This document shows, one piece after another, positions 1 through 64,000 of a stretch of 64,000 nucleotides of DNA; within the stretch, counting starts at the first letter, position 1, and the number at the start of each line of letters is the position of its first letter. Source of the stretch: Methanoculleus formosensis (GTDB taxonomy: Archaea > Halobacteriota > Methanomicrobia > Methanomicrobiales > Methanoculleaceae); assembly GCF_025384765.1 (NCBI RefSeq), contig NZ_VHLL01000001.1:558001-622000 (forward strand). Reading direction: 5' to 3'. The notes beneath the pieces were generated by a model. It was given only the letters and a program-made list of their open reading frames with translations, had not been told where the DNA came from and searched no databases. A program made the translations under genes and the position numbers.

Positions 1-1
1 G

Positions 2-1237
2 GTGGTCTTCGACGACGCCGATGCCCAGCTCATCTTCACGACCGTCGAGGAGGAGGTCGCATCCGGGCTCGAGAACCTCGGCCTCTCCCGGGAGGAGATG
101 GAGCAGAGGCTCCGGGAGGTGATGGAGGCGACCGGGATCGCCGACCTCGCGGAGCGTGCCCCGCACACCCTCTCCGGGGGGCAGAAGCAGCGGGTCGCCC
201 TCGCTGCGACCATCGCGCTCGGCACGAAGGTCCTGATCCTCGACGAACCCACCGCCGAACTTGACGCGGAAGCGACCGCGGCGGTATCCACCCTTCTCCG
301 GCGGCTCTCCGGCGAGGGCACCGCCGTGCTCATCGTCGAGCAGAAGATCGGCGACCTTGCCGCCATTGCAGATAGGATGGTCGTCGTCGAAGACGGAGCG
401 ATCGCAGAGGTCGGGACTCCCGTGGATATGATGCAGGAGCACCCGACGGTCGGCAGCGTCCGGCTTCCCGCACCGGCGACAACCCCGCGAGGCGGAGCGC
501 CCTCCGTCATATCCGTCCGGGGGCTTGTCCACCACTATGACGGGGTCGAGGCCATCAGGGGCCTCGATATCGAGATCGCTCCCGGAGAGATCGTAGCCGT
601 CGCCGGGGATAACGGGTCCGGGAAGACGACACTCGTCAAACACTTCAACGGGCTGCTCCGTCCGACCGAAGGCAGCGTCACCGTCGACGGGCTCGACGCC
701 GGAAGCGTCCCGATAGCAGAACTCGCGCGTCACGTGGGCCTCGTCTTCCAGAACCCGGACACCATGCTCTTTGCCGAGACCGTGGAGGAGGAGGTGGCGT
801 TTGGTCTACGAAACATCAACCCCGGTGCTTCGGGGGAGCCGATAGACGCGGCCCTCCGCGAGGTGGGCCTTCTCCACCGCAAGACGGCCTACCCGCGCTC
901 GCTCTCGCGGGGCGAACGGCAGCGCCTGGCCATCGCCTGCGTCATCGCCATGAGACCGAAGGTCATCGTGCTCGATGAGCCCACGACCGGGCTTGATGCC
1001 CGCGAGTCGGGAAGAATCATGGAGATTCTCGCCCGCCTGCGTCAGGAGGGTCACACGGTCGTCATGGTGACGCACGATATGCATCTCCTGCAGGAGTCTG
1101 CGGATCGCGTCGTCAGGATGGAACAGGGAAAAGTCGTCCGCGACAGCGAAACATTTGAGGAGGAACCATGTCCGAGATTATGCAGTATGTCATCCGGGAG
1201 AGCGCCTTTCACCGCCTCCACCCGCTCACCAAACTGA
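2..1237 (+). CDS. ECF-type ABC transporter ATPase, two ATPase domains fused (5' truncated by window edge)
   Basis: Energy-coupling ATPase of an ECF (energy-coupling factor) transporter. The gene enters from the left edge. The first ATPase domain lacks its Walker A here and begins at the Q-loop region (VFDDADAQLIF), then shows LSGGQKQRVALAA and the Walker B ILDEPTAELD. A complete second domain follows, with Walker A GDNGSGKTT, Q-loop VFQNPDTM, signature LSRGERQRLAIA (S-R-G instead of SGG) and Walker B VLDEPTTGLD. The two domains in one chain would replace the usual EcfA1/EcfA2 pair. The reading frame runs about 70 bp into the next gene, so the last 25 or so residues may be poorly conserved. 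The substrate component is not in the window, so the substrate is unknown. Confidence 0.85.
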   Translation: MVFDDADAQLIFTTVEEEVASGLENLGLSREEMEQRLREVMEATGIADLAERAPHTLSGGQKQRVALAATIALGTKVLILDEPTAELDAEATAAVSTLLRRLSGEGTAVLIVEQKIGDLAAIADRMVVVEDGAIAEVGTPVDMMQEHPTVGSVRLPAPATTPRGGAPSVISVRGLVHHYDGVEAIRGLDIEIAPGEIVAVAGDNGSGKTTLVKHFNGLLRPTEGSVTVDGLDAGSVPIAELARHVGLVFQNPDTMLFAETVEEEVAFGLRNINPGASGEPIDAALREVGLLHRKTAYPRSLSRGERQRLAIACVIAMRPKVIVLDEPTTGLDARESGRIMEILARLRQEGHTVVMVTHDMHLLQESADRVVRMEQGKVVRDSETFEEEPCPRLCSMSSGRAPFTASTRSPN

Positions 1238-1953
1238 TCTTCGTGGTCGTCGTCGTCGCCCTCGCGGTGCTGACGAGCGATATCGTCATGCTCGCACTCC
1301 TTGCCGGAGCGGTCATGGCGGTGGCGATAGCGAGCGGGCTCGGCCGCGACCTCCTCCGGCAGGTGCCCCTCCTCCTCTCGCTCGCGGTGAGTCTGCTTGC
1401 CCTCACCATCCTCACCATCAGGAGCGGGGAGATCGTCGGTTACCTGGTTCCGCAGTCGGTCCCGGTCATAGGCGGGGCGTTTCCCGTCACGGTAGGGGCG
1501 ATCGACCTTGCGCTCGCGATGTCGCTCCGGTTCGCCGCGATGCTCTTTGCGTTCCAGCTCCTGGTCATATCGACCCAGCCGCGCGACCTCGTCCACCTCA
1601 TGGACCGTCTCAGGGTGCCGGTCGACTACACCCTCATGCTCCTGATCGCGCTCCGGTTCATCCCGAGCCTGCAGCTCGAGGGGAAGCGGATCCACGAGGC
1701 GCAGCTCGCCCGCGCATACAACCCGGGCAGCGGCATATCCGGAAAGGTGCGGGGGCTCTTTCCCATCATCATCCCGCTGGTCTCGAACTCGCTCGGGAAA
1801 GCCACCGTCCTCGGGCTGACCATCGATCTCCGCGGATACCGCTCCGGGACGCGGACGCCGATGCGCGACCTTGCTCCCGGCAGGGCCGACGTCGCCGGGG
1901 TCTGCTGCATGGGCGTTCTGGTCGCAGGATATTTGGCCGTGCTGCTCGTATGA
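1168..1953 (+). CDS. ECF transporter T component (EcfT/CbiQ family permease)
   Basis: 261-aa membrane protein that couples the ATPase to a substrate-binding S subunit. It has several hydrophobic helices in the N-terminal half (FVVVVVALAVLTSDIVMLAL and later ones). Two Ala/Leu-Arg motifs of the coupling region are visible as LARAYNPG and DLRGYRSG, which correspond to the Ala-Arg-Gly motifs that contact the ATPases in this family. The start is set by an SD (gaggagg) just upstream of ATG 1168, inside the end of the ATPase gene. The overlap implies translational coupling with that ATPase. Confidence 0.85.
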   Translation: MSEIMQYVIRESAFHRLHPLTKLIFVVVVVALAVLTSDIVMLALLAGAVMAVAIASGLGRDLLRQVPLLLSLAVSLLALTILTIRSGEIVGYLVPQSVPVIGGAFPVTVGAIDLALAMSLRFAAMLFAFQLLVISTQPRDLVHLMDRLRVPVDYTLMLLIALRFIPSLQLEGKRIHEAQLARAYNPGSGISGKVRGLFPIIIPLVSNSLGKATVLGLTIDLRGYRSGTRTPMRDLAPGRADVAGVCCMGVLVAGYLAVLLV

Positions 1954-1959
1954 TCGGGT

Positions 1960-2358
1960 ATGCATAGCGGTGCCTCCCCGAAGGCGTTCGAGTTCTACAT
2001 CGGCGGGAGCGTCGGGCCGTCCCTCTACGTCAGGCTCGTGGACGGCCGACTCCTCTACGAGTGGGCGAGTGGGGGCGGCTACTCCGGCGTGGTGATGGAG
2101 GCGTCGCCCACAGAGGAAGAATGGGCGCGGTTCCGGGAGATCGTCGACCGGCTCGGCGTCCGGGAGTGGGAGCAGGAGTACGTCTCCGCCCACTCCTGCT
2201 GCGACGTCACCTACTGGCACCTGCGGCTGGAGATGGACCGGGAGAACACCGTCGTCCGGGGAGCAAACGCCTACCCGGGTTCAGACGGCCCGGAGGTCTC
2301 GAAGCCGTTTCGCGAGTTCCGCGCGGCGGTGGAGCACCTGATCGGGCGCGCGCCGTGA
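1960..2358 (+). CDS. Hypothetical protein, 132 aa
   Basis: Small soluble acidic protein starting 6 bp after the ecfT stop, so probably co-transcribed with the transporter. It has no signal peptide or membrane segment. A conserved-looking centre contains SAHSCCDVTYWHLRLEMD and several tryptophans. I do not recognise the family. The position next to an ECF transporter gives no firm functional clue. Confidence 0.6.
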   Translation: MHSGASPKAFEFYIGGSVGPSLYVRLVDGRLLYEWASGGGYSGVVMEASPTEEEWARFREIVDRLGVREWEQEYVSAHSCCDVTYWHLRLEMDRENTVVRGANAYPGSDGPEVSKPFREFRAAVEHLIGRAP

Positions 2359-2564
2359 TTGTTCAAGAAATAGGCCTTAGTAAATCCCACCTCTGATCGA
2401 ACCTCTCCCTGAGTTGTCCATACATGGCTCACGCGAAGCCGCGAAGCCGCGAAGCCGCGAAGGCTGTGTGGGTGTTGACGATCTTCCTTCGCGTCCTTCG
2501 CGTGAAGTCACACCACCAGCCTCTATCGGCAACCGGGTATTATCTGGGGGTTGTGTGAAGCATT
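2359..2564. repeat. Intergenic region with short gcgaagcc tandem repeats
   Basis: Between the 132-aa gene and the convergent TIM-barrel gene. Around 2432-2462 the octamer cgcgaagc is tandemly repeated about four times, and around 2490-2508 the near-complement cttcgcgt occurs twice. The two blocks can pair into a long imperfect hairpin. The same vocabulary (cgcgaagc / cttcgcgt) recurs at 15.65-15.75 kb. No gene is supported here; the block may also act as a bidirectional 3' structure. Confidence 0.55.
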
Positions 2565-3317
2565 TCAACAAGGCCGGGAAATGACCCCCCCAAGGTGTTC
2601 GAGGCTTCGTTCGTAGTCTTGGAAAGAGTTCGGCTCGACGACCTTCGTGACGCCCGGCGGGAGGGCCGCCATCACGCGGTGAAAATCGATGTTGCCGTCG
2701 CCGCAGGCCAGGTGGTCGTCGCGGCTTTTACAGTTGTCGTGCAGGTGAACGTGGATTGCTTCTCCCCATTCAAGGAAGGACGCCAGGTTGCCATTTACGT
2801 GGGCATGCCCCACGTCGAGGGCGAAGCCGAGGTTCCGGTCGACAAGGCGGTCGAGGAACTCCGGCGATCTGAAGAAGCAGATCTCCCACGCCCCCATGTT
2901 CTCGACGGCGAACCGGACATTCACTTCCTCCTGGACTGCGGCGAGGTCGTCGAGCGAGCGGTCGAGAGCGGTCTGTGCGGGCTGCCGCATCTCTTCTCCC
3001 CAGACGTGCCCCGGGTGGACGATCAGCCGTTCAGCGCCGATCCGGTCGCAGACCCCTGCGAGATCCGTAAGAACCCTGACAGCCGCTCTCCGGAGGTGCT
3101 CGTTCTCGGATGCGATGTTGATATCGGCGACCGGTGCATGGACGGTGTAGCGGAGATCGAACGAACGGCAGACCTCCTCGAACCGGAAGAGGGAGTGGGG
3201 ACCGTCGGAGAGGATCTCCGCACGGCCCGTGCGGCCGGAGATGAGACCGAGCGCCTCCTCAAGCGTCCGGTCCATCAGGCAGCAGGTGGAGCAGCCGATA
3301 GTATTTTTTGCAGGCAT
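2565..3317 (-). CDS. Sugar phosphate isomerase/epimerase-like TIM-barrel protein (xylose isomerase-like)
   Basis: 250-aa soluble TIM barrel of the AP-endonuclease-2/xylose-isomerase superfamily. Metal-ligand-type positions are visible on successive strands: LIVHPGH, FAVENMGAW, LGFALDVGHAH, IHVHLHDN and KVVEPNSF. I chose the ATG at 3317 (MPAKNTIGCS) because an upstream in-frame start would overlap the preceding gene. It is the last gene of a minus-strand series of surface-protein genes and starts about 9 bp after the preceding stop. The actual substrate is not evident; family members act on sugars, hydroxypyruvate or inosose. Confidence 0.75.
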   Translation of the reverse strand: MPAKNTIGCSTCCLMDRTLEEALGLISGRTGRAEILSDGPHSLFRFEEVCRSFDLRYTVHAPVADINIASENEHLRRAAVRVLTDLAGVCDRIGAERLIVHPGHVWGEEMRQPAQTALDRSLDDLAAVQEEVNVRFAVENMGAWEICFFRSPEFLDRLVDRNLGFALDVGHAHVNGNLASFLEWGEAIHVHLHDNCKSRDDHLACGDGNIDFHRVMAALPPGVTKVVEPNSFQDYERSLEHLGGVISRPC

Positions 3318-3325
3318 GTGCTCAA

Positions 3326-4450
3326 CTACTGTTTCTGTCTGCGCCACCACGCCAGCGCGGCAACGCATGCACTCACGGTAACCGGCGTTGCCGGGGAGAG
3401 TGCCGTACCCCGCTGCGGAGTTGTTTGCTCCTGAGTGGAGGCAGTGGATAGTCGCGGTGGTTCGGCGGTGACAGGGGTGTCCGGCGAGGGGTTGTCGGGC
3501 GTGTCGGCAGGGGTGGTTTCTGGTTGCACCCTGAGTGCCGATACGGTCCCGTCTATCGCACCGGCCAGGAGATGCGTGGTATCGGCTGGAGTGGAAACCG
3601 ATCTAATACGCTCCTCCTCTCCCGGCGTATACACCCCCACGATCTCTCCGGCCCGGTTGAGCATGGAGATACCCCCGTCTGCCAGCACAAGTGTCGATCC
3701 GTCTCCAGACATCGATACGCCCGTGATCGCCCCGGCCATCGAAGACTTCCAGAGAAGCCGCCCGTTTCGATTCAGGAGATATACCGCTCGCTGGGATGAT
3801 GCTGCAGCAATCGTCGAACCATCGTGGGAGATAGCCACCCGAACGCCGTTGCTGCCCGTCTTATAGTTCCAGAGAAGCCGCCCTTCTGTACCGAGGAAGT
3901 ATATGTTCCCTGAATCGGCACCGGCAACGATGTTGGTTCCGTCTGAATCGATCGATACGCTCCTGATCGGCTCTCCCGCATCAAACGACCCGGAGACGTT
4001 GGCGGTCGCCTGTCCGTCATCCAGGGAGAAGACCAAAAGACCGGTATCTGCCCCGGTACAGATCGTACGCCCGTCTGCTGCGATAGCCAGATCCTGTATC
4101 CGGGATTCCGGCCTGTACCGCCAGATCACATCGCCTTTCCGGTCGAACAGCAGGAGATGGTCTCCTCCTGCCGCGATGCGTTCTCCATCGGAGGATACAG
4201 CCACGCTCCTGCCACCGGATACCGGGTAACTCCAGAGCACTGTGCCGTTCTGGTCATAGAAGTAGATCATCCTTTCTGTGGTGACGGCACCATACAGGCC
4301 GTCTGGCGAGAGTGCCACCGCCGCAATCCGATCACCGACTCCTGACCGCCAGATCAGATCGCCGGAGAGCACCTGCCCCGGGGCCGGGCATATAAGGCTG
4401 CTGACCGCAATAACTGCGAAGAGCATGGATAAGATGAGGTTTCGCCGCAT
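3326..4450 (-). CDS. Secreted beta-propeller (PQQ/WD40-like) surface protein
   Basis: 374 aa. The N-terminal signal peptide (MRRNLILSMLFAVIAVSSL) is followed by about seven repeats of the form 'V.LSPDG..GAV.....IYF.D.NG.VLW.Y', typical of PQQ-like or WD40-like propellers. A Pro/Thr-rich stalk precedes a short hydrophobic C-terminus ending in basic residues (WWRRQKQ), consistent with cell-surface anchoring. It starts 16 bp after the stop of the toroid-BtuF fusion gene, so it belongs to the same operon. It could be a scaffold or sensor at the surface; no catalytic motif is visible. Confidence 0.75.
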   Translation of the reverse strand: MRRNLILSMLFAVIAVSSLICPAPGQVLSGDLIWRSGVGDRIAAVALSPDGLYGAVTTERMIYFYDQNGTVLWSYPVSGGRSVAVSSDGERIAAGGDHLLLFDRKGDVIWRYRPESRIQDLAIAADGRTICTGADTGLLVFSLDDGQATANVSGSFDAGEPIRSVSIDSDGTNIVAGADSGNIYFLGTEGRLLWNYKTGSNGVRVAISHDGSTIAAASSQRAVYLLNRNGRLLWKSSMAGAITGVSMSGDGSTLVLADGGISMLNRAGEIVGVYTPGEEERIRSVSTPADTTHLLAGAIDGTVSALRVQPETTPADTPDNPSPDTPVTAEPPRLSTASTQEQTTPQRGTALSPATPVTVSACVAALAWWRRQKQ

Positions 4451-4466
4451 TCCGCATCAGTCTTTC

Positions 4467-6440
4467 TTATCTCTTCAGCCGGATCAGGAGGACGGCGAGG
4501 AACGCAAATGCAAGCGAAATCACGCCGAAACCTGGTGATTGGGCTACAGGAATCTCTTGTTTGGTCTTCGTATCAAAGAGGTCCGGGTGGATGTCGGCAG
4601 CAACCTCTTCGAGGGCGTCGACCAGGCGCGGCCCGCCCCGGTCGATGATATCGGACTCAATGATGTAAACACGGTTATGCTGGATCGCTTTCATGGTTTT
4701 GAGACGCGGTTCGTTCATGAAATAGCGGTAGATGAGGTCGACACCCTCGTTGCCCATGCCGGTTCCGGAGTTGACGATGATCACCTCCGGGTTGGTGGTG
4801 ATGAACCGTTCCAGAGTGACGATCTGCCAGCCCTCCCGATCGGGAAAGGCGTTGGCACCGCCGGCAAGGGTGATCAGTTCGTTCTGGAAGGTGTTGCTCC
4901 CGCTGATCCAGATCGGGTCGTACCAGATGACATGGACGACCGTCGGGGGTTCGGCCACATCCTTCGTTTTTTCCTTCACGGTGTCGATCCGTGCCTCCAT
5001 CGATGCCGCCAGCCGCTCCGCCTCAGTCTCTGTGCCGGTGGCCTTTCCGATGAGCCTGATATCGTGGAGTGTCCCTTCGACCGAGTCCGGGTTCAAGGCG
5101 ATCACGGTCAGACCGAGTTCTCTGAGACGATTGACGACCTCTTCTGTGTTCCCGAAAGCGGCCACCACCAGATCGGGCTGTGCGGCCACCACGCGCTCGA
5201 TATTCACGGTGGAATACCCGCCGACCTTCGGTTTTGCCGTTGCCTCCACCGGATGGTTGCAGTAATCGGTCACGCCAACCACCCGGTCTCCGAGACCGAG
5301 GGCGAAGAGGATCTCGGTGTTGGCCGGGGCGAGGGAGACGATGCGCACCGGCAGCGTCTCGAGCCTGACCTTCTCGCCGTAGTCATCGGTGATGGTGATG
5401 GGCTGCCATTCTACAGGACCAGTTGTGGATACGGCTGTCTGCGGCACCGCCGTCGTCTCAGGGGCTGCTGTCGCAGATCGTTCCGGTGCCGAGATATCGG
5501 GTGTCGCCTGCCCGGGCAGGATCGGATAGGGCTTGCCGAGCAGAGCCGGGATCGCCCGCGCTGTCATACCGCAGGGGTTGTCGGCGGTGTACGTCGTCCA
5601 GAAAAACGAGCCGTCGGGCTGCTGGAGGTCTGCAAGCGTTGAGACCAGATCGTTGCCGTTCTTCGACCATGTTGCAGGGTCTTCCCCGGCCGCGGTGATC
5701 GCCTGGATCGCCCATGCCGCCGAGGCGGCGTTCGAGGATGAGGACCCACCATAGTTGAAACCGCCGTCATCCATCTGGTGCACCCTGAGGTAATCGATCG
5801 CCTGTGTGACGGCGGGTGTGTCTGCCGGTTCGCCTGCGGCGACGAGGGCCATCATCGCGGCGGCAGTGTCGTCGGAATCGCTTTCGGCGCCCGGCATCCA
5901 GCCGTAGCCGCCGTCTTCATTCTGTTGCTTCTTCAGCCAGGCGACAGGGAGCGAGACGTCTTCACCGGCTGAGGCGAGTCCGAAGATCGCCCAGTAGGTG
6001 GTGTAGGTGAAGTCGCCGAACTGGCCGTTGGCTTTCATGCGTGCCTTGAGTTCGGCGATGTAGTCGTGGTTGTTAAAGGCGCGCGGGTTCTCGCCTGCCG
6101 CCGTGATGAGGGTGACCATCTTCCCGAGTTCGGCTGTACCTTCGGGGTTTGAGGCGTCCGGGGCTGATCTCCAGTAGTCGATCGCCGATGTGCCGTTCAC
6201 CCTCCAGTTGTGTGGGTCCTCTCCGGCGGCGACGATCGCCATCACCGCAAACCATGAAGTGCCGGGATTTGTGCTCCTCCCGGCCTCGGCAAACCCACCG
6301 TCGTCGTGCTGACAGGACCTGATGTAGTCAAGCCCGCTCTGCACGGCAGGGTCGTCCGTTCCATAGGGGTAGGCCGCCGCCGCGCTACAGGTGGCGATGC
6401 TGAGCAGGAGGATGAGCAGGATGCTACCGATCCGCTTCAT
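4467..6440 (-). CDS. Alpha/alpha-toroid (prenyltransferase/squalene-oxidase-like) domain fused to a BtuF-like binding protein, PGF-CTERM anchored
   Basis: 657 aa. A signal peptide is followed by a toroid domain (about residues 25-305) with five or so repeats carrying QHDDGGFAE, QNEDGGYGW, QMDDGGFNYGG and QQPDGSFFW. A Thr/Pro linker follows, then a helical-backbone substrate-binding domain (about 345-620: RIVSLAPANTEILFALGL, KVGGYSTVNIERV, GGANAFPD). The C-terminus is PGF-CTERM-like (SPGFGVISLAFAFLAVLL plus basic tail). The binding domain is clearly paralogous to the BtuF at 10138-11187. I chose ATG 6440: it overlaps the upstream stop as ATGA and has ggaggagag just upstream. The toroid fold is that of the alpha domain of intrinsic factor and transcobalamin, so corrinoid binding is inferred. 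Confidence 0.8.
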   Translation of the reverse strand: MKRIGSILLILLLSIATCSAAAAYPYGTDDPAVQSGLDYIRSCQHDDGGFAEAGRSTNPGTSWFAVMAIVAAGEDPHNWRVNGTSAIDYWRSAPDASNPEGTAELGKMVTLITAAGENPRAFNNHDYIAELKARMKANGQFGDFTYTTYWAIFGLASAGEDVSLPVAWLKKQQNEDGGYGWMPGAESDSDDTAAAMMALVAAGEPADTPAVTQAIDYLRVHQMDDGGFNYGGSSSSNAASAAWAIQAITAAGEDPATWSKNGNDLVSTLADLQQPDGSFFWTTYTADNPCGMTARAIPALLGKPYPILPGQATPDISAPERSATAAPETTAVPQTAVSTTGPVEWQPITITDDYGEKVRLETLPVRIVSLAPANTEILFALGLGDRVVGVTDYCNHPVEATAKPKVGGYSTVNIERVVAAQPDLVVAAFGNTEEVVNRLRELGLTVIALNPDSVEGTLHDIRLIGKATGTETEAERLAASMEARIDTVKEKTKDVAEPPTVVHVIWYDPIWISGSNTFQNELITLAGGANAFPDREGWQIVTLERFITTNPEVIIVNSGTGMGNEGVDLIYRYFMNEPRLKTMKAIQHNRVYIIESDIIDRGGPRLVDALEEVAADIHPDLFDTKTKQEIPVAQSPGFGVISLAFAFLAVLLIRLKR

Positions 6441-9400
6441 CGCTCTCTCCTCCACCTGATGATGAGGTATGCTGCTCCGATGAGCAGGGCCGCGCCCACG
6501 CCGACGGCGATGAATGGTGATGAGAGTGACGGCGGTGCGCCTGCAAGTGTTCCTGCTGCGGCGGGTGTGCCGGAGACCGGAGTGGTAGCGGTGACCGCCG
6601 GGGTCTCCTGCACCTCGGGTGCCGCCCTGACCGCAAGCAGCCCAAAGGTCGAGAGGCCACCGGGCGAGGTCGCCTCAAAGATCAAGTTTCCGTTTGTGTC
6701 GGTCCCGGCAAGATGGGTCTCCAGGATCTCGTGTGTGCCGTCCTCTGCAGACCGGACGATCCTGACGGCATCCGCGCCGCCGTGCTCTTCCACCCACTCC
6801 GGGCTTACGCTCATTCGGATCACCGCTCCGGCGATATCTTCACCGTTCTCCAGGTTGGTCCGCGTAACGGTCATGGTGTAGGCAAGAGCAGTGATCTCAT
6901 CGCCGGTCTCTGCCGCGGCAAGGGTGAAAGCGTTTCCTGCTGCTGCGTCCGGGGTGGCGTTGAAGGCGATATCGAGCCTGCCGTCAGCCGCCGGGATACC
7001 GGTGAGGTTCAGGTCCAGCGACGCGGCTACGACCCCTACGCCCTCGATCTCACGTGAGATCGGGGTGATCGCTGCGGTGACGCTCTCGATGAGGCCACTC
7101 GCCGTGCCATCTTTCTCATCGATGTTCTTTGCGGCGATGGTCAGCACGATGCCGCTCTGGTTGATCGTGAGGGTATTTCCTGATACGGTGACCTCCTCTC
7201 CTGCTGAGGCCGGACCGGTGTTGATCGAGAATGTCTGGCCCCACTCCCCGATCTCGATAGTCGCTCCGGCCGGTAGTCCGAAGATGAATGATGCAGAACC
7301 ATCTTCGCCGCTGTTTGGCTGCTCTCCGGTTGTGGAAGAGGGCACTGAACCGGAACCTCCTCCGCCTGAAGAACCTGAGTCGGAACCGCCGGAAGATGCC
7401 GGGATCACAACCTTGATGGAGACGACGTCCGGTGATGTCGCCGGGGTCGAACTCATACTCTCGCTCCAGAAGAAGACGACTTCATCGCCGCTTGTGACCG
7501 TATATGCGTTTGCACCGACGGCGGGGCTTCCGCCGTTCACCTGGTACATCCAGCCTCTCATCCCCTCGCTCGCTCTGCCCCGGATGGAGTTGAGGAAGAG
7601 CGATCCGTACTCCTGGTAGTAAGAGTCGTCGATGGTATAGGCGATCCCCGTTGCATCGAGGGCCCCCAGTGCGGTCTGCCGGTTGACCGTGTGGGTTTTC
7701 CCGCTGTTCTCTGCGGTGATGTTGAACGTACCCGGTTGGAGGGTGACGGTGATCCGGGAGGGCGGTGAATCGCCCCCACCACCCCCTCCTCCCGGCGTCG
7801 GGGTGGGTGCCGGTGTTGCGGGGATGGATACTGTGATGTTGACCACCGCTCCGGCGGTATCGGGTGTCGATCCCCACGCCCCGTACCAGTAGGTGACGAC
7901 GCCCCCATCGGTGAGCTGGTAATCCGCCGCTCCGACGTCGGCGGTGACGCCGTTGACGCTGTAGATCCAGGAGTCCCAGGAGGTCTCGTTGTAGGCGATA
8001 CCGCCGATGGAGTAGAGGAACGGCCCCCATGTGGTCTCCTGGACGGTGTAATTAAACCCGCCTGCTGTCGCAGCTGCATCGAGTGCACCAAGCGCCGAAG
8101 TCCGGTTGAAGGTGTAAGTCTCACTTGCGTTGTTGAACGGCGTGACAGTGAAGGTCTGACCGTCGGTCAGGCTGACCGCCCCCTCCCACGTGAAATCACG
8201 GACGTTGACGTCGATGATGACGACATACCCGGCCTGATCGATGAGCGGCGCATACGTGTCCGGATCCGAGGGGCAGTAGTAGAAGGCGAGCCGGTCACCG
8301 TCTGCGAGGGTGTTCGCCCCGAGCCCTGCGGGTGCCGCCGCGCCGTTGATGAAGATGCTCCAGAACCGTGCGTTCTCCTGTGTCCAGTCCTCGTTTGCGA
8401 TGCCGGCGATATCTTCGAGCATGAACGACCCGTAGGATGCGTACCAGGCGTCAGAGGCGTTGAAGGTGAAACCGCCGGCCTGCGCCGCAAGCGTGAGAGC
8501 CCCAAGGTCTGTGGTGCGGTTGACCGTGTAGGTGGCGGAGGCGTTGTTTGAGGGGGTGAACGTGAAGGTTTCTTCCGCCAGGATTACGGTCCCGTTCCAG
8601 GAGCCGGGTGCCGGTGTTGGCGTTGGAGTTGGCGTGGATGTTGGCGTGGATGTTGGCGTTGGGGTAGGCGATACCGATCCTTCTCCGAAGGCGTAAAAGC
8701 GGTTGTTCTCGGCGCCGATGTAGAGTACGCCGTCAGATACTGCAGGCGAGGAGGCAAAGAACGCGGCAAACGTGCCGTCACCCGGGGCTTCGATGGTGTA
8801 TGACCAGACCTCTTCGCCTGTTCCGGTGTCCACCGCGTACGCGGTGCCGGTCTCTTCGTTGGTCGCGGCGTAGACGAGGTTGCCGGCAACGATCGGGGAG
8901 ACGTCCACCCGCGCACTCGGGAAATTCCAGAGTGGGGTCCCGGTCCCGGCGTCGTAGGCGTGGAGGCCGTCGGAAGAGCCTGCGATGACGGTTTCACCTG
9001 CAACGGCCGGCGTCGAAGATGCCCCACCGAGGCTCGCATTCCAGACCTCAGCGCCCGTGCTCCCATCGAGGGCGTAGAGACGCTCAGCCGTCGTCACATA
9101 GACCTTCCCATCGCCGATGGCCGGTGTCGACTTCACGGCGGTCGGGAGGGCGACGCTCCACGTGGCGGTGTGGGTGGTGGTATCGATACAGAAAAGGTCG
9201 CTTTCGTTTCCTGCGACGAAAACTTTCCCGTCTGCGGCCGCAGGCGAGGTGAAGTAGCCGACGGCACCGCCGGTGGGAAAAGACCATGACGCGATACCTT
9301 CAGGCGTGAAGGCGTGCAGCACGCCGTCCGAAGCTGAGAGGGCGTAGGCTGTTCCTTCGTAAATGAGGGGCGATGACGAGAGCCCAAAATAGCCGGTGGC

Positions 9401-9850
9401 GTCGATCTGGTCGCTCGCCCAGAACGTCTTCCCTGTCTCTTCATCGATGCAGTAGAGCCGTCCGTCGGTTCCGCCGAGGTAGACCCGACCGTCAGCGACG
9501 GCAACGCCCGAGACCGAACCGACAGAGGTGCCGCCGAGTTCGTTCGTCCAGAGCTCTGTCCCGGTGGCGGCATCATAGCAGACAAGCCCCATCGGGTCAT
9601 TGTCAGTGAAGTCCATATCCGGCCAGGTCGGGACGAAGACCTTTCCGTTATGTACCGCCGGTGATCCGTCGGCATATTCGGCGGTCTCTGCTACCCAGAG
9701 GGTGGCGTTTGTCAGCGGCCCGTCCTGCGGGATGTAGCCCATCCGCTGCGTGTCGTAGTGGAACATCGGATAAGACGCACTCACCACGCTAACAAGCATG
9801 AGAGAGAGCATGATAACTCCAATAATGAGTGGAAACCACTTTAATTTCAT
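6437..9850 (-). CDS. Large surface protein: PQQ beta-propeller, three transcobalamin-like DUF4430 domains, C-terminal anchor
   Basis: 1137 aa. Signal peptide (about 1-25), then PQQ-type propeller repeats (about 30-390: GTELWTNEL, VYVTTAERLYALDG, YAVDTGTGEEVWSY), then a Pro-Thr linker. Three DUF4430-type domains follow at about 418-545, 548-690 and 700-825, each with the 'LGAL..A', 'YGSF.L..I.G', 'W...ING/VNG' and 'GDE/DR..F/Y' pattern (for example WMYQVNGGSPAVGANAY). A Gly/Ser linker, a beta-rich domain (about 855-1085) and a C-terminal membrane helix with WRRER close the protein. DUF4430 corresponds to the C-terminal beta domain of transcobalamin-type proteins. It is translationally coupled (ATGA) to the toroid-BtuF gene. 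The corrinoid role is inferred. Confidence 0.8.
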   Translation of the reverse strand: MKLKWFPLIIGVIMLSLMLVSVVSASYPMFHYDTQRMGYIPQDGPLTNATLWVAETAEYADGSPAVHNGKVFVPTWPDMDFTDNDPMGLVCYDAATGTELWTNELGGTSVGSVSGVAVADGRVYLGGTDGRLYCIDEETGKTFWASDQIDATGYFGLSSSPLIYEGTAYALSASDGVLHAFTPEGIASWSFPTGGAVGYFTSPAAADGKVFVAGNESDLFCIDTTTHTATWSVALPTAVKSTPAIGDGKVYVTTAERLYALDGSTGAEVWNASLGGASSTPAVAGETVIAGSSDGLHAYDAGTGTPLWNFPSARVDVSPIVAGNLVYAATNEETGTAYAVDTGTGEEVWSYTIEAPGDGTFAAFFASSPAVSDGVLYIGAENNRFYAFGEGSVSPTPTPTSTPTSTPTPTPTPAPGSWNGTVILAEETFTFTPSNNASATYTVNRTTDLGALTLAAQAGGFTFNASDAWYASYGSFMLEDIAGIANEDWTQENARFWSIFINGAAAPAGLGANTLADGDRLAFYYCPSDPDTYAPLIDQAGYVVIIDVNVRDFTWEGAVSLTDGQTFTVTPFNNASETYTFNRTSALGALDAAATAGGFNYTVQETTWGPFLYSIGGIAYNETSWDSWIYSVNGVTADVGAADYQLTDGGVVTYWYGAWGSTPDTAGAVVNITVSIPATPAPTPTPGGGGGGGDSPPSRITVTLQPGTFNITAENSGKTHTVNRQTALGALDATGIAYTIDDSYYQEYGSLFLNSIRGRASEGMRGWMYQVNGGSPAVGANAYTVTSGDEVVFFWSESMSSTPATSPDVVSIKVVIPASSGGSDSGSSGGGGSGSVPSSTTGEQPNSGEDGSASFIFGLPAGATIEIGEWGQTFSINTGPASAGEEVTVSGNTLTINQSGIVLTIAAKNIDEKDGTASGLIESVTAAITPISREIEGVGVVAASLDLNLTGIPAADGRLDIAFNATPDAAAGNAFTLAAAETGDEITALAYTMTVTRTNLENGEDIAGAVIRMSVSPEWVEEHGGADAVRIVRSAEDGTHEILETHLAGTDTNGNLIFEATSPGGLSTFGLLAVRAAPEVQETPAVTATTPVSGTPAAAGTLAGAPPSLSSPFIAVGVGAALLIGAAYLIIRWRRER

Positions 9851-9863
9851 AAGTACAAGTGTG
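9849..9863 (-). promoter_or_regulatory. Start-proximal motif shared with the btuF leader (CACAMKTGTACYTAT)
   Basis: On the minus strand CACACTTGTACTTAT runs into the ATG of the DUF4430 protein. A related 15-mer, CACAAGTGTACCTAT, lies 5 bp before the btuF start; 12 of 15 positions agree. Part of the site is palindromic (ACA..TGT). It could be an operator or leader element that co-regulates both transcription units. This rests on two copies only. Confidence 0.3.
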
Positions 9864-10137
9864 CTTGTTATAATGTAATAAAACTTTACAAAATGGATTT
9901 GGAATAATTAAAAATTATTTGTATTCTGGTCGGCCGCTCCTCGGGTGTTTGACACGCCGGTACGCCGCTTCCGGTTGTTCCCGGCCTGATCAGGCGGTTT
10001 AATGTCAAAAAAGTGGGGTGTTATCGCCGAACCCATTGGTCTGGTTGGCGGCGCGCGCATTAAGTTTGCCCCGAAGAACGTAACCGGCATACAGAGGCGC
10101 TCGCCGCCCCTGTTCTGCAATATGTGCCGTTATTGCG
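9851..10137. other. Intergenic region upstream of the DUF4430 protein gene
   Basis: 287 bp. The 70 bp next to the downstream gene are AT-rich (ttttaattatt, tttattacattataa on the minus strand) and are the likely promoter. The rest is GC-rich with a possible 70-aa minus-strand frame at 9908-10120 whose composition does not look protein-like. I searched by eye for a cobalamin-riboswitch B12 box and did not see one. Confidence 0.5.
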
Positions 10138-11187
10138 TTATTTCTTTGTTCTAAGCAGGAAGACGATGAACAACGCACCGGTGAGAGTTATCGCGCCGAA
10201 CCCCGGCGACTGGACCGCCCCGGTTGCCTCCGGGGTAGCCGTCCCGGACGTCTCCGGATGGAGGTAATCTGCCACTTCTTCCAGCGCATCCACGATCCGC
10301 GGGCTCCCGCGGCTGACGACATCTGCGTCGATGACGTAGATGCGGTCGTTTTTGACCGCGTCGAGCCTCTGCAGGCGGGGCTCGCTGACGATGTAGTTGT
10401 ATATGGCGTCATACCCGTCCCGGTCCATGCCGCTGCCCGAACTGACCAGGATGTAGTCGGGGTTCACGGTGATGAACTCCTCGAGGCTGACGATGCTCCA
10501 GTCGTCGAACGCGCCGAACGCGTTGGTTCCCCCGGCCAGTGTGATCACCTCGTCCTGGAACGTCCCCTTCCCGCTGACCCAGAGCGGGTCGTGCCAGATG
10601 ACGTGGGCGACGGACGGACTTCCAGCCTGTCTCCCGTCCACCTTCCCGGCAACGGCCTCGATACGCGCACCCAGTCCCTCGATGAGCGTTGAGGCCTCTT
10701 CTTCCTGCCCGGTCGCCCTTCCGGCAAGTTCGATGTCGTGCAGGACACCGTCGATCGTCTGCGTATCGAGGATGACGACGGTCATCCCGAGCGATCGCAG
10801 GCGGTCGATGACTTCGTCGGTGTTGGCGGGCGCGGCGAAGACCAGGTCGGGCTCCATAGCGATCACCTTCTCGATATTGACGGTGCTAAACCCGCCCACC
10901 TTCGGTTTATCCGCGGTTGCCGGCGGGTAGTCGCAGCGTTCGGTGACGGCAACGATCCGGTCCTCGAGCCCGAGGGCATACAGGATCTCGGTGTTCGACG
11001 GCGCGAGCGAGACGATCCTCTGCGGTTCGCCCCGGATGAGAACGGTCTTCCCGGAGTCGTCGGTCACCGTGACAGTCTTCTCGCCGTCCGCCGCCACCGG
11101 GGGGACGGTTGTCGCGCCGGCCATCCCGGCGATCAGGAGCAGCACGACGAGCGATGCAGCAGTGAGTATCAGGCGCGTGGGTTGCAT
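10138..11187 (-). CDS. btuF: BtuF-like corrinoid ABC transporter substrate-binding protein with PGF-CTERM anchor
   Basis: 349 aa. A signal peptide starts at MQPTRLILTAASLVV; I chose ATG 11187 over an upstream in-frame start because the hydrophobic segment then sits at the N-terminus. The binding domain of the helical-backbone metal-receptor family spans about 45-320 (RIVSLAPSNTEILYALGL, KVGGFSTVNIEKV, VAHVIWHDPLWVSG, LAGGTNAFG). The C-terminus SPGFGAITLTGALFIVFLL plus RTKK is PGF-CTERM-like. It delivers substrate to the BtuCD-type transporter encoded next to it. The family also contains heme and Fe-siderophore binders; neighbouring transcobalamin-like domains favour a corrinoid. Confidence 0.8.
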   Translation of the reverse strand: MQPTRLILTAASLVVLLLIAGMAGATTVPPVAADGEKTVTVTDDSGKTVLIRGEPQRIVSLAPSNTEILYALGLEDRIVAVTERCDYPPATADKPKVGGFSTVNIEKVIAMEPDLVFAAPANTDEVIDRLRSLGMTVVILDTQTIDGVLHDIELAGRATGQEEEASTLIEGLGARIEAVAGKVDGRQAGSPSVAHVIWHDPLWVSGKGTFQDEVITLAGGTNAFGAFDDWSIVSLEEFITVNPDYILVSSGSGMDRDGYDAIYNYIVSEPRLQRLDAVKNDRIYVIDADVVSRGSPRIVDALEEVADYLHPETSGTATPEATGAVQSPGFGAITLTGALFIVFLLRTKK

Positions 11188-11191
11188 TAGT

Positions 11192-11206
11192 ATAGGTACA
11201 CTTGTG
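11192..11206 (-). promoter_or_regulatory. Second copy of the CACAMKTGTACYTAT motif, upstream of btuF
   Basis: CACAAGTGTACCTAT on the minus strand, ending 5 bp before the btuF ATG; compare 9849-9863. The inner ACACAAGTGT is a perfect inverted repeat. It is followed upstream by an AT-rich stretch (aataattatt) that could hold the TATA box. Confidence 0.3.
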
Positions 11207-11222
11207 TTGAAGTAATAATTAT

Positions 11223-12482
11223 TTAGCAACCCGGATCGGGGCCATCCCCCGAGAAGCAGGCAAGAAGTTCTTCCGCCCCCTCGATCCGGAGCGCCCCGCG
11301 CGCCTCCAGTTCGGTCAGCACCGCTCCGGCCTCACCTCCGGTGTAGTCTTCCATCCGGGCGGTGTGGTCTCGTGCATAGAAGATTACCGGTTTTGCCGGA
11401 TAGTCGAGCAGCACCCGGAGATTGTCGAGGTTCCCCCTGCCTATCGGCATCGCCGTGACAATGACGGTATCTGCGCTCTCCAGGCATTCCCTGAGACGCG
11501 AGAGCGATCCGGTGGTGATGCCGTGAAACGGGGGCTCTGCTATGCACGGGAGCCCGAGGTGCATCGCCGTCCCGTAGTCGGTGTCGAGGATGTTTAAGAC
11601 GCCGCAGGTGACCGTGAAATCCGCAGCATGGAGGAGGTGGAGGATATCGGAGCCTGTCCCCCCACCGCAGACGACGTGCACCCGCCGGTTCGCCCCCGCG
11701 CCCGACCGGTGCATATAGACCGGCAGGACGTAGGGTCTCCCCGTCAGCGGGTGCGGCCTGACGAGCATCTCCATCCCGAAGACCTCGCGGATCTTCTCGC
11801 GGGTCAGGACCTCCCCGGGCGTTCCTGCGGCATAGACCTTCCGGTCTTTGAGGAGCAGGAGCCGGTCGCAGTAGTATGCGGCCAGGTTCAGGTCATGAAA
11901 GACGCTGACGACCGTGATCTCTCCCGCGAGATCCCTGATGATGTTGAGGATCTCGACCTGGTGGCTGACGTCGAGGTTCGAGGTTGCTTCGTCGAGGAGC
12001 AGGATCTTCGGTTCCTGTGCGAGCGCCCGGGCAATGAGGACGCGCTGGCGTTCGCCGCCGCTGATGCCGTGCACCGAGGCCCCGGCAAGGTCGGCGACGT
12101 TTGCGAGGTGCATGGCATGGTCGCAGATCTCCACGTCCCGCGCCGTCTCGGAGGCGAACCTTCCGATGTAGGGGTGCCTGCCCATCATGACGACGTCGCG
12201 CACCGAATAGTCGAAACCGATCGAGATGTCCTGCGGGACTACCGCGACCCGGCGCGCGAGTTCGCGGTGCCCGAGCGAGTCCAGGTCCCGGTCGTCAAGC
12301 CGGATCTCGCCGTTGTCCCGGGCGACGACCCTGCTCATCGCTTTTAAGAGCGTCGTCTTCCCCGACCCGTTCGGCCCGACGATACCGAGGATCTCGCCCG
12401 CTTCGGCGTGGAACGTGATCGCTTCGAGGATCTTCTTTGCGCCGTAGGAGACGTCGATATCGATGATCTCAATCGGTTTCAT
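11223..12482 (-). CDS. btuD: BtuD-like ABC ATPase with an extra C-terminal domain
   Basis: 419 aa. Residues 1 to about 255 form a FecCD/BtuCD-type ATPase: Walker A GPNGSGKTTLL, Q-loop VVPQDISIGFD, signature ISGGERQRVLIARAL, Walker B ILLLDEATSNLD, H-loop VSVFHDLNLAAYY. About 160 further residues (from VHVVCGGGTGSDILHLL) form a separate alpha/beta-looking domain not found in the compact E. coli BtuD. I chose ATG 12482, which overlaps the btuC stop as ATGA; the longer frame upstream is a shadow of btuC. It drives import together with BtuC. Confidence 0.85.
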   Translation of the reverse strand: MKPIEIIDIDVSYGAKKILEAITFHAEAGEILGIVGPNGSGKTTLLKAMSRVVARDNGEIRLDDRDLDSLGHRELARRVAVVPQDISIGFDYSVRDVVMMGRHPYIGRFASETARDVEICDHAMHLANVADLAGASVHGISGGERQRVLIARALAQEPKILLLDEATSNLDVSHQVEILNIIRDLAGEITVVSVFHDLNLAAYYCDRLLLLKDRKVYAAGTPGEVLTREKIREVFGMEMLVRPHPLTGRPYVLPVYMHRSGAGANRRVHVVCGGGTGSDILHLLHAADFTVTCGVLNILDTDYGTAMHLGLPCIAEPPFHGITTGSLSRLRECLESADTVIVTAMPIGRGNLDNLRVLLDYPAKPVIFYARDHTARMEDYTGGEAGAVLTELEARGALRIEGAEELLACFSGDGPDPGC

Positions 12483-13429
12483 GCTTTCATCCGGCTCCGG
12501 AGGAGGTATATGAAGAACGGTGCGCCGAAACAGGCGGTCAGGATGCCGACCGGCATGTCGCTCGTGAAGGTTCGCGTGAGCGCATCCGCCCATACCAGGA
12601 GGATGGCGCCTGCAAGCGCGGCCGCGGGGAAGAGGAAACGGTGGTCGGGCCCAACGATCAGCCGCATCACGTGCGGGGTGATCAGGCCGATGAACCCGAT
12701 TGAGCCGGCCACCGCAACGGCTATCCCCGTCACGAAGGCGCTCAGCGCGAGGAGGATCAGTTTCGTCTTCTCGACGTTCACCCCGAGATGGGTCGCGTCC
12801 TCTTCGTTCAGGGCGAGGATGTTGAGGTCGCGTGCGAAGAGGTAGATTCCTGCGGCCCCGATCAGGATGGGGAGGGCGACGGTGACGTCGTTCCACGATA
12901 TATTCCAGAACCCTCCCATCAGCCAGAACATGATCTGGTGCAGGCTCCGGCCTGCGGTGTACATCAGGAAGGAGAGGAGCGCCGAGAGAAGCGTCGCGAG
13001 GGCGACACCGGAGAGGAGGAGCGTCTCGACCGGGATCTTGCCGCCTCTGCGGGCGATGAAGTATACGGCGAACGTGGCGGCCATCGCCCCGGCAAATGCA
13101 AGCACGGGGCGTCCCGTGCCGGCAAAGAGGACGATCGCGAGCGTGGCCCCGAGCGCTCCGCCCGAGGACGTGCCGATGATGTAGGGATCGGCCATGGGGT
13201 TACGGAAGAGCGCCTGCATGGCCGTGCCCGCAACAGCCAGCCCGCACCCGACCAGCGCCGCGGCGATCACCCTTGGCACCCGGATCTCCCAGAGGATCAT
13301 CCAGGCGTTCTCCGATGTGAAGAACGACCCAAGAGAGATCCCGCTCGGTCCGAGAGCGACTGCAGCGGCCATGCTGATGAGAAGCGCGCAGATAAGCGTC
13401 AGGATGGTGATCGGTGCCGTTCGCCGCAT
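12479..13429 (-). CDS. btuC: BtuC/FecCD-family ABC transporter permease
   Basis: 316-aa polytopic protein with about nine or ten hydrophobic helices. Family motifs include RVPRVIAAALVGCGLAVAG, MQALFRNPMADPYIIGTSSG and GFIGLITPHVMRLIVGPDHR. It is the membrane channel for corrinoid or another metal-chelate substrate and is translationally coupled to the ATPase. It reads away from the SelB-like gene across a 150-bp AT-rich divergent promoter region. Confidence 0.87.
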   Translation of the reverse strand: MRRTAPITILTLICALLISMAAAVALGPSGISLGSFFTSENAWMILWEIRVPRVIAAALVGCGLAVAGTAMQALFRNPMADPYIIGTSSGGALGATLAIVLFAGTGRPVLAFAGAMAATFAVYFIARRGGKIPVETLLLSGVALATLLSALLSFLMYTAGRSLHQIMFWLMGGFWNISWNDVTVALPILIGAAGIYLFARDLNILALNEEDATHLGVNVEKTKLILLALSAFVTGIAVAVAGSIGFIGLITPHVMRLIVGPDHRFLFPAAALAGAILLVWADALTRTFTSDMPVGILTACFGAPFFIYLLRSRMKA

Positions 13430-13578
13430 ACGTGTGCCAGAAAATTTAGTTTACTTTGTTAAAATCTATTTGGATTATCTGTGCGGGCTCCTGTCTGGAG
13501 ATGGTGTATGCGCGGGTCTATCTCCCCTGACTGCACGGAGCAAACCTCATTGCCCTGGATGACCAAGAGATCTGGCAT

Positions 13579-14544
13579 ATGGGTAACCTGAACCTTGCCG
13601 TGCTGGGACCTGCCGGTTACGCAAAAGACCTCGGGAAGAAGGGCACAGAGTCCGATATCACGTTCTATAACCTGAAGAAGGGCGAGGATACCGTCACCAT
13701 CATCGAGCCTACCCGGTATCCCGAACGGCTGGCCCCGCTCTTCTACGCCGCATCGATGGCGGATGCGGCTCTCGTCGTGGTGGGCGCCATCACCCCGACG
13801 CTCGGGGAGTGGGTGCTGATGCTCGATGAAGCGAGGGTGAAGCAGGGCTACATCGTCCTCCAGAACTACCTGACCCCTGGAGACGTCGCGCCGCTCCTCC
13901 GGGGGACGGTGCTCGAGCGCTACGAGTTCGTGGAAGAGGACCCGATCACGCTGCGCGATCTCCTGCTTGGCGAGGCGCATGCCCGCTCCTCCGTCCCGCT
14001 TGCCGCGGGTGCCGTGGGAGCCATTCCCATCGATCACCACTTCAACGTCCGCGGCATCGGGACGGTCATCCTCGGCGGCGTGGTGCGGGGCGGCATCAGA
14101 AAGCACGACGCCCTGAAGGTCTACCCCGGTGAGCGGGCGATCACGGTGCGGTCGATTCAGAAGCACGACGACGACTTCGACTGGGCAGCGGAAGGCGACC
14201 GCGTGGGGCTCGCGCTCAAGAACGTCGAGTCCGACGACCTCGACCGGGGCTTTGTCCTCTCAAGCGACCCCGCGCTCCGGACGGGGACGAACCTTGAGGG
14301 GCGGGCGACCCTGGTAAAATACTGGCCGGCGCCGCTCACGGCGGGGACGGTGCTCCATATCGGCCACTGGATGCAGTTCATCCCGGCGAGGGTGGAGGCG
14401 GTGCGGGACGACGGCGACTGGCGGCACCCGACGCTGACGCTTGCACTCGAAAAAGACCTCGTCTACCTCCCGGGTGACACGGCGGTGCTCCACTACCTCG
14501 AGGGCGGGAAACTCCGGATCGCCGGGCATATCGAACTCGCGTAA
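13579..14544 (+). CDS. SelB-like translation-factor protein lacking a canonical GTPase P-loop (aSelBL type)
   Basis: 321 aa. The N-terminal third resembles a translational GTPase G domain, but the position of the P-loop GHVDHGKT reads GPAGYAKDLGKKGTESD, and NKxD is not recognisable. Residues about 140-225 match EF-Tu/SelB domain 2 (GIGTVILGGVVRGGIRKHDALKVYPG, VRSIQKHDDD, EGDRVGLALKNV), and a domain-3-like barrel follows. This fits the archaeal SelB-like family that is common in methanogens without selenocysteine. Its molecular role is not known to me; tRNA or ribosome binding is an inference from the fold. Confidence 0.75.
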   Translation: MGNLNLAVLGPAGYAKDLGKKGTESDITFYNLKKGEDTVTIIEPTRYPERLAPLFYAASMADAALVVVGAITPTLGEWVLMLDEARVKQGYIVLQNYLTPGDVAPLLRGTVLERYEFVEEDPITLRDLLLGEAHARSSVPLAAGAVGAIPIDHHFNVRGIGTVILGGVVRGGIRKHDALKVYPGERAITVRSIQKHDDDFDWAAEGDRVGLALKNVESDDLDRGFVLSSDPALRTGTNLEGRATLVKYWPAPLTAGTVLHIGHWMQFIPARVEAVRDDGDWRHPTLTLALEKDLVYLPGDTAVLHYLEGGKLRIAGHIELA

Positions 14545-14745
14545 GCAGCCGGTGCGGGAGGCCCTTCGCCCTGCGGATGGTATACTCTTCTTTTTTGCAT
14601 TCCAGTCGGATGGAGGTTCCGGGCTGCGGATTGGTACCTGAACCGGCACCATCCCTATCGGGTAGAGAAAGACAGGAACCGGGTTTACACCAGAGCCAAA
14701 AGAAGATTAATGGTTCCTGCACCCTATCTACAAGTGAGGAGAACG

Positions 14746-14925
14746 ATGAGCGCTACAGGAGAACAGTATGTCGTCGATGAGCACGGGAACCGGGTCGCGG
14801 TTATTCTCCCTCTCCAGGAGTACGAGCAGCTGCAGGAAGATCTCCATGACCTTGCCGTGGTCGCGGAGCGGCGTGAAGAACCGACCGTAGGGTTCAGTGA
14901 ATTCCGGAAGCGATACGAGCAGTAA
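14746..14925 (+). CDS. Antitoxin of a type II toxin-antitoxin pair (Phd/RelB-like)
   Basis: 59-aa acidic protein starting at ATG 14746 behind gtgaggagaacg. It has the Phd/YefM-like beta start (QYVVDEHGNRVAVILPLQEYEQLQEDL) with an amphipathic second half and charged tail. It overlaps the following toxin gene by one base (taATG), the usual antitoxin-first arrangement. Its predicted role is to bind and neutralise the toxin and to repress the operon. Confidence 0.7.
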   Translation: MSATGEQYVVDEHGNRVAVILPLQEYEQLQEDLHDLAVVAERREEPTVGFSEFRKRYEQ

Positions 14926-15191
14926 TGGCGGGGTACGCGATTCGCGTAAAGGCGAGTGTCGAGAGAGATGTCGCAGTATTGCCGCGTGATAGTGTTCTGC
15001 GTATCTTTCAGAGCATAGACGCTCTATCTGAAAATCCTCTGCCGCATGGTGTACGTAAGTTAAGCGGAGCAGAACACCTCTACCGAACCCAGGTAGGGGA
15101 CTACCGGATTATATATGCCGTGCATCATGAGGAGCGGGAGATTATAATCCTCTATATCCGTCACCGCCGTAGCGCATATCGCGGGTTGTGA
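14925..15191 (+). CDS. RelE/ParE-superfamily toxin
   Basis: 88 aa, basic. The RelE/ParE fold is suggested by MAGYAIRVKASVERDVAVL, LSENPLPHGVRKLSGAEHLYRTQVGDYRIIYAV and the C-terminal IIILYIRHRRSAYRG. The conserved 'K.L.G....YR.R.GDYRI.Y' core and the basic C-terminal residues match mRNA-cleaving RelE members. Co-translation with the antitoxin supports the assignment. The gene appears intact. Confidence 0.75.
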   Translation: MAGYAIRVKASVERDVAVLPRDSVLRIFQSIDALSENPLPHGVRKLSGAEHLYRTQVGDYRIIYAVHHEEREIIILYIRHRRSAYRGL

Positions 15192-15355
15192 GGGCACCTG
15201 GTTTGTATGTCCGATTCCGCTCGTCATATGGTTCTCCTGAACGTTCTCAAGTAAGGCTTTGTTGAAACCTCTCAGAGGAGTCATCGGTTGCACCCTAAAC
15301 ACGGATTCCAGGGGGACTGCGCACCTGTGGTGCTCGAACGACCGCCGTGCCGCCG

Positions 15356-15495
15356 GTTGTCTATCGCCATGATTGCCCCGCCCCCAGGAGTGGGGTGCGA
15401 TGGGTCATGGGGCCGGTGCATGAGCACCGGAAGTGCGACGGACGGAACGTCCGGAGCTTTGAGAAGGCCGAAGGTCTTCGAGCGGGGGCTACGTA
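15356..15495. repeat. Dispersed GC-rich repeat, copy 1 (diverged)
   Basis: Contains ctatcgccatgattgcccc, then gacggacggaacgtccgga and gagaaggccgaaggtcttc. The same sequence of blocks, in the same order, occurs at 41120-41294. This copy is the most diverged and has a different middle. Confidence 0.6.
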
Positions 15496-15595
15496 TCTCT
15501 TTACGGGATGGAGACGGGGGAGTTCACCTCGCAAACCCTTTCGTAAATCCTCCTGCAATGTAAACCACCACCGTGGCAGAGTATCTGCCGCGGTC

Positions 15596-15984
15596 TCAGT
15601 ACTTCGCTAAAACGGTCGAGGTAATCTTCAAGAGGTCAAACCATCGTCCCTTCGCGTTCTCCCGCGTGCTTCCGCGTGAAGCCATATTGCTATCTTTGCC
15701 CATTAACTCGCGCGAAGAGCGCGAAGCCGCGAAGCGCGACTGGCCGGAGGGCAGGAGCATGAGGCACCGCAAGGTGCGAAGTCCGGTGCCCGGGTGCTGC
15801 CGATCCCGTTTTAGGTCGCTATGCGAGGCTGCATTGGTCTATTTCAGATGCCGAAATTAGCGAAGTACTGGGTCTGGATGGCGGGTAATAAAAGTGCCGG
15901 GGCAGGTGAGGGCGAGGTCTTGCAAAGTGAGTTGCCTGGCATCTACTCTTTTTTTAGGGCTCAGTAGTTTTAGCGAAGTACTGA
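15596..15984. repeat. About 390-bp segment bounded by an exact 18-bp inverted repeat
   Basis: tcagtacttcgctaaaac at 15596-15613 is the exact reverse complement of 15967-15984. A third, 14-bp partial copy in the right-hand orientation lies at 15857-15870 (ttagcgaagtactg). No transposase is encoded inside. The arrangement suggests a MITE-like or otherwise decayed mobile element. Confidence 0.55.
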
Positions 15985-16005
15985 AAAAAAGCGCCGCAAC
16001 CGCCT

Positions 16006-16770
16006 TCAAACCCCCGGGCGGAGATACTCCACCTTCATCCCCGCTCCGAAGATCCTCTGGTTCTCCGCCCCCCTGATGATCCTCTTCGCGAGTGCAGCAT
16101 CGGTTGCGATAAATCCCGAGAGATCGGAGACGCCGTAGTCGAAGAAGACCGAAGAGAGGGGAGTCCCCGGGCCCACGATCGTCACGCTCTCTGCGTTCTC
16201 CGAGAGTTCGAGGAGCCGCGGCATACTTTTGTCGCCGAGAGCGCCACAGGTCAGGAAGACATAATCGGACTCCGGCAGCAGGTACTCGCAGGCAGAGTAA
16301 GGGTAATCTCCCTCCTCGGGGTCCCACTCAATGATGCTCAGGTCGGAGACGGGGGCGATCAACTTCTCAAGGAACGGGAAATGACCGACAACACAGACTT
16401 TCTTCCCCTTCACAAGATTCTGGGACTTGATGAACGGGTCTTTCAGCCGTTCTTCGACCCGTTTCTTCTCTGCAACCTCGATCCCCGCCCTCCTGGCGGT
16501 CTCCGGGTGATTGTACCACGCGTTGATCGCCGCGTTGCCGATCGATGCCTCCCAGAAGTTCCAGGACTTCACACACCCCGCCACCTCTTTCAACGGTTTC
16601 CCGATCCTGTTCTCAGTCATCATCGGGGCGCGCTGGATATAATAACGGTATCCGGCGATACCGATGCCGCCGTTTGCCTCGACATACGTCAGTTCCCCGC
16701 CCAGGACCATATCTTCAACGACAATGTCGTCGGGGATCCCTTCGATTAACGCATCGTATAATTCCCACAT
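16006..16770 (-). CDS. DUF364-type putative heavy-metal-chelation protein
   Basis: 254-aa soluble protein. The N-terminal part resembles DUF4213 and the C-terminal part DUF364, with a Rossmann-like segment KVCVVGHFPFLEKL, EWDPEEGDYPYSACEYLLPESDYVFLT and a late TIVGPGTPLSSVFFDYGV. Pfam describes the family as a putative heavy-metal chelation domain. It begins 1 bp after the stop of the ABC ATPase gene, and the GTPase is immediately upstream of that. The three genes lie just downstream of the mtr operon. A role in handling a metal cofactor (cobalt, nickel or corrinoid) is an inference. Confidence 0.75.
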   Translation of the reverse strand: MWELYDALIEGIPDDIVVEDMVLGGELTYVEANGGIGIAGYRYYIQRAPMMTENRIGKPLKEVAGCVKSWNFWEASIGNAAINAWYNHPETARRAGIEVAEKKRVEERLKDPFIKSQNLVKGKKVCVVGHFPFLEKLIAPVSDLSIIEWDPEEGDYPYSACEYLLPESDYVFLTCGALGDKSMPRLLELSENAESVTIVGPGTPLSSVFFDYGVSDLSGFIATDAALAKRIIRGAENQRIFGAGMKVEYLRPGV

Positions 16771-16771
16771 A

Positions 16772-17806
16772 CTATCTCTCCTGAAATTCCGGAATGCTCT
16801 CTTCCGTAACGATCTCTCCTCTCCGGAGCTGGTTGCGGATATTGAGGAGGGCAGAATCGATCGCCTCGATCTTATGCAGCGTCTGCTCCTCTTCTGCGGT
16901 CGTCTCGATCACTTTTGCCACGCCTCCATTCTTGATGACGATCCTTTTATCGGCACGGAGGGCAAGAAGCGGGTCGTGCGTTGACATGAGGACGATCTTC
17001 TCGTTGCCGACGAGGATCTCGATCGCCTCCCGCCGGTCGATTCCTGCATTCTCCAGCTCGTCGATGAGGATGATCGGGGATGAACTCAAGAGAGCGGTGT
17101 CGGCGATCATCAGCGACCGCGACTGCCCCCCGGAGAGCTGGGTGACTTTCGTATCGAGCGTGAACTTCTCCCCTGCCAGCGAATTGGCAACCGCAAAACA
17201 CTTCTCCACAACCGCGGCAGAGTCCGGGATCATCCGGCTTTTCGCATGCATCTCCAGAAATTCCTGCACCGTCAGGTCCATGACGAAGTTCATGTTCTGC
17301 GAGAGCTGGGCTACCAGCTTCCCCCCGGTGGAGAACCTCTTATCGAGATCCGGGACTGACCCGTTGATGAGGATCTGTCGTGCAGTCGGGGTGTCGCGCT
17401 GGGCAAGACATTCGATATCCTCAAGCAACCTGCTCTTTCCCGAGCCGGTGGGACCGACTATGCTCACGACCTCGCCGGGTGTCACCGTCAGTTCGAGCAT
17501 CTCGGGCCTCCCCGTCTTGTCCCGTCCGCCGAGGATCGTGATGGAGGAGATCGTCTCGATAGATTCCTCCATTCGGGTGAACGCTTCAAGAAATGCGCTG
17601 AAGTGGAATATGACCTCCTCGCGGTCAAGCCCGAACTCCTCAAGCATATCCTCATCGACGTCTTCCAGGATCTCAGGGAGCGTCTTTGTCTCATCAACCC
17701 CGACCAGCCGTATGTTGGCGAGGTAATCGACCGCAAGAGGGTAACGGCGAAGGATATCGCCGATAGGCACCGACGAGACCTCTGCAACATAGTCAGGGGC
17801 TTTCAT
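16772..17806 (-). CDS. Soluble ABC ATPase with N-terminal ScdA_N/DUF1858-like domain
   Basis: 344 aa with no membrane partner nearby. Residues about 12-75 (VPIGDILRRYPLAVDYL, KTLPEILEDVDEDMLEEFGL) resemble the ScdA_N/DUF1858 helical domain but lack its CC pair. The ATPase follows: Walker A GPTGSGKSRLL at about 118, signature LSGGQSRSLMIAD, Walker B IILIDELENAG, H-loop MSTHDPLLAL. I chose ATG 17806, which overlaps the GTPase end by 14 bp. It is probably a non-transport ABC protein that acts with the GTPase and DUF364 protein on a metal cofactor or protein assembly step. Confidence 0.75.
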   Translation of the reverse strand: MKAPDYVAEVSSVPIGDILRRYPLAVDYLANIRLVGVDETKTLPEILEDVDEDMLEEFGLDREEVIFHFSAFLEAFTRMEESIETISSITILGGRDKTGRPEMLELTVTPGEVVSIVGPTGSGKSRLLEDIECLAQRDTPTARQILINGSVPDLDKRFSTGGKLVAQLSQNMNFVMDLTVQEFLEMHAKSRMIPDSAAVVEKCFAVANSLAGEKFTLDTKVTQLSGGQSRSLMIADTALLSSSPIILIDELENAGIDRREAIEILVGNEKIVLMSTHDPLLALRADKRIVIKNGGVAKVIETTAEEEQTLHKIEAIDSALLNIRNQLRRGEIVTEESIPEFQER

Positions 17807-18491
17807 CGTCAAACTCCATCCTTTTGACCATCCCCATCTGGTACATCTCTCCGATGAGGGTCTCGCCGGTGCAGTAGGAACAGATGGCGGCAGGCATCGT
17901 GAACCTGAGTTTACGGTCGCGAAGTGTCCGGATATCCAGTGTATCCTGCCAGTGGCGGGCAAGCATAAACGCTCCCTGGCCGGTGATCCCGTTCACGAAG
18001 AGAACCGTTGCCGATGCATTCACCTCACGGATGTTGAAGGCGAAGACCTCGCGCTCCGCCTGGGAGACCACATCCCCTTTCGTGACAACGACGATATCGG
18101 CATACTTCAGCATCGGGCCGATCTTCCGCGGGGTGTTGATGCCGGAGAGGTTGTCGATGACACAGACCGATAAGATGCCGTTCACGTAGGGCGAGCACCG
18201 GTTGCAGAGCCCTGCGCTCTCCGTGACGAGAACCGACAACCCCTTCTTCATGCCCCATTCGACCGCCCCTTCGACGTTGCTGACGAAATGGTGGTCCGGA
18301 CAGATCTTTCCGGCAAAAGCAGTCTGGTTGGGTATCTTCTGTTCATCGTAGCGCTGGTGGTCGAAGGAGGTGAGCGAGTCGAACTTCACGACGCCCACGC
18401 TCCCCGGGGGCAGCCCGAGAGCTGCGATGGTTTTGAGGATAACAGAGGTCTTCCCCGAAGATGGGGGGCCTGCAACGGTAATCAGCTTCAT
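17793..18491 (-). CDS. HypB/UreG/CobW-like GTPase
   Basis: 232 aa. Walker A GPPSSGKTSV near the N-terminus, a mid-chain TESAGLCNRCSPYVNG with a CxxC pair, VVVTKGDVVSQAE at the G4 position (TKGD rather than NKxD), and a C-terminal ICSYCTGETLIGEMYQMG with another CxxC. This pattern fits SIMIBI-class metallochaperone GTPases. It is the first gene of the three-gene unit with the soluble ABC ATPase and DUF364 protein. The client is unknown; its place beside mtr suggests corrinoid/cobalt, but nickel cannot be excluded. Confidence 0.75.
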   Translation of the reverse strand: MKLITVAGPPSSGKTSVILKTIAALGLPPGSVGVVKFDSLTSFDHQRYDEQKIPNQTAFAGKICPDHHFVSNVEGAVEWGMKKGLSVLVTESAGLCNRCSPYVNGILSVCVIDNLSGINTPRKIGPMLKYADIVVVTKGDVVSQAEREVFAFNIREVNASATVLFVNGITGQGAFMLARHWQDTLDIRTLRDRKLRFTMPAAICSYCTGETLIGEMYQMGMVKRMEFDDESP

Positions 18492-18624
18492 AAGCGTCTG
18501 GTGATCTGGTATAGGGCTTGCTAATGTATAGTTGTTACTAAAACCATTTTTTTAAGGTAAAATAGTTTACAACCTGTTGCAGCCCCTCCTTTCAGCGGGG
18601 TTGAATACCGTCTACTGAGGCAGC

Positions 18625-18631
18625 AAAAAAA
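18625..18631 (-). terminator. Oligo-T terminator after mtrH
   Basis: Seven consecutive T residues on the minus strand, 5 bp after the mtrH stop. Archaeal terminators are typically such U-tracts. It would separate mtr from the GTPase unit. Confidence 0.5.
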
Positions 18632-18635
18632 GGGT

Positions 18636-19673
18636 TTAGATGAGTTTGAAGAACGGGTGGTTCTCGGTCTTGGGCTCGATTCCCAGATCGCGCACCGCTT
18701 CCAGCACGACGATATCCACGTAGGCCTGTGCGGTGATCATCGCCTCGACGTTCTCGATCGGGCCGTACATGATCAGGTCGGCGCCGAGCGTGCTTGCAAT
18801 CATGTTGCAGCCGATATCGGGTGCAGACCAGGCCGCCTGGCGCATACCGTCCGTACCACCGAGGTAGTGGTGGGTGAGCTGCTCGACGAGGGCATCCTTG
18901 CCTTCGAGACCGGCCAGCTGCTGCGAGGGAGTCTTCTTCGTTCCCTTCCAGCGCTTGAGCCAGGTCCAGGAGACCGTCATGTTGTGGTACGCGCCGCCGG
19001 TGGGGAGACCGTGGATCGCCTTGCAGGCGAGGATCTCACGGTACGAGCCGCCGGAGCCGAGACCGAGCGGGGTTGCCGCGGTGTCAAGGATCGGGCGGGT
19101 GATACCACATTTCTCCGCGATCTCGAGCATCCCGAGTTCCTGTCCGGCAACGCCGCCCTCGACCAGGACCTTCTCACGGCCGGCAACCGACGGGTCGCCG
19201 GGGTTGAAAGCGAGGACGATGGCTGCGTTCACATCGCTCTTGGCGAGAGCCTCGATGTTCTCGGGCAGGATCGAGCCGTTGATCGAGTTGTAGATCGCGC
19301 GGTCCGCGATGCCGGCCTCGGTGACGTATTTGCACGCGTGTGCCAGCGCCGTCGGGACGGATGAGTCCATCAGGAATGCGGTCTTGTCGTCGATGCTGCA
19401 GAACCAGTCGATGTAGCTCTCGAAGGCCTCAGGGAACTCCGCGATGATCTGGATGAAGTGCGGAATGCCCGTGATATCCGAGAGTTCCTGGCAGCGGTTC
19501 CAGAGCCCTTCTGCTTTTATCTTGTCGATCTTTCCAGTGTGGTCATCCAGAACAACCTCGTGCTTGTTGTAGAAGATGGATGCACCGAGCACGGACGGGT
19601 ATTCTCCAGGCTGCCCGCCGATCATGGTACCGTTGAAGTCGTGTACCGTCTGCTCTTTTTCGAACTTGAACAT
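18636..19673 (-). CDS. mtrH: Tetrahydromethanopterin S-methyltransferase subunit H
   Basis: 345 aa. MtrH is the peripheral subunit that transfers the methyl group from methyl-tetrahydromethanopterin to the Co(I) corrinoid of MtrA. It is recognised from MFKFEKEQTVHDFNGTMIGG at the N-terminus, and from NAAIVLAFNPGDPSV and LDTAATPLGLGSGGSYREI. I chose ATG 19673, preceded by aaaggaggt. It is the last gene of the mtr operon and overlaps no neighbour; its SD lies at the end of the MtrA-MtrG fusion gene. Confidence 0.95.
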   Translation of the reverse strand: MFKFEKEQTVHDFNGTMIGGQPGEYPSVLGASIFYNKHEVVLDDHTGKIDKIKAEGLWNRCQELSDITGIPHFIQIIAEFPEAFESYIDWFCSIDDKTAFLMDSSVPTALAHACKYVTEAGIADRAIYNSINGSILPENIEALAKSDVNAAIVLAFNPGDPSVAGREKVLVEGGVAGQELGMLEIAEKCGITRPILDTAATPLGLGSGGSYREILACKAIHGLPTGGAYHNMTVSWTWLKRWKGTKKTPSQQLAGLEGKDALVEQLTHHYLGGTDGMRQAAWSAPDIGCNMIASTLGADLIMYGPIENVEAMITAQAYVDIVVLEAVRDLGIEPKTENHPFFKLI

Positions 19674-19689
19674 ATTCGCCAAACCTCCT

Positions 19690-20427
19690 TTACAGGTACC
19701 CAACCAATTTGGGCAGTAATACCAACAACATCATGAATACAATCAAACCTGCGACCAGTCCATACAGGATGCCGATATCGCGCCCGACTTTCCTTCCGAC
19801 GCGCTGGGCGATCTCTGCATCGACGAACTCGATCCTCTCCTCGATGGCGTTGAGCCGTTCTTCGATCTCAAGGAACTGCGGGTTTGCTCCTGCGACGGCA
19901 ACTTCCGCCGCACCGTCCCCTTCTTTGACCTCGACGACCATGGGCTCTGCGCCGAACGCACCGGGGTCTTTGGCCTTGAGTTCATCGATCTTGGCCTTGA
20001 TGGTGCCCATGTCCTCGCTTTCCATGATGTTGACCATCTCGACCTGGTCCTGGAAGCGCTTGATGGCTTCGTCGGAGAGGTTCTCGATGAACGCGATGGC
20101 TCCCTGGGCGCCGACGATCTTCCCGCCGGCGACGCCGCCTTCGTGCAGAGCCATGAAGCTCTGTCCGGAGAGGTGGCCCTTGACCTCCGTTCCGCAACAG
20201 AGGATGAACCTGATGTTGGGGTTGGAGATGACGTTCGCGATGATCTTCTCAAGGCCGAGGTTCTCGGTCTTACAGGACCCGGCGATTGCCGCTCCGGCAT
20301 CGCAGATGCCCTGCTCGTCGAGGTGGGATCCCATGGTGACGACAGCGACGCAACTCTGTGCATCTCCCGTGTGGAAGTCGCCCTGAATAATCGGCCATCC
20401 GCTGGCCGGTGATTTCTTCTCAGCCAT
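19690..20427 (-). CDS. mtrG: MtrA-MtrG fusion: second copy of the MtrA corrinoid domain joined to MtrG
   Basis: 245 aa. Residues 1 to about 168 are the MtrA cytoplasmic corrinoid domain, identical to the MtrA at 20644-21369 apart from residue 2; the corrinoid-site segment [18 protein letters not shown] (His85) is retained. After a short linker, residues about 183-245 are Mtr[36 protein letters not shown] and a membrane helix. It sits where mtrG lies in the canonical mtrEDCBAFGH order, and no separate mtrG is present. About 500 bp are nearly identical to mtrA, pointing to recent duplication or gene conversion. The complex may carry two corrinoid domains per protomer set. Confidence 0.9.
19925..20427 (-). 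repeat. 503-bp duplicated mtrA segment, copy in the mtrG fusion
   Basis: Aligned with 20867-21369 at a constant offset of 942 bp. By eye only two base differences are seen (at 19946 region c/t and 20423 g/a on the plus strand). Identity stops abruptly at the linker to the MtrG part. Confidence 0.9.
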
Positions 20428-20428
20428 G

Positions 20429-20638
20429 TTAGATCGCCCCCACCATCAGTGCCGGGACCACGATCAGGAGTAAGACTACAAGGAGTCCGATTGTGAACCC
20501 GACGATTCCCTTGCCCATGATACCGGATTCGAGTTTGGTCGTGCGGGCAAGGATCTGTGCCTTGTACCGGATGGAGCTCATCATGCCGTTGATTGCCGTC
20601 ATCCGGATGGGGCCTGCCTGTGTAACTTCTTCTGCCAT
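20429..20638 (-). CDS. mtrF: Tetrahydromethanopterin S-methyltransferase subunit F
   Basis: 69-aa single-span membrane subunit. The family pattern is visible: [33 protein letters not shown] and a C-terminal helix [19 protein letters not shown]. It lies in canonical position between mtrA and the mtrG-type gene, with gaps of 5 bp and 1 bp. Confidence 0.92.
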
Positions 20639-20643
20639 TTATC

Positions 20644-21369
20644 TCACCCCAGCAGGATGAACCCCAGAATCACGAACGAGACGATCAGGCCGATCATGAG
20701 GCCCTCAATCTTGCCCGAGTAGACGCCGGCGGCAAACTTGTTACGGTACCCGATGTCGGTGACCATCCGCTCGATGATCTTCATCCGTGCGTGTATCAGT
20801 GCCAGTTCACCGGAGAGCGGCTGTACTTCACCAGTCGCTTCCTCTGCGCCGGCACCGTCCTCTTCCTTGACCTCGACGACCATGGGTTCTGCGCCGAACG
20901 CACCGGGGTCTTTGGCCTTGAGTTCATCGATCTTGGCCTTGATGGTGCCCATGTCCTCGCTTTCCATGATGTTGACCATCTCGACCTGGTCCTGGAAGCG
21001 CTTGATGGCTTCGTCGGAGAGGTTCTCGATGAACGCGATGGCTCCCTGGGCGCCGACGATCTTCCCGCCGGCGACGCCGCCTTCGTGCAGAGCCATGAAG
21101 CTCTGTCCGGAGAGGTGGCCCTTGACCTCCGTTCCGCAACAGAGGATGAACCTGATGTTGGGGTTGGAGATGACGTTCGCGATGATCTTCTCAAGGCCGA
21201 GGTTCTCGGTCTTACAGGACCCGGCGATTGCCGCTCCGGCATCGCAGATGCCCTGCTCGTCGAGGTGGGATCCCATGGTGACGACAGCGACGCAACTCTG
21301 TGCATCTCCCGTGTGGAAGTCGCCCTGAATAATCGGCCATCCGCTGGCCGGTGATTTCTTCTCAACCAT
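20644..21369 (-). CDS. mtrA: Tetrahydromethanopterin S-methyltransferase subunit A (corrinoid protein)
   Basis: 241 aa. MtrA carries the corrinoid that shuttles the methyl group between MtrH and coenzyme M. The cytoplasmic domain holds [20 protein letters not shown], with the His of the cobalt site region. The tail has a coiled segment ([25 protein letters not shown]) and one membrane helix. I chose ATG 21369, with gaggtg about 6 bp upstream, over a GTG at 21378. Its first 500 bp are almost identical to the downstream MtrA-MtrG fusion gene. Confidence 0.95.
20867..21369 (-). repeat. 503-bp duplicated mtrA segment, copy in mtrA itself
   Basis: Partner of 19925-20427. The identity includes the start codon and synonymous sites, which argues for recent conversion rather than protein-level selection. 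Confidence 0.9.
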
Positions 21370-21379
21370 GTTCTTCACC

Positions 21380-21664
21380 TCACAGCAGTCCTAATACGAC
21401 GACACCGGCAATCAGAAGGCCGACTGCCATGCCATACCAGAATGCGGTCACGCCTCCGGCGGTGTTGAGAACACCCTCCCTGTTCGGGAATGATGCCAGG
21501 AAGTTGCCCTCTCCGGAGAGCATACCGACCAGGTCGTCGGTGATCTTCTCGAGTTCCGCTACCTGTTCGAGCACGGGGGTGTAGGAGACACCGGCAGTGG
21601 TGACGATTCCGACCATCGGGTCGACAACCAGGCCGTACTCGGGCAGCACCTGAATGTACGCCAT
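21380..21664 (-). CDS. mtrB: Tetrahydromethanopterin S-methyltransferase subunit B
   Basis: 94 aa with one C-terminal membrane helix ([19 protein letters not shown]). The N-terminal [19 protein letters not shown] is characteristic of MtrB. It directly abuts mtrC upstream (0 bp) and mtrA downstream. Confidence 0.93.
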
Positions 21665-22516
21665 TTAGGCACCTCCCTTGGGCTCAAGGATCGGCTGTGC
21701 GTCGAGCCATGCGTAGGCGTCACGCTGCGAGAGCTCGATGTACTTCTTGTAGGTGTAGAGCCACCCGACGATCGAGACCACCAGTGAGATGAGAGCGGCA
21801 TACATGCCGATGAACGCGAACGAGATGATCGCGATGGGGATCATCGAGAGGAACCCGCACTCCGCGGCGAGCATGAGCGTCCTGTCCTGCTGCTCCCCCG
21901 GCCCGAGACAGGCGTTGAAGGAGTGCTGGATGGCGATAGCGCCGAGCATGAAGATCACGGCGATGATGCTGCCGCCGATGAGCGAGAACTCGTAGCTCTG
22001 CACGATGAATCCGAGGATCGCGATCTCGCCGGTGATCATGCCGAGGAACTCAAACGTTCCGCAGGCCATCGCCGAGAGACCGAGAATGGTCATTGCGCCG
22101 ACGATCGCGAGTTCGATCAGCGAGACGACCATGACGGGGATGTCCATCCGGACAACGGCGTTCGCCATCAGTCCGGCGACCGCGCCGATGATTGCGGCGA
22201 TGATGATCGTCACGATGGGTGCGAAGGGGCCGGTCGTGGCTCCGAAGAGCGCAGCAACGACACCGGACCCGAGGGCGATCATACCTGCCGACGGGACACC
22301 GGTACCGAGACCGTAGCTGCAGAGGTGCTTGATCGTGTCGGTGCCCCAGAGGAGCGCGACTACGGCGGCAAGCCCACCGAAGAACGAGAAGTACTCGGTG
22401 CCGGTGATAGTGTTCAGGTATGTCAGGTAAATCAGGACGAGCGATCCCACGAGGCCGTAGATCAGGATCTGGTTGTGCGGGATGCCGCCTGCTCCGACTT
22501 CAACTTTTACTGACAT
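21665..22516 (-). CDS. mtrC: Tetrahydromethanopterin S-methyltransferase subunit C
   Basis: 283-aa integral membrane subunit of the sodium-pumping methyltransferase complex. It has multiple helices, including the MtrC segments HNQILIYGLVGSLVLIYLTYL, GTDTIKHLCSYGLGTGVPS and HSFNACLGPGEQQDRT. Methyl transfer to coenzyme M is coupled to Na+ export by MtrC, D and E. It abuts mtrD and mtrB without gaps. Confidence 0.94.
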   Translation of the reverse strand: MSVKVEVGAGGIPHNQILIYGLVGSLVLIYLTYLNTITGTEYFSFFGGLAAVVALLWGTDTIKHLCSYGLGTGVPSAGMIALGSGVVAALFGATTGPFAPIVTIIIAAIIGAVAGLMANAVVRMDIPVMVVSLIELAIVGAMTILGLSAMACGTFEFLGMITGEIAILGFIVQSYEFSLIGGSIIAVIFMLGAIAIQHSFNACLGPGEQQDRTLMLAAECGFLSMIPIAIISFAFIGMYAALISLVVSIVGWLYTYKKYIELSQRDAYAWLDAQPILEPKGGA

Positions 22517-23368
22517 TTAGAATACCCCCACCAGTTGGAGGAGCCCGATCGCGAAGATGCCGGTAACGGCGGATGCCACGGCGGCTGCGATGATCGCTCT
22601 CGGGAACCGCTTGAACTTGGGGTCGTGCGGCCCTTCGATCGTACCGGTGATGTTGTATGCCGCAAGCACGGCGTTCACGAGGAACATACCGACCGCGAAG
22701 ATGCCGGCAAGCGAGACGGCGACGGGCGCGATCTGCTCGACCGTGGCGTTCAGGATCACCGGGAGCTGCGCCTGGTAAACGTCGAGAAGCTGGAGGTAGA
22801 TGAGCGTTCCCCCAAGACCTCCGAGTGCGCCGCCGATGACGCCGCCGACCCAGGAGATGAACGGGAGGCCGTGCCCCTCGGTACCCTGGCTCTTGAACTC
22901 GGGGAAGGTGTCGCCCGTGATGGGGTCTTTATCGACCTTACCGGAGGCTGCCGGGATACCCATGCCGAAGACGTAGATGACGTTGACCATCGTACAGGTG
23001 ATCGCCATCAGGAGACCGCCGCCGATCGCACCGCCCGCAAGGGCGACGCCGAATCCAAGCGGGGCGGCCCATGCGCCACCGAAGAGACCGGCAAGGCCGG
23101 CACCGGCCGCAAGCATCGCAACACCGGTCGCGATACCGGGTGCCTGTCCCATTGCAGCGGGAGCACCGCCGACCGGGACGAAGTGAACGCCGAACGCGAT
23201 CAGGACGCCGCCGATGATGATGCCGACGAGCGCGATCAGTCCGGCCATCTGTACGAGTAAGTAAGCGAGCGCAAGCGCTGCTACGATAAGAACGATACCG
23301 ATGACGAGGCCCATTGCCGTCGGGGGTTGGATGCCTCCAGTCTGTTTAGGTCCGCCGAGTGCGCTCAT
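22517..23368 (-). CDS. mtrD: Tetrahydromethanopterin S-methyltransferase subunit D
   Basis: 283-aa polytopic membrane subunit. Family landmarks are ITCTMVNVIYVFGMGIPAASG, DPITGDTFPEFKSQGTEGHG and LPFISWVGGVIGGALGGLGG. It overlaps the mtrE stop by 4 bp and abuts mtrC. Confidence 0.94.
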   Translation of the reverse strand: MSALGGPKQTGGIQPPTAMGLVIGIVLIVAALALAYLLVQMAGLIALVGIIIGGVLIAFGVHFVPVGGAPAAMGQAPGIATGVAMLAAGAGLAGLFGGAWAAPLGFGVALAGGAIGGGLLMAITCTMVNVIYVFGMGIPAASGKVDKDPITGDTFPEFKSQGTEGHGLPFISWVGGVIGGALGGLGGTLIYLQLLDVYQAQLPVILNATVEQIAPVAVSLAGIFAVGMFLVNAVLAAYNITGTIEGPHDPKFKRFPRAIIAAAVASAVTGIFAIGLLQLVGVF

Positions 23369-24270
23369 GACGATGCCTCCTCAGTAGCCTCGGGAGCCGT
23401 GTAGGGCCCGAAGTTCTTCCTTGCCCAGACCTCGATGTAGCGGTCGATGATGGCAAAGACCAGGATGACGACGACACCGACGACGATCGGTCCCCAGATG
23501 TTGAACTCTTCGAAGACCACGGTACGCCAGAGTTCGAAGAAGACGATCAGGCCAAAGCAGATGCCCGAGGCGGGGCCGCCGAGTTTGGCGCTGAAGAAAC
23601 CGTTGTCGAGCGAGTTCCGCTGGCCGGCCTCGGCGTAGCGGACGATGTTACCGGACGCGGAGATCGGAACGCCTGCTCCGAACTTCTGCTCCTGGTACTG
23701 CCGCTCCTTTCCGTAGAACGGGTTACCGGTCGCAGACCCGGCCGCACCGAGCGCGATACCCCAGACGATACCCAGAAGCGGGAGCGGGAAGGGGTGGCCG
23801 AGCGCGCTGATCATAAGGTGACACATCGCGACGGTGGCGAAGATTGCTATGAACGCGTGTGCCATGGTCACGGTCGTCATCGACTTCAAGATGTCAATGT
23901 AGACCGGCTGTCCGAACTTGGCGAGACTTGCAGTACGGCCGAGGTATGCGGTAGTCGCATAGATGCCCTGCACGAAGACCGCGAGAGCACTCCCGAGCAC
24001 GATTGCAAGTATCGGGTTTATCTGCATCGCCATGAAAGCCCAGGCAAGGCCTGCGCCCAGAGCAACCCAGAGGCCGTACGCGGGAGGTTCACCAGCAATT
24101 GCCTTGTTGAATATGCGGTGAATATATCCCATCTGTGGAGCCAGCTGAACCTGTGAGTTCGGGTCACCCTGTGATCCGATGTCAGATTCAACGTCTTCCG
24201 CAGCGCCGGCGACGGTTGCGAGAGCACCTGCCAATGCGGTAATGCCGATGCCAAATACGATCTCTTCCAT
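23365..24270 (-). CDS. mtrE: Tetrahydromethanopterin S-methyltransferase subunit E
   Basis: 301-aa polytopic membrane subunit and first gene of the mtr operon. It has the soluble-loop signatures DIGSQGDPNSQVQLAPQMGY, NPFYGKERQYQEQKFGAGVP and AEAGQRNSLDNGFFSAKLGG. With MtrC and MtrD it forms the Na+-conducting membrane part. The SD ggaggagg lies 9 bp upstream and is partly inside a perfect hairpin (24282-24304). Confidence 0.95.
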   Translation of the reverse strand: MEEIVFGIGITALAGALATVAGAAEDVESDIGSQGDPNSQVQLAPQMGYIHRIFNKAIAGEPPAYGLWVALGAGLAWAFMAMQINPILAIVLGSALAVFVQGIYATTAYLGRTASLAKFGQPVYIDILKSMTTVTMAHAFIAIFATVAMCHLMISALGHPFPLPLLGIVWGIALGAAGSATGNPFYGKERQYQEQKFGAGVPISASGNIVRYAEAGQRNSLDNGFFSAKLGGPASGICFGLIVFFELWRTVVFEEFNIWGPIVVGVVVILVFAIIDRYIEVWARKNFGPYTAPEATEEASS

Positions 24271-24281
24271 TCAGCATCCTC

Positions 24282-24304
24282 CTCCGGTGCTCATGGCACC
24301 GGAG
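24282..24304 (-). promoter_or_regulatory. Hairpin in the mtrE leader overlapping the ribosome-binding site
   Basis: On the transcript, CTCCGGTGC and GCACCGGAG form a perfect 9-bp stem around a 5-base loop. The 3' arm ends in the first GGAG of the GGAGGAGG Shine-Dalgarno sequence. Folding could therefore modulate translation of mtrE, the operon's first gene. A TATA-like ttaattaa lies about 45 bp further upstream. Confidence 0.5.
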
Positions 24305-24444
24305 TACGGGTTCAAAACCTTTTTGGTTCATTTAACAGTTGTTTATGACTTAATTAAAGGTTTCGAAAAGTTGTGCCGATATCGCAGCGAAACGTAAAAT
24401 ATCGGCTGGAATGTCCTCGTTAGACATTCTAAGTTACGGTAGGG

Positions 24445-24453
24445 AAAAAAAAA
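24445..24453 (-). terminator. Oligo-T terminator after mcrA
   Basis: Nine T residues on the minus strand about 12 bp after the mcrA stop, preceding the AT-rich mtr promoter region. Confidence 0.55.
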
Positions 24454-24464
24454 TTGATTTGGGT

Positions 24465-26171
24465 TTACCGCGCCGGAATGATGAGCGAACGCTCGCCGGC
24501 GGGCATGAACTCGCGGATGGCACCCTTCGCGAACTCGCGGCGGGGCTCGGCGAAGTCGAACTTCAGCGCGGGGTCGGCGAAGCAGATCTTCACCCGCGGG
24601 TCGAAACACCACGCATCGCCGCGGCCGTAGTGGGCGCCGCCGGTGATCGCGGCGTACTCGCCCTGGTGGCCGACGTTCATCGCGTAGTTCGGGTAGTTCG
24701 GACCACGGACCTCGCCGATCGCGCCCTCGTCTCCACGGATGGAGAGGGAGTTCGCGGACCCGCACTGGTCCTGGAGGTCGTAGCCGAAGAAGCCGAGACG
24801 CGACCATCCGTCCTTGTGCAGGAGCATGCAGAGGTACCAGGCGTTCAGGCCGGCGTTGGAGTTGCCGGTCGCGATGGAGGTGGAGAGACCGCAAGCAGCG
24901 GCAAGCACGCCTGCACGCTGGGAACCGCCGAAGTGGTCCTCCATCATGGTCGGGTACTGCTCGTACTGCTCCATGCCGTTGAGGGCGACCTCGGTCGCGA
25001 TGTCGTTGACGATATCGTAGGTCGGCTTGACCTTGTCGGTCGGGCTCGGGTTCTTCCAGTCGACCTTGTACTTGTCCTTGATGTAGTCCATACCGTAGTA
25101 GGTGAACTCATCGAGGATGTTGTCGGTGTAGGCCGCGGTCGCGTACTGCGTGAACCCGACACCGCCGGACATGTAGGAGCCGAGCCAGATCTGGTCGAAC
25201 AGCATGGTTCCGGCACCGACGACCTCAAGGGAGGCCTTCGCGGGGTCGTGGGGGTACTTCCGGTTCGCCTGAATGATATCGCTGAAGAGACCGAAGCCGA
25301 TACCACCGGGCTCGTTCGGGCCGCGGGCACGCCGGGCGGGCAGGTGGGACGCCATCTGGATGACGCCTGCGTGCTTTGCAGCGTAGGAGAGGTCGGCGAC
25401 AGCCGCTTCACCGGCGCACATCCGGTAGGCACCGATGAAGGACATGCCGATCTGCATCGCAGACCACCGGGAGGTCGTTCCACCGTCGCAGGTCCGGGAG
25501 ACCGTGGTCGGGATGTGGATAGCCTGCCAGAGGGACTTTCCTACAGCTGCGGAGAGCGCTTCGGCCTGCTTTGCCGGGAAGAGTTTCTCGACGTCGAGGA
25601 CGAACTGGGGCTCGAGGTCGTCGGCGAGTTCCTGGTCGCCGGTGAAGACCTTGACGTAACAGTCGTCGACGAGGCCGGGGTGGGTCTCGACCATGTGCTC
25701 CTGGACGACGGCCGCGCCGGGCATCGCGTGGTTCAGCACGTGGAGGTACTCGTTGATCGTCTCGGGGGTGACTTCCTTACCGAGACGCTTCTGCAGCGTC
25801 TGGTGAGCGAGGTCCATGTTGACGATGACGGTTCTCCGGATATCGTCCCACATCTGCTGCATCGCAGCGTTGTTGACGAAGTGCAGGTCGTCGCCCTCCA
25901 CGAAGACGCCGGTGCCGGAGACCTCGTAGGTCATCAGCTGGCGCTGGCCGAGCGGGATACCGCCAAGGTGGCAGCGCACGGGGTCGTACATGGAGATGCC
26001 GCGGTCCATCTCGACGGCGCGGCTGGCCTTCACGAACTCCTCCTTGCGGGGGGACTGGTGGTAGCCGTTGAACTTGTAGAACTCGGTCGTCTCGGACTGA
26101 ACGTCCTGGCCCTGGAACTTCTCCTTGAGGGATTTCAGGAAGAGCTTCTGGGTTCTCTCAATCTTTGCCAT
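24465..26171 (-). CDS. mcrA: Methyl-coenzyme M reductase I-type subunit alpha
   Basis: 568 aa. Catalytic subunit that releases methane from methyl-CoM and CoB using F430. Diagnostic regions are present: [20 protein letters not shown] (methyl-His region), [14 protein letters not shown] (methyl-Arg region), [17 protein letters not shown] (thioglycine and the active-site Tyr) and [12 protein letters not shown]. Last gene of the mcrBDCGA operon, 5 bp after mcrG. It has full family length. Confidence 0.98.
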
Positions 26172-26176
26172 CGTAA

Positions 26177-26941
26177 TCAGGCCTCCTTCGGTAGGAACCC
26201 GTATTTTGTTCTCAGCGTGTGGATGCGCTGGACGTACTCGATGTACTCCTTGTCATCGCGGTATGCCGTGCCGCCAAGCGAGTGGAAGATCGTCGTGTGG
26301 GCCTTGAGCCACTTCTCGTCGAGCGGCTTGCCGATAGCAACCGCGCGGTCGAGAGGCTCGCCGATCTGGTTCTTGACGTAGCGGACGATGCCGTCCTCGC
26401 CAAGGACACTCCTCTGGAGCATGTCGAACATCATGCCGTTCTCGGCAAGACGGAGCGAGTGACCGTGCACGGTCGCGCCGCGGATGCCGGTGCGGGCCGG
26501 GTCGAGGAGTTCGGTCTCGACGAGTTCCTTCGAGTACTTCTCGAGGTCACGCTCGCGGCACTCGACGATCTGACGGCCGGAGAGCGTACCGGGGTCGATA
26601 CCGCGGAAGCGGTAGCACTCGGTGTAGGTCCGCTGATAGGGGTGGCAGGGGGCGAAGAACATCGAGTCCGCAAACTGGATGTAGCGAACGCGGTCGCCGG
26701 CCTTTGCACCGTCAGTCGGGGTTACAATCTTCCTGATGGGGCAGTCGGGCTCCTGCTGCTCGGCGAGCGGCGGGTGGGCCGTCGGATAGGCGGCTCCCGG
26801 CGCCCTGTGGCCGAGGATCAGCACGATATCTTCATCTGTCACATCGCGCATCTTTTCAAGCTTCTGGTTGGGGTTCATCTGCTTGCGCCGGTTCTCGGCG
26901 ACCTTGGATGTACCCGGTCCGTATTGGGGCTTGTATGCCAT
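26177..26941 (-). CDS. mcrG: Methyl-coenzyme M reductase subunit gamma
   Basis: 254 aa. Recognised from [58 protein letters not shown] and [21 protein letters not shown] chose ATG 26941, since the [10 protein letters not shown] start is the family start. It lies between mcrC and mcrA in the standard order. Confidence 0.97.
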
Positions 26942-26958
26942 GTTTTCTTTCACCTCAT

Positions 26959-27582
26959 TCATGTTGGGCTTTTCAGTGCTTTCATAACGGCACGAACGAC
27001 CTCTGCCAATTTTTCCCTGCCGGGTGTCTGGCCCCTTGTCACACCACTGACGATATCTATCACCATGCCTTTCGTCTTCGTCCGGTCGGGCGGCGGCATA
27101 ACCACCGCAGTCCTGATCCCCTCCTTTGCGAGGTCCTCGAAGTCGATCGGGACTTGAGATACGACGATAGCCCTGATGTTTGCGTGCTCAAGGATAAACC
27201 GGACCTTCTGCACCACATGGGAACGGACGTTCCCGTGATGCAGGATGGCTACCTTGTGCTGCTCTATCTGGGCGATCTCTTTCTCTGTCAGTCCGAAATA
27301 AGCGCCGAGAACATGGCCCGCGACGGGCGAATCTGCCGGAACCCCGCTCCCCGCATTGAGGACGAGCGTGGTCACGGAGAACTCCGCCCCCTCCCTCCGC
27401 AGACCGGAGGTGATGTCGCAGACCGGTTTTGTCACGTGTCTGCGGCCGGGGGACATCCCGATCACGATAACATCGGGCGATCTGGTCTCGGAGATGGTGC
27501 CCCGCTGGGCGAGACCGCCTCCTTTCCCCATCCCCATGCTCTCGCGGCAATCGACGACCTGAGTCACTCTTCCGATTGGCAT
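26959..27582 (-). CDS. mcrC: Methyl-coenzyme M reductase operon protein C
   Basis: 207 aa. McrC is not part of the final enzyme; it belongs to the machinery for MCR activation or assembly. Features include QVVDCRESMGMGKGGGLAQRG, VIVIGMSPGRRHVTKPVCDIT and ILHHGNVRSHVVQKVRFIL. It abuts mcrD. Confidence 0.93.
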   Translation of the reverse strand: MPIGRVTQVVDCRESMGMGKGGGLAQRGTISETRSPDVIVIGMSPGRRHVTKPVCDITSGLRREGAEFSVTTLVLNAGSGVPADSPVAGHVLGAYFGLTEKEIAQIEQHKVAILHHGNVRSHVVQKVRFILEHANIRAIVVSQVPIDFEDLAKEGIRTAVVMPPPDRTKTKGMVIDIVSGVTRGQTPGREKLAEVVRAVMKALKSPT

Positions 27583-28059
27583 CTACTTGTTTCCCTGAAT
27601 GATAATTGGGCCTTCTTTCTTCCTCGGATCAACGAGCCCGAGAATCTCTTTATCGGCATCAGGTCCGTATTTCGCGTAGTCGGAAATCGTCGGCTGGGTC
27701 TTCATGAACCGCCCTCTCTGGACGGTGCAGGAGAAGTCCTTGCTTGCAAAGACTTCTTCGACTGCTTCCTCGACGGCCGGGATATACGACTCGTCCTCGA
27801 GTTCCAGGATGACGTTTCCAACCTGTACCTGGAGCTGGACGTCCTGGTCTCCGACACGGATGACCTTGCGGTCCGGGTGGGGGTTGGGTTTCCCCCGCGC
27901 CGGGCCGTAGGGTACGGTGGCGGGAAGATTCTGTCCGGTAAGAGACATCCGGAGGATCCCGCCGATCTGAACAAGCCTGTTCAGGAGTTCTTCCACCGTA
28001 TCGGGTCTGAGGAATCGCGCAGAAACGATTCGAACCTGAGGGTATATGGCTTCGGTCAT
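27583..28059 (-). CDS. mcrD: Methyl-coenzyme M reductase operon protein D
   Basis: 158 aa. Assembly-associated protein of MCR operons. Recognised from YPQVRIVSARFLRPDTVEEL, GILRMSLTGQNLPATVPYGP and GRFMKTQPTISDYAKYG. Located between mcrB and mcrC as usual. Confidence 0.93.
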   Translation of the reverse strand: MTEAIYPQVRIVSARFLRPDTVEELLNRLVQIGGILRMSLTGQNLPATVPYGPARGKPNPHPDRKVIRVGDQDVQLQVQVGNVILELEDESYIPAVEEAVEEVFASKDFSCTVQRGRFMKTQPTISDYAKYGPDADKEILGLVDPRKKEGPIIIQGNK

Positions 28060-28076
28060 TGGTATCCTTGTGTTAT

Positions 28077-29381
28077 TTACACACCCTTTGCGATCTGCTG
28101 GATCGGCTTGTTGAAGACGTCAACCTTGCCGTAGGTGTCGCCGTAGACCTTGGATGTGCTCTCAGGCGAGAACATCTGGGTTCCGGCATCGAGCGCCGCC
28201 GCAGCGACCACGCACGGGATAGCGACGCCTGCGGCGTGCCGGGTCACGACGTGGTTGCCGTTGAAGATACCGGGGCCGCCACCACCGTAGATCGAGTGGC
28301 TGAAGAACGAGAACCCGACGGCGGTACCCATGACACGACCGTAGTCGCAGCCGGGGAGGCCGGTCTCGTGTTCGAGCAGGTCGTTGAAGTACAGGAGCGT
28401 CGAGGAGACTGCCTGGGCGAACCGTCCGGCACCGCAGTTGACCATGGTGGCTGCCATGGTTCCCGCAGCGGCGTAGGCGTTCCAGAGCATCGGGTCCTTC
28501 GTGTCGTAGAACTGGAAGTACCCGCCCTTCTTGCCCGGAGCGATGACCTTGTCCTCGATGGCGCGCTCGACCAGGCTCTGGACGACGGTACCGATGGTTC
28601 CGGTCGCACCGTTCTTCTTGACGAGGTCGTAGACCATGTTGTTCGCGTTCAGGCCCTGGTAAGCGTAAGTAAGCAACTGGGCGCGCTCGAACGGTCCGAT
28701 GGCGTTACCCATCTCAAACATTCCTGCCTGCTCGAAGGTGGACGAGAGTGCGGCGCCCTGCATCGCGTTCTTGCCGGTCATCATCACGGCGTGGTTGACC
28801 GGGATGTTACGGAGCGCGTAGCCGAGGCCTTCGTTGTTCTGGGGGATCGACAGGATGGACGTGACGTTGGCACCGGTAAGGTCCATCGTGTGCGGGTAAC
28901 CGCCCCAGACAGCCGCCTTGACCATCGCTGCGTCGAACGCTCCGATGTCGAACTGCTCGACGAGCGCGTAGGTGGTCGCGGCTGCGACCGCGGTGATCGC
29001 GGCGTCGTAGGTGGATGCAGCCTCGAGACGGGCCTTAGGGGCCTCGACGAGGATGAGCTTACCACCGTTGAACTCGCGGATGTTTGTGTCGTCGCCTTCT
29101 TCGACCTGGACCATCTCCTTGATCTTGGCGATGACAGCGTCCTTGTTGCCGATGATGTCGAGGTTCATCTCACGCCCGAGGACATATCCCTTGGCTACCT
29201 TTCCGGTCTTCAGGCTCTCCTGAATCCCGTTCAGGTTGACTGCAATCGTCCTCTTGGTGAGGTCGATCAGTTTCCTGGTCGCCGGGTTGATCACCGGGCT
29301 GATCTTCTCGAGTGGCACACCACTCTTCAACTGCTTGCCTGCATCATCGTACAGGTCAATAGTTTCCTTGTATTTTGCCAT
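28077..29381 (-). CDS. mcrB: Methyl-coenzyme M reductase subunit beta
   Basis: 434 aa. Structural subunit that shapes the substrate channel. Signatures are VLGREMNLDIIGNKDAVIAK, NNMVYDLVKKNGATGTIG, GCDYGRVMGTAVGFSFFSHS and SIYGGGGPGIFNGNHVVTRH. First gene of the mcr operon; ggaggaaaatt lies directly before its ATG. Confidence 0.97.
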   Translation of the reverse strand: MAKYKETIDLYDDAGKQLKSGVPLEKISPVINPATRKLIDLTKRTIAVNLNGIQESLKTGKVAKGYVLGREMNLDIIGNKDAVIAKIKEMVQVEEGDDTNIREFNGGKLILVEAPKARLEAASTYDAAITAVAAATTYALVEQFDIGAFDAAMVKAAVWGGYPHTMDLTGANVTSILSIPQNNEGLGYALRNIPVNHAVMMTGKNAMQGAALSSTFEQAGMFEMGNAIGPFERAQLLTYAYQGLNANNMVYDLVKKNGATGTIGTVVQSLVERAIEDKVIAPGKKGGYFQFYDTKDPMLWNAYAAAGTMAATMVNCGAGRFAQAVSSTLLYFNDLLEHETGLPGCDYGRVMGTAVGFSFFSHSIYGGGGPGIFNGNHVVTRHAAGVAIPCVVAAAALDAGTQMFSPESTSKVYGDTYGKVDVFNKPIQQIAKGV

Positions 29382-29744
29382 AATTTTCCTCCATTACCCT
29401 CTTTAAGTGCATACTATCCGGGAATGTGAAGTGAACGCTAAAAGTATCGCTGACTGTGGCTGCTGGTGACTACTGCACGTCCTCTTGGGACAAAAAGATA
29501 GTAACCTTCTCTGATGATATAAGCATTGCTATTTATGTCTCTGATCTAATATATATCGCAGGCCCGATATTAAATATCTGGTAGGATATTGTCGATTGCA
29601 GAGAATTGTATACATATCGTGCTTCCCCCGCCGTAACATAAAAATAGCTAAATATTGTTATTTCGTGTTACCTTTTTTATCCCGTCCGCGTCCGCTCTCC
29701 GACGATCGGTATCGGGAATATGCGGTGTAGAAAAAAGAGGGGGT
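29382..29744 (-). promoter_or_regulatory. mcrB: mcr operon promoter and leader region; fwdC terminator side
   Basis: 363 bp without a gene. On the minus strand a TATA-like GATATATATTAG at 29546-29557 would place transcription start near 29525, giving a leader of about 140 nt. A perfect 13-bp palindrome gatattaaatatc at 29566-29578 lies just upstream of that TATA and could be a regulator site. The part next to fwdC carries its T-tract. Positions of the start and operator are predictions. Confidence 0.45.
29731..29736 (-). terminator. Oligo-T terminator after fwdC
   Basis: Six T residues on the minus strand 8 bp after the fwdC stop, behind a C-rich stretch (ccccctc). It would end the ten-gene fwd-hdr transcript. 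Confidence 0.4.
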
Positions 29745-30551
29745 TCAGGCCTCGATTCGCTGGTAGAGTTTAGCGTAGATCGTCTGACCCTTTCGTTTCC
29801 GGTGGCGCTCCCCGAGGTCGCCCTCGTAGAGGGCAAACCGGCCCTTGATGCCGTCCATATCGACGTCGACATCCTCGCGGTATACGAACCCGGGCATCAT
29901 CACGTCGATGCTGCCGAGGACGTAGATCTCGCCTTCCACCATCTGGCCTCCAACGCGGCTCTTCGCGTTGCCCTTGATGACGATCTTCCCGCCTTCGGCA
30001 TGGGTGGCGACATGGACATCGGCATCGCCGCCGACGACGATCTCGCCGCCGTTCATGAAGGTGCCGATATCGCTTCCGGCATTGCCGGTGACGACGATCT
30101 TGCCGCCCTGCATGCCGCGCCAGTCGCCGCGGTAGGCGGCGCCGAGGTAGTTGCCGGCATTGCCTTTGATGATGAGTTCGCCGTCCTTCATGCCTGTTCC
30201 GGCAAAGGCGTCGACGTTCCCGTTCACCGTGAGCTTGCCGCCCTGCATCCATGCCCCGACGTACATATCGGCGTTGCCGTTGACGACGACCTCGCCGCCG
30301 GTCATCTTCATGCCGATGTACTTGACCCGGGAGAGGTCGCCGTTGACGACGATCTTCGTCTCCTCAGGCGTTGCCCCGGCCTTGCCGGAGATCTCGAAGA
30401 AATCTCCGAGCCGGTGGCGTTCGCGGCCGACGTAGACGGTGAGGTCCGCGATCTCTTCGGTCTTCTTCCCGGCGAACGCATCGGGTGCGATGGTCTCTGC
30501 CTCGAGGAAGAGCTCGGGCTGATTCTTAATGGTGAGTGTAACGGTTTCCAT
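29745..30551 (-). CDS. fwdC: Formylmethanofuran dehydrogenase subunit C
   Basis: 268 aa. The subunit is a right-handed beta helix built of GXGXG repeats, as in the alpha domain of glutamate synthase; here the pattern reads GDLSRVKYIGMKMTGGEVVV, NGNADMYVGAWMQGGKL, GNAGSDIGTFMNGGEIVVGG and so on. It forms the scaffold between the FwdB and FwdA catalytic subunits. It is the last gene of the operon, 11 bp after fwdA. Confidence 0.95.
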   Translation of the reverse strand: METVTLTIKNQPELFLEAETIAPDAFAGKKTEEIADLTVYVGRERHRLGDFFEISGKAGATPEETKIVVNGDLSRVKYIGMKMTGGEVVVNGNADMYVGAWMQGGKLTVNGNVDAFAGTGMKDGELIIKGNAGNYLGAAYRGDWRGMQGGKIVVTGNAGSDIGTFMNGGEIVVGGDADVHVATHAEGGKIVIKGNAKSRVGGQMVEGEIYVLGSIDVMMPGFVYREDVDVDMDGIKGRFALYEGDLGERHRKRKGQTIYAKLYQRIEA

Positions 30552-30562
30552 TTTCTCTCACC

Positions 30563-32269
30563 TCACTGTGTGGCATCGACCTCGATGACGTACGGGTTCG
30601 GGAGGTAGTGCCCGGTGACCTCGTAGTTGTTCAGGGTGACGGTGTAGTAGCGGAGGAACTTTTCCTTGACATCGCGCATCACCTGCGGGTTCTCGTTGAC
30701 CTTTGCGTTCACCCAGAGCGTCCTCTTGTTGCCGTTGCTGGCAATCTCATGGTCGCGGACGACCTGGACACCGGTCTTGAAGAGATGCTCCGCGCTCCCG
30801 AACGCCGTCTCGATATCGTCGGGCGCGTAGGGCTCGTTCGGGTTGAAGTCGTAGATGGCAACGTCCGCCTCGAGGCCGGGTGCAAGCCCGCCGTACATGT
30901 GTGCGAGGCCGAGCGCCTTTGCCGGGCCGGCGCGGGTCATCTGCGCGATCTCGTAGAGATCGAGTTCGCGGTCGATGCCGGCGAGGTTGGTCGCGTCGAT
31001 GACCTTGTCCTTGTGCTTGAAGGCGTCGAACTGCTGCTCGCGCGCCTCAGTGCTCATGAGCCACTTCATGATCCGCGGGTAGCGGATGAACGGCCCGGCG
31101 TTCGGGTGGTCGGTGGTCATGAAGACCCGCATGGGATCGTTCGCGAGCAGAGCGAGTTCAAGACCGATCGCCCACTGGATGGCGCAGACCTTGATGCTCG
31201 GGCTGTAGACGTAGGGCACGACACCGGACCCGGTCTCGAGTTCCACGTCGGTGTTCGCCCACTTCAGGTGGTTCAGCTCGGTGAGGTGGTGCTCGAACGG
31301 CCCGTCGGCGGTCATCGTCGTGGTCTCGTCGAGCGTCACCTGACCCATGTCGATGGTGATGTTGTCGTGCGAGTTCACGTAGGCCATGATATCCTTGGCC
31401 TTCGACTCCACGTTCGCCCAGGAGTCGCCACCGTAGGAGTGGAACTGGACGTGGGTGTGGTGCATCACCTGGTCGCGGCCGAACTTGCTGTTCGGCTTGA
31501 TACCCTCGGAGAGTTTGAACGAGTCGAGCGTCGTCGTGTAGTTGCCGGGGTTCCCGAGGTTGTTCGCGTGCATGTGCATCGAGTGCGGGAGACCAAGGTA
31601 CTCGTTCGCCTCGATGAGGCCCTTGATGATCTGGGCCGGGGTGATGTCGAAGTAGGGGACCGGGTCGTGAACGTTGTCACAGTTCAGGCCCCATGCCCAG
31701 GCTTCCGTGCCGCCGGGGTTGACGACCTTGACCGCGTATCCCTTCGTGGCGCGAAGCAGCCAGGCGATGTAGGCAGCGGCGTTCTCGATCTCGTGGTTCT
31801 TCAGGTACTCGAGGACGAACCAGTTGTTCCCGAAGACCGGGTAGGCGCCCTGGTCGAGGATCGGCGTGTCCCGCATCTCTTCGTGGGTGTGCCGGGCGTA
31901 GAGCGGCGGCATGGCCGCTTCCATCACGGTCGTGTAACCCATGCGGGCGTAGTTGTAGCCGGTCCGGATCGTCGTCGGGACGGAAAATCCTCCCTGCATC
32001 CGCTCGATACCGGTCTGTGCTTTGTACCCGAAGAGTTTGTCCTCCGGGCGGAAATTCCGGCCGGCATTCACCTTCGGGCCGGCGACGTGGGCGTGGACGT
32101 CGACACCGCCGGCCATGACGGTCTTACCGGCGGCATCGATGACTTTCGGGCTGCTGAGAGCCGTCGTCGCGACGATCTTGCCGTCCTTGATGGCGACGTC
32201 GGTCTTATCGCCCTTGATCCCCTGGACCGGGTCGAAGACAAACCCGTTCTTGATAAGATATTCTGCCAT
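30563..32269 (-). CDS. fwdA: Formylmethanofuran dehydrogenase subunit A (amidohydrolase-type)
   Basis: 568 aa. FwdA condenses formate, made by FwdB, with methanofuran at a binuclear metal centre. The metal-ligand motif GGVDVHAHVAGPKVNAGR and a Lys-containing YAVKVVNPGG typical of a carboxylated lysine are visible, together with MHMHANNLGNPGNY and MTTDHPNAGPF. The length matches the family. It sits 3 bp after fwdB. Confidence 0.97.
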   Translation of the reverse strand: MAEYLIKNGFVFDPVQGIKGDKTDVAIKDGKIVATTALSSPKVIDAAGKTVMAGGVDVHAHVAGPKVNAGRNFRPEDKLFGYKAQTGIERMQGGFSVPTTIRTGYNYARMGYTTVMEAAMPPLYARHTHEEMRDTPILDQGAYPVFGNNWFVLEYLKNHEIENAAAYIAWLLRATKGYAVKVVNPGGTEAWAWGLNCDNVHDPVPYFDITPAQIIKGLIEANEYLGLPHSMHMHANNLGNPGNYTTTLDSFKLSEGIKPNSKFGRDQVMHHTHVQFHSYGGDSWANVESKAKDIMAYVNSHDNITIDMGQVTLDETTTMTADGPFEHHLTELNHLKWANTDVELETGSGVVPYVYSPSIKVCAIQWAIGLELALLANDPMRVFMTTDHPNAGPFIRYPRIMKWLMSTEAREQQFDAFKHKDKVIDATNLAGIDRELDLYEIAQMTRAGPAKALGLAHMYGGLAPGLEADVAIYDFNPNEPYAPDDIETAFGSAEHLFKTGVQVVRDHEIASNGNKRTLWVNAKVNENPQVMRDVKEKFLRYYTVTLNNYEVTGHYLPNPYVIEVDATQ

Positions 32270-32272
32270 CGG

Positions 32273-33586
32273 TTATTCCCCCTTGATCTCCTTGATACGC
32301 GCAAGGACGTGTTTCAGGAACTCTTCGTCGGTCATCATACCCTCGGGGGGTTCGACAACCTTCCTGGTCTCAATCGGCACGTTGTCCATCCGGTATGCGC
32401 ACCCACCCGTCTCGACGCCGACGAAGGCGACCGGGACGTGGACATTGCAGACCTCGGTTGTCGGGGTCTCGTGCGGGTCGATCGCGACTGCTGGGCGGTC
32501 GTAGATCTTCTTCACCGAGCTGAACGGGAAGTGCGCGCCGGGGTCGCTGCCGAGGACGAAGACGGCGTCCACCTCGTCCCTGCGGAGCAGGTCGTTCGAG
32601 GTCGTCTCGCCGGGGTTGTAGCGGGCGAATCCGCGGGAGAGGTCCACCGCATAGGGGAACCCGTACAGCCAGCCCCAGACCTGGCCGGAGCCGGTGACGT
32701 TGTAGTGCCCGCGCATCGGCATGATGGCCGCTTTCGTGTACTCGTTTAAGTCACGGGTGACCGCGATGGCGATGTCGATGTTGTGGTTCTTCCCGAGCGA
32801 CTGGGTCACACCCATGCCGAAGAAGATGATCACGAACCGACCGCTCTTGAGCGTCTCGGCGGCCTCGTAGATCTGCTCCTTCGGGATGCCGGCGACGACG
32901 TCGGGGAGCTGCTCACCCCTGAACGCGATGCGGAATGCGCTGAGGAGTTCGTAGTCGCGCCCCTGCTCGACCTGCAGGTGGACGTCTGCAAGGCTCGCGG
33001 TGTCGGTGGGCCGCGGGTCGATGACGATCACCTTCCGGCCGGTATGGCCCTTCCCTGTGAAGAATCCGCGGGGGAAGATCGAGTAGCGGGACATGTGCCG
33101 CGGGTGGGCGTGCGCCGGGTTGCATCCCCAGAAGAGGATCCGGTCGGCACGGTTCTTCACCTCGCCAAGCGTGCAGCTCGGGATACCGATGTCCTGGACC
33201 GCGATGAGCGACGTGCCGTGGCAGACGGTCGCCGTGTTGTCCATGACCGCTCCGACGGCCTCACCGATCTCAGAGCCCACGGACTGGGCTTCACAGTTCG
33301 TGGAACTCCAGCCGTACATCAGGGGCTTCTTTGCATCGGCAAGCATCTTTGCCGTGTAATCGACTGCCTCATCGTAGGAGATCTCCTTCCAGGATCCGTC
33401 TTCCTGGCGCATGCGGGGCCGGGTGATACGGTCCTTCGCCTGAGAATGGAGGAACTTCTCGGCACCGATGGCGCACGCGTTGTAGACTTCGAGGAGTTCT
33501 TTCCCGTCATCGCTGACGACGACCTCGAGATCGTCGCAGAGCGTGCCGCAGAACGGGCAGATCACGTCAGTAACCGTCTTTGTCAT
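32273..33586 (-). CDS. fwdB: Formylmethanofuran dehydrogenase subunit B (W/Mo-bis-pterin subunit)
   Basis: 437 aa. FwdB reduces CO2 to formate at a tungsto- or molybdopterin centre. The N-terminal CPFCGTLCDDLEV with a later NACAIG supplies a [4Fe-4S] cluster. The metal-ligand residue is Cys122 in TATVCHGTS, so this is the cysteine and not the selenocysteine form. Whether it is the W or the Mo isoenzyme cannot be told from sequence. Its start overlaps the fwdD stop by 4 bp. Confidence 0.96.
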   Translation of the reverse strand: MTKTVTDVICPFCGTLCDDLEVVVSDDGKELLEVYNACAIGAEKFLHSQAKDRITRPRMRQEDGSWKEISYDEAVDYTAKMLADAKKPLMYGWSSTNCEAQSVGSEIGEAVGAVMDNTATVCHGTSLIAVQDIGIPSCTLGEVKNRADRILFWGCNPAHAHPRHMSRYSIFPRGFFTGKGHTGRKVIVIDPRPTDTASLADVHLQVEQGRDYELLSAFRIAFRGEQLPDVVAGIPKEQIYEAAETLKSGRFVIIFFGMGVTQSLGKNHNIDIAIAVTRDLNEYTKAAIMPMRGHYNVTGSGQVWGWLYGFPYAVDLSRGFARYNPGETTSNDLLRRDEVDAVFVLGSDPGAHFPFSSVKKIYDRPAVAIDPHETPTTEVCNVHVPVAFVGVETGGCAYRMDNVPIETRKVVEPPEGMMTDEEFLKHVLARIKEIKGE

Positions 33587-33984
33587 GCTAGTTCACCCCT
33601 ACATGCCTTACGAACCAGTTCCAGGGAACTGTAGACCGGTTCGTTCTTGGCGACTTCCACCTCAACAGGTGTGCCTTTAAACGTTGGCATGCCGGTCGAG
33701 TAGGTGTTCGGATTGACCACCATGTTCGCCCACGGCCCCATCGGTATGTATGCCACACCCGGGTGAGGGCCCTGGGTTGCCTCGACTGCCTTGACGACGA
33801 CACTGCCGTAACTGCTCGTGACGCGTACGTTTGTGTTGCGGTACGCTCCCAGTTTCTTAAAGTCCGTCGGGTCAAGCTCGATGATCCCGCAGGCGGTGGT
33901 GTAGGCGGGTTTTTCCTTCCCCGCCTCCATTGACACCCCCTGCTGGATGGTGCGACCTGTAATCAGGTTGACTCTGATTGCCAT
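33583..33984 (-). CDS. fwdD: Formylmethanofuran dehydrogenase subunit D (molybdopterin-dinucleotide-binding)
   Basis: 133 aa. Small subunit equivalent to the C-terminal MopB-binding domain of molybdopterin oxidoreductases. Features are RVNLITGRTIQQGVSMEAGK, ACGIIELDPTDFKKLGAYRN and GVAYIPMGPWANMVVNPNTY. I chose ATG 33984; the family begins MAIRVNLITGR. It complements FwdB, with which it overlaps. Confidence 0.93.
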   Translation of the reverse strand: MAIRVNLITGRTIQQGVSMEAGKEKPAYTTACGIIELDPTDFKKLGAYRNTNVRVTSSYGSVVVKAVEATQGPHPGVAYIPMGPWANMVVNPNTYSTGMPTFKGTPVEVEVAKNEPVYSSLELVRKACRGELA

Positions 33985-34026
33985 TGTTATATATCCCCTG
34001 TCCATAATTATTGGATTATTATATTA
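33985..34026 (-). promoter_or_regulatory. AT-rich gap between mvhD and fwdD, possible internal promoter
   Basis: 42 bp, the largest gap in the ten-gene operon and almost entirely A/T (taataatataataatcc on the minus strand, about 30 bp before the fwdD ATG). It could hold a TATA box for separate fwdDBAC transcription, or be only an unstructured RNA spacer. Confidence 0.3.
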
Positions 34027-34452
34027 TTACCTGGCAACTTCAGTGAGCGGGCTTGGGCCGAGCTCGTTGATGGTCTTGACGACGTCCGTCATGACCGTCC
34101 CCCACTTTGCACCCTCTGATGCAGAGACGAAGGTCATTCTGAGACGCTTGTCGTCGAGACCGATGTTCTTGAGGACACTCTTCAAGAGGAACATCCTCTT
34201 GGCTGCCTTGTAGTTGCCCTCAAGGTAGTGGCAGTCGCCGAAGTGACACCCGGAGACAAGTACGCCGTCCGCCCCATCCTGGAATGCCTTCAGGATGAAG
34301 AGGGGGTCGACCCGGCCCGTGCACATCACGCGGACTGCACGGATGTCGGGCGGGTACTGAATGCGGGCGCCGCCGGCAAGATCTGCACCGGCGTAGGAAC
34401 ACCAGTTGCAGATGATGGCGATGATCTTAGGTTTCCAGTTCTCGTCTGCCAT
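34027..34452 (-). CDS. mvhD: F420-non-reducing hydrogenase iron-sulfur subunit D
   Basis: 141 aa. MvhD carries a [2Fe-2S] cluster and passes electrons from hydrogenase or formate dehydrogenase to HdrA. Conserved cysteines lie in ICNWCSYAGADLAG, VMCTGRVDPLFILKAFQDGA and VSGCHFGDCHYLEGN. It starts directly at the hdrA stop. No mvhA/mvhG or fdh genes are in the window, so the electron source is encoded elsewhere. Confidence 0.95.
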   Translation of the reverse strand: MADENWKPKIIAIICNWCSYAGADLAGGARIQYPPDIRAVRVMCTGRVDPLFILKAFQDGADGVLVSGCHFGDCHYLEGNYKAAKRMFLLKSVLKNIGLDDKRLRMTFVSASEGAKWGTVMTDVVKTINELGPSPLTEVAR

Positions 34453-36471
34453 TTACTGTTCACCTCCGAGGAGGAACGCATCGATCTGCGCAACGATCTG
34501 CGGGCTTGCAAAGTGCTGCATCCAGATCGCACCGCCGGGGCAGAACCCGCCACAGGTGCCGCAACCCTTGCACTTGGCCTCGGTGACATGCATGACCGTG
34601 CGGCCATCCTTCTCGACGAGCGAGAGGGCGCTGTAGGGGCACTGGTAGACACACATTCCGCATCCGGCGCACTTGTCCTCAAGACAGACAGCGAAGTAGG
34701 GCTCGAGTTCCACCTCACCCTTGTGGATCGGGATGGATGCTGCGGATGCCGCACCCTCTGCCTGGGCGACCGTATCAGGAATATCCTTCGGTCCCTGACA
34801 GACACCGGCAAGATAGACACCGGCCGTGGTGGTTCCACACGGGTTCAGCTTCGGGTGAGCCTCAAGGAGCCAGCCATCCTGCGAACACGAGACGCCGAAG
34901 AGTCTCCGGGTCTTCTCGGTCTCGGCCGAGGGCTGGATCGCGGCCGCGAGCACGACCATGTCGACTTCCATGTCGATCGGCCGGCCGAGGAGCGTGTCCT
35001 CCGCGTTGACGTGAAGGTTCTTTGTCACCGGGTCTTCGGTGATGTTTGCCACCCTGCCGCGGATGAACTTCGCACCCTCGTTCTGGATGCGGTAGTAGAA
35101 CTCCTCGTACATCTTCCCGAAGGACCGGATGTCCATGTAGAAGATGTAGGGCACCGCACCGGGGATCTTCTCGATGATCTGGTGGGCGTGCTTGAGCGAG
35201 TACATACAGCAGAACCGCGAGCAGTAGGGCTTGCCGGTATCGGTGTTGTCACGGGAGCCTGCACAGAGGACGAACGCGATCCGCTTCGGGGTCTCGCCGT
35301 CGCTCGGGCGGATGAGGTGACCGCCGGTCGGGCCGGACGCACAGATCAGCCGCTCGAACTCGAGCGACGTGATGACGTTGTCGTAGTTCTTGTAGCCCCA
35401 CTCGAACTTCTTCTCGATGGGGTAGATGTCGTATCCCAGGGCGAGGATGGCGGTGCCGACCTTGACGGTGATGAGCTCATCCTTCGCATCGAGGTCGATT
35501 GCCTTCTTGTCGCCGCACGACTCGACACAGAGACCGCACTTGACACAGGAGTCGAAGTCGACGGTGTAGATCAGCGGGGAGACCTGCGGGTGGTAGATGT
35601 AGATCGCCTTTCTCGGCGCCATCCCGAGTTCGAAGGGGTTCGGCTTGATGACCGGACAGACCTCGGCACAGTCGCCGCAGCCGGTACAGCCGCCGCCGAC
35701 GATGCCGCGGGCTTCCGCCTCGGCCGGGGTGAGGACGCCGCGCGCCTTCTTCCGGAGGGTCACGTCGAAGTTGCCGATGTATCCCTCGACCGCCTCGACC
35801 TCGGTGTAGGTGAGGAGTTCGATGTTCTTGTTGCGGTAGACATCCACCATCTTCGGGGTCAGGATACACTGCGAGCAGTCCAGCGTCGGGAAGGTCTTGT
35901 CGAGCTGGGACATCCTGCCGCCGATCGTCGGGCTCTTCTCGACGAGGTAGGTCTTGATGCCTGCGTCCGCAAGGTCGAGCGCTGCCTGCATGCCGCCGAC
36001 ACCACCGCCGACGACCATCGCGGTCTTCTCGACGGGGACGCTCTTCGGGATGAGGTCTTCGAGCAGGGACGCCTTTGCTACGGCGATCCTGACTGCATCC
36101 TTCGCCTTCTCGGTGGCCTCCTCGGGCTGGTGCATGTGCACCCACGAGTTCTGGTCGCGGATGTTCGCCATCTCGAACCGGAAGGGGTTCAGGCCGCCCG
36201 CCGCGGTCGCGTTACGGAACGTGGGCTCGTGCAGACGGGGTGTACAGGCCGCGACGACGATTCCGGTCAGGTTCTGCTCCTTGATGGCATCTGCGATCTT
36301 GTTCTGCCCGGGGGTCGAGCACATATACGCGTAGTTGTCAACGACGACGACGTTGGGAATCGTTTTGGCGTATTCCCTTACTGCGTCGATATCAATGGTG
36401 CCTGCGATATTGGTACCACAGTGGCACAGGAAAACGCCGATCCTTGCCTCTTTATACTTGTCTTCTGCCAT
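34453..36471 (-). CDS. hdrA: CoB-CoM heterodisulfide reductase subunit A (flavin bifurcating)
   Basis: 672 aa. HdrA bifurcates electrons at an FAD, sending one to CoM-S-S-CoB through HdrBC and one to ferredoxin. Visible are an N-terminal domain with cysteines, the FAD motif MVVGGGVGGMQAALDLADAG, the HdrA signature TFPTLDCSQCILTPKMVD, and ferredoxin-type clusters at CTGCGDCAEVCPV, CVKCGLCVESCG, CAGCGMCVYQCPY and CKGCGTCGGFCPGG. The extra clusters at the end link to Fwd. I chose ATG 36471 (MAEDKYKEARIG), preceded by gaggtg. It is the ordinary Cys form. Confidence 0.96.
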   Translation of the reverse strand: MAEDKYKEARIGVFLCHCGTNIAGTIDIDAVREYAKTIPNVVVVDNYAYMCSTPGQNKIADAIKEQNLTGIVVAACTPRLHEPTFRNATAAGGLNPFRFEMANIRDQNSWVHMHQPEEATEKAKDAVRIAVAKASLLEDLIPKSVPVEKTAMVVGGGVGGMQAALDLADAGIKTYLVEKSPTIGGRMSQLDKTFPTLDCSQCILTPKMVDVYRNKNIELLTYTEVEAVEGYIGNFDVTLRKKARGVLTPAEAEARGIVGGGCTGCGDCAEVCPVIKPNPFELGMAPRKAIYIYHPQVSPLIYTVDFDSCVKCGLCVESCGDKKAIDLDAKDELITVKVGTAILALGYDIYPIEKKFEWGYKNYDNVITSLEFERLICASGPTGGHLIRPSDGETPKRIAFVLCAGSRDNTDTGKPYCSRFCCMYSLKHAHQIIEKIPGAVPYIFYMDIRSFGKMYEEFYYRIQNEGAKFIRGRVANITEDPVTKNLHVNAEDTLLGRPIDMEVDMVVLAAAIQPSAETEKTRRLFGVSCSQDGWLLEAHPKLNPCGTTTAGVYLAGVCQGPKDIPDTVAQAEGAASAASIPIHKGEVELEPYFAVCLEDKCAGCGMCVYQCPYSALSLVEKDGRTVMHVTEAKCKGCGTCGGFCPGGAIWMQHFASPQIVAQIDAFLLGGEQ

Positions 36472-36482
36472 GTATTTGCACC

Positions 36483-37385
36483 TCACAGGATCTTCTTCAG
36501 GAACGGCTCAACATCGACGGCATGCAGGTCGAGTGCGAGCTCGTCCGGGCTCATGCCCTGAGCAAGTCCCAGGAGTTCGTTGTAGTGCAGGACCGGGAGG
36601 CCCCAGGAGACGCCGAACTTGTCCTGAATCTCGATCTGCCCTCTGTCGTACTGGAGCTGGCAGAACGGACAGACCTCGGTCAGCGCATCAGCGCCCACTT
36701 CCTGCAGGTTGATCAGTTTTTCGTTCGTGATGTCGAGCGCGTGCGTGATATCGTATCCACGGACACCGCCGCCGGCACCACAGCACTGCATCTTGTTGCG
36801 GTACTGGACTGGCTCGGCGCCGAGAGCAGCGACGAGTTCTTCCATCCACATCGGGTTCTCGGTGTCGCCGAAGTGCCGCTCCTTTCCGGGCTTCATCAGG
36901 TGGCACCCGTAGTGGACGGCGACCTTCGAGCCGGTCAGGGGGCGCTTGACGCTGTCTGCGATCTTCTTGACGCCGACGACCTTGGGGTCGTAGTAGAGTT
37001 CGGCGAGGTGCCAGACGTCGATGGTCCCCTTGAACTCCATGTCGATCTCTTTGAGCACCTCGTTGACTCCGTCGCGGAGTTCGTCGTTGTGCTTCAACTT
37101 GTGGTTGACTTCCCAGATCGACTTGTAGCACCCGTTGCAGACCAGGGCAATGTCCATCTTCATCTGCTCAGCGAGCACGAGGTTTCTCGCCGCCATTGCA
37201 TACCAGACGTTTAAGTCGATAGACCCGAACGCACCCGGTGCCGGGCAGCAGCTGGCTCCCTTCAGGGGCAGAAGGTCGATGCCGACATTCTTGCTGGTCT
37301 GGATGGCCGCAGCCTCGATGCCGGGGTACCGGTTCGGGGCGATGCATCCGAGGAAGAATGCGTACTGGTGATTGTTTCCGCTCAT
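36483..37385 (-). CDS. hdrB: CoB-CoM heterodisulfide reductase subunit B
   Basis: 300 aa with two CCG domains (KGASCCPAPGAFGS and KMQCCGAGGGVRGYD), which bind the noncubane [4Fe-4S] clusters that cleave the heterodisulfide. The N-terminal YAFFLGCIAPNRYPGIE is typical. It lies 4 bp after hdrC and before hdrA. Confidence 0.96.
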   Translation of the reverse strand: MSGNNHQYAFFLGCIAPNRYPGIEAAAIQTSKNVGIDLLPLKGASCCPAPGAFGSIDLNVWYAMAARNLVLAEQMKMDIALVCNGCYKSIWEVNHKLKHNDELRDGVNEVLKEIDMEFKGTIDVWHLAELYYDPKVVGVKKIADSVKRPLTGSKVAVHYGCHLMKPGKERHFGDTENPMWMEELVAALGAEPVQYRNKMQCCGAGGGVRGYDITHALDITNEKLINLQEVGADALTEVCPFCQLQYDRGQIEIQDKFGVSWGLPVLHYNELLGLAQGMSPDELALDLHAVDVEPFLKKIL

Positions 37386-37389
37386 GATA

Positions 37390-37971
37390 TCACGCTCCCT
37401 CCGCGAGGATCCTGTCTGCGTTCTCTTTCAGTTTGTAGTGGTCGAGGATCTTCTGGATGCCGGGCAGGTACTCGGGGTACTTGTGCGTCGTCTCAGGTTC
37501 CTCATCGAGTCCGAGCTTCTTCCTGGCTGCACGGTTTGCGTCGTTATTCGGGACGCCGTGCCCGCTCTTGTAGATCAGCTGGACGGTCTGGAGGAAGTTG
37601 CGCGGAACGATGTCCCGCTTGAACGCCAGGTTCCTCATCGCCATGATCGCGTCGGTCGGCGCGAGGTCGCGGGGGCACCGGTCGGTGCAGCTGTAGCAGG
37701 TGGTGCAGAGCCAGAGGTCCGGGTCGGTGAGGGCCTCTTCCTCGAGACCGAGGACGGCTTTGCGCATGAACAGCCGGATACGGTACGAACTCCGGGGTGC
37801 CGAGGGGCACGAACCGGTGCAGGTGCCGCACTGGTAGCACATGTGGGCGGGCGTCTGCCCGATCTTCTCAACTTCCTTGAGGAACTCGGGGTTGCTGTCG
37901 GGAATGTAGTATTTCCGGTCCCGAAGTTTCTCAGCGAGTTTCTGGTCCTTGTAGTCTTTCTTTACTGCCAT
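37390..37971 (-). CDS. hdrC: CoB-CoM heterodisulfide reductase subunit C
   Basis: 193 aa. Two [4Fe-4S] motifs, CYQCGTCTGSCPSAP and CTTCYSCTDRCPRDL, relay electrons from HdrA to HdrB. It begins 10 bp after the polyferredoxin gene. Confidence 0.96.
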   Translation of the reverse strand: MAVKKDYKDQKLAEKLRDRKYYIPDSNPEFLKEVEKIGQTPAHMCYQCGTCTGSCPSAPRSSYRIRLFMRKAVLGLEEEALTDPDLWLCTTCYSCTDRCPRDLAPTDAIMAMRNLAFKRDIVPRNFLQTVQLIYKSGHGVPNNDANRAARKKLGLDEEPETTHKYPEYLPGIQKILDHYKLKENADRILAEGA

Positions 37972-37981
37972 TGACTATCCC

Positions 37982-39151
37982 TCATGCCTTTTCTGCTTCG
38001 CGCAGATGCTTGATCTCGACCTCTCCGGGAGTGGTCTCATGTACCTTCGACGTCCTCGTGGTGAGCAGCTTCGCCTTGATCTGCTTGAAGAGGTCGGTAT
38101 CCTTATCCTGCATCCTGATACCGGTCCGCCGGAGGATGATCGCATCCTCGCTCGGGCAGGCGTTGACGCAGGCGCCGCAGAAGATACAGAAGTCCTTGTT
38201 GATGGCGATGTTCGGCTCAATCTGCCCCTTCATCTCCTTTGCCGGGACGGGGGTGGGCAGGTAGAGCGCGTTGCAGGGGCAGACATCGACACAGGTCGAG
38301 CAGCCGCCGGGGCACTTCTCGGGGTTGATCTCAATGTCTCCCTCGAAGATCTTCTCGACGGTGATTGCCTCCTCCGGGCAGGACTCGACACACCACGTGC
38401 AGGTGCAGCAGTTGTCCTGCTCGATCTCGACCTTGCCGGGCAGTTTGGTGGCGATGATCTCGCGCTCGAGGGTGATTGCATCCTGAGGGCAGGCCTCCAC
38501 GCAGATCACACAGCCGTCGCAGGTGCTCTCCTCCCACAGGACGTCTCCTTCGACCTTGCCGGTCTCGGGGTTCGCGGGTTTGCGTGCGACGGTGATGCTC
38601 GGACAGAGTTCGCCGCAGATGCCGCAGACATCGCACTTCTCGGTGTCGACGGTGAACGTTGTCTTGGTCTGGATTGCGGTCTGGCGCGGTCTGCCGGCCT
38701 CGTCGCCGCCCTCGAATGCGGGGACGTCACGGTCGATGGCATCTCTCGGGCAGACTTCTTCACAGATGGTGCACCGGTCGCACTTCTCTTCGTCGATTAC
38801 GGTGACCATGTCGTAGGTGGGGAACCCCTCCTTCTCAAGGATCGGGAGGCGTTCCTCGCCGTCGACCTTGAGTGTCATCGCGTTGAAGGGGCACATGATG
38901 ACGCAAACGCCACAGTACGAACACTTCTCGGCGTTGACGTCGACGGGCTCAGCGTAATCGATGGCCCCGCGGCGTGTCGCACCGACAGGTCCGAGCACAA
39001 TCGCCTCTTCGGGGCAGGCATCGACACAGATGCCGCATCCCGTACAGGTCTCGGCGTTCAGGATCAGGTTGTTGACCGCCTTCAGGAGCCGCTGCTCCAT
39101 GATGACGTTCTGGCCTTCCCGCGTTTTTGAATACTTTGGAAACAGTGCCAT
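37982..39151 (-). CDS. fwdF: Polyferredoxin subunit F of formylmethanofuran dehydrogenase
   Basis: 389 aa with eight CxxCxxCxxxC-type cluster motifs, among them CTGCGICVDACPEE, CSYCGVCVIMCPFN, CDRCTICEEVCPRD, CDGCVICVEACPQD and CIFCGACVNACPSE; one is a variant, CPGGCSTCVDVCPCN. It is an electron wire between HdrA/ferredoxin and FwdB. It lies between fwdG and hdrC, which supports a physical Hdr-Fwd complex. Confidence 0.93.
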   Translation of the reverse strand: MALFPKYSKTREGQNVIMEQRLLKAVNNLILNAETCTGCGICVDACPEEAIVLGPVGATRRGAIDYAEPVDVNAEKCSYCGVCVIMCPFNAMTLKVDGEERLPILEKEGFPTYDMVTVIDEEKCDRCTICEEVCPRDAIDRDVPAFEGGDEAGRPRQTAIQTKTTFTVDTEKCDVCGICGELCPSITVARKPANPETGKVEGDVLWEESTCDGCVICVEACPQDAITLEREIIATKLPGKVEIEQDNCCTCTWCVESCPEEAITVEKIFEGDIEINPEKCPGGCSTCVDVCPCNALYLPTPVPAKEMKGQIEPNIAINKDFCIFCGACVNACPSEDAIILRRTGIRMQDKDTDLFKQIKAKLLTTRTSKVHETTPGEVEIKHLREAEKA

Positions 39152-39166
39152 ATTTCTGTATCACTC

Positions 39167-39439
39167 CTAGGCTTCCGCTTTTCGGGCCTTGGCCCGGCTG
39201 TCCCACGGTCCTGCAAGCTTAATGACTCCATAGGGGCATGCCTGGACGCATACGCCGCAACCGGCGCAGAGCTCCGAGTTGAAATCAAGGATGACGGCTT
39301 TGCCGTCTTTGACCATGTAGATCTTCTCCTTGGTTGCTGGTTCCTCGGTGTGGAGCTCGAGAGCGTCGACCGGACATGCCACCACGCAGTTGTTGCAGCC
39401 TGTACATCGTTCCATATTGATGTGCAATGCAAATGCCAT
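39167..39439 (-). CDS. fwdG: Ferredoxin-type subunit G of formylmethanofuran dehydrogenase
   Basis: 90 aa with two cluster motifs (CTGCNNCVVACPVD and CAGCGVCVQACPYG). It starts at ATG 39439; upstream in-frame starts would run through the TATA box at 39474-39484. First gene of the ten-gene fwd-hdr operon. Confidence 0.9.
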   Translation of the reverse strand: MAFALHINMERCTGCNNCVVACPVDALELHTEEPATKEKIYMVKDGKAVILDFNSELCAGCGVCVQACPYGVIKLAGPWDSRAKARKAEA

Positions 39440-39473
39440 GGTATCACGCACCTGATCTGATCGATTAAAAATC

Positions 39474-39484
39474 GATATAAAAAG
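39474..39484 (-). promoter_or_regulatory. fwdG: TATA box of the fwd-hdr operon
   Basis: CTTTTTATATC on the minus strand, about 40 bp upstream of the fwdG ATG, predicts transcription start near 39453 and a leader of about 14 nt containing aggtg. An 8-bp inverted repeat (accaattt/aaattggt, 39553-39577) about 75 bp further upstream could be a regulator site. Confidence 0.5.
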
Positions 39485-40056
39485 AATTGTCAAAGAATAT
39501 ACATAAACTTTCTGAAATCCGGCAGCCTTATATTTCAGAACTATGATTATCCACCAATTTTTATATGTCAAATTGGTTGATACCTCTGCCCGATGCTCGA
39601 AATCTCTCTGTTACGCGGGTTTTGGGGCATATGGCCGTATCAGAAGACCTAAATACTCAATCGGGATTTCTGGTGAAAAACGGTGGTCGATCGGGGCTGG
39701 TAGCGGTGAGGGTGCGCAGGAGCGCTACCCCGGGAGGCGCGGTCGGCCATCCGTGTGATCGGGAGGCGCCGGTGTAGGTTGCGCGGCTTGAGCGGTGACC
39801 GTTTCTATATCCCTCGATTCTTCACTCTTCATGCGGAAACCTTCGATCGTCTCCTGGAGCCGGTTGCGTTTCTGTGCCCGCAGCCCCGTGCCGCATCCGT
39901 GATGGGCCTCTCGGCGGGCGGCACGGATCTGCGGCTGCTTGCACACCGTCTCTTCGCGTGACGTCCGGGGGCCGGGCCGTCGCACACGCCCGGGTAAAAA
40001 AGAAACCTTATTCTGTCCATATTGTGACACTGTAGCAAACGAGGTGTATTCTATCC
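39485..40056. other. Intergenic region between divergent fwdG and ftr
   Basis: About 570 bp. Near fwdG it is AT-rich promoter sequence with the inverted repeat at 39553-39577. From about 39650 to 39990 it is GC-rich with short overlapping frames on both strands and no SD, so I do not call a gene. The 60 bp before ftr (taaaaaagaaaccttatt...) are AT-rich and are the probable ftr promoter. No tRNA was seen. Confidence 0.5.
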
Positions 40057-40965
40057 ATGGAACTGAATGGCGTTACTATAGATGATACCTATGCAGAGGC
40101 GTTCCCGACCTGGGTGGCGCGGCCGATCATCACCGCGGTCACCGAGGAGTGGGCGTACAAGGCGGCAGTGGAGGCCGTAGGGTTTGCCACCTCGACCATC
40201 GGGTGTCCGGCGGAGGCGGGTATCGACTGCTTCGTCTCCCCCGACGAGACCCCCGACGGCCGTCCCGGCTACGCGATCATGATCTGCGCGAGCAAGAAGA
40301 AGCTCAAGGAGCAGGTCGTTGAGCGGCTCGCCGAGTGCGTCCTCACCGCCCCGACGACGGCGGTCTTCGACGGTCTCTCGGACGTCGTCGCCGAGGTCCC
40401 CGAGAAGATCCCGGTCAAGCTTCACTTCTTCGGCGACGGCTTCGAGGAGAAGCGCGAGGTCGGCGGCAGGACGGTCTGGGCCATCCCGATCATGGAAGGC
40501 GAGTACATCGGCGAGGAGGAGTTCGGCATCGTCAAGGGTGTTGCGGGCGGGAACTTCTTCATTATGGGCGAGAACCAGATGGCTGCTCTTATGGCTGCCC
40601 AGGCTGCGGTCGACGCAATCAGCGGCGTCTGCGGCGTCATCACGTCCTTCCCCGGCGGCATCGTCGCGAGCGGCTCGAAGGTCGGGAGCAAGAAGTACAA
40701 GTTCATGGGAGCAAGCACGAACGAGGCCTACTGTCCGACCCTCCGGGAGAAGGTCGAGGACAGCAAGGTTCCCGAGGGCGTGAAGGCCATCTACGAGATT
40801 GTCATCGACGGTGTCGACGAGGACTCGATCAGGGTCGCGATGGCCGAGGGCATCCGGGCGGCGACGAAGGTGCCGGGCGTGAAGTTCATCAGCGCCGGGA
40901 ACTTCGGCGGCAGCCTCGGGCCGTTCAAGTTTGACCTGAAGGACGTCCTGGCTGAGTATCTCTAA
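40057..40965 (+). CDS. ftr: Formylmethanofuran-tetrahydromethanopterin formyltransferase
   Basis: 302 aa. It transfers the formyl group from formylmethanofuran to H4MPT, the second step of CO2 reduction. Family signatures are [54 protein letters not shown] and the C-terminal [20 protein letters not shown]. It has full length. Its location beside the fwd-hdr operon, on the opposite strand, keeps the first two steps together. Confidence 0.97.
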
Positions 40966-40970
40966 ATCTC

Positions 40971-40978
40971 TTTTTTTT
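40971..40978 (+). terminator. Oligo-T terminator after ftr
   Basis: Eight T residues 5 bp beyond the ftr stop. Confidence 0.55.
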
Positions 40979-41119
40979 GTGGCGGTTCTTGAGGGGGCCG
41001 TCTGTTTGGTGCTGTTGGCGGGACCGATGGGCCTGGTAGTTGATGGTGTCCCCGTTGTGATGACGAAGCGATACCCTCTTGAAGCGATTCGAAAATTGCA
41101 TGCTCCCCCTGTCCAATGA

Positions 41120-41398
41120 CACGGCTTCCCACCGGCTATCGCCATGACTGCCCCGCCCCTCGGGGTGAGGAACGACTGGCAGAAGGGCAGGAGTTAAAGC
41201 GCCGAAGGTGCGATTGAGGAGGCCGAAGGCCGGGTGGGGTGTGACGGACGGAACGTCTGGAGTTTGAGAAGACCGAAGGTCTTCAAGTGAGGTCACGGAT
41301 ATCCGCGTACAAGATGGAGTAGAGGCAGGGGAGGGGGCACGCCCCCTCCCCGTCAGCCCCACCCCCGGTGGCGATGTCACCACGGTCCACTGTATGGG
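41120..41398. repeat. Dispersed GC-rich repeat, tandem unit 1
   Basis: Begins cacggcttcccaccggctat, continues cgccatgactgccccgcccc and gacggacggaacgtctgga, and ends with a gaggggg/ccccctc hairpin followed by ggtggcgatgtcaccacggt. The last 85 bp match 41540-41623 in unit 2. Confidence 0.65.
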
Positions 41399-41438
41399 AG
41401 ATCCCGAAAAAGAACAGAATCACAACTCACTTCCGGGA

Positions 41439-41623
41439 CACGGCTTTCCATTGGCTATCGCCATGACTGCCCCCGCCCCGAGGGGCGGGGGAGGAGTGCG
41501 AAGCGCGGGTGGGGTGGGGGTTACACACGACCTTAAGCGGTGGAGACAGGGGAGGGGGGAGCATCCCCCCTCCCCGCGAGCCGCCTCCCCCTGTGGCGAT
41601 ACCCCCACGGTCCAGTGCACGGG
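41439..41623. repeat. Dispersed GC-rich repeat, tandem unit 2
   Basis: Begins cacggctttccattggctat, continues cgccatgactgcccccgccc with a strong cccccgccccgaggggcggg hairpin and gcgaagcgcgggtggggtgg, and ends with the same hairpin and cacggtccagtgcacggg block as unit 1. The opening 85 bp match the copy at 63899. Confidence 0.65.
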
Positions 41624-41799
41624 CTTTTCCATCGCCACCCGCTCGTTCCTTTCTTATAAGTGAACAACCCCCGCGTACCTCTCAGCCACCCCTCTCGCCC
41701 GGGGTCGCTCACCCGCGTGGAATAACTTCTTTCCCCTCTCGCCACCCCGCCGGAGCCCGTTCTCCGCCGCCCCGCTCCCGCCCGATCGATCTCCTTAAA

Positions 41800-41831
41800 T
41801 ATCGTTATCAACGACATTCTTGTTAACGATA
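41800..41831 (+). promoter_or_regulatory. Inverted repeat overlapping the promoter of the coenzyme B operon
   Basis: TATCGTTATCAA (41800-41811) and TTGTTAACGATA (41820-41831) form 12-bp arms with one mismatch and an 8-bp spacer. The left arm overlaps a TATA-like ttaaatat (41795-41802), and the right arm covers the predicted transcription start about 25 bp downstream. This is the layout of a repressor operator. ggtga lies 5-10 bp before the ATG at 41846. Confidence 0.5.
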
Positions 41832-41845
41832 ATTTCGGTGACATC

Positions 41846-42802
41846 ATGATTACGCTCACGCCCGATGAGGTCAGGGCCCGGTTCGGCCCGTTGTTCTCGA
41901 TGAAGTTCCTTGCCATGGTCGACCAGAACGCCGGTCTTGCGGAGATCCGCGAGCATTGCCGGGCCAGGGGGACGATCGAGTGGGACGCGGCGAACCGGGT
42001 GCGGGCAAAGGGTGCCGTCCAGTCCTGCCACGTCGAGGGCACGACGATGACGATGCTCGCCCGCCTGGGCGTATCCCCCGCGAATTTCGGGGCTGCCGGT
42101 AAGGAGATCGGGGGCCAGGCCCTCGAGGGAGTCGAGGTCGTCGGAGACGAGGTGGTGACGACCTGGTCGGGGATCGCCGGGGCGGGCGTCGGCGTCGCCG
42201 CCTGCCTTCCGCAGGCACCGGGCGTCATTCGCGCCGAGTATCCCACCGAGGACGATCTCAAGATCGGCGGCGCCCGGGTCTGCCGGGTCCGGATCGTATC
42301 GCCGCTGTATGAGAAGGTGACGATCGGGATCGACGACACCGACACCCGCGAGGAGGGCGCCACCTGGGTGCTCGCGCTCAAGTGCGCCGAGGCCTGCACG
42401 ATCCCCGGGGTCGAGTACCTGGACATGCGCCTCGTGCAGCTGAACCCCGCTGTCCCGAAGAAGACCACCAACTGTGTCGGTTCCGCCCTGAACTTCGCCG
42501 TCCGCCCCGGGAAGGTGGACGAGCTCCTCGAGTACGTCCGCGACTTCGTCGAGTCGGGAGCGGTCAGCAACGACACCGGCATCGCCGTCTACCGGGGGAT
42601 CGCGTTCGCGGAGGAGTCCCCTTACCTGAAACGGGTCAAGACCGAACTCCTTACGGTCGACGACGCGGAGGCGGAGGCAGCCCGGATGGGCGTCCGGTTC
42701 ATCGACTCGACCGGGCGGAAGGGGCGAATCGGGGCGCTGGGCGCCGTTCTCTGGGGGAACAAGGGCGTTGAGGCGGCTGGTCTCTATGGAGAGACTCTCT
42801 GA
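41846..42802 (+). CDS. DUF1743/TiaS-related protein, paralog of methanogenesis marker protein 11
   Basis: 318 aa. The centre carries VTIGIDDTDTREEGATWVL and VQLNPAVPKKTTNCVGSALN, the 'GIDDTDT' nucleotide-type motif shared with archaeal TiaS (tRNA-Ile2 agmatidine synthase) N-terminal domains. The next gene has the same blocks at the same spacing, so the two are tandem paralogs. First gene of the coenzyme B operon, behind an operator-like inverted repeat. It is shorter than TiaS and has no RNA-binding tail. Function unknown. Confidence 0.75.
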   Translation: MITLTPDEVRARFGPLFSMKFLAMVDQNAGLAEIREHCRARGTIEWDAANRVRAKGAVQSCHVEGTTMTMLARLGVSPANFGAAGKEIGGQALEGVEVVGDEVVTTWSGIAGAGVGVAACLPQAPGVIRAEYPTEDDLKIGGARVCRVRIVSPLYEKVTIGIDDTDTREEGATWVLALKCAEACTIPGVEYLDMRLVQLNPAVPKKTTNCVGSALNFAVRPGKVDELLEYVRDFVESGAVSNDTGIAVYRGIAFAEESPYLKRVKTELLTVDDAEAEAARMGVRFIDSTGRKGRIGALGAVLWGNKGVEAAGLYGETL

Positions 42803-43679
42803 TCCGTATACGATACGGTATCCGCAGATCGTGGCGGTGGCCGACAAGAGCGGCGGGCAGGTGGAGCTCGTCGAGTTCTTCGACTGCATCGGCGGCGCGA
42901 TGTGGGTGAAGCGCCACTACGCACAGAGCCCGCTCGTCCGCTCCGTCCGCACCGTTGGGGCGACCAACCGCTACCTCCTCTCTACCGGGAACGTCGACCT
43001 CGCGCTCGCGGGCTCGGTCTTTCCGGCAGGGATCGCCGGCGTCGCGGTCGACGACGACGAGATCGCCGTCACCTACCGGGGGCTCGGCGGCGGGGGCGTG
43101 GGCGCATCCATCTGCCGCGCCGGGGCAGCCGGCGTCATACGCTGCGTGAGCGACCCTGCCGGCGGCGGACGGCTCGCGGGCTCGACCGTCTGGCTTCCCC
43201 GCCGCGAACGGGCGATCATCGGCATCGACGACACCGACACCCCTGAAGAGGGCGCCACCTGGACGCTCGCGCACAACATCGCACGCGCCGTCGAGGACGA
43301 CCGGTCGCGCTACCTCTCTCACACCATCGTTCAGCTCTATCCTGTCCCCTACCGGACCAAGAACTGCGTCGCCATCGCCTGCGAGTTCGCCACTTCCGAT
43401 GCCGAGGAGCTGATCAGGAACTACCGCGATCTCCTCGAAGAGTACACCCTCTCAGTCGAGACCGGGATGGCGGTCTGGCGGGGGTTCGACCCCTCGCCGC
43501 TCGAAGAGTTCGGCTGCCGCGTGAAGCGGGGCGAGGTCTCGGTTGACGATCTCAGCGCCCTCGCCGACGATCGCCTCTCTCTCGTCATGGACGGCCGGGG
43601 CGTGATCGGGGCGGTGGCGGCGATCCCGTTTTACACGCGGTATGAGGAGGCGCTGGCGCTATGGAATGGAAGCGGCTGA
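42786..43679 (+). CDS. Methanogenesis marker protein 11-type protein
   Basis: 297 aa from ATG 42786; an upstream TTG at 42768 is less likely. Contains RAIIGIDDTDTPEEGATWTL and IVQLYPVPYRTKNCVAIACE, matching the preceding gene. This looks like the marker-11 family, which is restricted to methanogens. The start lies 17 bp inside the end of the preceding gene. The function is not established; the operon context links it to cofactor synthesis. Confidence 0.75.
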   Translation: MERLSDPYTIRYPQIVAVADKSGGQVELVEFFDCIGGAMWVKRHYAQSPLVRSVRTVGATNRYLLSTGNVDLALAGSVFPAGIAGVAVDDDEIAVTYRGLGGGGVGASICRAGAAGVIRCVSDPAGGGRLAGSTVWLPRRERAIIGIDDTDTPEEGATWTLAHNIARAVEDDRSRYLSHTIVQLYPVPYRTKNCVAIACEFATSDAEELIRNYRDLLEEYTLSVETGMAVWRGFDPSPLEEFGCRVKRGEVSVDDLSALADDRLSLVMDGRGVIGAVAAIPFYTRYEEALALWNGSG

Positions 43680-44632
43680 AGGCCAGGGTGCTTGAGGTGG
43701 GCTCCGTCCGCCTCGCCGGCGGGCCTGCGGACGAATACGTATCCCGTTCGGCGGCCGGCCCCTCGGCCGGAAGTCCGTCCGGCTCCCTCTTCTTCTCCGT
43801 CGGCACCCGGCGTGTCCGGGCCGGCATCGATAAAAGAAGCCCCATCGAGGTCGTCCACCGGGGCGGCGGCGCGGCCGACCTCATCGTCGACGGCGAAACT
43901 GTCGTTGGCCGGCTCGAACCCGCCGCCCTCCACTGCCCCCGCCAGGCCTATATCACGGTCAGCGGGACATGCATCTTCCGGTGCCGCTACTGCCCGGTGC
44001 CGGACCTCCCCGGACGGCGGAAAGGAGTCGACGAGATCGTCCGGATGGTCGAGAGCGTCGCCGACCGGGTCGACGGCATCTCGATCACGAGCGGCGTCGC
44101 CTCCTCTATCGAGGAGGAGGAGGCATACGTCCTCGAGGTCGTCTCGGCGCTCCGCTCGTTCGGTCTTCCCATCGGGGTCTCGATCTACCCCGGGCCCGAA
44201 ACCCCCGCCCGGCTCCACGCCCTCGGCGTCGCAGAGGTGAAGTTCAACATCGAGGCGGCGACCCCCGAACTCTTCCGCGAGATGTGCCCCGGCCTCTCGT
44301 GGGACGGGATATGGGAATCGCTCTCGTCCTCCGTCGCGCTCTTCGGGCGGGGGAGGGTCTACTCGAACGTCATCGTCGGCCTCGGGGAGACCGACGGCGA
44401 TCTGGAGCGGTTGATGGAAGACCTCGCCGCGCTCGGGGTCATCCCGGTTCTCCGCCCGCTCACCCCGGTGGCGTCTCTTGCCGACCGCCCCCGCCCCGCC
44501 GCCGAACGGCTGCTCGCGCTCTTCGAGATTCAGGGGAGGATCCTTCGCCGGGCGGGGCTCGACCCCCGCCGGGCGCTGACGATGTGTGCGGCCTGCACCG
44601 GGTGCGATCTTACGCCCGGGAGGGACGCATGA
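43661..44632 (+). CDS. Radical SAM protein of the coenzyme B operon
   Basis: 323 aa. The radical SAM cluster motif is CIFRCRYC (Cys104, 108, 111). The region after it (SITSGVASSIEEEEAYVLEV, KFNIEAATPELFREMCPG, SNVIVGLGETDGDLE) fits the radical SAM barrel. A C-terminal CAACTGC (Cys309, 312, 315) could hold a further cluster. It overlaps the marker-11 gene by 19 bp and the TPP-protein gene by ATGA. It is much shorter than Mmp10. Its reaction is unknown; the position suggests a coenzyme B step such as sulfur handling, which is an inference. Confidence 0.8.
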   Translation: MEWKRLKARVLEVGSVRLAGGPADEYVSRSAAGPSAGSPSGSLFFSVGTRRVRAGIDKRSPIEVVHRGGGAADLIVDGETVVGRLEPAALHCPRQAYITVSGTCIFRCRYCPVPDLPGRRKGVDEIVRMVESVADRVDGISITSGVASSIEEEEAYVLEVVSALRSFGLPIGVSIYPGPETPARLHALGVAEVKFNIEAATPELFREMCPGLSWDGIWESLSSSVALFGRGRVYSNVIVGLGETDGDLERLMEDLAALGVIPVLRPLTPVASLADRPRPAAERLLALFEIQGRILRRAGLDPRRALTMCAACTGCDLTPGRDA

Positions 44633-45885
44633 AGGGCACCGAGGCGCTCTCCCGGGCGATCCGGCAGTCGGCCGACCGCTGCTACGCCGTTCCCGGCTAC
44701 CCGGTATCGGTCCTCGCCGCCTCGGCGGGGGCCTTGAACACCATCAACGAAAAGACGGCGCTCGAGTATGCCCTCGGCGACTCCCTCTCCGGGCGGCGGG
44801 CGGCCGTGATCGTCAAGCACGTCGGCCTCAACGCTTGCGCCGACCCGCTCGTTCATGCCACCGCCCAGGGCCTCCGGTCGGGCGTCGTGGTGGTCGTCGG
44901 CGACGATCTCCGCGCAGCGGCTTCAGACGTCGTGCAGGACTCCCGCTACTACGGCGAGGTGGCCCGGGTTCCAGTGCTGGAACCGGACGGCGAGACGCTC
45001 GCCCCTGCCATTGAGGCGGCGTTCGAGGCCTCGGAGGAGTTCTCGCGCATCGCGATCGTCAGGGTGACGCCCGACCTCCTGGATGCGGATGTGCCGGACG
45101 CCCCCGTTGACCGGAGCGACCGGGAGGGATGCCTCGCCGACCCGGATCTCACGATGGCCGGACGGGCGCATGCCGCTGACCTGCGAACCGCCGCGATGTT
45201 TGCCTGGTCGCGGTCATCGCCGCTCAACCGGCTCTCCGGGAGAGAGGGCCGCATCGTCACCGTCTACCCGCCCCCGGCCGACCCGGAGATGCTCGCCTCG
45301 CTCCATGAGACCGGCCGCCCCTTCCTCCGGGAGCACCGGCTGCTCGCCCCACCCGAACCCGCCGGGGAGCCGGAGCGGTTCTCCACCCGGGGCTATTACC
45401 GGACGTTCTGCCGGAACTGCCCGTTCCATCCGGCGCTCGCCCTCCTCCGCGAACGCGGCCTACGGGCGGCCTGCGACGCCGGGTGCGCCATCCTCGCGAT
45501 GAACCCGCCCTACCGCATCGGCATCGCCACCTACGGCCTCGGCTCCTCGATCGCCGTGGGGGCGACCGGGCCGGGCGTCGCGCTCATCGGCGACTACGCG
45601 CTCCTGCATTCGGGCCTGAACGCTCTCATCGACGTCTACGAGCGCAAATTCCCGCTCCTCTGTATCGTCTTTGCGAACAACCGGATGGGGATGACCGGCG
45701 GCCACCCCGTCCCCGAGATCCTTCGCTACATCGCCTGGGCGAACCCGGTCGTCTGCGCCGCAGACGACATCGCGGCGCTTCGCCGGGCCCTCGTCCTCCC
45801 GGATGAAGGCCCCCGGACGGTGGTGATCGAAGGCATCTGCCCTGAAGGTGAGACCCATGAAACCCTGGCATATCGAGATCTGTGA
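44629..45885 (+). CDS. IorA-like thiamine-diphosphate protein, candidate 2-oxosuberate decarboxylase
   Basis: 418 aa. The N-terminal pyrimidine-type domain resembles indolepyruvate oxidoreductase alpha (YAVPGYPVSV, INEKTALEYALGDSLSG, VIVKHVGLNACADPL). The C-terminal TPP-binding domain has CDAGCAIL, then GDYALLHSGLNALIDVY with FANN about 30 residues after the GD (about 321-351). It lacks the ferredoxin domain of IorA, and no IorB is nearby, so oxidative chemistry is unlikely. It starts by ATGA overlap with the radical SAM gene and ends about 30 bp inside the region before aksA. The decarboxylase role is inferred from context. Confidence 0.75.
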   Translation: MKGTEALSRAIRQSADRCYAVPGYPVSVLAASAGALNTINEKTALEYALGDSLSGRRAAVIVKHVGLNACADPLVHATAQGLRSGVVVVVGDDLRAAASDVVQDSRYYGEVARVPVLEPDGETLAPAIEAAFEASEEFSRIAIVRVTPDLLDADVPDAPVDRSDREGCLADPDLTMAGRAHAADLRTAAMFAWSRSSPLNRLSGREGRIVTVYPPPADPEMLASLHETGRPFLREHRLLAPPEPAGEPERFSTRGYYRTFCRNCPFHPALALLRERGLRAACDAGCAILAMNPPYRIGIATYGLGSSIAVGATGPGVALIGDYALLHSGLNALIDVYERKFPLLCIVFANNRMGMTGGHPVPEILRYIAWANPVVCAADDIAALRRALVLPDEGPRTVVIEGICPEGETHETLAYRDL

Positions 45886-46987
45886 CGTAACGCTGCGAGA
45901 CGGGGAGCAGACTCCCGGCGTCTCGTTCACCCGTGATGAGAAGATGACGATCGCGCACGCGCTCGACGAGATCGGCGTGGAGGTGATCGAGGCCGGGTTT
46001 CCCGTGGTCTCTGCAGCGGAGAAGGAATGTGTAGCGGCCATCGCCGGAAGCGGCCTCTCCGCCCGGGTCTGCTGCCTCGCCCGTGCGCTCAAGCCCGATA
46101 TCGAGACGGCGCTCGACTGCGACGTGGATATGGTCAGCATATTCTTCGCGACCTCCGACCTCCACATCCGGCACAAATACCATAAACCCCGCGAGGAGGT
46201 GCTCGACGGCGCCCTCGATATGGTGGAGTTCGCCGCCGACCATGGCGTCCAGGTGCGGTTCGCCGCCGAGGACGCCTCACGGACGGACCCCGCGTTCCTC
46301 ATCGAGATGTACAACCGGGGCGTGGAGCACGGCGCGAACTACGTCAGTTTTGCCGATACCGTCGGCTGCCTCACGCCGCTTGAGACCCACGCGGTCGTCT
46401 CGGAGATCCTTGAAGGGGCTCCCCACCAGCTCTGCATCCACTGCCACAACGACCTCGGGCTTGCGGCGGCAAACACCGTCACGGCCGCGGCTGCGGGGGC
46501 GTTCCAGCTCCACACCACCGTCAACGGCATCGGGGAGCGTGCAGGGAACGCAGCGCTCGAACAGGTGCTCGTCGCCCTGCGGCTGAAGGGCGGGGTCGAC
46601 CGTTACGACCTCACCCGCCTGCAGGAGATCTCGCGGCTGGTCGCCCGGGCTTCAGGCGTCTTTCCCGAACGCACCCGGCCGATCGTCGGCGAGAACGCCT
46701 TCGCCCACGAGAGCGGGATCCATATCGCCGCCATCCTCTGCGACCCCTCGACCTACGAGTATGTCGCGCCGGAGCTGGTGGGCGGCGAGCGGCGTTTCGT
46801 CCTCGGGAAGCATACGGGGAGGCGGGCGCTCGAGCACGTCGCAAAGGCTTACGGGTTCGACCTCTCCGACGACGAGGCGCGGTGGGTGCTCGAACAGGTC
46901 AAACAGAAGAGCGAAGGGAAGTGCAGCGTCACCCGCGAGGTGCTCTGCGGCCTTCTGCGGGCGGCAAAGGAGGGGATCGTCCAGTGA
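45857..46987 (+). CDS. aksA: (R)-homocitrate synthase family, coenzyme B chain elongation
   Basis: 376 aa. AksA condenses 2-oxoglutarate and its longer homologs with acetyl-CoA. Motifs of the LeuA/AksA family are DVTLRDGEQTPGVSFTRDEK, CHNDLGLAAANTVTAAAAGA, HTTVNGIGERAGNAALEQ and HESGIHIAAILCDPSTYE. No LeuA-type regulatory C-terminal domain is present. I chose ATG 45857, with gaaggtga before it; a GTG lies 9 bp upstream. Surrounding aksD, aksE and aksF favour homocitrate synthase over isopropylmalate or citramalate synthase. Confidence 0.88.
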   Translation: MKPWHIEICDVTLRDGEQTPGVSFTRDEKMTIAHALDEIGVEVIEAGFPVVSAAEKECVAAIAGSGLSARVCCLARALKPDIETALDCDVDMVSIFFATSDLHIRHKYHKPREEVLDGALDMVEFAADHGVQVRFAAEDASRTDPAFLIEMYNRGVEHGANYVSFADTVGCLTPLETHAVVSEILEGAPHQLCIHCHNDLGLAAANTVTAAAAGAFQLHTTVNGIGERAGNAALEQVLVALRLKGGVDRYDLTRLQEISRLVARASGVFPERTRPIVGENAFAHESGIHIAAILCDPSTYEYVAPELVGGERRFVLGKHTGRRALEHVAKAYGFDLSDDEARWVLEQVKQKSEGKCSVTREVLCGLLRAAKEGIVQ

Positions 46988-48195
46988 GCACGCTCTCTGA
47001 AGCGATCCTCGGCGCGCCGGCGGGGAGTTACGTCGATCGCGAGGTCGATATCGCCTTCGCCCACGACGGGACCGGCGTCCTCGCCCGGGAGGCGCTCCGG
47101 GAGATGGGGGTGGAGCACCTCCCCCACCCTGAGCGCCTGCGCCTGGTCTTCGACCATATCGTCCCGGCGAACACCGGGACGACCGCGACGCTCCAGGCGG
47201 AGCTCCGGGAGTACGCCCGGGTATCGGGGATAGAACTCTCGGATGCCGGCGGGGGGATCTGCCACCAGGTGATGAGCGAAGGGGTCGTCCGGCCCGGGAT
47301 GGTCGTCGTCGGCGCCGACTCCCATACCTGCACTCTCGGTGCTCTCGGCGCGTTCGCCACCGGGGTGGGCGCGACTGATATGGCGGCGGTCTGGGCGTCG
47401 GGGTCCACGTGGTTCCGCGTCCCGGAGACGATCGCGGTCAACCTCACGGGACATCTCTCCAGCCCCGCGGAGCCAAAAGACGTCGCCCTCGCCTACGTCG
47501 CAGAACTCGGGATGGAAGGGGCGACCTACCGGGCGCTGGAGTTCGTGGGCGACGGGGCGGCGACGATCTCCATGGACGGACGGCTGACCCTCTCGAACAT
47601 GGCGGTCGAGACGGGAGCGAAGGCGGGAATGTTCTACGCCGATGCGGTCACCGTCCGCCATCTCGCGGAGCACGGGGTTACGGCATCGCCGCAGGCACCG
47701 GAGGACTGCTGCTACGAACGGACGGTCGCGATCAACCTCGACGACATCGTGCCGCTCGTCGCGGTCCCGCACCGGGTGGACACTGTCCGGGAGGCGGAGG
47801 AGGTCGCGGGGACGCACCTCGACCAGGTCTTCGTCGGGACCTGCACGAACGGCCGCTACGAGGACCTTGCCCGGTTCGCCCGTATCGTCCGGGGGAAGAA
47901 GGTGGCCGTCCGCACCCTGGTATTCCCCGCCTCGCGGACGGTGCTCGCCCGGGCGATCGCCACCGGCGTCCTCGCCGATATCGTGGATGCGGGCTGCACG
48001 GTCGGGTCGCCGGGCTGCGGGCCGTGCCTCGGAGCGCACATGGGCGTGCTCGGAGAGGGGGAGGTCTGCCTTTCCACCGCCAACCGGAACTTCAAGAACC
48101 GGATGGGTGTCGGCGGCGAGGTCTACCTCGCGTCGCCCTCCACCGCCGCAGCGAGCGCCCTTGCGGGGGAGATCACCGTGCCGGAGGTGGCGTGA
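46984..48195 (+). CDS. aksD: Homoaconitase large subunit
   Basis: 403 aa from GTG 46984, overlapping the aksA stop (GTGA). It dehydrates and rehydrates homocitrate and its homologs. Aconitase-type cluster cysteines lie in VGADSHTCTLGALGA, GTCTNGRYEDLARF and VGSPGCGPCLGAHMG. The family includes isopropylmalate isomerase; the small-subunit specificity loop encoded next door points to homoaconitase. Confidence 0.88.
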   Translation: MSTLSEAILGAPAGSYVDREVDIAFAHDGTGVLAREALREMGVEHLPHPERLRLVFDHIVPANTGTTATLQAELREYARVSGIELSDAGGGICHQVMSEGVVRPGMVVVGADSHTCTLGALGAFATGVGATDMAAVWASGSTWFRVPETIAVNLTGHLSSPAEPKDVALAYVAELGMEGATYRALEFVGDGAATISMDGRLTLSNMAVETGAKAGMFYADAVTVRHLAEHGVTASPQAPEDCCYERTVAINLDDIVPLVAVPHRVDTVREAEEVAGTHLDQVFVGTCTNGRYEDLARFARIVRGKKVAVRTLVFPASRTVLARAIATGVLADIVDAGCTVGSPGCGPCLGAHMGVLGEGEVCLSTANRNFKNRMGVGGEVYLASPSTAAASALAGEITVPEVA

Positions 48196-48665
48196 TGCAG
48201 GGATCCGGACCGGCGGTCTGTCTCGGGCGCGACATCGATACCGACCTCATCATCGCCGGCCGCTACCTCCGGACGAAAAACCGCTCGGTCTGGGCGGAGC
48301 ACGTCTTCGAGGACCTCGACCCGGCGCTCGCCGCCCGCATCCGCGGCTCGGTCATCGTCGCCGGGAGGAACATGGGGTGCGGGTCGTCCCGCGAACAGGC
48401 GGTCGTCGCCCTCCGCGAGGCCGGTGTCGTCGCGGTCGTCGCGGAGTCGTTCGCCCGGATATTCTTCCGGAACGCCGTCAACGTGGGTCTCCCGGTGATC
48501 GAGGCCAGCGTCACCTGCACCGACGGCGCCCGCGTCGCCTTCGACCTCGATGGCGGGTGGATCGAGGTGGACGGGGAGCGGTATCCCGCCCGCCCGCTCT
48601 CGGAGAAGATGGTCGCCATCCTCCGGGCGGGAGGGCTGGTTCCCTACTGGAGGTCGTGGCGATGA
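48195..48665 (+). CDS. aksE: Homoaconitase small subunit
   Basis: 156 aa. Swivel domain with GRNMGCGSSREQAVVALREA and FRNAVNVGLPVIE. The substrate-specificity loop reads AGRYLRTKNRSVW. YLRT, with its arginine, is the pattern described for the M. jannaschii homoaconitase small subunit, whereas isopropylmalate isomerase has a hydrophobic residue there. It overlaps aksD by 1 bp and the next gene by 4 bp. Confidence 0.87.
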   Translation: MQGSGPAVCLGRDIDTDLIIAGRYLRTKNRSVWAEHVFEDLDPALAARIRGSVIVAGRNMGCGSSREQAVVALREAGVVAVVAESFARIFFRNAVNVGLPVIEASVTCTDGARVAFDLDGGWIEVDGERYPARPLSEKMVAILRAGGLVPYWRSWR

Positions 48666-49483
48666 TCTTCCCGCCCCACTGCAAGTTTGTCGGGTCCGCG
48701 ACCGGCACCCCGTATGGAGACCGGGTCTACTTCCTCTCGCGCTACCTCGTCCGCGAGACCACGAACGGCACCGAGGTGCTCGAGGTGGAGCCCGACCCGA
48801 ACGGAACCGGCCTGATCCGCGACGTCCTCTCTGTCCGGGTGCTCGCCTCCGGTGACGATGTCTACCGCTACCCGGACCGGGTGAACGTTCAGGACCGGAC
48901 ATTCCTGGTGCAGGAGGCGATGCGGTCCGGGTACCGGTGCACCGTCTTCTGCGGCCACGGCGAGCAGACCACGTTCGTCCTCGACCCGGACCTCTCGGCC
49001 TTCCTCCGCATCCACGTCTACGACATCACCCCTCCCCGACCGCACCTCTCGTCCACGCTCGGCGACCTCGAGAGAACCGGGATCTTCGGCGACCTTGAGG
49101 TCGTCTTCGAGCACCACGTCCGGGACATCCGCGAGATCAAAGCCGACGTCTATCCCTGCCGGGCGGCCGGGTTCCCCCGCACCGTCGACTCGGACCCGTT
49201 CCGGCCCGGCGACCGCGTGGCGGGGTGCCTGACGGCACGGGAACTGCTGCGGGAGTGCTGCGGCGAAGAGGTCGCCGTGGAGAACATCTGCCCGCTCGAG
49301 ACGGTGGCGGCCGAACCGTTCATCGCGCGGTGCTGCAGGAGCGAGCGGGCGGGGATCGGGCTTCGGAACGGACTCTTCGGCGCGGTGGTCCACTGGGGAG
49401 CGTCGTCGTGGGAGATTGCGACGGCGGCGCGAGAGGTCGCAACCGCGTGGAGGAGTGAGCATGGTGAAGGTAGCGGTCGTTGA
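48662..49483 (+). CDS. Unrecognised 273-aa protein between aksE and aksF
   Basis: Soluble protein without signal peptide. It begins MIFPPHCKFVGSATGTPYGD and includes CTVFCGHGEQTTFVLDPDLS, IHVYDITPPRPHLSSTLGDL and a cysteine-bearing second half (VYPCRAAGFPRTVDSDPFRP, LLRECCGEEVAVENICPLET, IARCCRSERAGIGLRNGLFG). I do not recognise the family. It is coupled on both sides (ATGA with aksE, 23-bp overlap with aksF), so it is almost surely needed with the Aks enzymes. Several Cys and His residues could bind a metal or cluster, or perform thiol chemistry. Confidence 0.8.
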   Translation: MIFPPHCKFVGSATGTPYGDRVYFLSRYLVRETTNGTEVLEVEPDPNGTGLIRDVLSVRVLASGDDVYRYPDRVNVQDRTFLVQEAMRSGYRCTVFCGHGEQTTFVLDPDLSAFLRIHVYDITPPRPHLSSTLGDLERTGIFGDLEVVFEHHVRDIREIKADVYPCRAAGFPRTVDSDPFRPGDRVAGCLTARELLRECCGEEVAVENICPLETVAAEPFIARCCRSERAGIGLRNGLFGAVVHWGASSWEIATAAREVATAWRSEHGEGSGR

Positions 49484-50429
49484 AGGCGACGGCATCGGCC
49501 GCGAGGTCGTCCCGGTCGCCCGCGATATCCTCGCGGCCGTGCGCCCCGATATCGAGTTCTTCGACGTCGAGGTGGGATACGGGCGGTGGGAGCGGACCGG
49601 GTGCGCCTGCACCGATGAGACGATCGCCGATCTCGGCTCAGCGGCCGCGATCCTCTTCGGCGCCGTCACGACGCCGCCCGACCCCGGCTACCGGAGCGTT
49701 ATGCTGCAGATCCGCCACGCTCTCGACCTCTACGCGAACGTCCGCCCGATCCGGGGGGAGGGGGTCGACGTCGTCATCGTGCGGGAGAACACCGAAGGGC
49801 TCTACTCCGGCATCGAGTGGACGGAGCCTGACCGTGCCTGCACCGTCCGGGTCGTCTCCCGGCGGGGGAGCGAGCGGATCGCCCGCTACGCCTGCACCCT
49901 CGCGAAGTCCCGTCGCCACCTCACCGTGGGGAACAAGGCGAACGTCCTGAAGTCGGACTGCCTCTTCGTCGATATCTGCACCGCGGAGGCCGCCCGGGCG
50001 GGGGTTTCCTGCCGGACGAGTTACATCGACGCGCTCTGCCTCGACCTCCTGATGCACCCCGACCGCTATGACGTGATCGTGACGACCAACATCTTCGGCG
50101 ATATCCTCTCCGACGCCGCCGCCTACCTGGTGGGGGGGCTCGGGATGCTCCCGAGCGCGAACATAGGAGACCGCCACGCCCTCTTTGAGCCGGTGCACGG
50201 GAGCGCCCCCGACATCGCCGGAAGGAATGTTGCAAACCCCGTCGCGGCCATCAGGAGTGCTGCGATGCTTCTTACCCACATCGGCGATCCCGCATCCGCG
50301 GCGGTCGTCGAGGAGGCCGTCGGGCGGGTGCTTGGCGCGGGCATCCGGACACCCGATCTCGGCGGGGCCGCCGGCACCCGGGAGTTCGGGGCGGCGGTGC
50401 TCCGCGAGGTCGGGCGGGGGAAGGCCTAA
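49461..50429 (+). CDS. aksF: Homoisocitrate dehydrogenase
   Basis: 322 aa. AksF oxidatively decarboxylates homoisocitrate and its homologs to 2-oxoadipate, 2-oxopimelate and 2-oxosuberate. Isocitrate/isopropylmalate dehydrogenase motifs are VVEGDGIGREVVPVARDIL, VIVRENTEGLYSGIEW, YDVIVTTNIFGDILSD and EPVHGSAPDIAGRNVANPVA. I chose ATG 49461, behind a ggaggagtg SD. Last gene of the overlapping operon. Confidence 0.88.
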   Translation: MVKVAVVEGDGIGREVVPVARDILAAVRPDIEFFDVEVGYGRWERTGCACTDETIADLGSAAAILFGAVTTPPDPGYRSVMLQIRHALDLYANVRPIRGEGVDVVIVRENTEGLYSGIEWTEPDRACTVRVVSRRGSERIARYACTLAKSRRHLTVGNKANVLKSDCLFVDICTAEAARAGVSCRTSYIDALCLDLLMHPDRYDVIVTTNIFGDILSDAAAYLVGGLGMLPSANIGDRHALFEPVHGSAPDIAGRNVANPVAAIRSAAMLLTHIGDPASAAVVEEAVGRVLGAGIRTPDLGGAAGTREFGAAVLREVGRGKA

Positions 50430-50454
50430 ACCGCTTCCCGTCGAAGGATACGTC

Positions 50455-51303
50455 ATGGTGCTGGTGGGATGCCACGTCTCCATCGCGGGCTCGATCGACC
50501 TTGCGGTCGGGCGGGCCTGTGACGCAGGCTGCGACACGTTTCAGATATTTTCCAGGAATCCCCGCGGCTGGAAGGCAAAGGACCTCGACCCCGACGTAGC
50601 CGGGGCGTTCAGGGCGGCGGTACGTTCGTCAGGCATCGGCCCGGTCGTCGACCACATGCCCTACCTCCCGAACCCGGCCTCGCCCGATGATGAGATCTAC
50701 GAGAAATCGGTCGCGGCGCTCGCCGGGGAGTTCCGGCGGTGCGATATGCTCGGAATTCCCTACCTCGTGACCCATCTCGGGCACCACCGCGGCGCCGGGA
50801 CGGCGGCGGGGCAGGAACGGGTCGTTGCCGCCATCAACCGGGCGTTTGCGGATGCCGGGGACGGCGACGTGATGCTCCTCCTCGAGAACACCGCCGGGGA
50901 GAAGAACAGCGTAGGGTCCACCGCCGGCGACATCGCCCTGATCATGGAGGGCATTGATGCAGAAGGGAGGGTCGGGATCTGTTTCGATACCTGCCATGCG
51001 TTCGCCGCCGGCCACGATCTCCGGACGGCCGAAGGGGTCGATGCGGTCTTAGGGGAGTTCAACGACCGGATCGGTCTCTCCTATCTCCGGATCATCCATC
51101 TCAACGACTGCAAGGGAAACCTCGGGAGCGGGCTTGACCGGCACGAGCACATCGGGCTCGGGACGATCGGTGAGGAGGGGTTCCGGCATATCCTCCACCA
51201 TCCGGCCATCCGCCGCCTCCCCCTCATCTGCGAGACGCCGGTTGACGGGCAGCGGGGTGATGCGGGGAATATCGCGAAGGTCCGTGAACTTGCGGGGGCC
51301 TGA
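50455..51303 (+). CDS. nfo: Endonuclease IV (AP endonuclease)
   Basis: 282 aa. Base-excision-repair enzyme that cuts at abasic sites using a trinuclear zinc centre. Motifs are GCHVSIAGSIDLAVGRA, FQIFSRNPRGWKAKDLD, LENTAGEKNSVGST, GICFDTCHAFAAGHD, HLNDCKGNLGSGLDRHEHIG and LICETPVD. It lies 25 bp after aksF and could share its transcript. Confidence 0.95.
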   Translation: MVLVGCHVSIAGSIDLAVGRACDAGCDTFQIFSRNPRGWKAKDLDPDVAGAFRAAVRSSGIGPVVDHMPYLPNPASPDDEIYEKSVAALAGEFRRCDMLGIPYLVTHLGHHRGAGTAAGQERVVAAINRAFADAGDGDVMLLLENTAGEKNSVGSTAGDIALIMEGIDAEGRVGICFDTCHAFAAGHDLRTAEGVDAVLGEFNDRIGLSYLRIIHLNDCKGNLGSGLDRHEHIGLGTIGEEGFRHILHHPAIRRLPLICETPVDGQRGDAGNIAKVRELAGA

Positions 51304-51614
51304 GCGCCTCAGGGCGCTGCTCCGGCGGGATCGCGCTGCCGGTGATCCTGCGCCGGTTCCCGCGGCGAATAATATTTCACATTTTTAATAATAATAAGCC
51401 ATCCACTCTCCGCTCGCCTCCATTTATGGTAAGATATTTATATTAGTGGTTCTATCCTGCACCGCGCGAACCCTTACCCTGAGGAGTCCTGGCCGATCGC
51501 CGAAATTCCGCAGGATATTCGTTTGTGCGCCCGTGAGGGAACCCCGTTTTCCCGGCGTGCGTACAGACTCCATCGTATGGGACGAAGGGGGCGTTCTCAT
51601 CGCGGTGATAAAGA
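51304..51614. other. Intergenic region upstream of the TolB/PKD surface protein
   Basis: 311 bp. It contains an AT-rich block (ttcacatttttaataataat, then aagatatttatattagtgg around 51431-51450) that could hold the promoter of the downstream gene, and a GC-rich 130-bp leader. No gene or RNA is recognised. Confidence 0.45.
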
Positions 51615-53945
51615 ATGGCTGAATATAATACGCTGATTGTTCTCTGTATCGTCATTGCCGTCGGACTGCTGGCATCGCCTGCCGTGGCCGGGGAGAAGGC
51701 CCCGGGGGATTTCGTTTCTGTCTGTATCGCAGGAGGGTCCCAGGAGCACCCCGACATCGACGGAGATCTGATCGTCTGGGAGGACGGCAGGAACGGAGGG
51801 TCGATCTACTATTCGAGCGGCCCCGGCAGCGATGGCCGGAGGGTTGCGGGCGGGGGAACGGGGCAGAGGTACCCGTCCGTCTCGGGGGATTACATCGTCT
51901 GGGAGGAGAACCTGAACATGGGCCGGGATATCTGCCTCTTTGAGGTCTCGGGCGGAGCGACGAGGGTGCTCACCGACGACCCGGCCGACCAGTGGATGCC
52001 CGTCGTTCACGGAGAGCATGTGGTCTGGTACGATGCCCGGGGCGGGAGCACGGATATCTGCCTCTACAACATCGGGACCGGCAGCGAGACCTTCCTCTCC
52101 TGCTCGCCGGTGACCGAGTGGAAACCTGCGCTCTCGGAGCGGTACGTCGTCTGGGAGGAGAACTCCGGCGATATCTGGCTGTATGATATCTGGAACGGAG
52201 ACCGGCGCCGGATCACCACTAACGGTGCGCGACAGACCTACCCATCGATATCGGGGAGCCGGATCGTCTGGGAGGATTACCGGAACAGTGCTCCCGACAT
52301 CTACCTCTTCGATCTCGACAATCCCGGTGCCGGAGAGCAGAGGATCACCGACGATCCCCAAGAGCAGGTCTCTCCCTCGATCGACGGAGACCTCATCGCC
52401 TGGGAGGACAAGCGGGACGGGACCTGGAACGTTTATGTCTGCGACCTCGCCGCAGGGGAGGATAAGCAGATGCAGGTCATTCTGTCCGCGACCGAGCAGC
52501 TCTACCCCGCCGTCAGCAACGATCGGGTCGTCTGGCAGGAGGGCCGTGGCGAGGCTTCGGACATCTACGCCTTCGCCTACTTCAGCGGAGGGGGCCCGGT
52601 GGCGGCGTTCTCGGCAGACCCGACCGAAGGAGGGGCGGCGCTCAACGTCCGGTTCATCGACCAGTCGGCAGGCGACCCGGAGACCTGGGAATGGGACTTC
52701 GGCGACGGGAACACCTCGACTTCGCAGTATCCGTGGCACTTCTACGAGATCCCGGGAGACTACACCGTCTCGCTCACGGTGAGCAACGGGTTCGGGTCCG
52801 ACACCGTCACGAAGACCGATCTCATTCATGTAAGCCTCCCTGAGCCGCCGGTCATCTCCTTCCGGGGGGAGCCGTTGTCGGGGCCTGCACCCCTCACGGT
52901 CTATTTTTACGGTGATTTACCGGATTACGCGACGACCTGGCTCTGGGACTTCGGTGACGGGGATAGTTCGGCACACCGGGATACGCGCCACCGTTACGAT
53001 CGTCCCGGTGTCTACAACGTCTCCCTGACCTGTGACAACGCGGGAGCCAGCGCGACGCACACGGAGTACGGCTACGTCACCGTCTATTCTCCGACTCCGA
53101 CGCCGACCCCTACCCCAACTCCGACTCCGACCGCGACGCCGACTCCAACGCCGACTCCAACGCCGACTCCAACCCCAACTCCAACGCCGACCGTCAACGT
53201 CACCCCGAGTGTAACTCCGACCGCTAACGCGACCCCGACCGCGACAGTGACCCCGACCCCGACTCAGACAGCGGCGTCGGCGATCGGCGGCGGTGGCGGT
53301 GGCGGCGGTGGCGGAGGAGGTGGCGGCGGCTTCGCCCCGTCCGGCTCCGGCTGGAGCACGCAAAAGCCCACCGCCACGCCGACCTCCACCCCAAGCGCCC
53401 CCGATCGGGTCGCCAGGGTCAGTTCCGCTGACGGCGCTATGACCCTCATGGCGGTCGATGCCACCGGTAATCCGCTCTCAGGGGTGACCCTCGCGGTGCT
53501 CGATCCGGCCGAGATGCCCGCGCTGCCCGGCGGCATATACACGTTTGCCGGGTATGCCTGCATCGCCGGGCCGGAGGATGCCGTCTTCTCTCCGGCGGTG
53601 ATGCTTGCGTTCAACTTCACAAAAGATCAGTGGGACGATCTCCAGAACGGCAGCGTTGAGGGCGCCCTCGTGGTGCAGCAATACAATCGCTCGATCGGCA
53701 CCTGGGAAGAGGTTTCCACCACCGTCCTCCCCGAAACCCGGAGTGTCGAGGCCGAGGTCCTGCACCTCAGCGCGTATGCGCTCTTTGCCGCGGCACCCGA
53801 AGACGGGGCGGCAGAGGCGGCCGCCACCGATACCGGCCCGGAACCCGCTGCCGGGATCCCGTACGCGCACCTCATCCCGGGTCTGCTTGCCCTCGTCGTC
53901 GCGGGGGTGGGTGCGCTCCTCTACTTCCGAAAGGATGAGCCCTGA
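51615..53945 (+). CDS. Large surface protein: TolB-like propeller, two PKD domains, Pro-Thr stalk, C-terminal anchor
   Basis: 776 aa. Signal peptide, then TolB-like repeats with the '[13 protein letters not shown]' pattern (about 30-320). Two PKD domains follow at about 325-405 and 410-495 ([40 protein letters not shown]). A long (PT)n stalk and a glycine run lead to a beta domain and the C-terminal helix [19 protein letters not shown] with RKDEP. Probably cell-envelope adhesion or glycan contact. The codon bias of the stalk is low-complexity, so length polymorphism is likely. Confidence 0.8.
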
Positions 53946-53963
53946 AAAAAGTGATGGAGGGGG

Positions 53964-55181
53964 TTACCCTCTCCGCTTCCTTCCCGCGAAGAGGAGGAGG
54001 AGCGCCGCCCCGGCAGCCGCCGCACCGAATCCCGGTGCCGCCGTCGGGGCGGGGTTCACCGGCTCCGTGATGCCGGCCAGCCAGGCGGCGCTGGTGTCGG
54101 GGGAGAGGAACCGGATGCCCGCAAGGGTGTAGCCGCCGGGAACGCCGGCAGCGCCGTAAACCCCGGTAGCGGTGAAGGCCGTGTTCCACAGGGGCATCCC
54201 GTCAGCATCCGTTCCGAGGACGAACCCCTCTCCGCTCCCCACGTTCGTGCCTGCAATCACATACCCGCCGGAGGGTCGCAGGGTGACGGCGTAGCCGGAG
54301 AGCCCCTCCATATTCCGGAGCCAGACCTGCTCTCCTTCTGCGTCGACGAGGCCATACCAGTAGTTGCCCGAGTAGACGAACCGCCCGTCATCGGTCTCCT
54401 TGACATCATAAACGACCGGGGCCTGGTAATTCTCATGCCAGAGCATGTTGCCGTCGGCATCCAGCCGGATCAGGAACGCGTCACCCATGTCGTTGTTGAA
54501 TGGCGACGTCGTGCCCCCGATGACATAGCCTCCGTCGGTGATCACGATTCCTGCATTCGCGGAGAGCCCCGGGAACGTTCGGTTCCAGACAGGCGTACCG
54601 TTGCCGTCGGTCTTCACGATGGCTGCCGTCGTATCGTTCGCCGACTCGGGTGGATCCCAGAGCCACCCGATGATGGCGTATCCGCCATCGTCGGTCGGGC
54701 GGACGGTTGAGATCCTCTCCCCCGGCAGGACCTTCCGCCACTCCTCCTCCCCGGCAGCATTGGTCTTGATCAGAAACGAGGTGCCCTGATAGATGATGGT
54801 CTGATCAACTACTGTTCTGGACATGTTGTAGGCACCGACGATGTACCCCCCGTCCCCCGTCTCTTCAACCGAGGCTGGTGCCATGTCGGGTATTCTCACG
54901 ACCCATTCTTCGTTCCCCTGCCTATCGGTCTTTACGAGCAGCAATTCTTCCCTGCCCCCGACCATCTGTGTGATAGTCGATCCGATGGCGATGAACCCGC
55001 CGTCCGCTGTCGGCGCAACGGCGTCGAACTTGTTGTTGCTCTCCGGTGCGAACGTCGCGTTCCAGGCGACCTCCGGTGAGGTCTCGCTCGCAGAGACGAT
55101 CCCTGCCGGCAGCACCGCCGCGATCAGCAGCGCCGCGAGGATCGTCCCCGACTTCCAGAAGTCTCGGACTTTCTTCGTCAT
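53964..55181 (-). CDS. Secreted repeat protein with PGF-CTERM anchor
   Basis: 405 aa. Signal peptide, then repeats of the form 'TADGGFIAIGST', 'TGDGGYIVGAYN', 'TDDGGYAIIGWL' and 'ITDGGYVIGGTT', which belong to a beta-propeller-like family common on archaeal surfaces. The C-terminus AAPGFGAAAAGAALLLLFAG with RKRRG is PGF-CTERM-like. I chose ATG 55181 over a GTG at 55193. It converges on the TolB/PKD gene, 18 bp apart. Confidence 0.78.
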   Translation of the reverse strand: MTKKVRDFWKSGTILAALLIAAVLPAGIVSASETSPEVAWNATFAPESNNKFDAVAPTADGGFIAIGSTITQMVGGREELLLVKTDRQGNEEWVVRIPDMAPASVEETGDGGYIVGAYNMSRTVVDQTIIYQGTSFLIKTNAAGEEEWRKVLPGERISTVRPTDDGGYAIIGWLWDPPESANDTTAAIVKTDGNGTPVWNRTFPGLSANAGIVITDGGYVIGGTTSPFNNDMGDAFLIRLDADGNMLWHENYQAPVVYDVKETDDGRFVYSGNYWYGLVDAEGEQVWLRNMEGLSGYAVTLRPSGGYVIAGTNVGSGEGFVLGTDADGMPLWNTAFTATGVYGAAGVPGGYTLAGIRFLSPDTSAAWLAGITEPVNPAPTAAPGFGAAAAGAALLLLFAGRKRRG

Positions 55182-55280
55182 GGAATCGATCACTGGTGCG
55201 ATGCGGCGCGCAAAAAGGGTAGTGGTTCGTCCCCGGCAATCCTTGCATTAATGAACGTGAACTTCCAATACCTTTAGCAC

Positions 55281-56291
55281 GTGTTGGCAACATTCGACGG
55301 AACCTGGGTGCGCCTCGGCGGTGAAGGGCGGACGCTCTACGAGCAGGGCGGCTACGGCAGGGTCGAGGGGACTGGTCTGCGCCTCTCTCCCGAGGAGGCG
55401 CTCTACCTCATGGAACGGGGCAAGATCGACGTGAAAGACTTCGGTTTCGATGCCCTGCTCGGCCTCTTCTCCGGCCAGCCGAACTTCATCCGCAGGTATC
55501 TCGTCTACCGCGACATCCGCGAACGGGGGTACGTGATCCAGTCCGGCCCGCAGGATTTCCGTGTCTTCCGCCGCGGCCACAAGCCCGGGGTCGGAAAGTC
55601 CCGGTACATGATCCGGGTTCTCTCCGAGCGGGACATCGTCAACTTCGACCGGTTGAGCCAGGACGTCCTTGCCGCGGTCAACATGAGGAAACAGTACCTC
55701 CTCGCGGTCGTCGACGACGAGGACGAACTGACCTACTACGAGGTGCGGGTGCAGGACCTCCCCGGGATCGGGGAGCCTGCGGGGTGCGCGACGCCGGTGG
55801 AGGCCACGCTCTTCGGGACCTACGCGCTCGCCCACCTGCCGCCGGGAACCCCGCTCGAAGAGGACTGGTACGGCAAGCGGCTCGATGCCGAGCGGCTGCT
55901 CCTCCGCCCGGTCGAGTCGATCTACCTGATGCGCAGAGGCTGCCTCTCGGTCGCGCGCGACGGCGAACCGATGACCCCCGAGCAGTTCTTCGACGCGGCG
56001 GCAGAGAAAGACGCCGAGATCCATGAAAAAGAACGGGTCTTCTCCGACCTCCGGGAGAAGGGCTACATCCCCCGGACGGGCTACAAGTTCGGCCACCACT
56101 TCCGCGTCTACTCGGGGAAAATGAGCCATTCCGAGATGCTCGTCCACGCGGTTCCATCCGGGACATCCGCGCCGATGAGCGGTGTCTCCCGCTCCGTCCG
56201 GCTTGCTCACAGCGTCAGAAAAAAGATGTTGTTTGCCTGCATATATAACACCGATATCAGGTACGTCGAATTTGCCCGAATAAAACTGTGA
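55281..56291 (+). CDS. endA: tRNA-splicing endonuclease (two-repeat homodimeric type)
   Basis: 336 aa, the length of the alpha-prime2-type enzyme with a tandem duplication. The C-terminal catalytic repeat has YIPRTGYKFGHHFRVYSG, SEMLVHAV and LAHSVRKKMLFACIYN, which supply the Tyr, His and Lys triad. The first repeat (ERGYVIQSGPQDFRVFRRGH) is structural. It starts at GTG 55281. It splices bulge-helix-bulge introns in tRNA precursors. Confidence 0.92.
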   Translation: MLATFDGTWVRLGGEGRTLYEQGGYGRVEGTGLRLSPEEALYLMERGKIDVKDFGFDALLGLFSGQPNFIRRYLVYRDIRERGYVIQSGPQDFRVFRRGHKPGVGKSRYMIRVLSERDIVNFDRLSQDVLAAVNMRKQYLLAVVDDEDELTYYEVRVQDLPGIGEPAGCATPVEATLFGTYALAHLPPGTPLEEDWYGKRLDAERLLLRPVESIYLMRRGCLSVARDGEPMTPEQFFDAAAEKDAEIHEKERVFSDLREKGYIPRTGYKFGHHFRVYSGKMSHSEMLVHAVPSGTSAPMSGVSRSVRLAHSVRKKMLFACIYNTDIRYVEFARIKL

Positions 56292-56301
56292 GCGTCAGCC
56301 C

Positions 56302-57558
56302 ATGCATTCAGAACTGAACCCGTGGTCGAGTAACCAGACCGTCGATGTGGATCGACTCTTTGCCGAGTTCGGCATCGAGCCGATCGGTGAGGCCGCAGAG
56401 AGGCTTCCCGAAGTACCGTCGTTTATGCGCAGGGGTATCGTCGTCGGACACCGGGACTACAACCTGGTGGCCGACGCCATCAAAAACCGCACCCCGTTTC
56501 ACGTGCTGACCGGGTTCATGCCTTCAGGCCTCCCGCACCTCGGGCACCTGATGGTCATGAAAGAGGTCGTCTGGCACGTCCGGCAGGGCGGAAACGGCTA
56601 CATCGCCATCGCCGACCGGGAAGCGCACGCGGTCCGCGGCATATCGTGGGAGAAGTGCCGCGAGTACGGGAAGGAGTATCTCAAGGCCCTCTATGCGCTC
56701 GGGTTCGAGGGCACGGCCTACTACCAGAGCAAGAACGAGCGCTTGAAGGACCTTGCGTTCGAGGCGGCCACGAAGGTGAACTTCTCGGAACTCGCGGCGA
56801 TATACGGGTTCGGGCCCGATACCTCGCTCTCCCATGCCATGAGCGTCGTCACCCAGGTTGCCGATATCCTCTTCCCGCAGCTCGACGCCGGCCCTGCGCC
56901 CACGATCGTCCCGGTCGGCCTCGACCAGGACCCGCATATCCGGCTCACCCGGGACGTGGCCTACAAACTCAGGCTCTTCACGGTCGAGGATCGCGGCGAC
57001 CATATCAGCGTCCGTTCAAAGAACGCATCTGAAGCGGCTATCGAGGCCGTGCACCGCGCTTTCCCCGGCTCGAAGAAGTATGCGGGCCACGTCGACGTCA
57101 CCGGCCTTCCGCAGGAGCAGGTCGAGGACGCCGTCAGGAAGATCGAGATCGCTCACGGCGGGTTCGGGTTCTACCTCCCTTCGTCGACCTACCACATCTT
57201 CATGCCCGGACTCCAGGGCGGGAAGATGTCGAGCAGCGTGCCCGAGAGTTTGTTCGGGTTCTACGAGCCCGATAAATCGGTCAGGAAGAAGGTGATGGGG
57301 GCGATGACCGGCGGGCGGATGACGCTTGAGGAACAACAGCGTCTCGGGGGCGAGCCGGACGCCTGCTCGGTCTATCTCCTGAATCTCTTCCACATGCTCG
57401 AGGACGACGTGGAGCTCGCCGACCTCCGCCGCCGGTGCGAGAGCGGCGAACTCACCTGCGGGCAGTGCAAGAAGGAGACGTATGAGCGCGTGCAGGCGTT
57501 CCTTGTGGAGTTACGGGATAAGATGGATTCAGTCGAGCATCTTGCAGAGGAGGTGTGA
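56302..57558 (+). CDS. trpS: Tryptophanyl-tRNA synthetase
   Basis: 418 aa, class I. The HIGH motif is GLPHLGHLM and the KMSKS motif is GGKMSSSVPE. The archaeal/eukaryal form is indicated by length and by GLDQDPHIRLTRDVAYKLRL. It lies 10 bp after endA and overlaps the pheS start by 1 bp. Confidence 0.95.
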   Translation: MHSELNPWSSNQTVDVDRLFAEFGIEPIGEAAERLPEVPSFMRRGIVVGHRDYNLVADAIKNRTPFHVLTGFMPSGLPHLGHLMVMKEVVWHVRQGGNGYIAIADREAHAVRGISWEKCREYGKEYLKALYALGFEGTAYYQSKNERLKDLAFEAATKVNFSELAAIYGFGPDTSLSHAMSVVTQVADILFPQLDAGPAPTIVPVGLDQDPHIRLTRDVAYKLRLFTVEDRGDHISVRSKNASEAAIEAVHRAFPGSKKYAGHVDVTGLPQEQVEDAVRKIEIAHGGFGFYLPSSTYHIFMPGLQGGKMSSSVPESLFGFYEPDKSVRKKVMGAMTGGRMTLEEQQRLGGEPDACSVYLLNLFHMLEDDVELADLRRRCESGELTCGQCKKETYERVQAFLVELRDKMDSVEHLAEEV

Positions 57559-59006
57559 TGGTGGAACTGACGCTGAACGAGAAGAGGCTCCTGGTCGCCC
57601 TGGAGGCGACCGGGTCGGTCGATGCGGCCGTCCTTGCGGAGAAGATGGATGCCCGCCGGGAAGCGGTGGTGCAGTACGCGAACCTCGCCGGGGAGCGGGG
57701 GCTTGTGGACGTGGATAAACACGTCTCCCGGCGGTATGTCCCGACGGAGGAGGGGCGGGCTTACATGGAAAAGGGTCTTCCCGAGCGGCAGGTGCTCGAG
57801 AGTTTCGAGGAGACGATCTCGATGCGCGACCTCCAGCGCCATCCGCTCGCAAAGATCGCGATCGGCTGGATGCGCAAGAAAGGCTGGATCGCCATCCGCG
57901 ACGGGGTCGTGGAGAAGACCGGCACGACCGCCCCGGGACCCGATGAGGCCGCGTTTGCACGGCTCTCCGGGAGCGGCGCGATCGAGGACGGCGTTGGGGT
58001 TGGCGATCTCGTGAAGCGCGGGCTCGCCATTGAGGAGGAGACCGTCGCCTACACCGTCTCGATCACACCCCGCGGCCGCGAACTCCTCGAGGCAGGGCTC
58101 GACCTCCGCGAAGAGGTCGAGACGCTCACCCGCGAGCAGATCCTCTCCGGCGAGTGGAAGGATCTCCCGCTCCGGCGCTACGACGTCACGAAACTCCCCC
58201 GGCGCGCCTACCCGGGCAAGACCCACCCCTACCAGCGCATCATCGACGAGATGCGCCGCACCCTCTTCGACATGGGTTTTGAGGAGATGGCGGGCGGGAT
58301 CGTGCAGAGTTCGTTCTGGAACTTCGACGCCCTCTTCCAGCCGCAGGATCACCCGGCGCGGGAGATGCAGGACACCTTCTTCCTCGGCGAACGCTGGCCG
58401 CTCCCGGCGGGGTACGAGTGCGTCCGGGATATGCACGAGCACGGCGGCGAGACCTCGTCCACCGGCTGGGGAGGCACCTGGAGCGCAGCGAAGGCAGAGC
58501 AGTGCGTGCTCCGGACGCACACGACGAGCCTCTCCATTCAGCACCTCGCCGCGAACCCGGAGCCGCCGGTACGGGCGTTCTGCATCGGCCGGGTCTACCG
58601 GAGGGAGGCGGTCGACCCCACCCACCTCGCGGAGTTCGAGCAGCTCGAAGGGATCGTGATGGACGAAGGAGTGAACTTCCGCCACCTCCTCGGGTTCTTG
58701 AAGGAGTTCTACGCCAAGATGGGCTTTGAGAAGGTCCGGTTCCGGCCGGGCTACTTCCCCTACACCGAACCCTCCGTGGAGCCGGAGGTCTACGTCGACG
58801 GGCTTGGCTGGGTGGAACTCGGCGGCGCGGGCATCTTCCGGGAGGAGGTGACCGCGCCCTTCGGGATCGAGCACCAGGTCCTCGCGTGGGGCCTCGGGAT
58901 CAGCCGGGTGGCGATGCTCCGGCTCGGGCTGCGGGATCTCCGGCAGCTCTACAGGAGCGACGTCGAGTGGGTCCGGGAGACGCCCACCTACGGCGGGAGG
59001 CGGTGA
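57558..59006 (+). CDS. pheS: Phenylalanyl-tRNA synthetase alpha subunit
   Basis: 482 aa. N-terminal winged-helix-type domains are followed by the class II catalytic core: [60 protein letters not shown] and [19 protein letters not shown] chose ATG 57558 with gaggaggtg before it. Coupled to pheT. Confidence 0.95.
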
Positions 59007-59008
59007 GC

Positions 59009-60649
59009 ATGGCGATTATAACGTTACCCTACCGGTACCTGGAACGGCTGGCCGGAACCGACCGGCAGACGATCATCGACCGCGTTCCGATGATCGGGGC
59101 CGACATCGAGCGGATCGAGGAAGACCACGTGGACGTCGAGTTCTTCCCGGACCGCCCAGACCTCTACTCTCCCGAGGGCGTCGCCCGGGCGATGCGGGGG
59201 TTCCTCGGTATCGAAGAGGGGTTGCCGGCCTACGCCGTCCGCCCTTCCGGGATCACCTTCTCGGTCGACCCGGGGCTTGCCGGTATCCGGCCGTATCTCG
59301 GTTCGGCGGTGATAAGGAACGTCAACCTCGACGAGGAGGCGATCGAGAGCCTGATGGCCCTCCAGGAGGCCCTCCACTGGGCGGTCGGGCGCGGCCGGGG
59401 CAAGGTGGCGATCGGCGTCCATGATCTGGACGCGATCACGCCGCCGTTCCGCTACATCGCCTCGCCCCGGAGCCGATCGTTCGTCCCGCTGGACTTCGAG
59501 CGGGAGATGACGATGGAGGAGATGCTCGCCGACCACCCGAAGGGCCGGGACTACGCCCACCTGGTGGAGAACTTCGATCGTTTCCCGCTGATCGTCGATG
59601 CCGACGACCGGGTGCTCTCCTTCCCGCCGATCATCAACGGCGAGCTGACGAGGGTCACGTCGGCGACGAAGAACATCCTGCTCGACTGCACCGGCACCGA
59701 CAGAAAAGCGGTGATGACGGCGGTCAACATCATCTGCACGGCGCTCGCCGAGGCCGGGGCGACGGTCGAGAGTGTCACCGTCGAAGGAGAGGAGATGCCC
59801 ACGCTTGCGCCGACGGAGAGGGTCGTCTCGGTCGCGGAATGCTCCTCCCTCCTCGGCCTCCCTCTCACGGGAGAGGAGATCTCGCGACTTCTTTGCCGGA
59901 TGCGGTTCGGGGCGGAGCCTGACGGCGACTCACGGGTCCGGGTGCTCGTCCCCTGCTACCGCGCCGACATCCTCCATGACTGGGACATCTTTGAGGATGT
60001 GGCGATCGCCTACGGTTTCGAGAACTTCGATGCAGTCCTCCCGGCGACATCCACGGTCGCAGAGGAGCACCCGATCCCCGCCATCGCGGGAGCGGTAAGG
60101 TCGGTGATGATCGGCCTCGGGTATCTTGAGATGATGCCGTTCACCCTCGCGAGCGAACGGGTGCTGTATGAGAAGATGCAGCGCGAGCCCGCTCCCGGAA
60201 CCCTCCGTCTGCTCCACCCGATCAGCGAGGAGCAGACGGTGGTCCGGACCGACCTCCTCCCTCTCCTGATGGAGATGCTTCAGGCGAACAAGCACCGCGA
60301 ACTCCCGCAGCGGCTCTTCACGGTGGGCGATGTGGTCGAGGACTGCGTCACCTCCCAGCGGGCCGCGGCGGTGAGCATCCACCCGGCGGCTGACTTCTCC
60401 GAGGCCTATGCGGCGGCGGACGTCCTCTGCCGGGAGCTCTCGCTCTCCTACACGGTCACGGAGTCGGCCGATCCGGCGTTCCTCGACGGCCGCCGTGGCG
60501 ATATCGTCGTCGACGGGAGAATAGTGGGGGTCTTCGGGGAGATTCACCCGGCCGTTCTCAGGGCGTTCGACCTCGAGCACCCGGTCGCGGCGCTCGCGCT
60601 CGACCTTACAGCCGTACCGGGATACCCCGCTCTGCCAGGTACTCCTTGA
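59009..60649 (+). CDS. pheT: Phenylalanyl-tRNA synthetase beta subunit
   Basis: 546 aa, the shorter archaeal/eukaryal form without the tRNA-binding and anticodon-recognition extensions of bacteria. B3/B4 and B5 parts are visible ([58 protein letters not shown]). It starts 2 bp after pheS. Its 3' end overlaps the convergent hisF by 44 bp, which is unusual but leaves both frames intact. Confidence 0.93.
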
Positions 60650-61412
60650 CCTGGCGGACGGTGAACTCGCCGTAGTGGAAGACGCTTGCCGCAAGGCAGG
60701 CGTCGGCCTTTCCTTCCGTGAACCCTTCGTAGAAGTGGTCGAGCGTCCCCACGCCGCCGCTCGCGACGACCGGAACCCCGACCGCCTCCGAGACCGCTCT
60801 CGTGACCGGGATATCGAACCCCTCCTTCGTCCCGTCGGTCTCCATGCTGGTGAGCAGGATCTCCCCCGCCCCGCGCTCCTCGGCCTCCCTCGCCCAGGCG
60901 ACGGCGTCAAGCCCCGTCCCCCGGCTTCCGCCGTGGGTGACGACCTCGTACCAGCACTCCCGGCCGTCGGCGAGGGCGATCGGGGTCTTTCCCGGCAGCA
61001 TCTCGTAGTTTCGCCGGACATCGACGGCGACGACGATGCACTGGGTCCCGAACCGTTCCGCTCCCTCCGAGATCAGGCCCGGGTCGGCGACGGCGCTCGA
61101 GTTGATGCTCACCTTGTCCGCACCCGCCCGGAGGATCCGGCTCATCTCACCGATCGTCCGGATACCGCCGCCGACGGTGAGCGGGAGGAAGAGTTCGTCG
61201 GCCGCACGCTGCACGACATCGACGATCGTGCTCCGGTCCTCTTGTGTGGCGGCGATGTCGAGGAAGACCACCTCGTCCGCGCCCTGCTCGTTGTAGCGCT
61301 GGGCGAGTTCCACGGGATCACCGGCGTCCCGCAGGCCGACGAAGTGCGTACCCTTGACGACCCGCCCGTCCTTGAGGTCCAGGCAGGGGATGATCCGCTT
61401 GGTCAAAACCAT
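60606..61412 (-). CDS. hisF: Imidazole glycerol phosphate synthase subunit HisF
   Basis: 268 aa TIM barrel. It forms the imidazole ring and AICAR from PRFAR and ammonia in histidine biosynthesis. Motifs are [50 protein letters not shown] and [16 protein letters not shown]. No other his gene is adjacent. It converges on and overlaps pheT. Confidence 0.95.
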
Positions 61413-61560
61413 GCTTAGTGGGTTTGAAGGCGAAGGTGATGAGGGTTTCTCACGTCCCCGATGAAACTCGCCGCACCCCTCACGTTTAAGTAATCATGAA
61501 CGATACTTTTACAGGCAAACCGGAGGATATCCGGGCGGGATAAGAGGTCTGGTGGTTTTT

Positions 61561-62787
61561 ATGGAGTCTGGGGATCTAAAGATTGCGTGGGCGCGGCAGT
61601 ATATGCCGGTGCTCTCGTCCATTCGGAAGCGTTTTGTCGAGGAGAAGCCGTTTGCCGGCATGACTGTCGGCATGGCCCTGCACGTCGAGGCGAAGACCGC
61701 GGTGCTGGTCGAGACGCTCGCGGCAGGCGGGGCCGAGGTGCACATCACGGGGTGCAACCCCCTCTCGACCCAGGACGACGTCTCGACGGCGCTCGGGACC
61801 CGGGAAGGCATTCACTCCTACGCCCGCCGGGGAGCGAGCGTCGAGGAGTACTACGCGGCCATCGACCGGGTGCTCGACGCCCGTCCCGCGATCACCATCG
61901 ACGACGGGATGGACCTGATCTACCGCATCCACACCGAGCGACGGGATGTCCTCGATGCCGTCATCGGCGGGTGCGAGGAGACGACGACCGGCATCCACCG
62001 GCTCCGCGCGATGGCACAGGAGGGAGCGCTCAGGTTCCCGGTCGTCGCCGTCAACGACACCCCGATGAAGCACTTCTTCGACAACGTCCACGGGACCGGG
62101 GAGAGTTCGCTTGCGTCGGTCATGATCACCACGAACGTCCTCATCGCCGGCAAGAGGTTCGTCGTCGCCGGTTACGGCTACTGCGGCCGGGGGCTCGCGC
62201 AGAAGGCCCGGAGCCTCGGCGCCCGGGTCATCGTGACGGAAGTGGATCCCCGTCGGGCGCTCCAGGCGCACATGGACGGGTTCGACGTCACGACGATGGA
62301 CGATGCGGCACCGCTCGGCGACATCTTCGTCACCACCACCGGGAACACGGGCATCCTCACGGAGCGGCACTTCCCGACCCTGAAGGACGGCGCAATCCTC
62401 GCGAACGCCGGCCACTTCAATGTCGAGATCGACGTCGACTGGCTTGCGGCGAACGCGGACTCTACGGTTCACCGGGACGGCATCGACACCTACGTGCTCG
62501 ATGGGAAGGCCGTCCACGTCCTCGCCGAGGGAAGGCTCGTGAACCTCGCGACGCCGAAGGGCATGGGCCACCCCGTCGAAGTGATGGACCTGAGTTTCGC
62601 CGTCCAGGCGCTCTCCGCCGAGTTCATCGCGAAGCACGGCCGCGAGCTCGCTCCCGGCGTCCACGACGTCCCGTCCGTCATCGATGAAGGGATAGCGCGG
62701 CTGAAACTCGCCACGCTCGGTATCTCGATCGACCGGCTGACGCCCGAGCAGGTGACCTACATGGGCAGCTGGACGATCGGGACGTAG
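61561..62787 (+). CDS. ahcY: S-adenosyl/S-inosylhomocysteine hydrolase
   Basis: 408 aa. NAD-dependent hydrolase that removes homocysteine nucleosides. Visible are ITGCNPLSTQDDVSTAL, DDGMDLIYRIH, CEETTTGIHRLRAMA, the NAD motif VVAGYGYCGRGLAQKARSLG, and NAGHFNVEID. Methanogen members can prefer S-inosylhomocysteine, so the exact substrate is open. I chose ATG 61561 over GTG 61552. The enzyme supports the many SAM-dependent steps of cofactor and MCR modification. Confidence 0.93.
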   Translation: MESGDLKIAWARQYMPVLSSIRKRFVEEKPFAGMTVGMALHVEAKTAVLVETLAAGGAEVHITGCNPLSTQDDVSTALGTREGIHSYARRGASVEEYYAAIDRVLDARPAITIDDGMDLIYRIHTERRDVLDAVIGGCEETTTGIHRLRAMAQEGALRFPVVAVNDTPMKHFFDNVHGTGESSLASVMITTNVLIAGKRFVVAGYGYCGRGLAQKARSLGARVIVTEVDPRRALQAHMDGFDVTTMDDAAPLGDIFVTTTGNTGILTERHFPTLKDGAILANAGHFNVEIDVDWLAANADSTVHRDGIDTYVLDGKAVHVLAEGRLVNLATPKGMGHPVEVMDLSFAVQALSAEFIAKHGRELAPGVHDVPSVIDEGIARLKLATLGISIDRLTPEQVTYMGSWTIGT

Positions 62788-62796
62788 ACTGTCCCT

Positions 62797-62821
62797 TTTA
62801 CCCTGGAAGTTCCGGGGTAAA
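62797..62821 (+). terminator. Hairpin after the homocysteine-nucleoside hydrolase
   Basis: tttaccc and gggtaaa form a 7-bp stem, 10 bp after the stop, with a tttt run just before it. It is a possible terminator or processing site. Confidence 0.35.
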
Positions 62822-62864
62822 TCCACGGCGAGGAGAGATAGACCTGTCTGGACCAGGTGTGCCG

Positions 62865-63257
62865 TCACGACCTGCGAGCGTCCTCGCCGCCATCCGTCCG
62901 CACCATGAACCCGTGGCTGCACTCGCAGCATCGGTACTGTGTGTAGATGCCGCGCTCGGCGGCATTGACAACCCCGATACATTCTCCCGGAGACCCGCAC
63001 CGAGGGCACACCGGTCTTTTGCCATCGAACCAACGGCCGCATCGAAGGCACTGGTGAGGGGTATGTACCTCCGGATCGACGGCAACGGCATCCTCGATGT
63101 AGCGTCGGCACCCACAGAAGGGACAGGGAGCGCGGGTGCCGTCCCCGTTGTCATCCGGCGGGCATGTGATCCCTGTCCTCCGATCCGAACCGCGCACACG
63201 GCACCCCCTCCTGCTTTGCATGAGGTCGATCTCCTCTAATGGAGTTTCTTCTTGCAT
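62865..63257 (-). CDS. Multi-zinc-ribbon protein, 130 aa
   Basis: Four CxxC-type knuckles: CPFCGC, CLRCGRWF, CPRCGSPG and CCECSHGF. They make two zinc ribbons in the C-terminal two thirds. The ATG at 63257 has aggagatt just upstream. It reads away from the ribbon-helix-helix gene across about 155 bp. Such ribbons occur in nucleic-acid-binding adaptors, but the specific function is unknown. Confidence 0.6.
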   Translation of the reverse strand: MQEETPLEEIDLMQSRRGCRVRGSDRRTGITCPPDDNGDGTRAPCPFCGCRRYIEDAVAVDPEVHTPHQCLRCGRWFDGKRPVCPRCGSPGECIGVVNAAERGIYTQYRCCECSHGFMVRTDGGEDARRS

Positions 63258-63411
63258 TTCAATCTCCTATCCGCGGTTTTCGGCAAGTCGAAACCGGCCA
63301 GCCCGCTCTGTCGCATACATCGGTGTTGGGCTACCGACGGCTTAATGATACCTATGGGTATCTCATGGTATCTTGCCGGAAAAATAAAAACAATGTAATA
63401 TAATCGTTCAA

Positions 63412-63714
63412 ATGGAATCTCTGAATGGAATAATGGGTCTTCCCGACAGCGTCTCAAGCAAACAGGTGGGCGTACGACTGCCAGGTCACCTCTACCGGTG
63501 GCTGAAGGATAAAGTTGACAACGGCGAGTACTCGAATATGGCACAGTCCGTCATCGGGGAACTGACGAAGGTCAAGACGCTCGAAGAGGCTCGATGCCGG
63601 GAGACCACGGCATACGGCATTTATGAGGATGAACCCCTCTCCCGTATGGTGAACGAGCGCATTGAGGGGGTCCGCCGCGAGCTCCTTGATGAAGTGAAAC
63701 GGCGGCGTGCCTGA
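63412..63714 (+). CDS. Ribbon-helix-helix (CopG/ParD-like) protein
   Basis: 100 aa. The N-terminal strand-helix-helix (KQVGVRLPGHLYRWLKDKVD, GEYSNMAQSVIGELTKV) is typical of RHH DNA-binding proteins, and a long charged helical tail follows. AT-rich sequence (aataaaaacaatgtaatata) just before the ATG could be the promoter of a nearly leaderless mRNA. No toxin gene follows in the window, so it may be a lone regulator or orphan antitoxin. Confidence 0.65.
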   Translation: MESLNGIMGLPDSVSSKQVGVRLPGHLYRWLKDKVDNGEYSNMAQSVIGELTKVKTLEEARCRETTAYGIYEDEPLSRMVNERIEGVRRELLDEVKRRRA

Positions 63715-63898
63715 TCGTCGATCATTCGCCCGGCTGGGTGCGTCTTTCTGCGGCCGTACCGGTCGTGCGGCACCCCTGTGTGAGGCGGGAAATCTTCTTG
63801 CTCCGGGACGATCGACCCGAAAATCCGGTAGTGCCCTACGAAACAACTGGTTATCTGAGATCCCATCCCGGTGTTCCCGCTTGCATGCTGGTCAGGTG

Positions 63899-63990
63899 CA
63901 CGGCTTTCCATCGGGTATCGCCATGACTGCCCCCGCCCTTGAGGAGCGGGGGAGGAGCGCGAAGCGCGGGTGGGGTGGGGTGGGGTTGAT
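63899..63990. repeat. Dispersed GC-rich repeat, copy at the right edge
   Basis: Begins cacggctttccatcgggtat, then cgccatgactgcccccgccc, a hairpin cccgcccttgaggagcggg and gcgaagcgcgggtggggtgg. About 85 bp match 41439-41524 closely. The copy continues past the window. Confidence 0.65.
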
Positions 63991-64000
63991 GACGGGCACG

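Follow-up and report, generated by a model that had tools for sequence, protein, structure and literature searches.

The mtrA–mtrG fusion in the mtr operon of Methanoculleus formosensis: a probable second corrinoid carrier of the Mtr complex throughout the Methanomicrobiales

In hydrogenotrophic methanogenesis, Mtr is the Na+ pump that conserves energy. The canonical complex, encoded by mtrEDCBAFGH and assembled as Mtr(ABCDEFG)3, is known from the structures 8Q3V and 9QTQ (PMC10998594, PMC12774963); it has a separate MtrG and one corrinoid domain per protomer. The cryo-EM data show that MtrA, B, F and G form a stalk in which all N-termini are cytoplasmic, that the MtrG helices make up the central membrane bundle, and that the corrinoid domain swings on a flexible MtrA linker between MtrH and MtrCDE (PMC10998594, PMC12774963). 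Wang et al. 2015 (PMC4632066) described a second mtrA of the Methanomicrobiales, mtrA-2b, as an mtrA–mtrG fusion located between mtrF and mtrH. They also described an mtrA–mtrF fusion in Methanococcales, and they reported that gene conversion homogenises the MtrA domains of both copies. Later studies, a genome-wide one from 2018 (PMC6053082) and one from 2023 (PMC9982363), repeat or cite mtrA-2b.

The gene studied here lies in a stretch of 64,000 nucleotides from Methanoculleus formosensis (NZ_VHLL01000001.1, positions 558,001 to 622,000), which we call the window. It agrees with mtrA-2b in the taxonomic order of the host, operon place, fusion partner and homogenised MtrA domain, and we see no difference in kind; since Wang et al. 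2015 described the fusion, it is already known. The earlier note on this DNA had treated it as an oddity of this genome, which is wrong: it is the ordinary state of the Methanomicrobiales and was published in 2015. The gene also resembles mtrA-2a (Methanococcales, Methanocella arvoryzae) and the [AF] fusion of TACK/ANME-1 (PMC4632066, PMC9982363), in that a corrinoid subunit is joined to a small stalk subunit. In those proteins, however, the partner is MtrF and the origin is independent (PMC4632066, PMC9982363), whereas the partner in the window is MtrG. Here MtrF has a gene of its own (20429-20638). The window shares subunits and gene order with the canonical operon and differs from it in that MtrG is fused.

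The mtr operon of the window and its fused protein

The operon runs on the minus strand from 24270 to 18636, with the open reading frames in the order mtrE-D-C-B-A-F-[A–G]-H. The segment 19690-21369 holds three of these minus-strand genes, namely mtrA, mtrF and the A–G fusion; the fusion sits between mtrF and mtrH, and an ordinary mtrA-1 lies upstream. Confirmation with Pfam and NCBIfam covers mtrB, mtrA, mtrF, the fusion and mtrH.

23365-24270, minus strand: mtrE, assigned by position and hydrophobicity, no profile scan
22517-23368, minus strand: mtrD, assigned by position and hydrophobicity, no profile scan
21665-22516, minus strand: mtrC, assigned by position and hydrophobicity, no profile scan
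21380-21664, minus strand: mtrB (PF05440, E 1.1e-30)
20644-21369, minus strand: mtrA (mtrA-1), which carries a membrane tail of its own and runs from the ATG at 21369 to its stop at 20644 (TIGR01111 mtrA, 339.7 bits)
20429-20638, minus strand: mtrF, a separate gene (PF09472, E 2.3e-19)
19690-20427, minus strand: mtrA–mtrG fusion (mtrA-2b), 245 aa (PF04208 and PF04210 above cut-off)
19924-20421, minus strand: corrinoid domain copy of the fusion, near-identical to that of mtrA (3 differences in 507 nt)
18636-19673, minus strand: mtrH (PF02007, E 1.6e-97)

The gene mcrA (24465-26171, minus strand) lies directly upstream of mtrE, so that the mcr and mtr operons adjoin. On the 3' side of mtrH, co-directional genes at 16006-18491 (minus strand) encode a CobW/HypB/UreG-type GTPase, an ABC-type ATPase and a DUF4213/DUF364 (heavy-metal chelation) protein. 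A ParE-type toxin gene is found at 14925-15191 on the plus strand (PF05016, E 2.6e-09).

The earlier note had read the gene in the mtrG position as a full MtrA domain, with the His85 region, joined to MtrG, and this reading is borne out. Residues 4-173 match MtrA (PF04208, E 3.2e-84) and residues 183-236 match MtrG (PF04210, E 7.1e-23), while the NCBIfam models for mtrA and mtrG both score above cut-off. The layout is a corrinoid domain (aa 1-168), a disordered linker, the MtrG coiled-coil helix and a membrane helix. The fusion aligns over its length to MtrA chains solved by crystallography or cryo-EM, and also to the MtrG chains 9qtq_S and 8q3v_G; its residues 173-235 correspond to residues 4-65 of 9qtq_S, so that nearly the whole of MtrG is retained. 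A model predicted from 16 rows, of moderate quality (mean pLDDT 69.8) and silent on assembly, has a folded domain, a low-confidence linker and helices at 183-200 and 204-244. The cobalt ligand is His85 (His84 in M. marburgensis numbering), and the axial His, the Glu and the GAIxFxEN segment are all present, as judged by the functional MtrA residues in PMC4915002. The claim that mtrG does not stand alone is likewise correct: a profile search of the whole genome gave no stand-alone mtrG, a single MtrG match, which is the fusion, and exactly two MtrA domains.

Occurrence in the Methanomicrobiales

The nearest named relatives of the window are Methanoculleus species (93-95% aa), which places the host within the Methanomicrobiales. 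Of 199 genomes of this order, 163 gave an MtrG match; almost all of these matches lay in open frames of about 250 aa or in frames interrupted by a contig end. A comparison of mtr operons across the order, as the earlier note had proposed, drew on 90 retrieved loci and the window. Of these, 80 combine the A–G fusion with an MtrA that has its tail and with an MtrF that stands alone, and they come from all six sampled families. The counts of 80 include the window and also one locus (L083) that lacks the greater part of its first MtrA domain; the remaining loci run into a contig end, have mtrA in a broken frame or, in one case (L109), lack the upstream mtrA. Outgroup loci from the same phylum have the order A, F, G with a separate mtrG in 30 of 30 cases checked; among the matches listed, the open frames around MtrG in the outgroup reach 143 aa at most. 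The A–G fusion is the normal arrangement of the order Methanomicrobiales.

The near-identical repeat damages draft genomes at the mtr operon. In at least 20 drafts of the order, contigs start or stop within the duplicated domain that immediately precedes mtrG (e.g. L018, L020, L021, L026, L031, L144-L146); because of these breaks, mtrA or mtrG may seem absent or truncated in MAGs. In locus L109 (genome G137, genus g9), positions 1500-2530 carry mtrB, directly after it the A–G fusion, and then mtrH; the tail of mtrA-1 and mtrF are absent. This is most likely a collapse of the repeat by the assembler, with a genuine loss of the DNA between the direct repeats as the lesser possibility. In three further loci, two from Methanoculleus sp. 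UBA303 (L079, L157) and one from Methanogenium cariaci (L171), mtrA-1 is split into two frames with domain and tail apart, which probably reflects sequencing errors.

Conversion and selection between the two corrinoid domains

The first 476 compared nucleotides of the two corrinoid domains in the window are identical, and there are 3 differences in 507. None of the 75 fourfold-degenerate sites differs. Since even the silent sites are equal, selection on the protein alone is insufficient, and copying of one domain by the other explains the identity. The two MtrA domain copies are 99.4% alike, compared with 94.3% to the nearest sampled ortholog. The same holds in the larger sample: over 80 pairs the identity within a genome has a mean of 95.4% and a median of 97.0%, versus 75% between species, and in 63 of 80 no sampled ortholog is as close as the paralog. 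In the nucleotide tree 63 of the 80 pairs are sisters, and the rest group with very close species. Wang et al. 2015 (PMC4632066) had eight pairs; the larger sample reproduces their concerted-evolution result. In 56 pairs with 1-30 differences, these are fewest in the inner domain and most frequent at both ends, as expected if conversion tracts rarely reach the domain ends. The pattern indicates that recurrent gene conversion keeps both domains nearly alike.

In some lineages (L084, L127, L130, L138, L139, L147, L148) the domains have escaped conversion (79-84% nucleotide identity) and purifying selection persists. The 13 diverged pairs have dN values of 0.02-0.10 and dS values of about 0.44-1.6. 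Over all pairs the conserved columns show 79 deviations in one copy and 80 in the other. His85, Glu55, Lys53, Thr54 and Asn65 are retained in both copies, save for one Lys53Met, and no copy with sequence at this position lacks the cobalt-ligating His. At 17 modelled contact positions for MtrH/MtrCDE or ligand positions, no difference between copies was seen in 79 pairs; these sites hardly vary between species either, so that their identity shows constraint and not role. Degeneration of the second copy is unsupported, given the equal deviations at conserved columns and the low dN relative to dS. The rates point to strong purifying selection on both copies where conversion lapsed, a small addition to the published result. 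Selection, the conserved His and the contact data together support two working corrinoid domains per protomer, in line with the earlier note, which had predicted two such domains in one complex.

Three other explanations have to be considered. The fusion could be unreal, the product of an assembler that wrongly stitched two near-identical domains, and the repeat does break or collapse draft assemblies, as it most likely did in L109. However, about 20 of the genomes with the fusion are single contigs and show the same architecture, and it also occurs where the copies have diverged by up to 105 differences, so that such a misassembly is impossible there. These genomes and pairs refute the artefact, and we give it practically no weight. 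The run of 476 identical nucleotides could also be read as the mark of a young duplication within the species or genus instead of an ancient fusion with gene conversion. Against this, operon place, fused partner and linker are common to all six families, several lineages have copies about as distant as orthologs (dS about 1), and a recent origin would demand many repeated identical fusions. We reject a recent duplication on the strength of the order-wide architecture, and what chance is left to it is very small.

A passive role of the fused domain, which would anchor or stabilise MtrG and carry no methyl groups, is somewhat less remote and still improbable. In its favour, literature searches found no biochemical proof of cobamide loading; they returned no proteomics or biochemistry of the fusion, and no protein-level evidence (expression, cobamide loading, co-assembly) in any Methanomicrobiales. 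A passive domain is nevertheless difficult to reconcile with the binding His, the Glu and the contact sites, which are kept even where conversion lapsed, and with the finding that both copies changed equally often at conserved columns.

Proposed place of the fused protein in Mtr

We consider it very probable that mtrA-2b of the Methanomicrobiales is an old duplicate fused to mtrG, which replaces MtrG and provides a second, conversion-homogenised corrinoid carrier. An ancestral mtrA duplicate would have shed its own membrane tail and been linked to mtrG. In the stalk of Mtr(ABCDEFG)3 the fused protein most likely stands in for MtrG, with its helix in the central bundle. Since the N-termini of the stalk are cytoplasmic, a corrinoid domain attached to the MtrG N-terminus lies in the right compartment, where it would serve as a second methyl-cobamide domain, mobile on its flexible linker. 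The linker lengths are equal in both copies, about 14 residues from domain match to tail match. The trimer would then have six corrinoid domains where the canonical one has three, and all six would work with the same MtrH and MtrCDE sites.

We infer that both domains bind cobamide, share one complex and raise the number or local concentration of carriers, not the Na+ per methyl group. The likeliest effect would be twice the methyl carriers per pump. Since the operon has its usual MtrH and pump subunits, an altered Na+ per methyl seems unlikely, and the changed methyl-transfer stoichiometry or Na+ coupling that the earlier note envisaged is speculation. It is conceivable, if rather doubtful, that the complex runs a two-carrier cycle in which loading of one domain at MtrH coincides with discharge of the other at MtrCDE, with faster turnover or tuned Na+ coupling; diverged domains may then be used differently. 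The lineages that have escaped conversion are natural cases in which to search for such a division of labour.

The genetic fact is old, and its structural and kinetic meaning can be tested. Both cryo-EM studies (PMC10998594, PMC12774963) used organisms with one corrinoid domain per protomer; the complex of the Methanomicrobiales should hold twice as many.

Follow-up and report, generated by a model that had tools for sequence, protein, structure and literature searches.

Near-identity of the corrinoid domains of mtrA and an mtrA-mtrG fusion in Methanoculleus formosensis points to gene conversion that appears to have lapsed in other Methanomicrobiales

Wang et al. (2015, G3; PMC4632066) described a gene pair of the Methanomicrobiales, mtrA-1 and mtrA-2b, and attributed it to an ancient duplication followed by recurrent gene conversion, with a mean identity of 92.4% between paralogs and 73.7% between orthologs. 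Their figure covers eight Methanomicrobiales from six genera, two Methanoculleus species included, and Methanospirillum hungatei is among the organisms in the study. A 2018 survey of recurrent concerted evolution in prokaryotes (PMC6053082) reports tuf, amoCAB, mtrA and others, 26 genes in all. At the protein level, the hallmarks of MtrA are the cobalt-ligating His84, its partner Glu54 and a conserved meander loop (PMC4915002), and the MtrA anchor and the MtrG helices form part of the central stalk, with their N-termini in the cytoplasm (PMC10998594). The gene pair that we analyze here, and its long-lasting gene conversion, are already known from the work of Wang et al. (PMC4632066). The locus lies in a stretch of 64,000 nucleotides from M. 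formosensis, the whole of which we refer to as the window.

The mtr cluster of the window runs on the minus strand from 24270 to 18636 in the order mtrE-mtrD-mtrC-mtrB-mtrA-mtrF-(mtrA-mtrG)-mtrH. Pfam and NCBIfam profiles identify mtrE (23365-24270), mtrD (22517-23368), mtrC (21665-22516) and mtrB (21380-21664), all on that strand, and agree with the names that an earlier note on this DNA had given to mtrA, mtrF and the mtrA-mtrG fusion. The first mtrA (mtrA-1; 20644-21378, minus strand; PF04208, 2.8e-84; TIGR01111, 9.2e-102) encodes a corrinoid domain with its own C-terminal membrane anchor, and its product aligns over its full length with the MtrA chains 9qtq_A and 8q3v_A of the PDB. An unfused mtrF (20429-20638, minus strand; PF09472, 2.3e-19) separates it from the fusion (19690-20427, minus strand), the mtrA-2b of Wang et al., in which a PF04208 domain (residues 4-173; 3.2e-84) and a PF04210 MtrG domain (residues 183-236; 7.1e-23) share one reading frame. 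The fusion joins a second corrinoid domain to the MtrG stalk helix and does not have the mtrA anchor. Its product matches MtrA chains in the PDB and, at its C-terminus, MtrG chains; no chain of the fused form was present among these matches. The cluster closes with mtrH (18636-19703, minus strand; TIGR01114, 5.7e-109), and mcrC-, mcrG- and mcrA-like genes adjoin it at 27582-24465. Downstream of mtrH, at 16006-18491 on the minus strand, are three genes that might, as a guess, form a metal or cofactor insertion set: a GTPase with a CobW/HypB/UreG domain (17793-18491), an ABC-type ATPase (16772-17962) and a DUF364/DUF4213 protein annotated as a putative heavy-metal chelation protein (16006-16770). 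A search of the source genome for a third mtrA returned these two copies alone.

The two corrinoid domains are nearly the same at the DNA level. Sequence comparison bore out the 942-bp spacing of the copies that the earlier note had given, and its 503-bp segments (19925-20427 and 20867-21369) carry exactly two differences, at 19945 and 20423. The homology is slightly longer, extending over 521 bp on the minus strand (20852-21372 in mtrA and 19910-20430 in the fusion) with four differences, at 19919, 19924, 19945 and 20423, all of them near the ends of the block. The copies are identical without interruption for 477 bp (19946-20422 and 20888-21364), a perfect match that cannot be due to chance within 64 kb. 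Just outside the 521-bp block the match ends, the flanking sequences being unrelated as had been noted. The encoded proteins differ at two residues of a 172-residue core (V2A and E170G), and the dS between the copies is 0.018.

We compared the locus across the order Methanomicrobiales, in which at least 190 of 232 genomes have a match among the matches listed. In total 81 genomes were read, namely the window and 80 regions hand-picked from the listed genus and order matches, and these listings favor high-scoring complete matches. Both copies were complete enough in 75 genomes, which yielded 150 copies compared over 516 sites; A1 denotes the first copy and A2 the second, fused copy. Six genomes were dropped because the stretch contained only part of one copy or none of it (G016, G033, G082, G167, G191 and G204), and G078 was retained with 504 of the 516 sites. 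Nineteen genomes with both copies complete belong to genus g1, the code for the window's own genus.

In every one of the 75 genomes the first copy carries the anchor and the second carries MtrG, and mtrF lies between them in the gene order A-F-A-G-H. The complete order from mtrE to mtrH was found in 71; in the other four, the stretches read showed no more of it on the upstream side. Nine loci from three genus codes outside the order were read as well, and all nine stretches contain one mtrA only, separated from mtrG by mtrF. In a phylum-wide search, many genomes of genus code g75, likewise outside the order, had two to five MtrA-domain matches. The shared architecture bears on the possibility that each species recently acquired its own tandem duplication, with a new mtrG fusion every time. 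Taken alone, the near-identity of the window's copies fits such an origin; however, the same fusion and the same unfused intervening mtrF in 75 of 75 genomes would require dozens of identical duplication-fusion events, and the mosaics and end-limited divergence described below match partial conversion and not new copies. Because fusion and intervening mtrF are common to all, recent duplication fails as a general cause, and we regard it as extremely unlikely. Of the two alternatives in the earlier note, recent duplication and continuing gene conversion, the latter stands.

We favor an old duplication followed by repeated gene conversion between the nearby mtrA copies, an explanation that is very probably correct. 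A duplication predating the divergence of the sampled Methanomicrobiales would have put a second MtrA corrinoid domain before mtrG, and homologous recombination (gene conversion) between the neighboring copies would repeatedly overwrite one with the other. The shared domain would in this way remain near-identical within a genome, with both copies changing together between species. Conversion tracts could not reach beyond the shared domain, and the membrane anchors would stay distinct for that reason.

This explanation was first assessed by comparing paralogs with orthologs, as the earlier note had proposed. In the window genome (G000), 4 of 516 sites (0.8%) distinguish the copies, and the nearest orthologs of the two copies are 6.2% and 6.8% away. 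Among the 19 genomes of genus g1 the mean paralog difference is 2.1%, compared to 9.3% for A1 orthologs and 10.1% for A2 orthologs. In 45 of the 75 genomes, and in 16 of the 19 in genus g1, the distance between the paralogs is smaller than that from either copy to its nearest ortholog. In a tree of the 150 copies, A1 and A2 are intermixed such that the copy label needs 57 changes, and 45 of the 75 paralog pairs are sisters. A single clade of all A2 copies was rejected both for the 75 genomes (p-AU 7e-51) and within genus g1 (p-AU 4e-4). The reverse outcome, orthologs closer than paralogs, which the earlier note had named as evidence against its reading, is absent in the window genome and present for at least one copy in other genomes. 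In 30 genomes the paralog is no closer than the nearest ortholog for one copy or both (for both in 28), and three of these genomes belong to genus g1 (G007, G012 and G031), indicating that conversion is not continuous everywhere. One of these three, G031 (locus L075), has an A1 that is 1.4% from that of G012, an A2 that is 6.2% from that of G009, and copies that are 8.1% apart; interspecies transfer of one copy or a mixed bin could account for its discordance.

Recombination as the physical agent would leave further traces, and several patterns in the alignments point to it. In homogenized lineages, substitutions that separate sister genomes sit in both copies at once. The window genome and its nearest relative, G003, have 28 sites with this concerted pattern and none with the orthologous pattern; the corresponding counts are 10 and 0 for G024 and G025, and 99 and 0 for G045 and G144. 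In the 46 genomes with paralogs less than 6% apart, the ratio of paralog to ortholog divergence is 0.26 over codons 1-10, about 0.04 over codons 91-110 and 0.37 over codons 161-170, with an ortholog baseline that controls only roughly for relaxed constraint at the ends. Identity that is highest in the middle of the domain and drops toward both ends is the pattern that recombination would leave if it were bounded by where homology stops. At third positions the ratio of end to middle divergence is 6.1 in the most homogenized class and still 1.5 in the least homogenized class, so part of the end effect could reflect relaxed constraint near the linker. G061 is a mosaic, with an identical run from nucleotide 12 to 303 followed by divergence (p 0.0005). 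Among 68 testable genomes, a permutation test on the longest run of identical third positions reached the 0.05 level in only 33, uncorrected for multiple testing.

We also considered GC-biased conversion and rejected it, having found no GC excess tied to conversion across four classes of homogenization. The third-position GC of the core minus that of mtrE, mtrD, mtrC and mtrH averaged +0.030, +0.014, +0.022 and +0.025 from the most to the least homogenized class. Absolute third-position GC was 0.74-0.77 in the most homogenized class (core 0.77) and 0.49-0.52 in the least (core about 0.51), a correlation that is not interpretable because the least homogenized class is confined to few clades and phylogeny confounds it.

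A near-identical repeat could also be produced by assembly, if a short-read consensus had been used for both copies, and the source of the window is a 19-contig draft. The repeat does break drafts. In eleven genomes of the genus, one copy or both match only in part; nine of these have contigs that end inside the repeat, and the first copy of the other two (G016 and G033) is interrupted by a run of N. The nine loci (L024-L032) are from G032, G028, G020, G013, G026, G022, G004, G021 and G018, and four of them end after 41-46 codons of the first copy. Such breaks are expected of short-read assembly, and they leave mtrA partial or missing. In G014 and G023, mtrE lies some 2 kb away from the start of the contig and mtrA has no match; by the spacing in the window, mtrA would begin right at that start. 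Assembly is thus the likely reason why mtrA is absent from drafts of the genus, at least for these two. G008, G015 and G027 have matches for neither mtrE nor mtrA and are uninformative on this point. However, four genomes of the genus that are listed with one contig (G001, G003, G006 and G010) have 8, 6, 1 and 6 differences in 516 sites, so high identity is not solely a draft effect, and the window itself retains four differences, all near the block ends. We therefore consider it very unlikely that the near-identity is an artefact. The practical consequence is that the repeat can make mtrA seem truncated or absent in drafts of the Methanoculleus group.

Homogenization appears to have slowed or lapsed in several genera, judging from alignments in which orthologs are closer than paralogs. 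Copies are at least 13% apart in 14 of the 75 genomes. In genus g36, orthologs are closer than paralogs in all nine genomes read, with a mean paralog difference of 18.6% and mean ortholog differences of 14.2% and 14.8%, and A1 and A2 lie on two sides of one branch, whose support (71/99) is not full. In all nine (L122-L127, L132, L133 and L135), residues 3, 5, 6, 24 and 159-161, positions near both ends of the domain, distinguish A1 from A2; residue 118 does so in eight and residue 131 in seven. A second lapsed group forms one clade in the tree (G102, G110, G111, G113, G114, G116, G118, G119 and G120) and has paralog differences of 9.5-20%, with paralogs still closer than orthologs in G102 and G113. 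Shallower lapses were found in g13 and in G193/G194. In lapsed pairs of sister genomes the site patterns are orthologous: G066 and G067 have 0 concerted and 30 orthologous sites, and G197 and G199 have 0 and 72.

The lapsed lineages also bear on whether selection alone, acting without recombination, keeps the two copies alike. Purifying selection does act on the proteins: in 18 diverged pairs, dN (0.02-0.11) is in every case far below dS (0.46-1.58). These pairs were chosen by hand and do not coincide fully with the 18 largest differences, the set omitting G059 (10.1%) and G063 (11.2%) yet taking in G102 (9.5%). The low dN relative to the high dS indicates that purifying selection on both copies persists without homogenization. 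Against selection as the sole cause, synonymous sites are near-equal too wherever copies are alike, with a dS of 0.018 in the window and median values in genus g1 of 0.055 for paralogs and 0.337 for A1 orthologs, whereas dS reaches the values above in the diverged pairs. The probability that selection alone is responsible is, in our judgment, close to nil. The diverged pairs also speak against a requirement for strict identity of both corrinoid domains, and they stay compatible with its usefulness. A tentative and rather doubtful extension of the gene conversion model is that homogenization is metastable: near-identity would sustain recombination, and past some divergence the copies would escape permanently and specialize on their two tethers. 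Lapsed and homogenized lineages can be compared to ask whether the identity of the domains is needed or is a by-product of recombination.

The cobalt-ligating His and its partner Glu are conserved throughout. Counted by eye in the alignment with chain 8q3v_A, H85 and E55 of the window's core correspond to H84 and E54 of that chain, and both are present in all 150 copies from the 75 genomes. The meander loop reads GAIAFIEN in the window and GAIPYIEN in 8q3v_A, departing at the proline. No difference between A1 and A2 was found around the cobalt ligand, the partner Glu or the meander loop in the 75 genomes, and a search across the order for residues that separate A1 from A2 returned no position at the threshold used, a shift in 20 of the 75 genomes. 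Functionally, the Mtr complex would then have two kinds of tether for its corrinoid domains, the anchor helix of MtrA and the stalk helix of MtrG. Since the N-termini of the MtrG helices are cytoplasmic, the fused second domain would be placed on the correct side of the membrane. MtrH would be the methyl donor for both tethered domains, which would also share one sodium-pumping membrane part, and a trimeric complex might hold up to six corrinoid domains compared to three. The pair offers a clean natural case of gene conversion confined to a domain shared by two proteins that otherwise differ and that belong to a central energy-conserving enzyme.

Compared with described systems, the window pair is like mtrA-1/mtrA-2b (PMC4632066) in its genes, the mtrA-mtrG fusion, the operon position and the conclusion drawn: the second mtrA lies downstream of mtrF and is fused to mtrG, paralogs are closer than orthologs, and separate clades of the two copies are rejected. 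In the accessible parts of the published accounts of the pair (PMC4632066 and PMC6053082) we found neither the lapses with both copies under purifying selection nor the end profile of identity and the breakage of drafts by the repeat. As presented there, the 2018 survey counts the mtrA of Methanomicrobiales and Methanococcales among its 26 genes and stays at survey level, without tract ends or lapses for mtrA (PMC6053082). The cryo-EM structures of the Mtr complex (PMC10998594 and PMC12774963) contain the same subunits as the cluster in the window, with MtrA and MtrG as separate chains, whereas the window has the fusion. The mtrA-1/mtrA-2a pair of the Methanococcales (PMC4632066) likewise has a duplicated corrinoid domain that is fused to an Mtr stalk subunit and homogenized; however, its fusion partner is mtrF and not mtrG, and an independent origin is reported. 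Finally, in the account of Wang et al. the mtrA-1 and mtrA-2b paralogs of a species cluster together (PMC4632066), whereas the 75 genomes compared here include several genera in which orthologs are closer.
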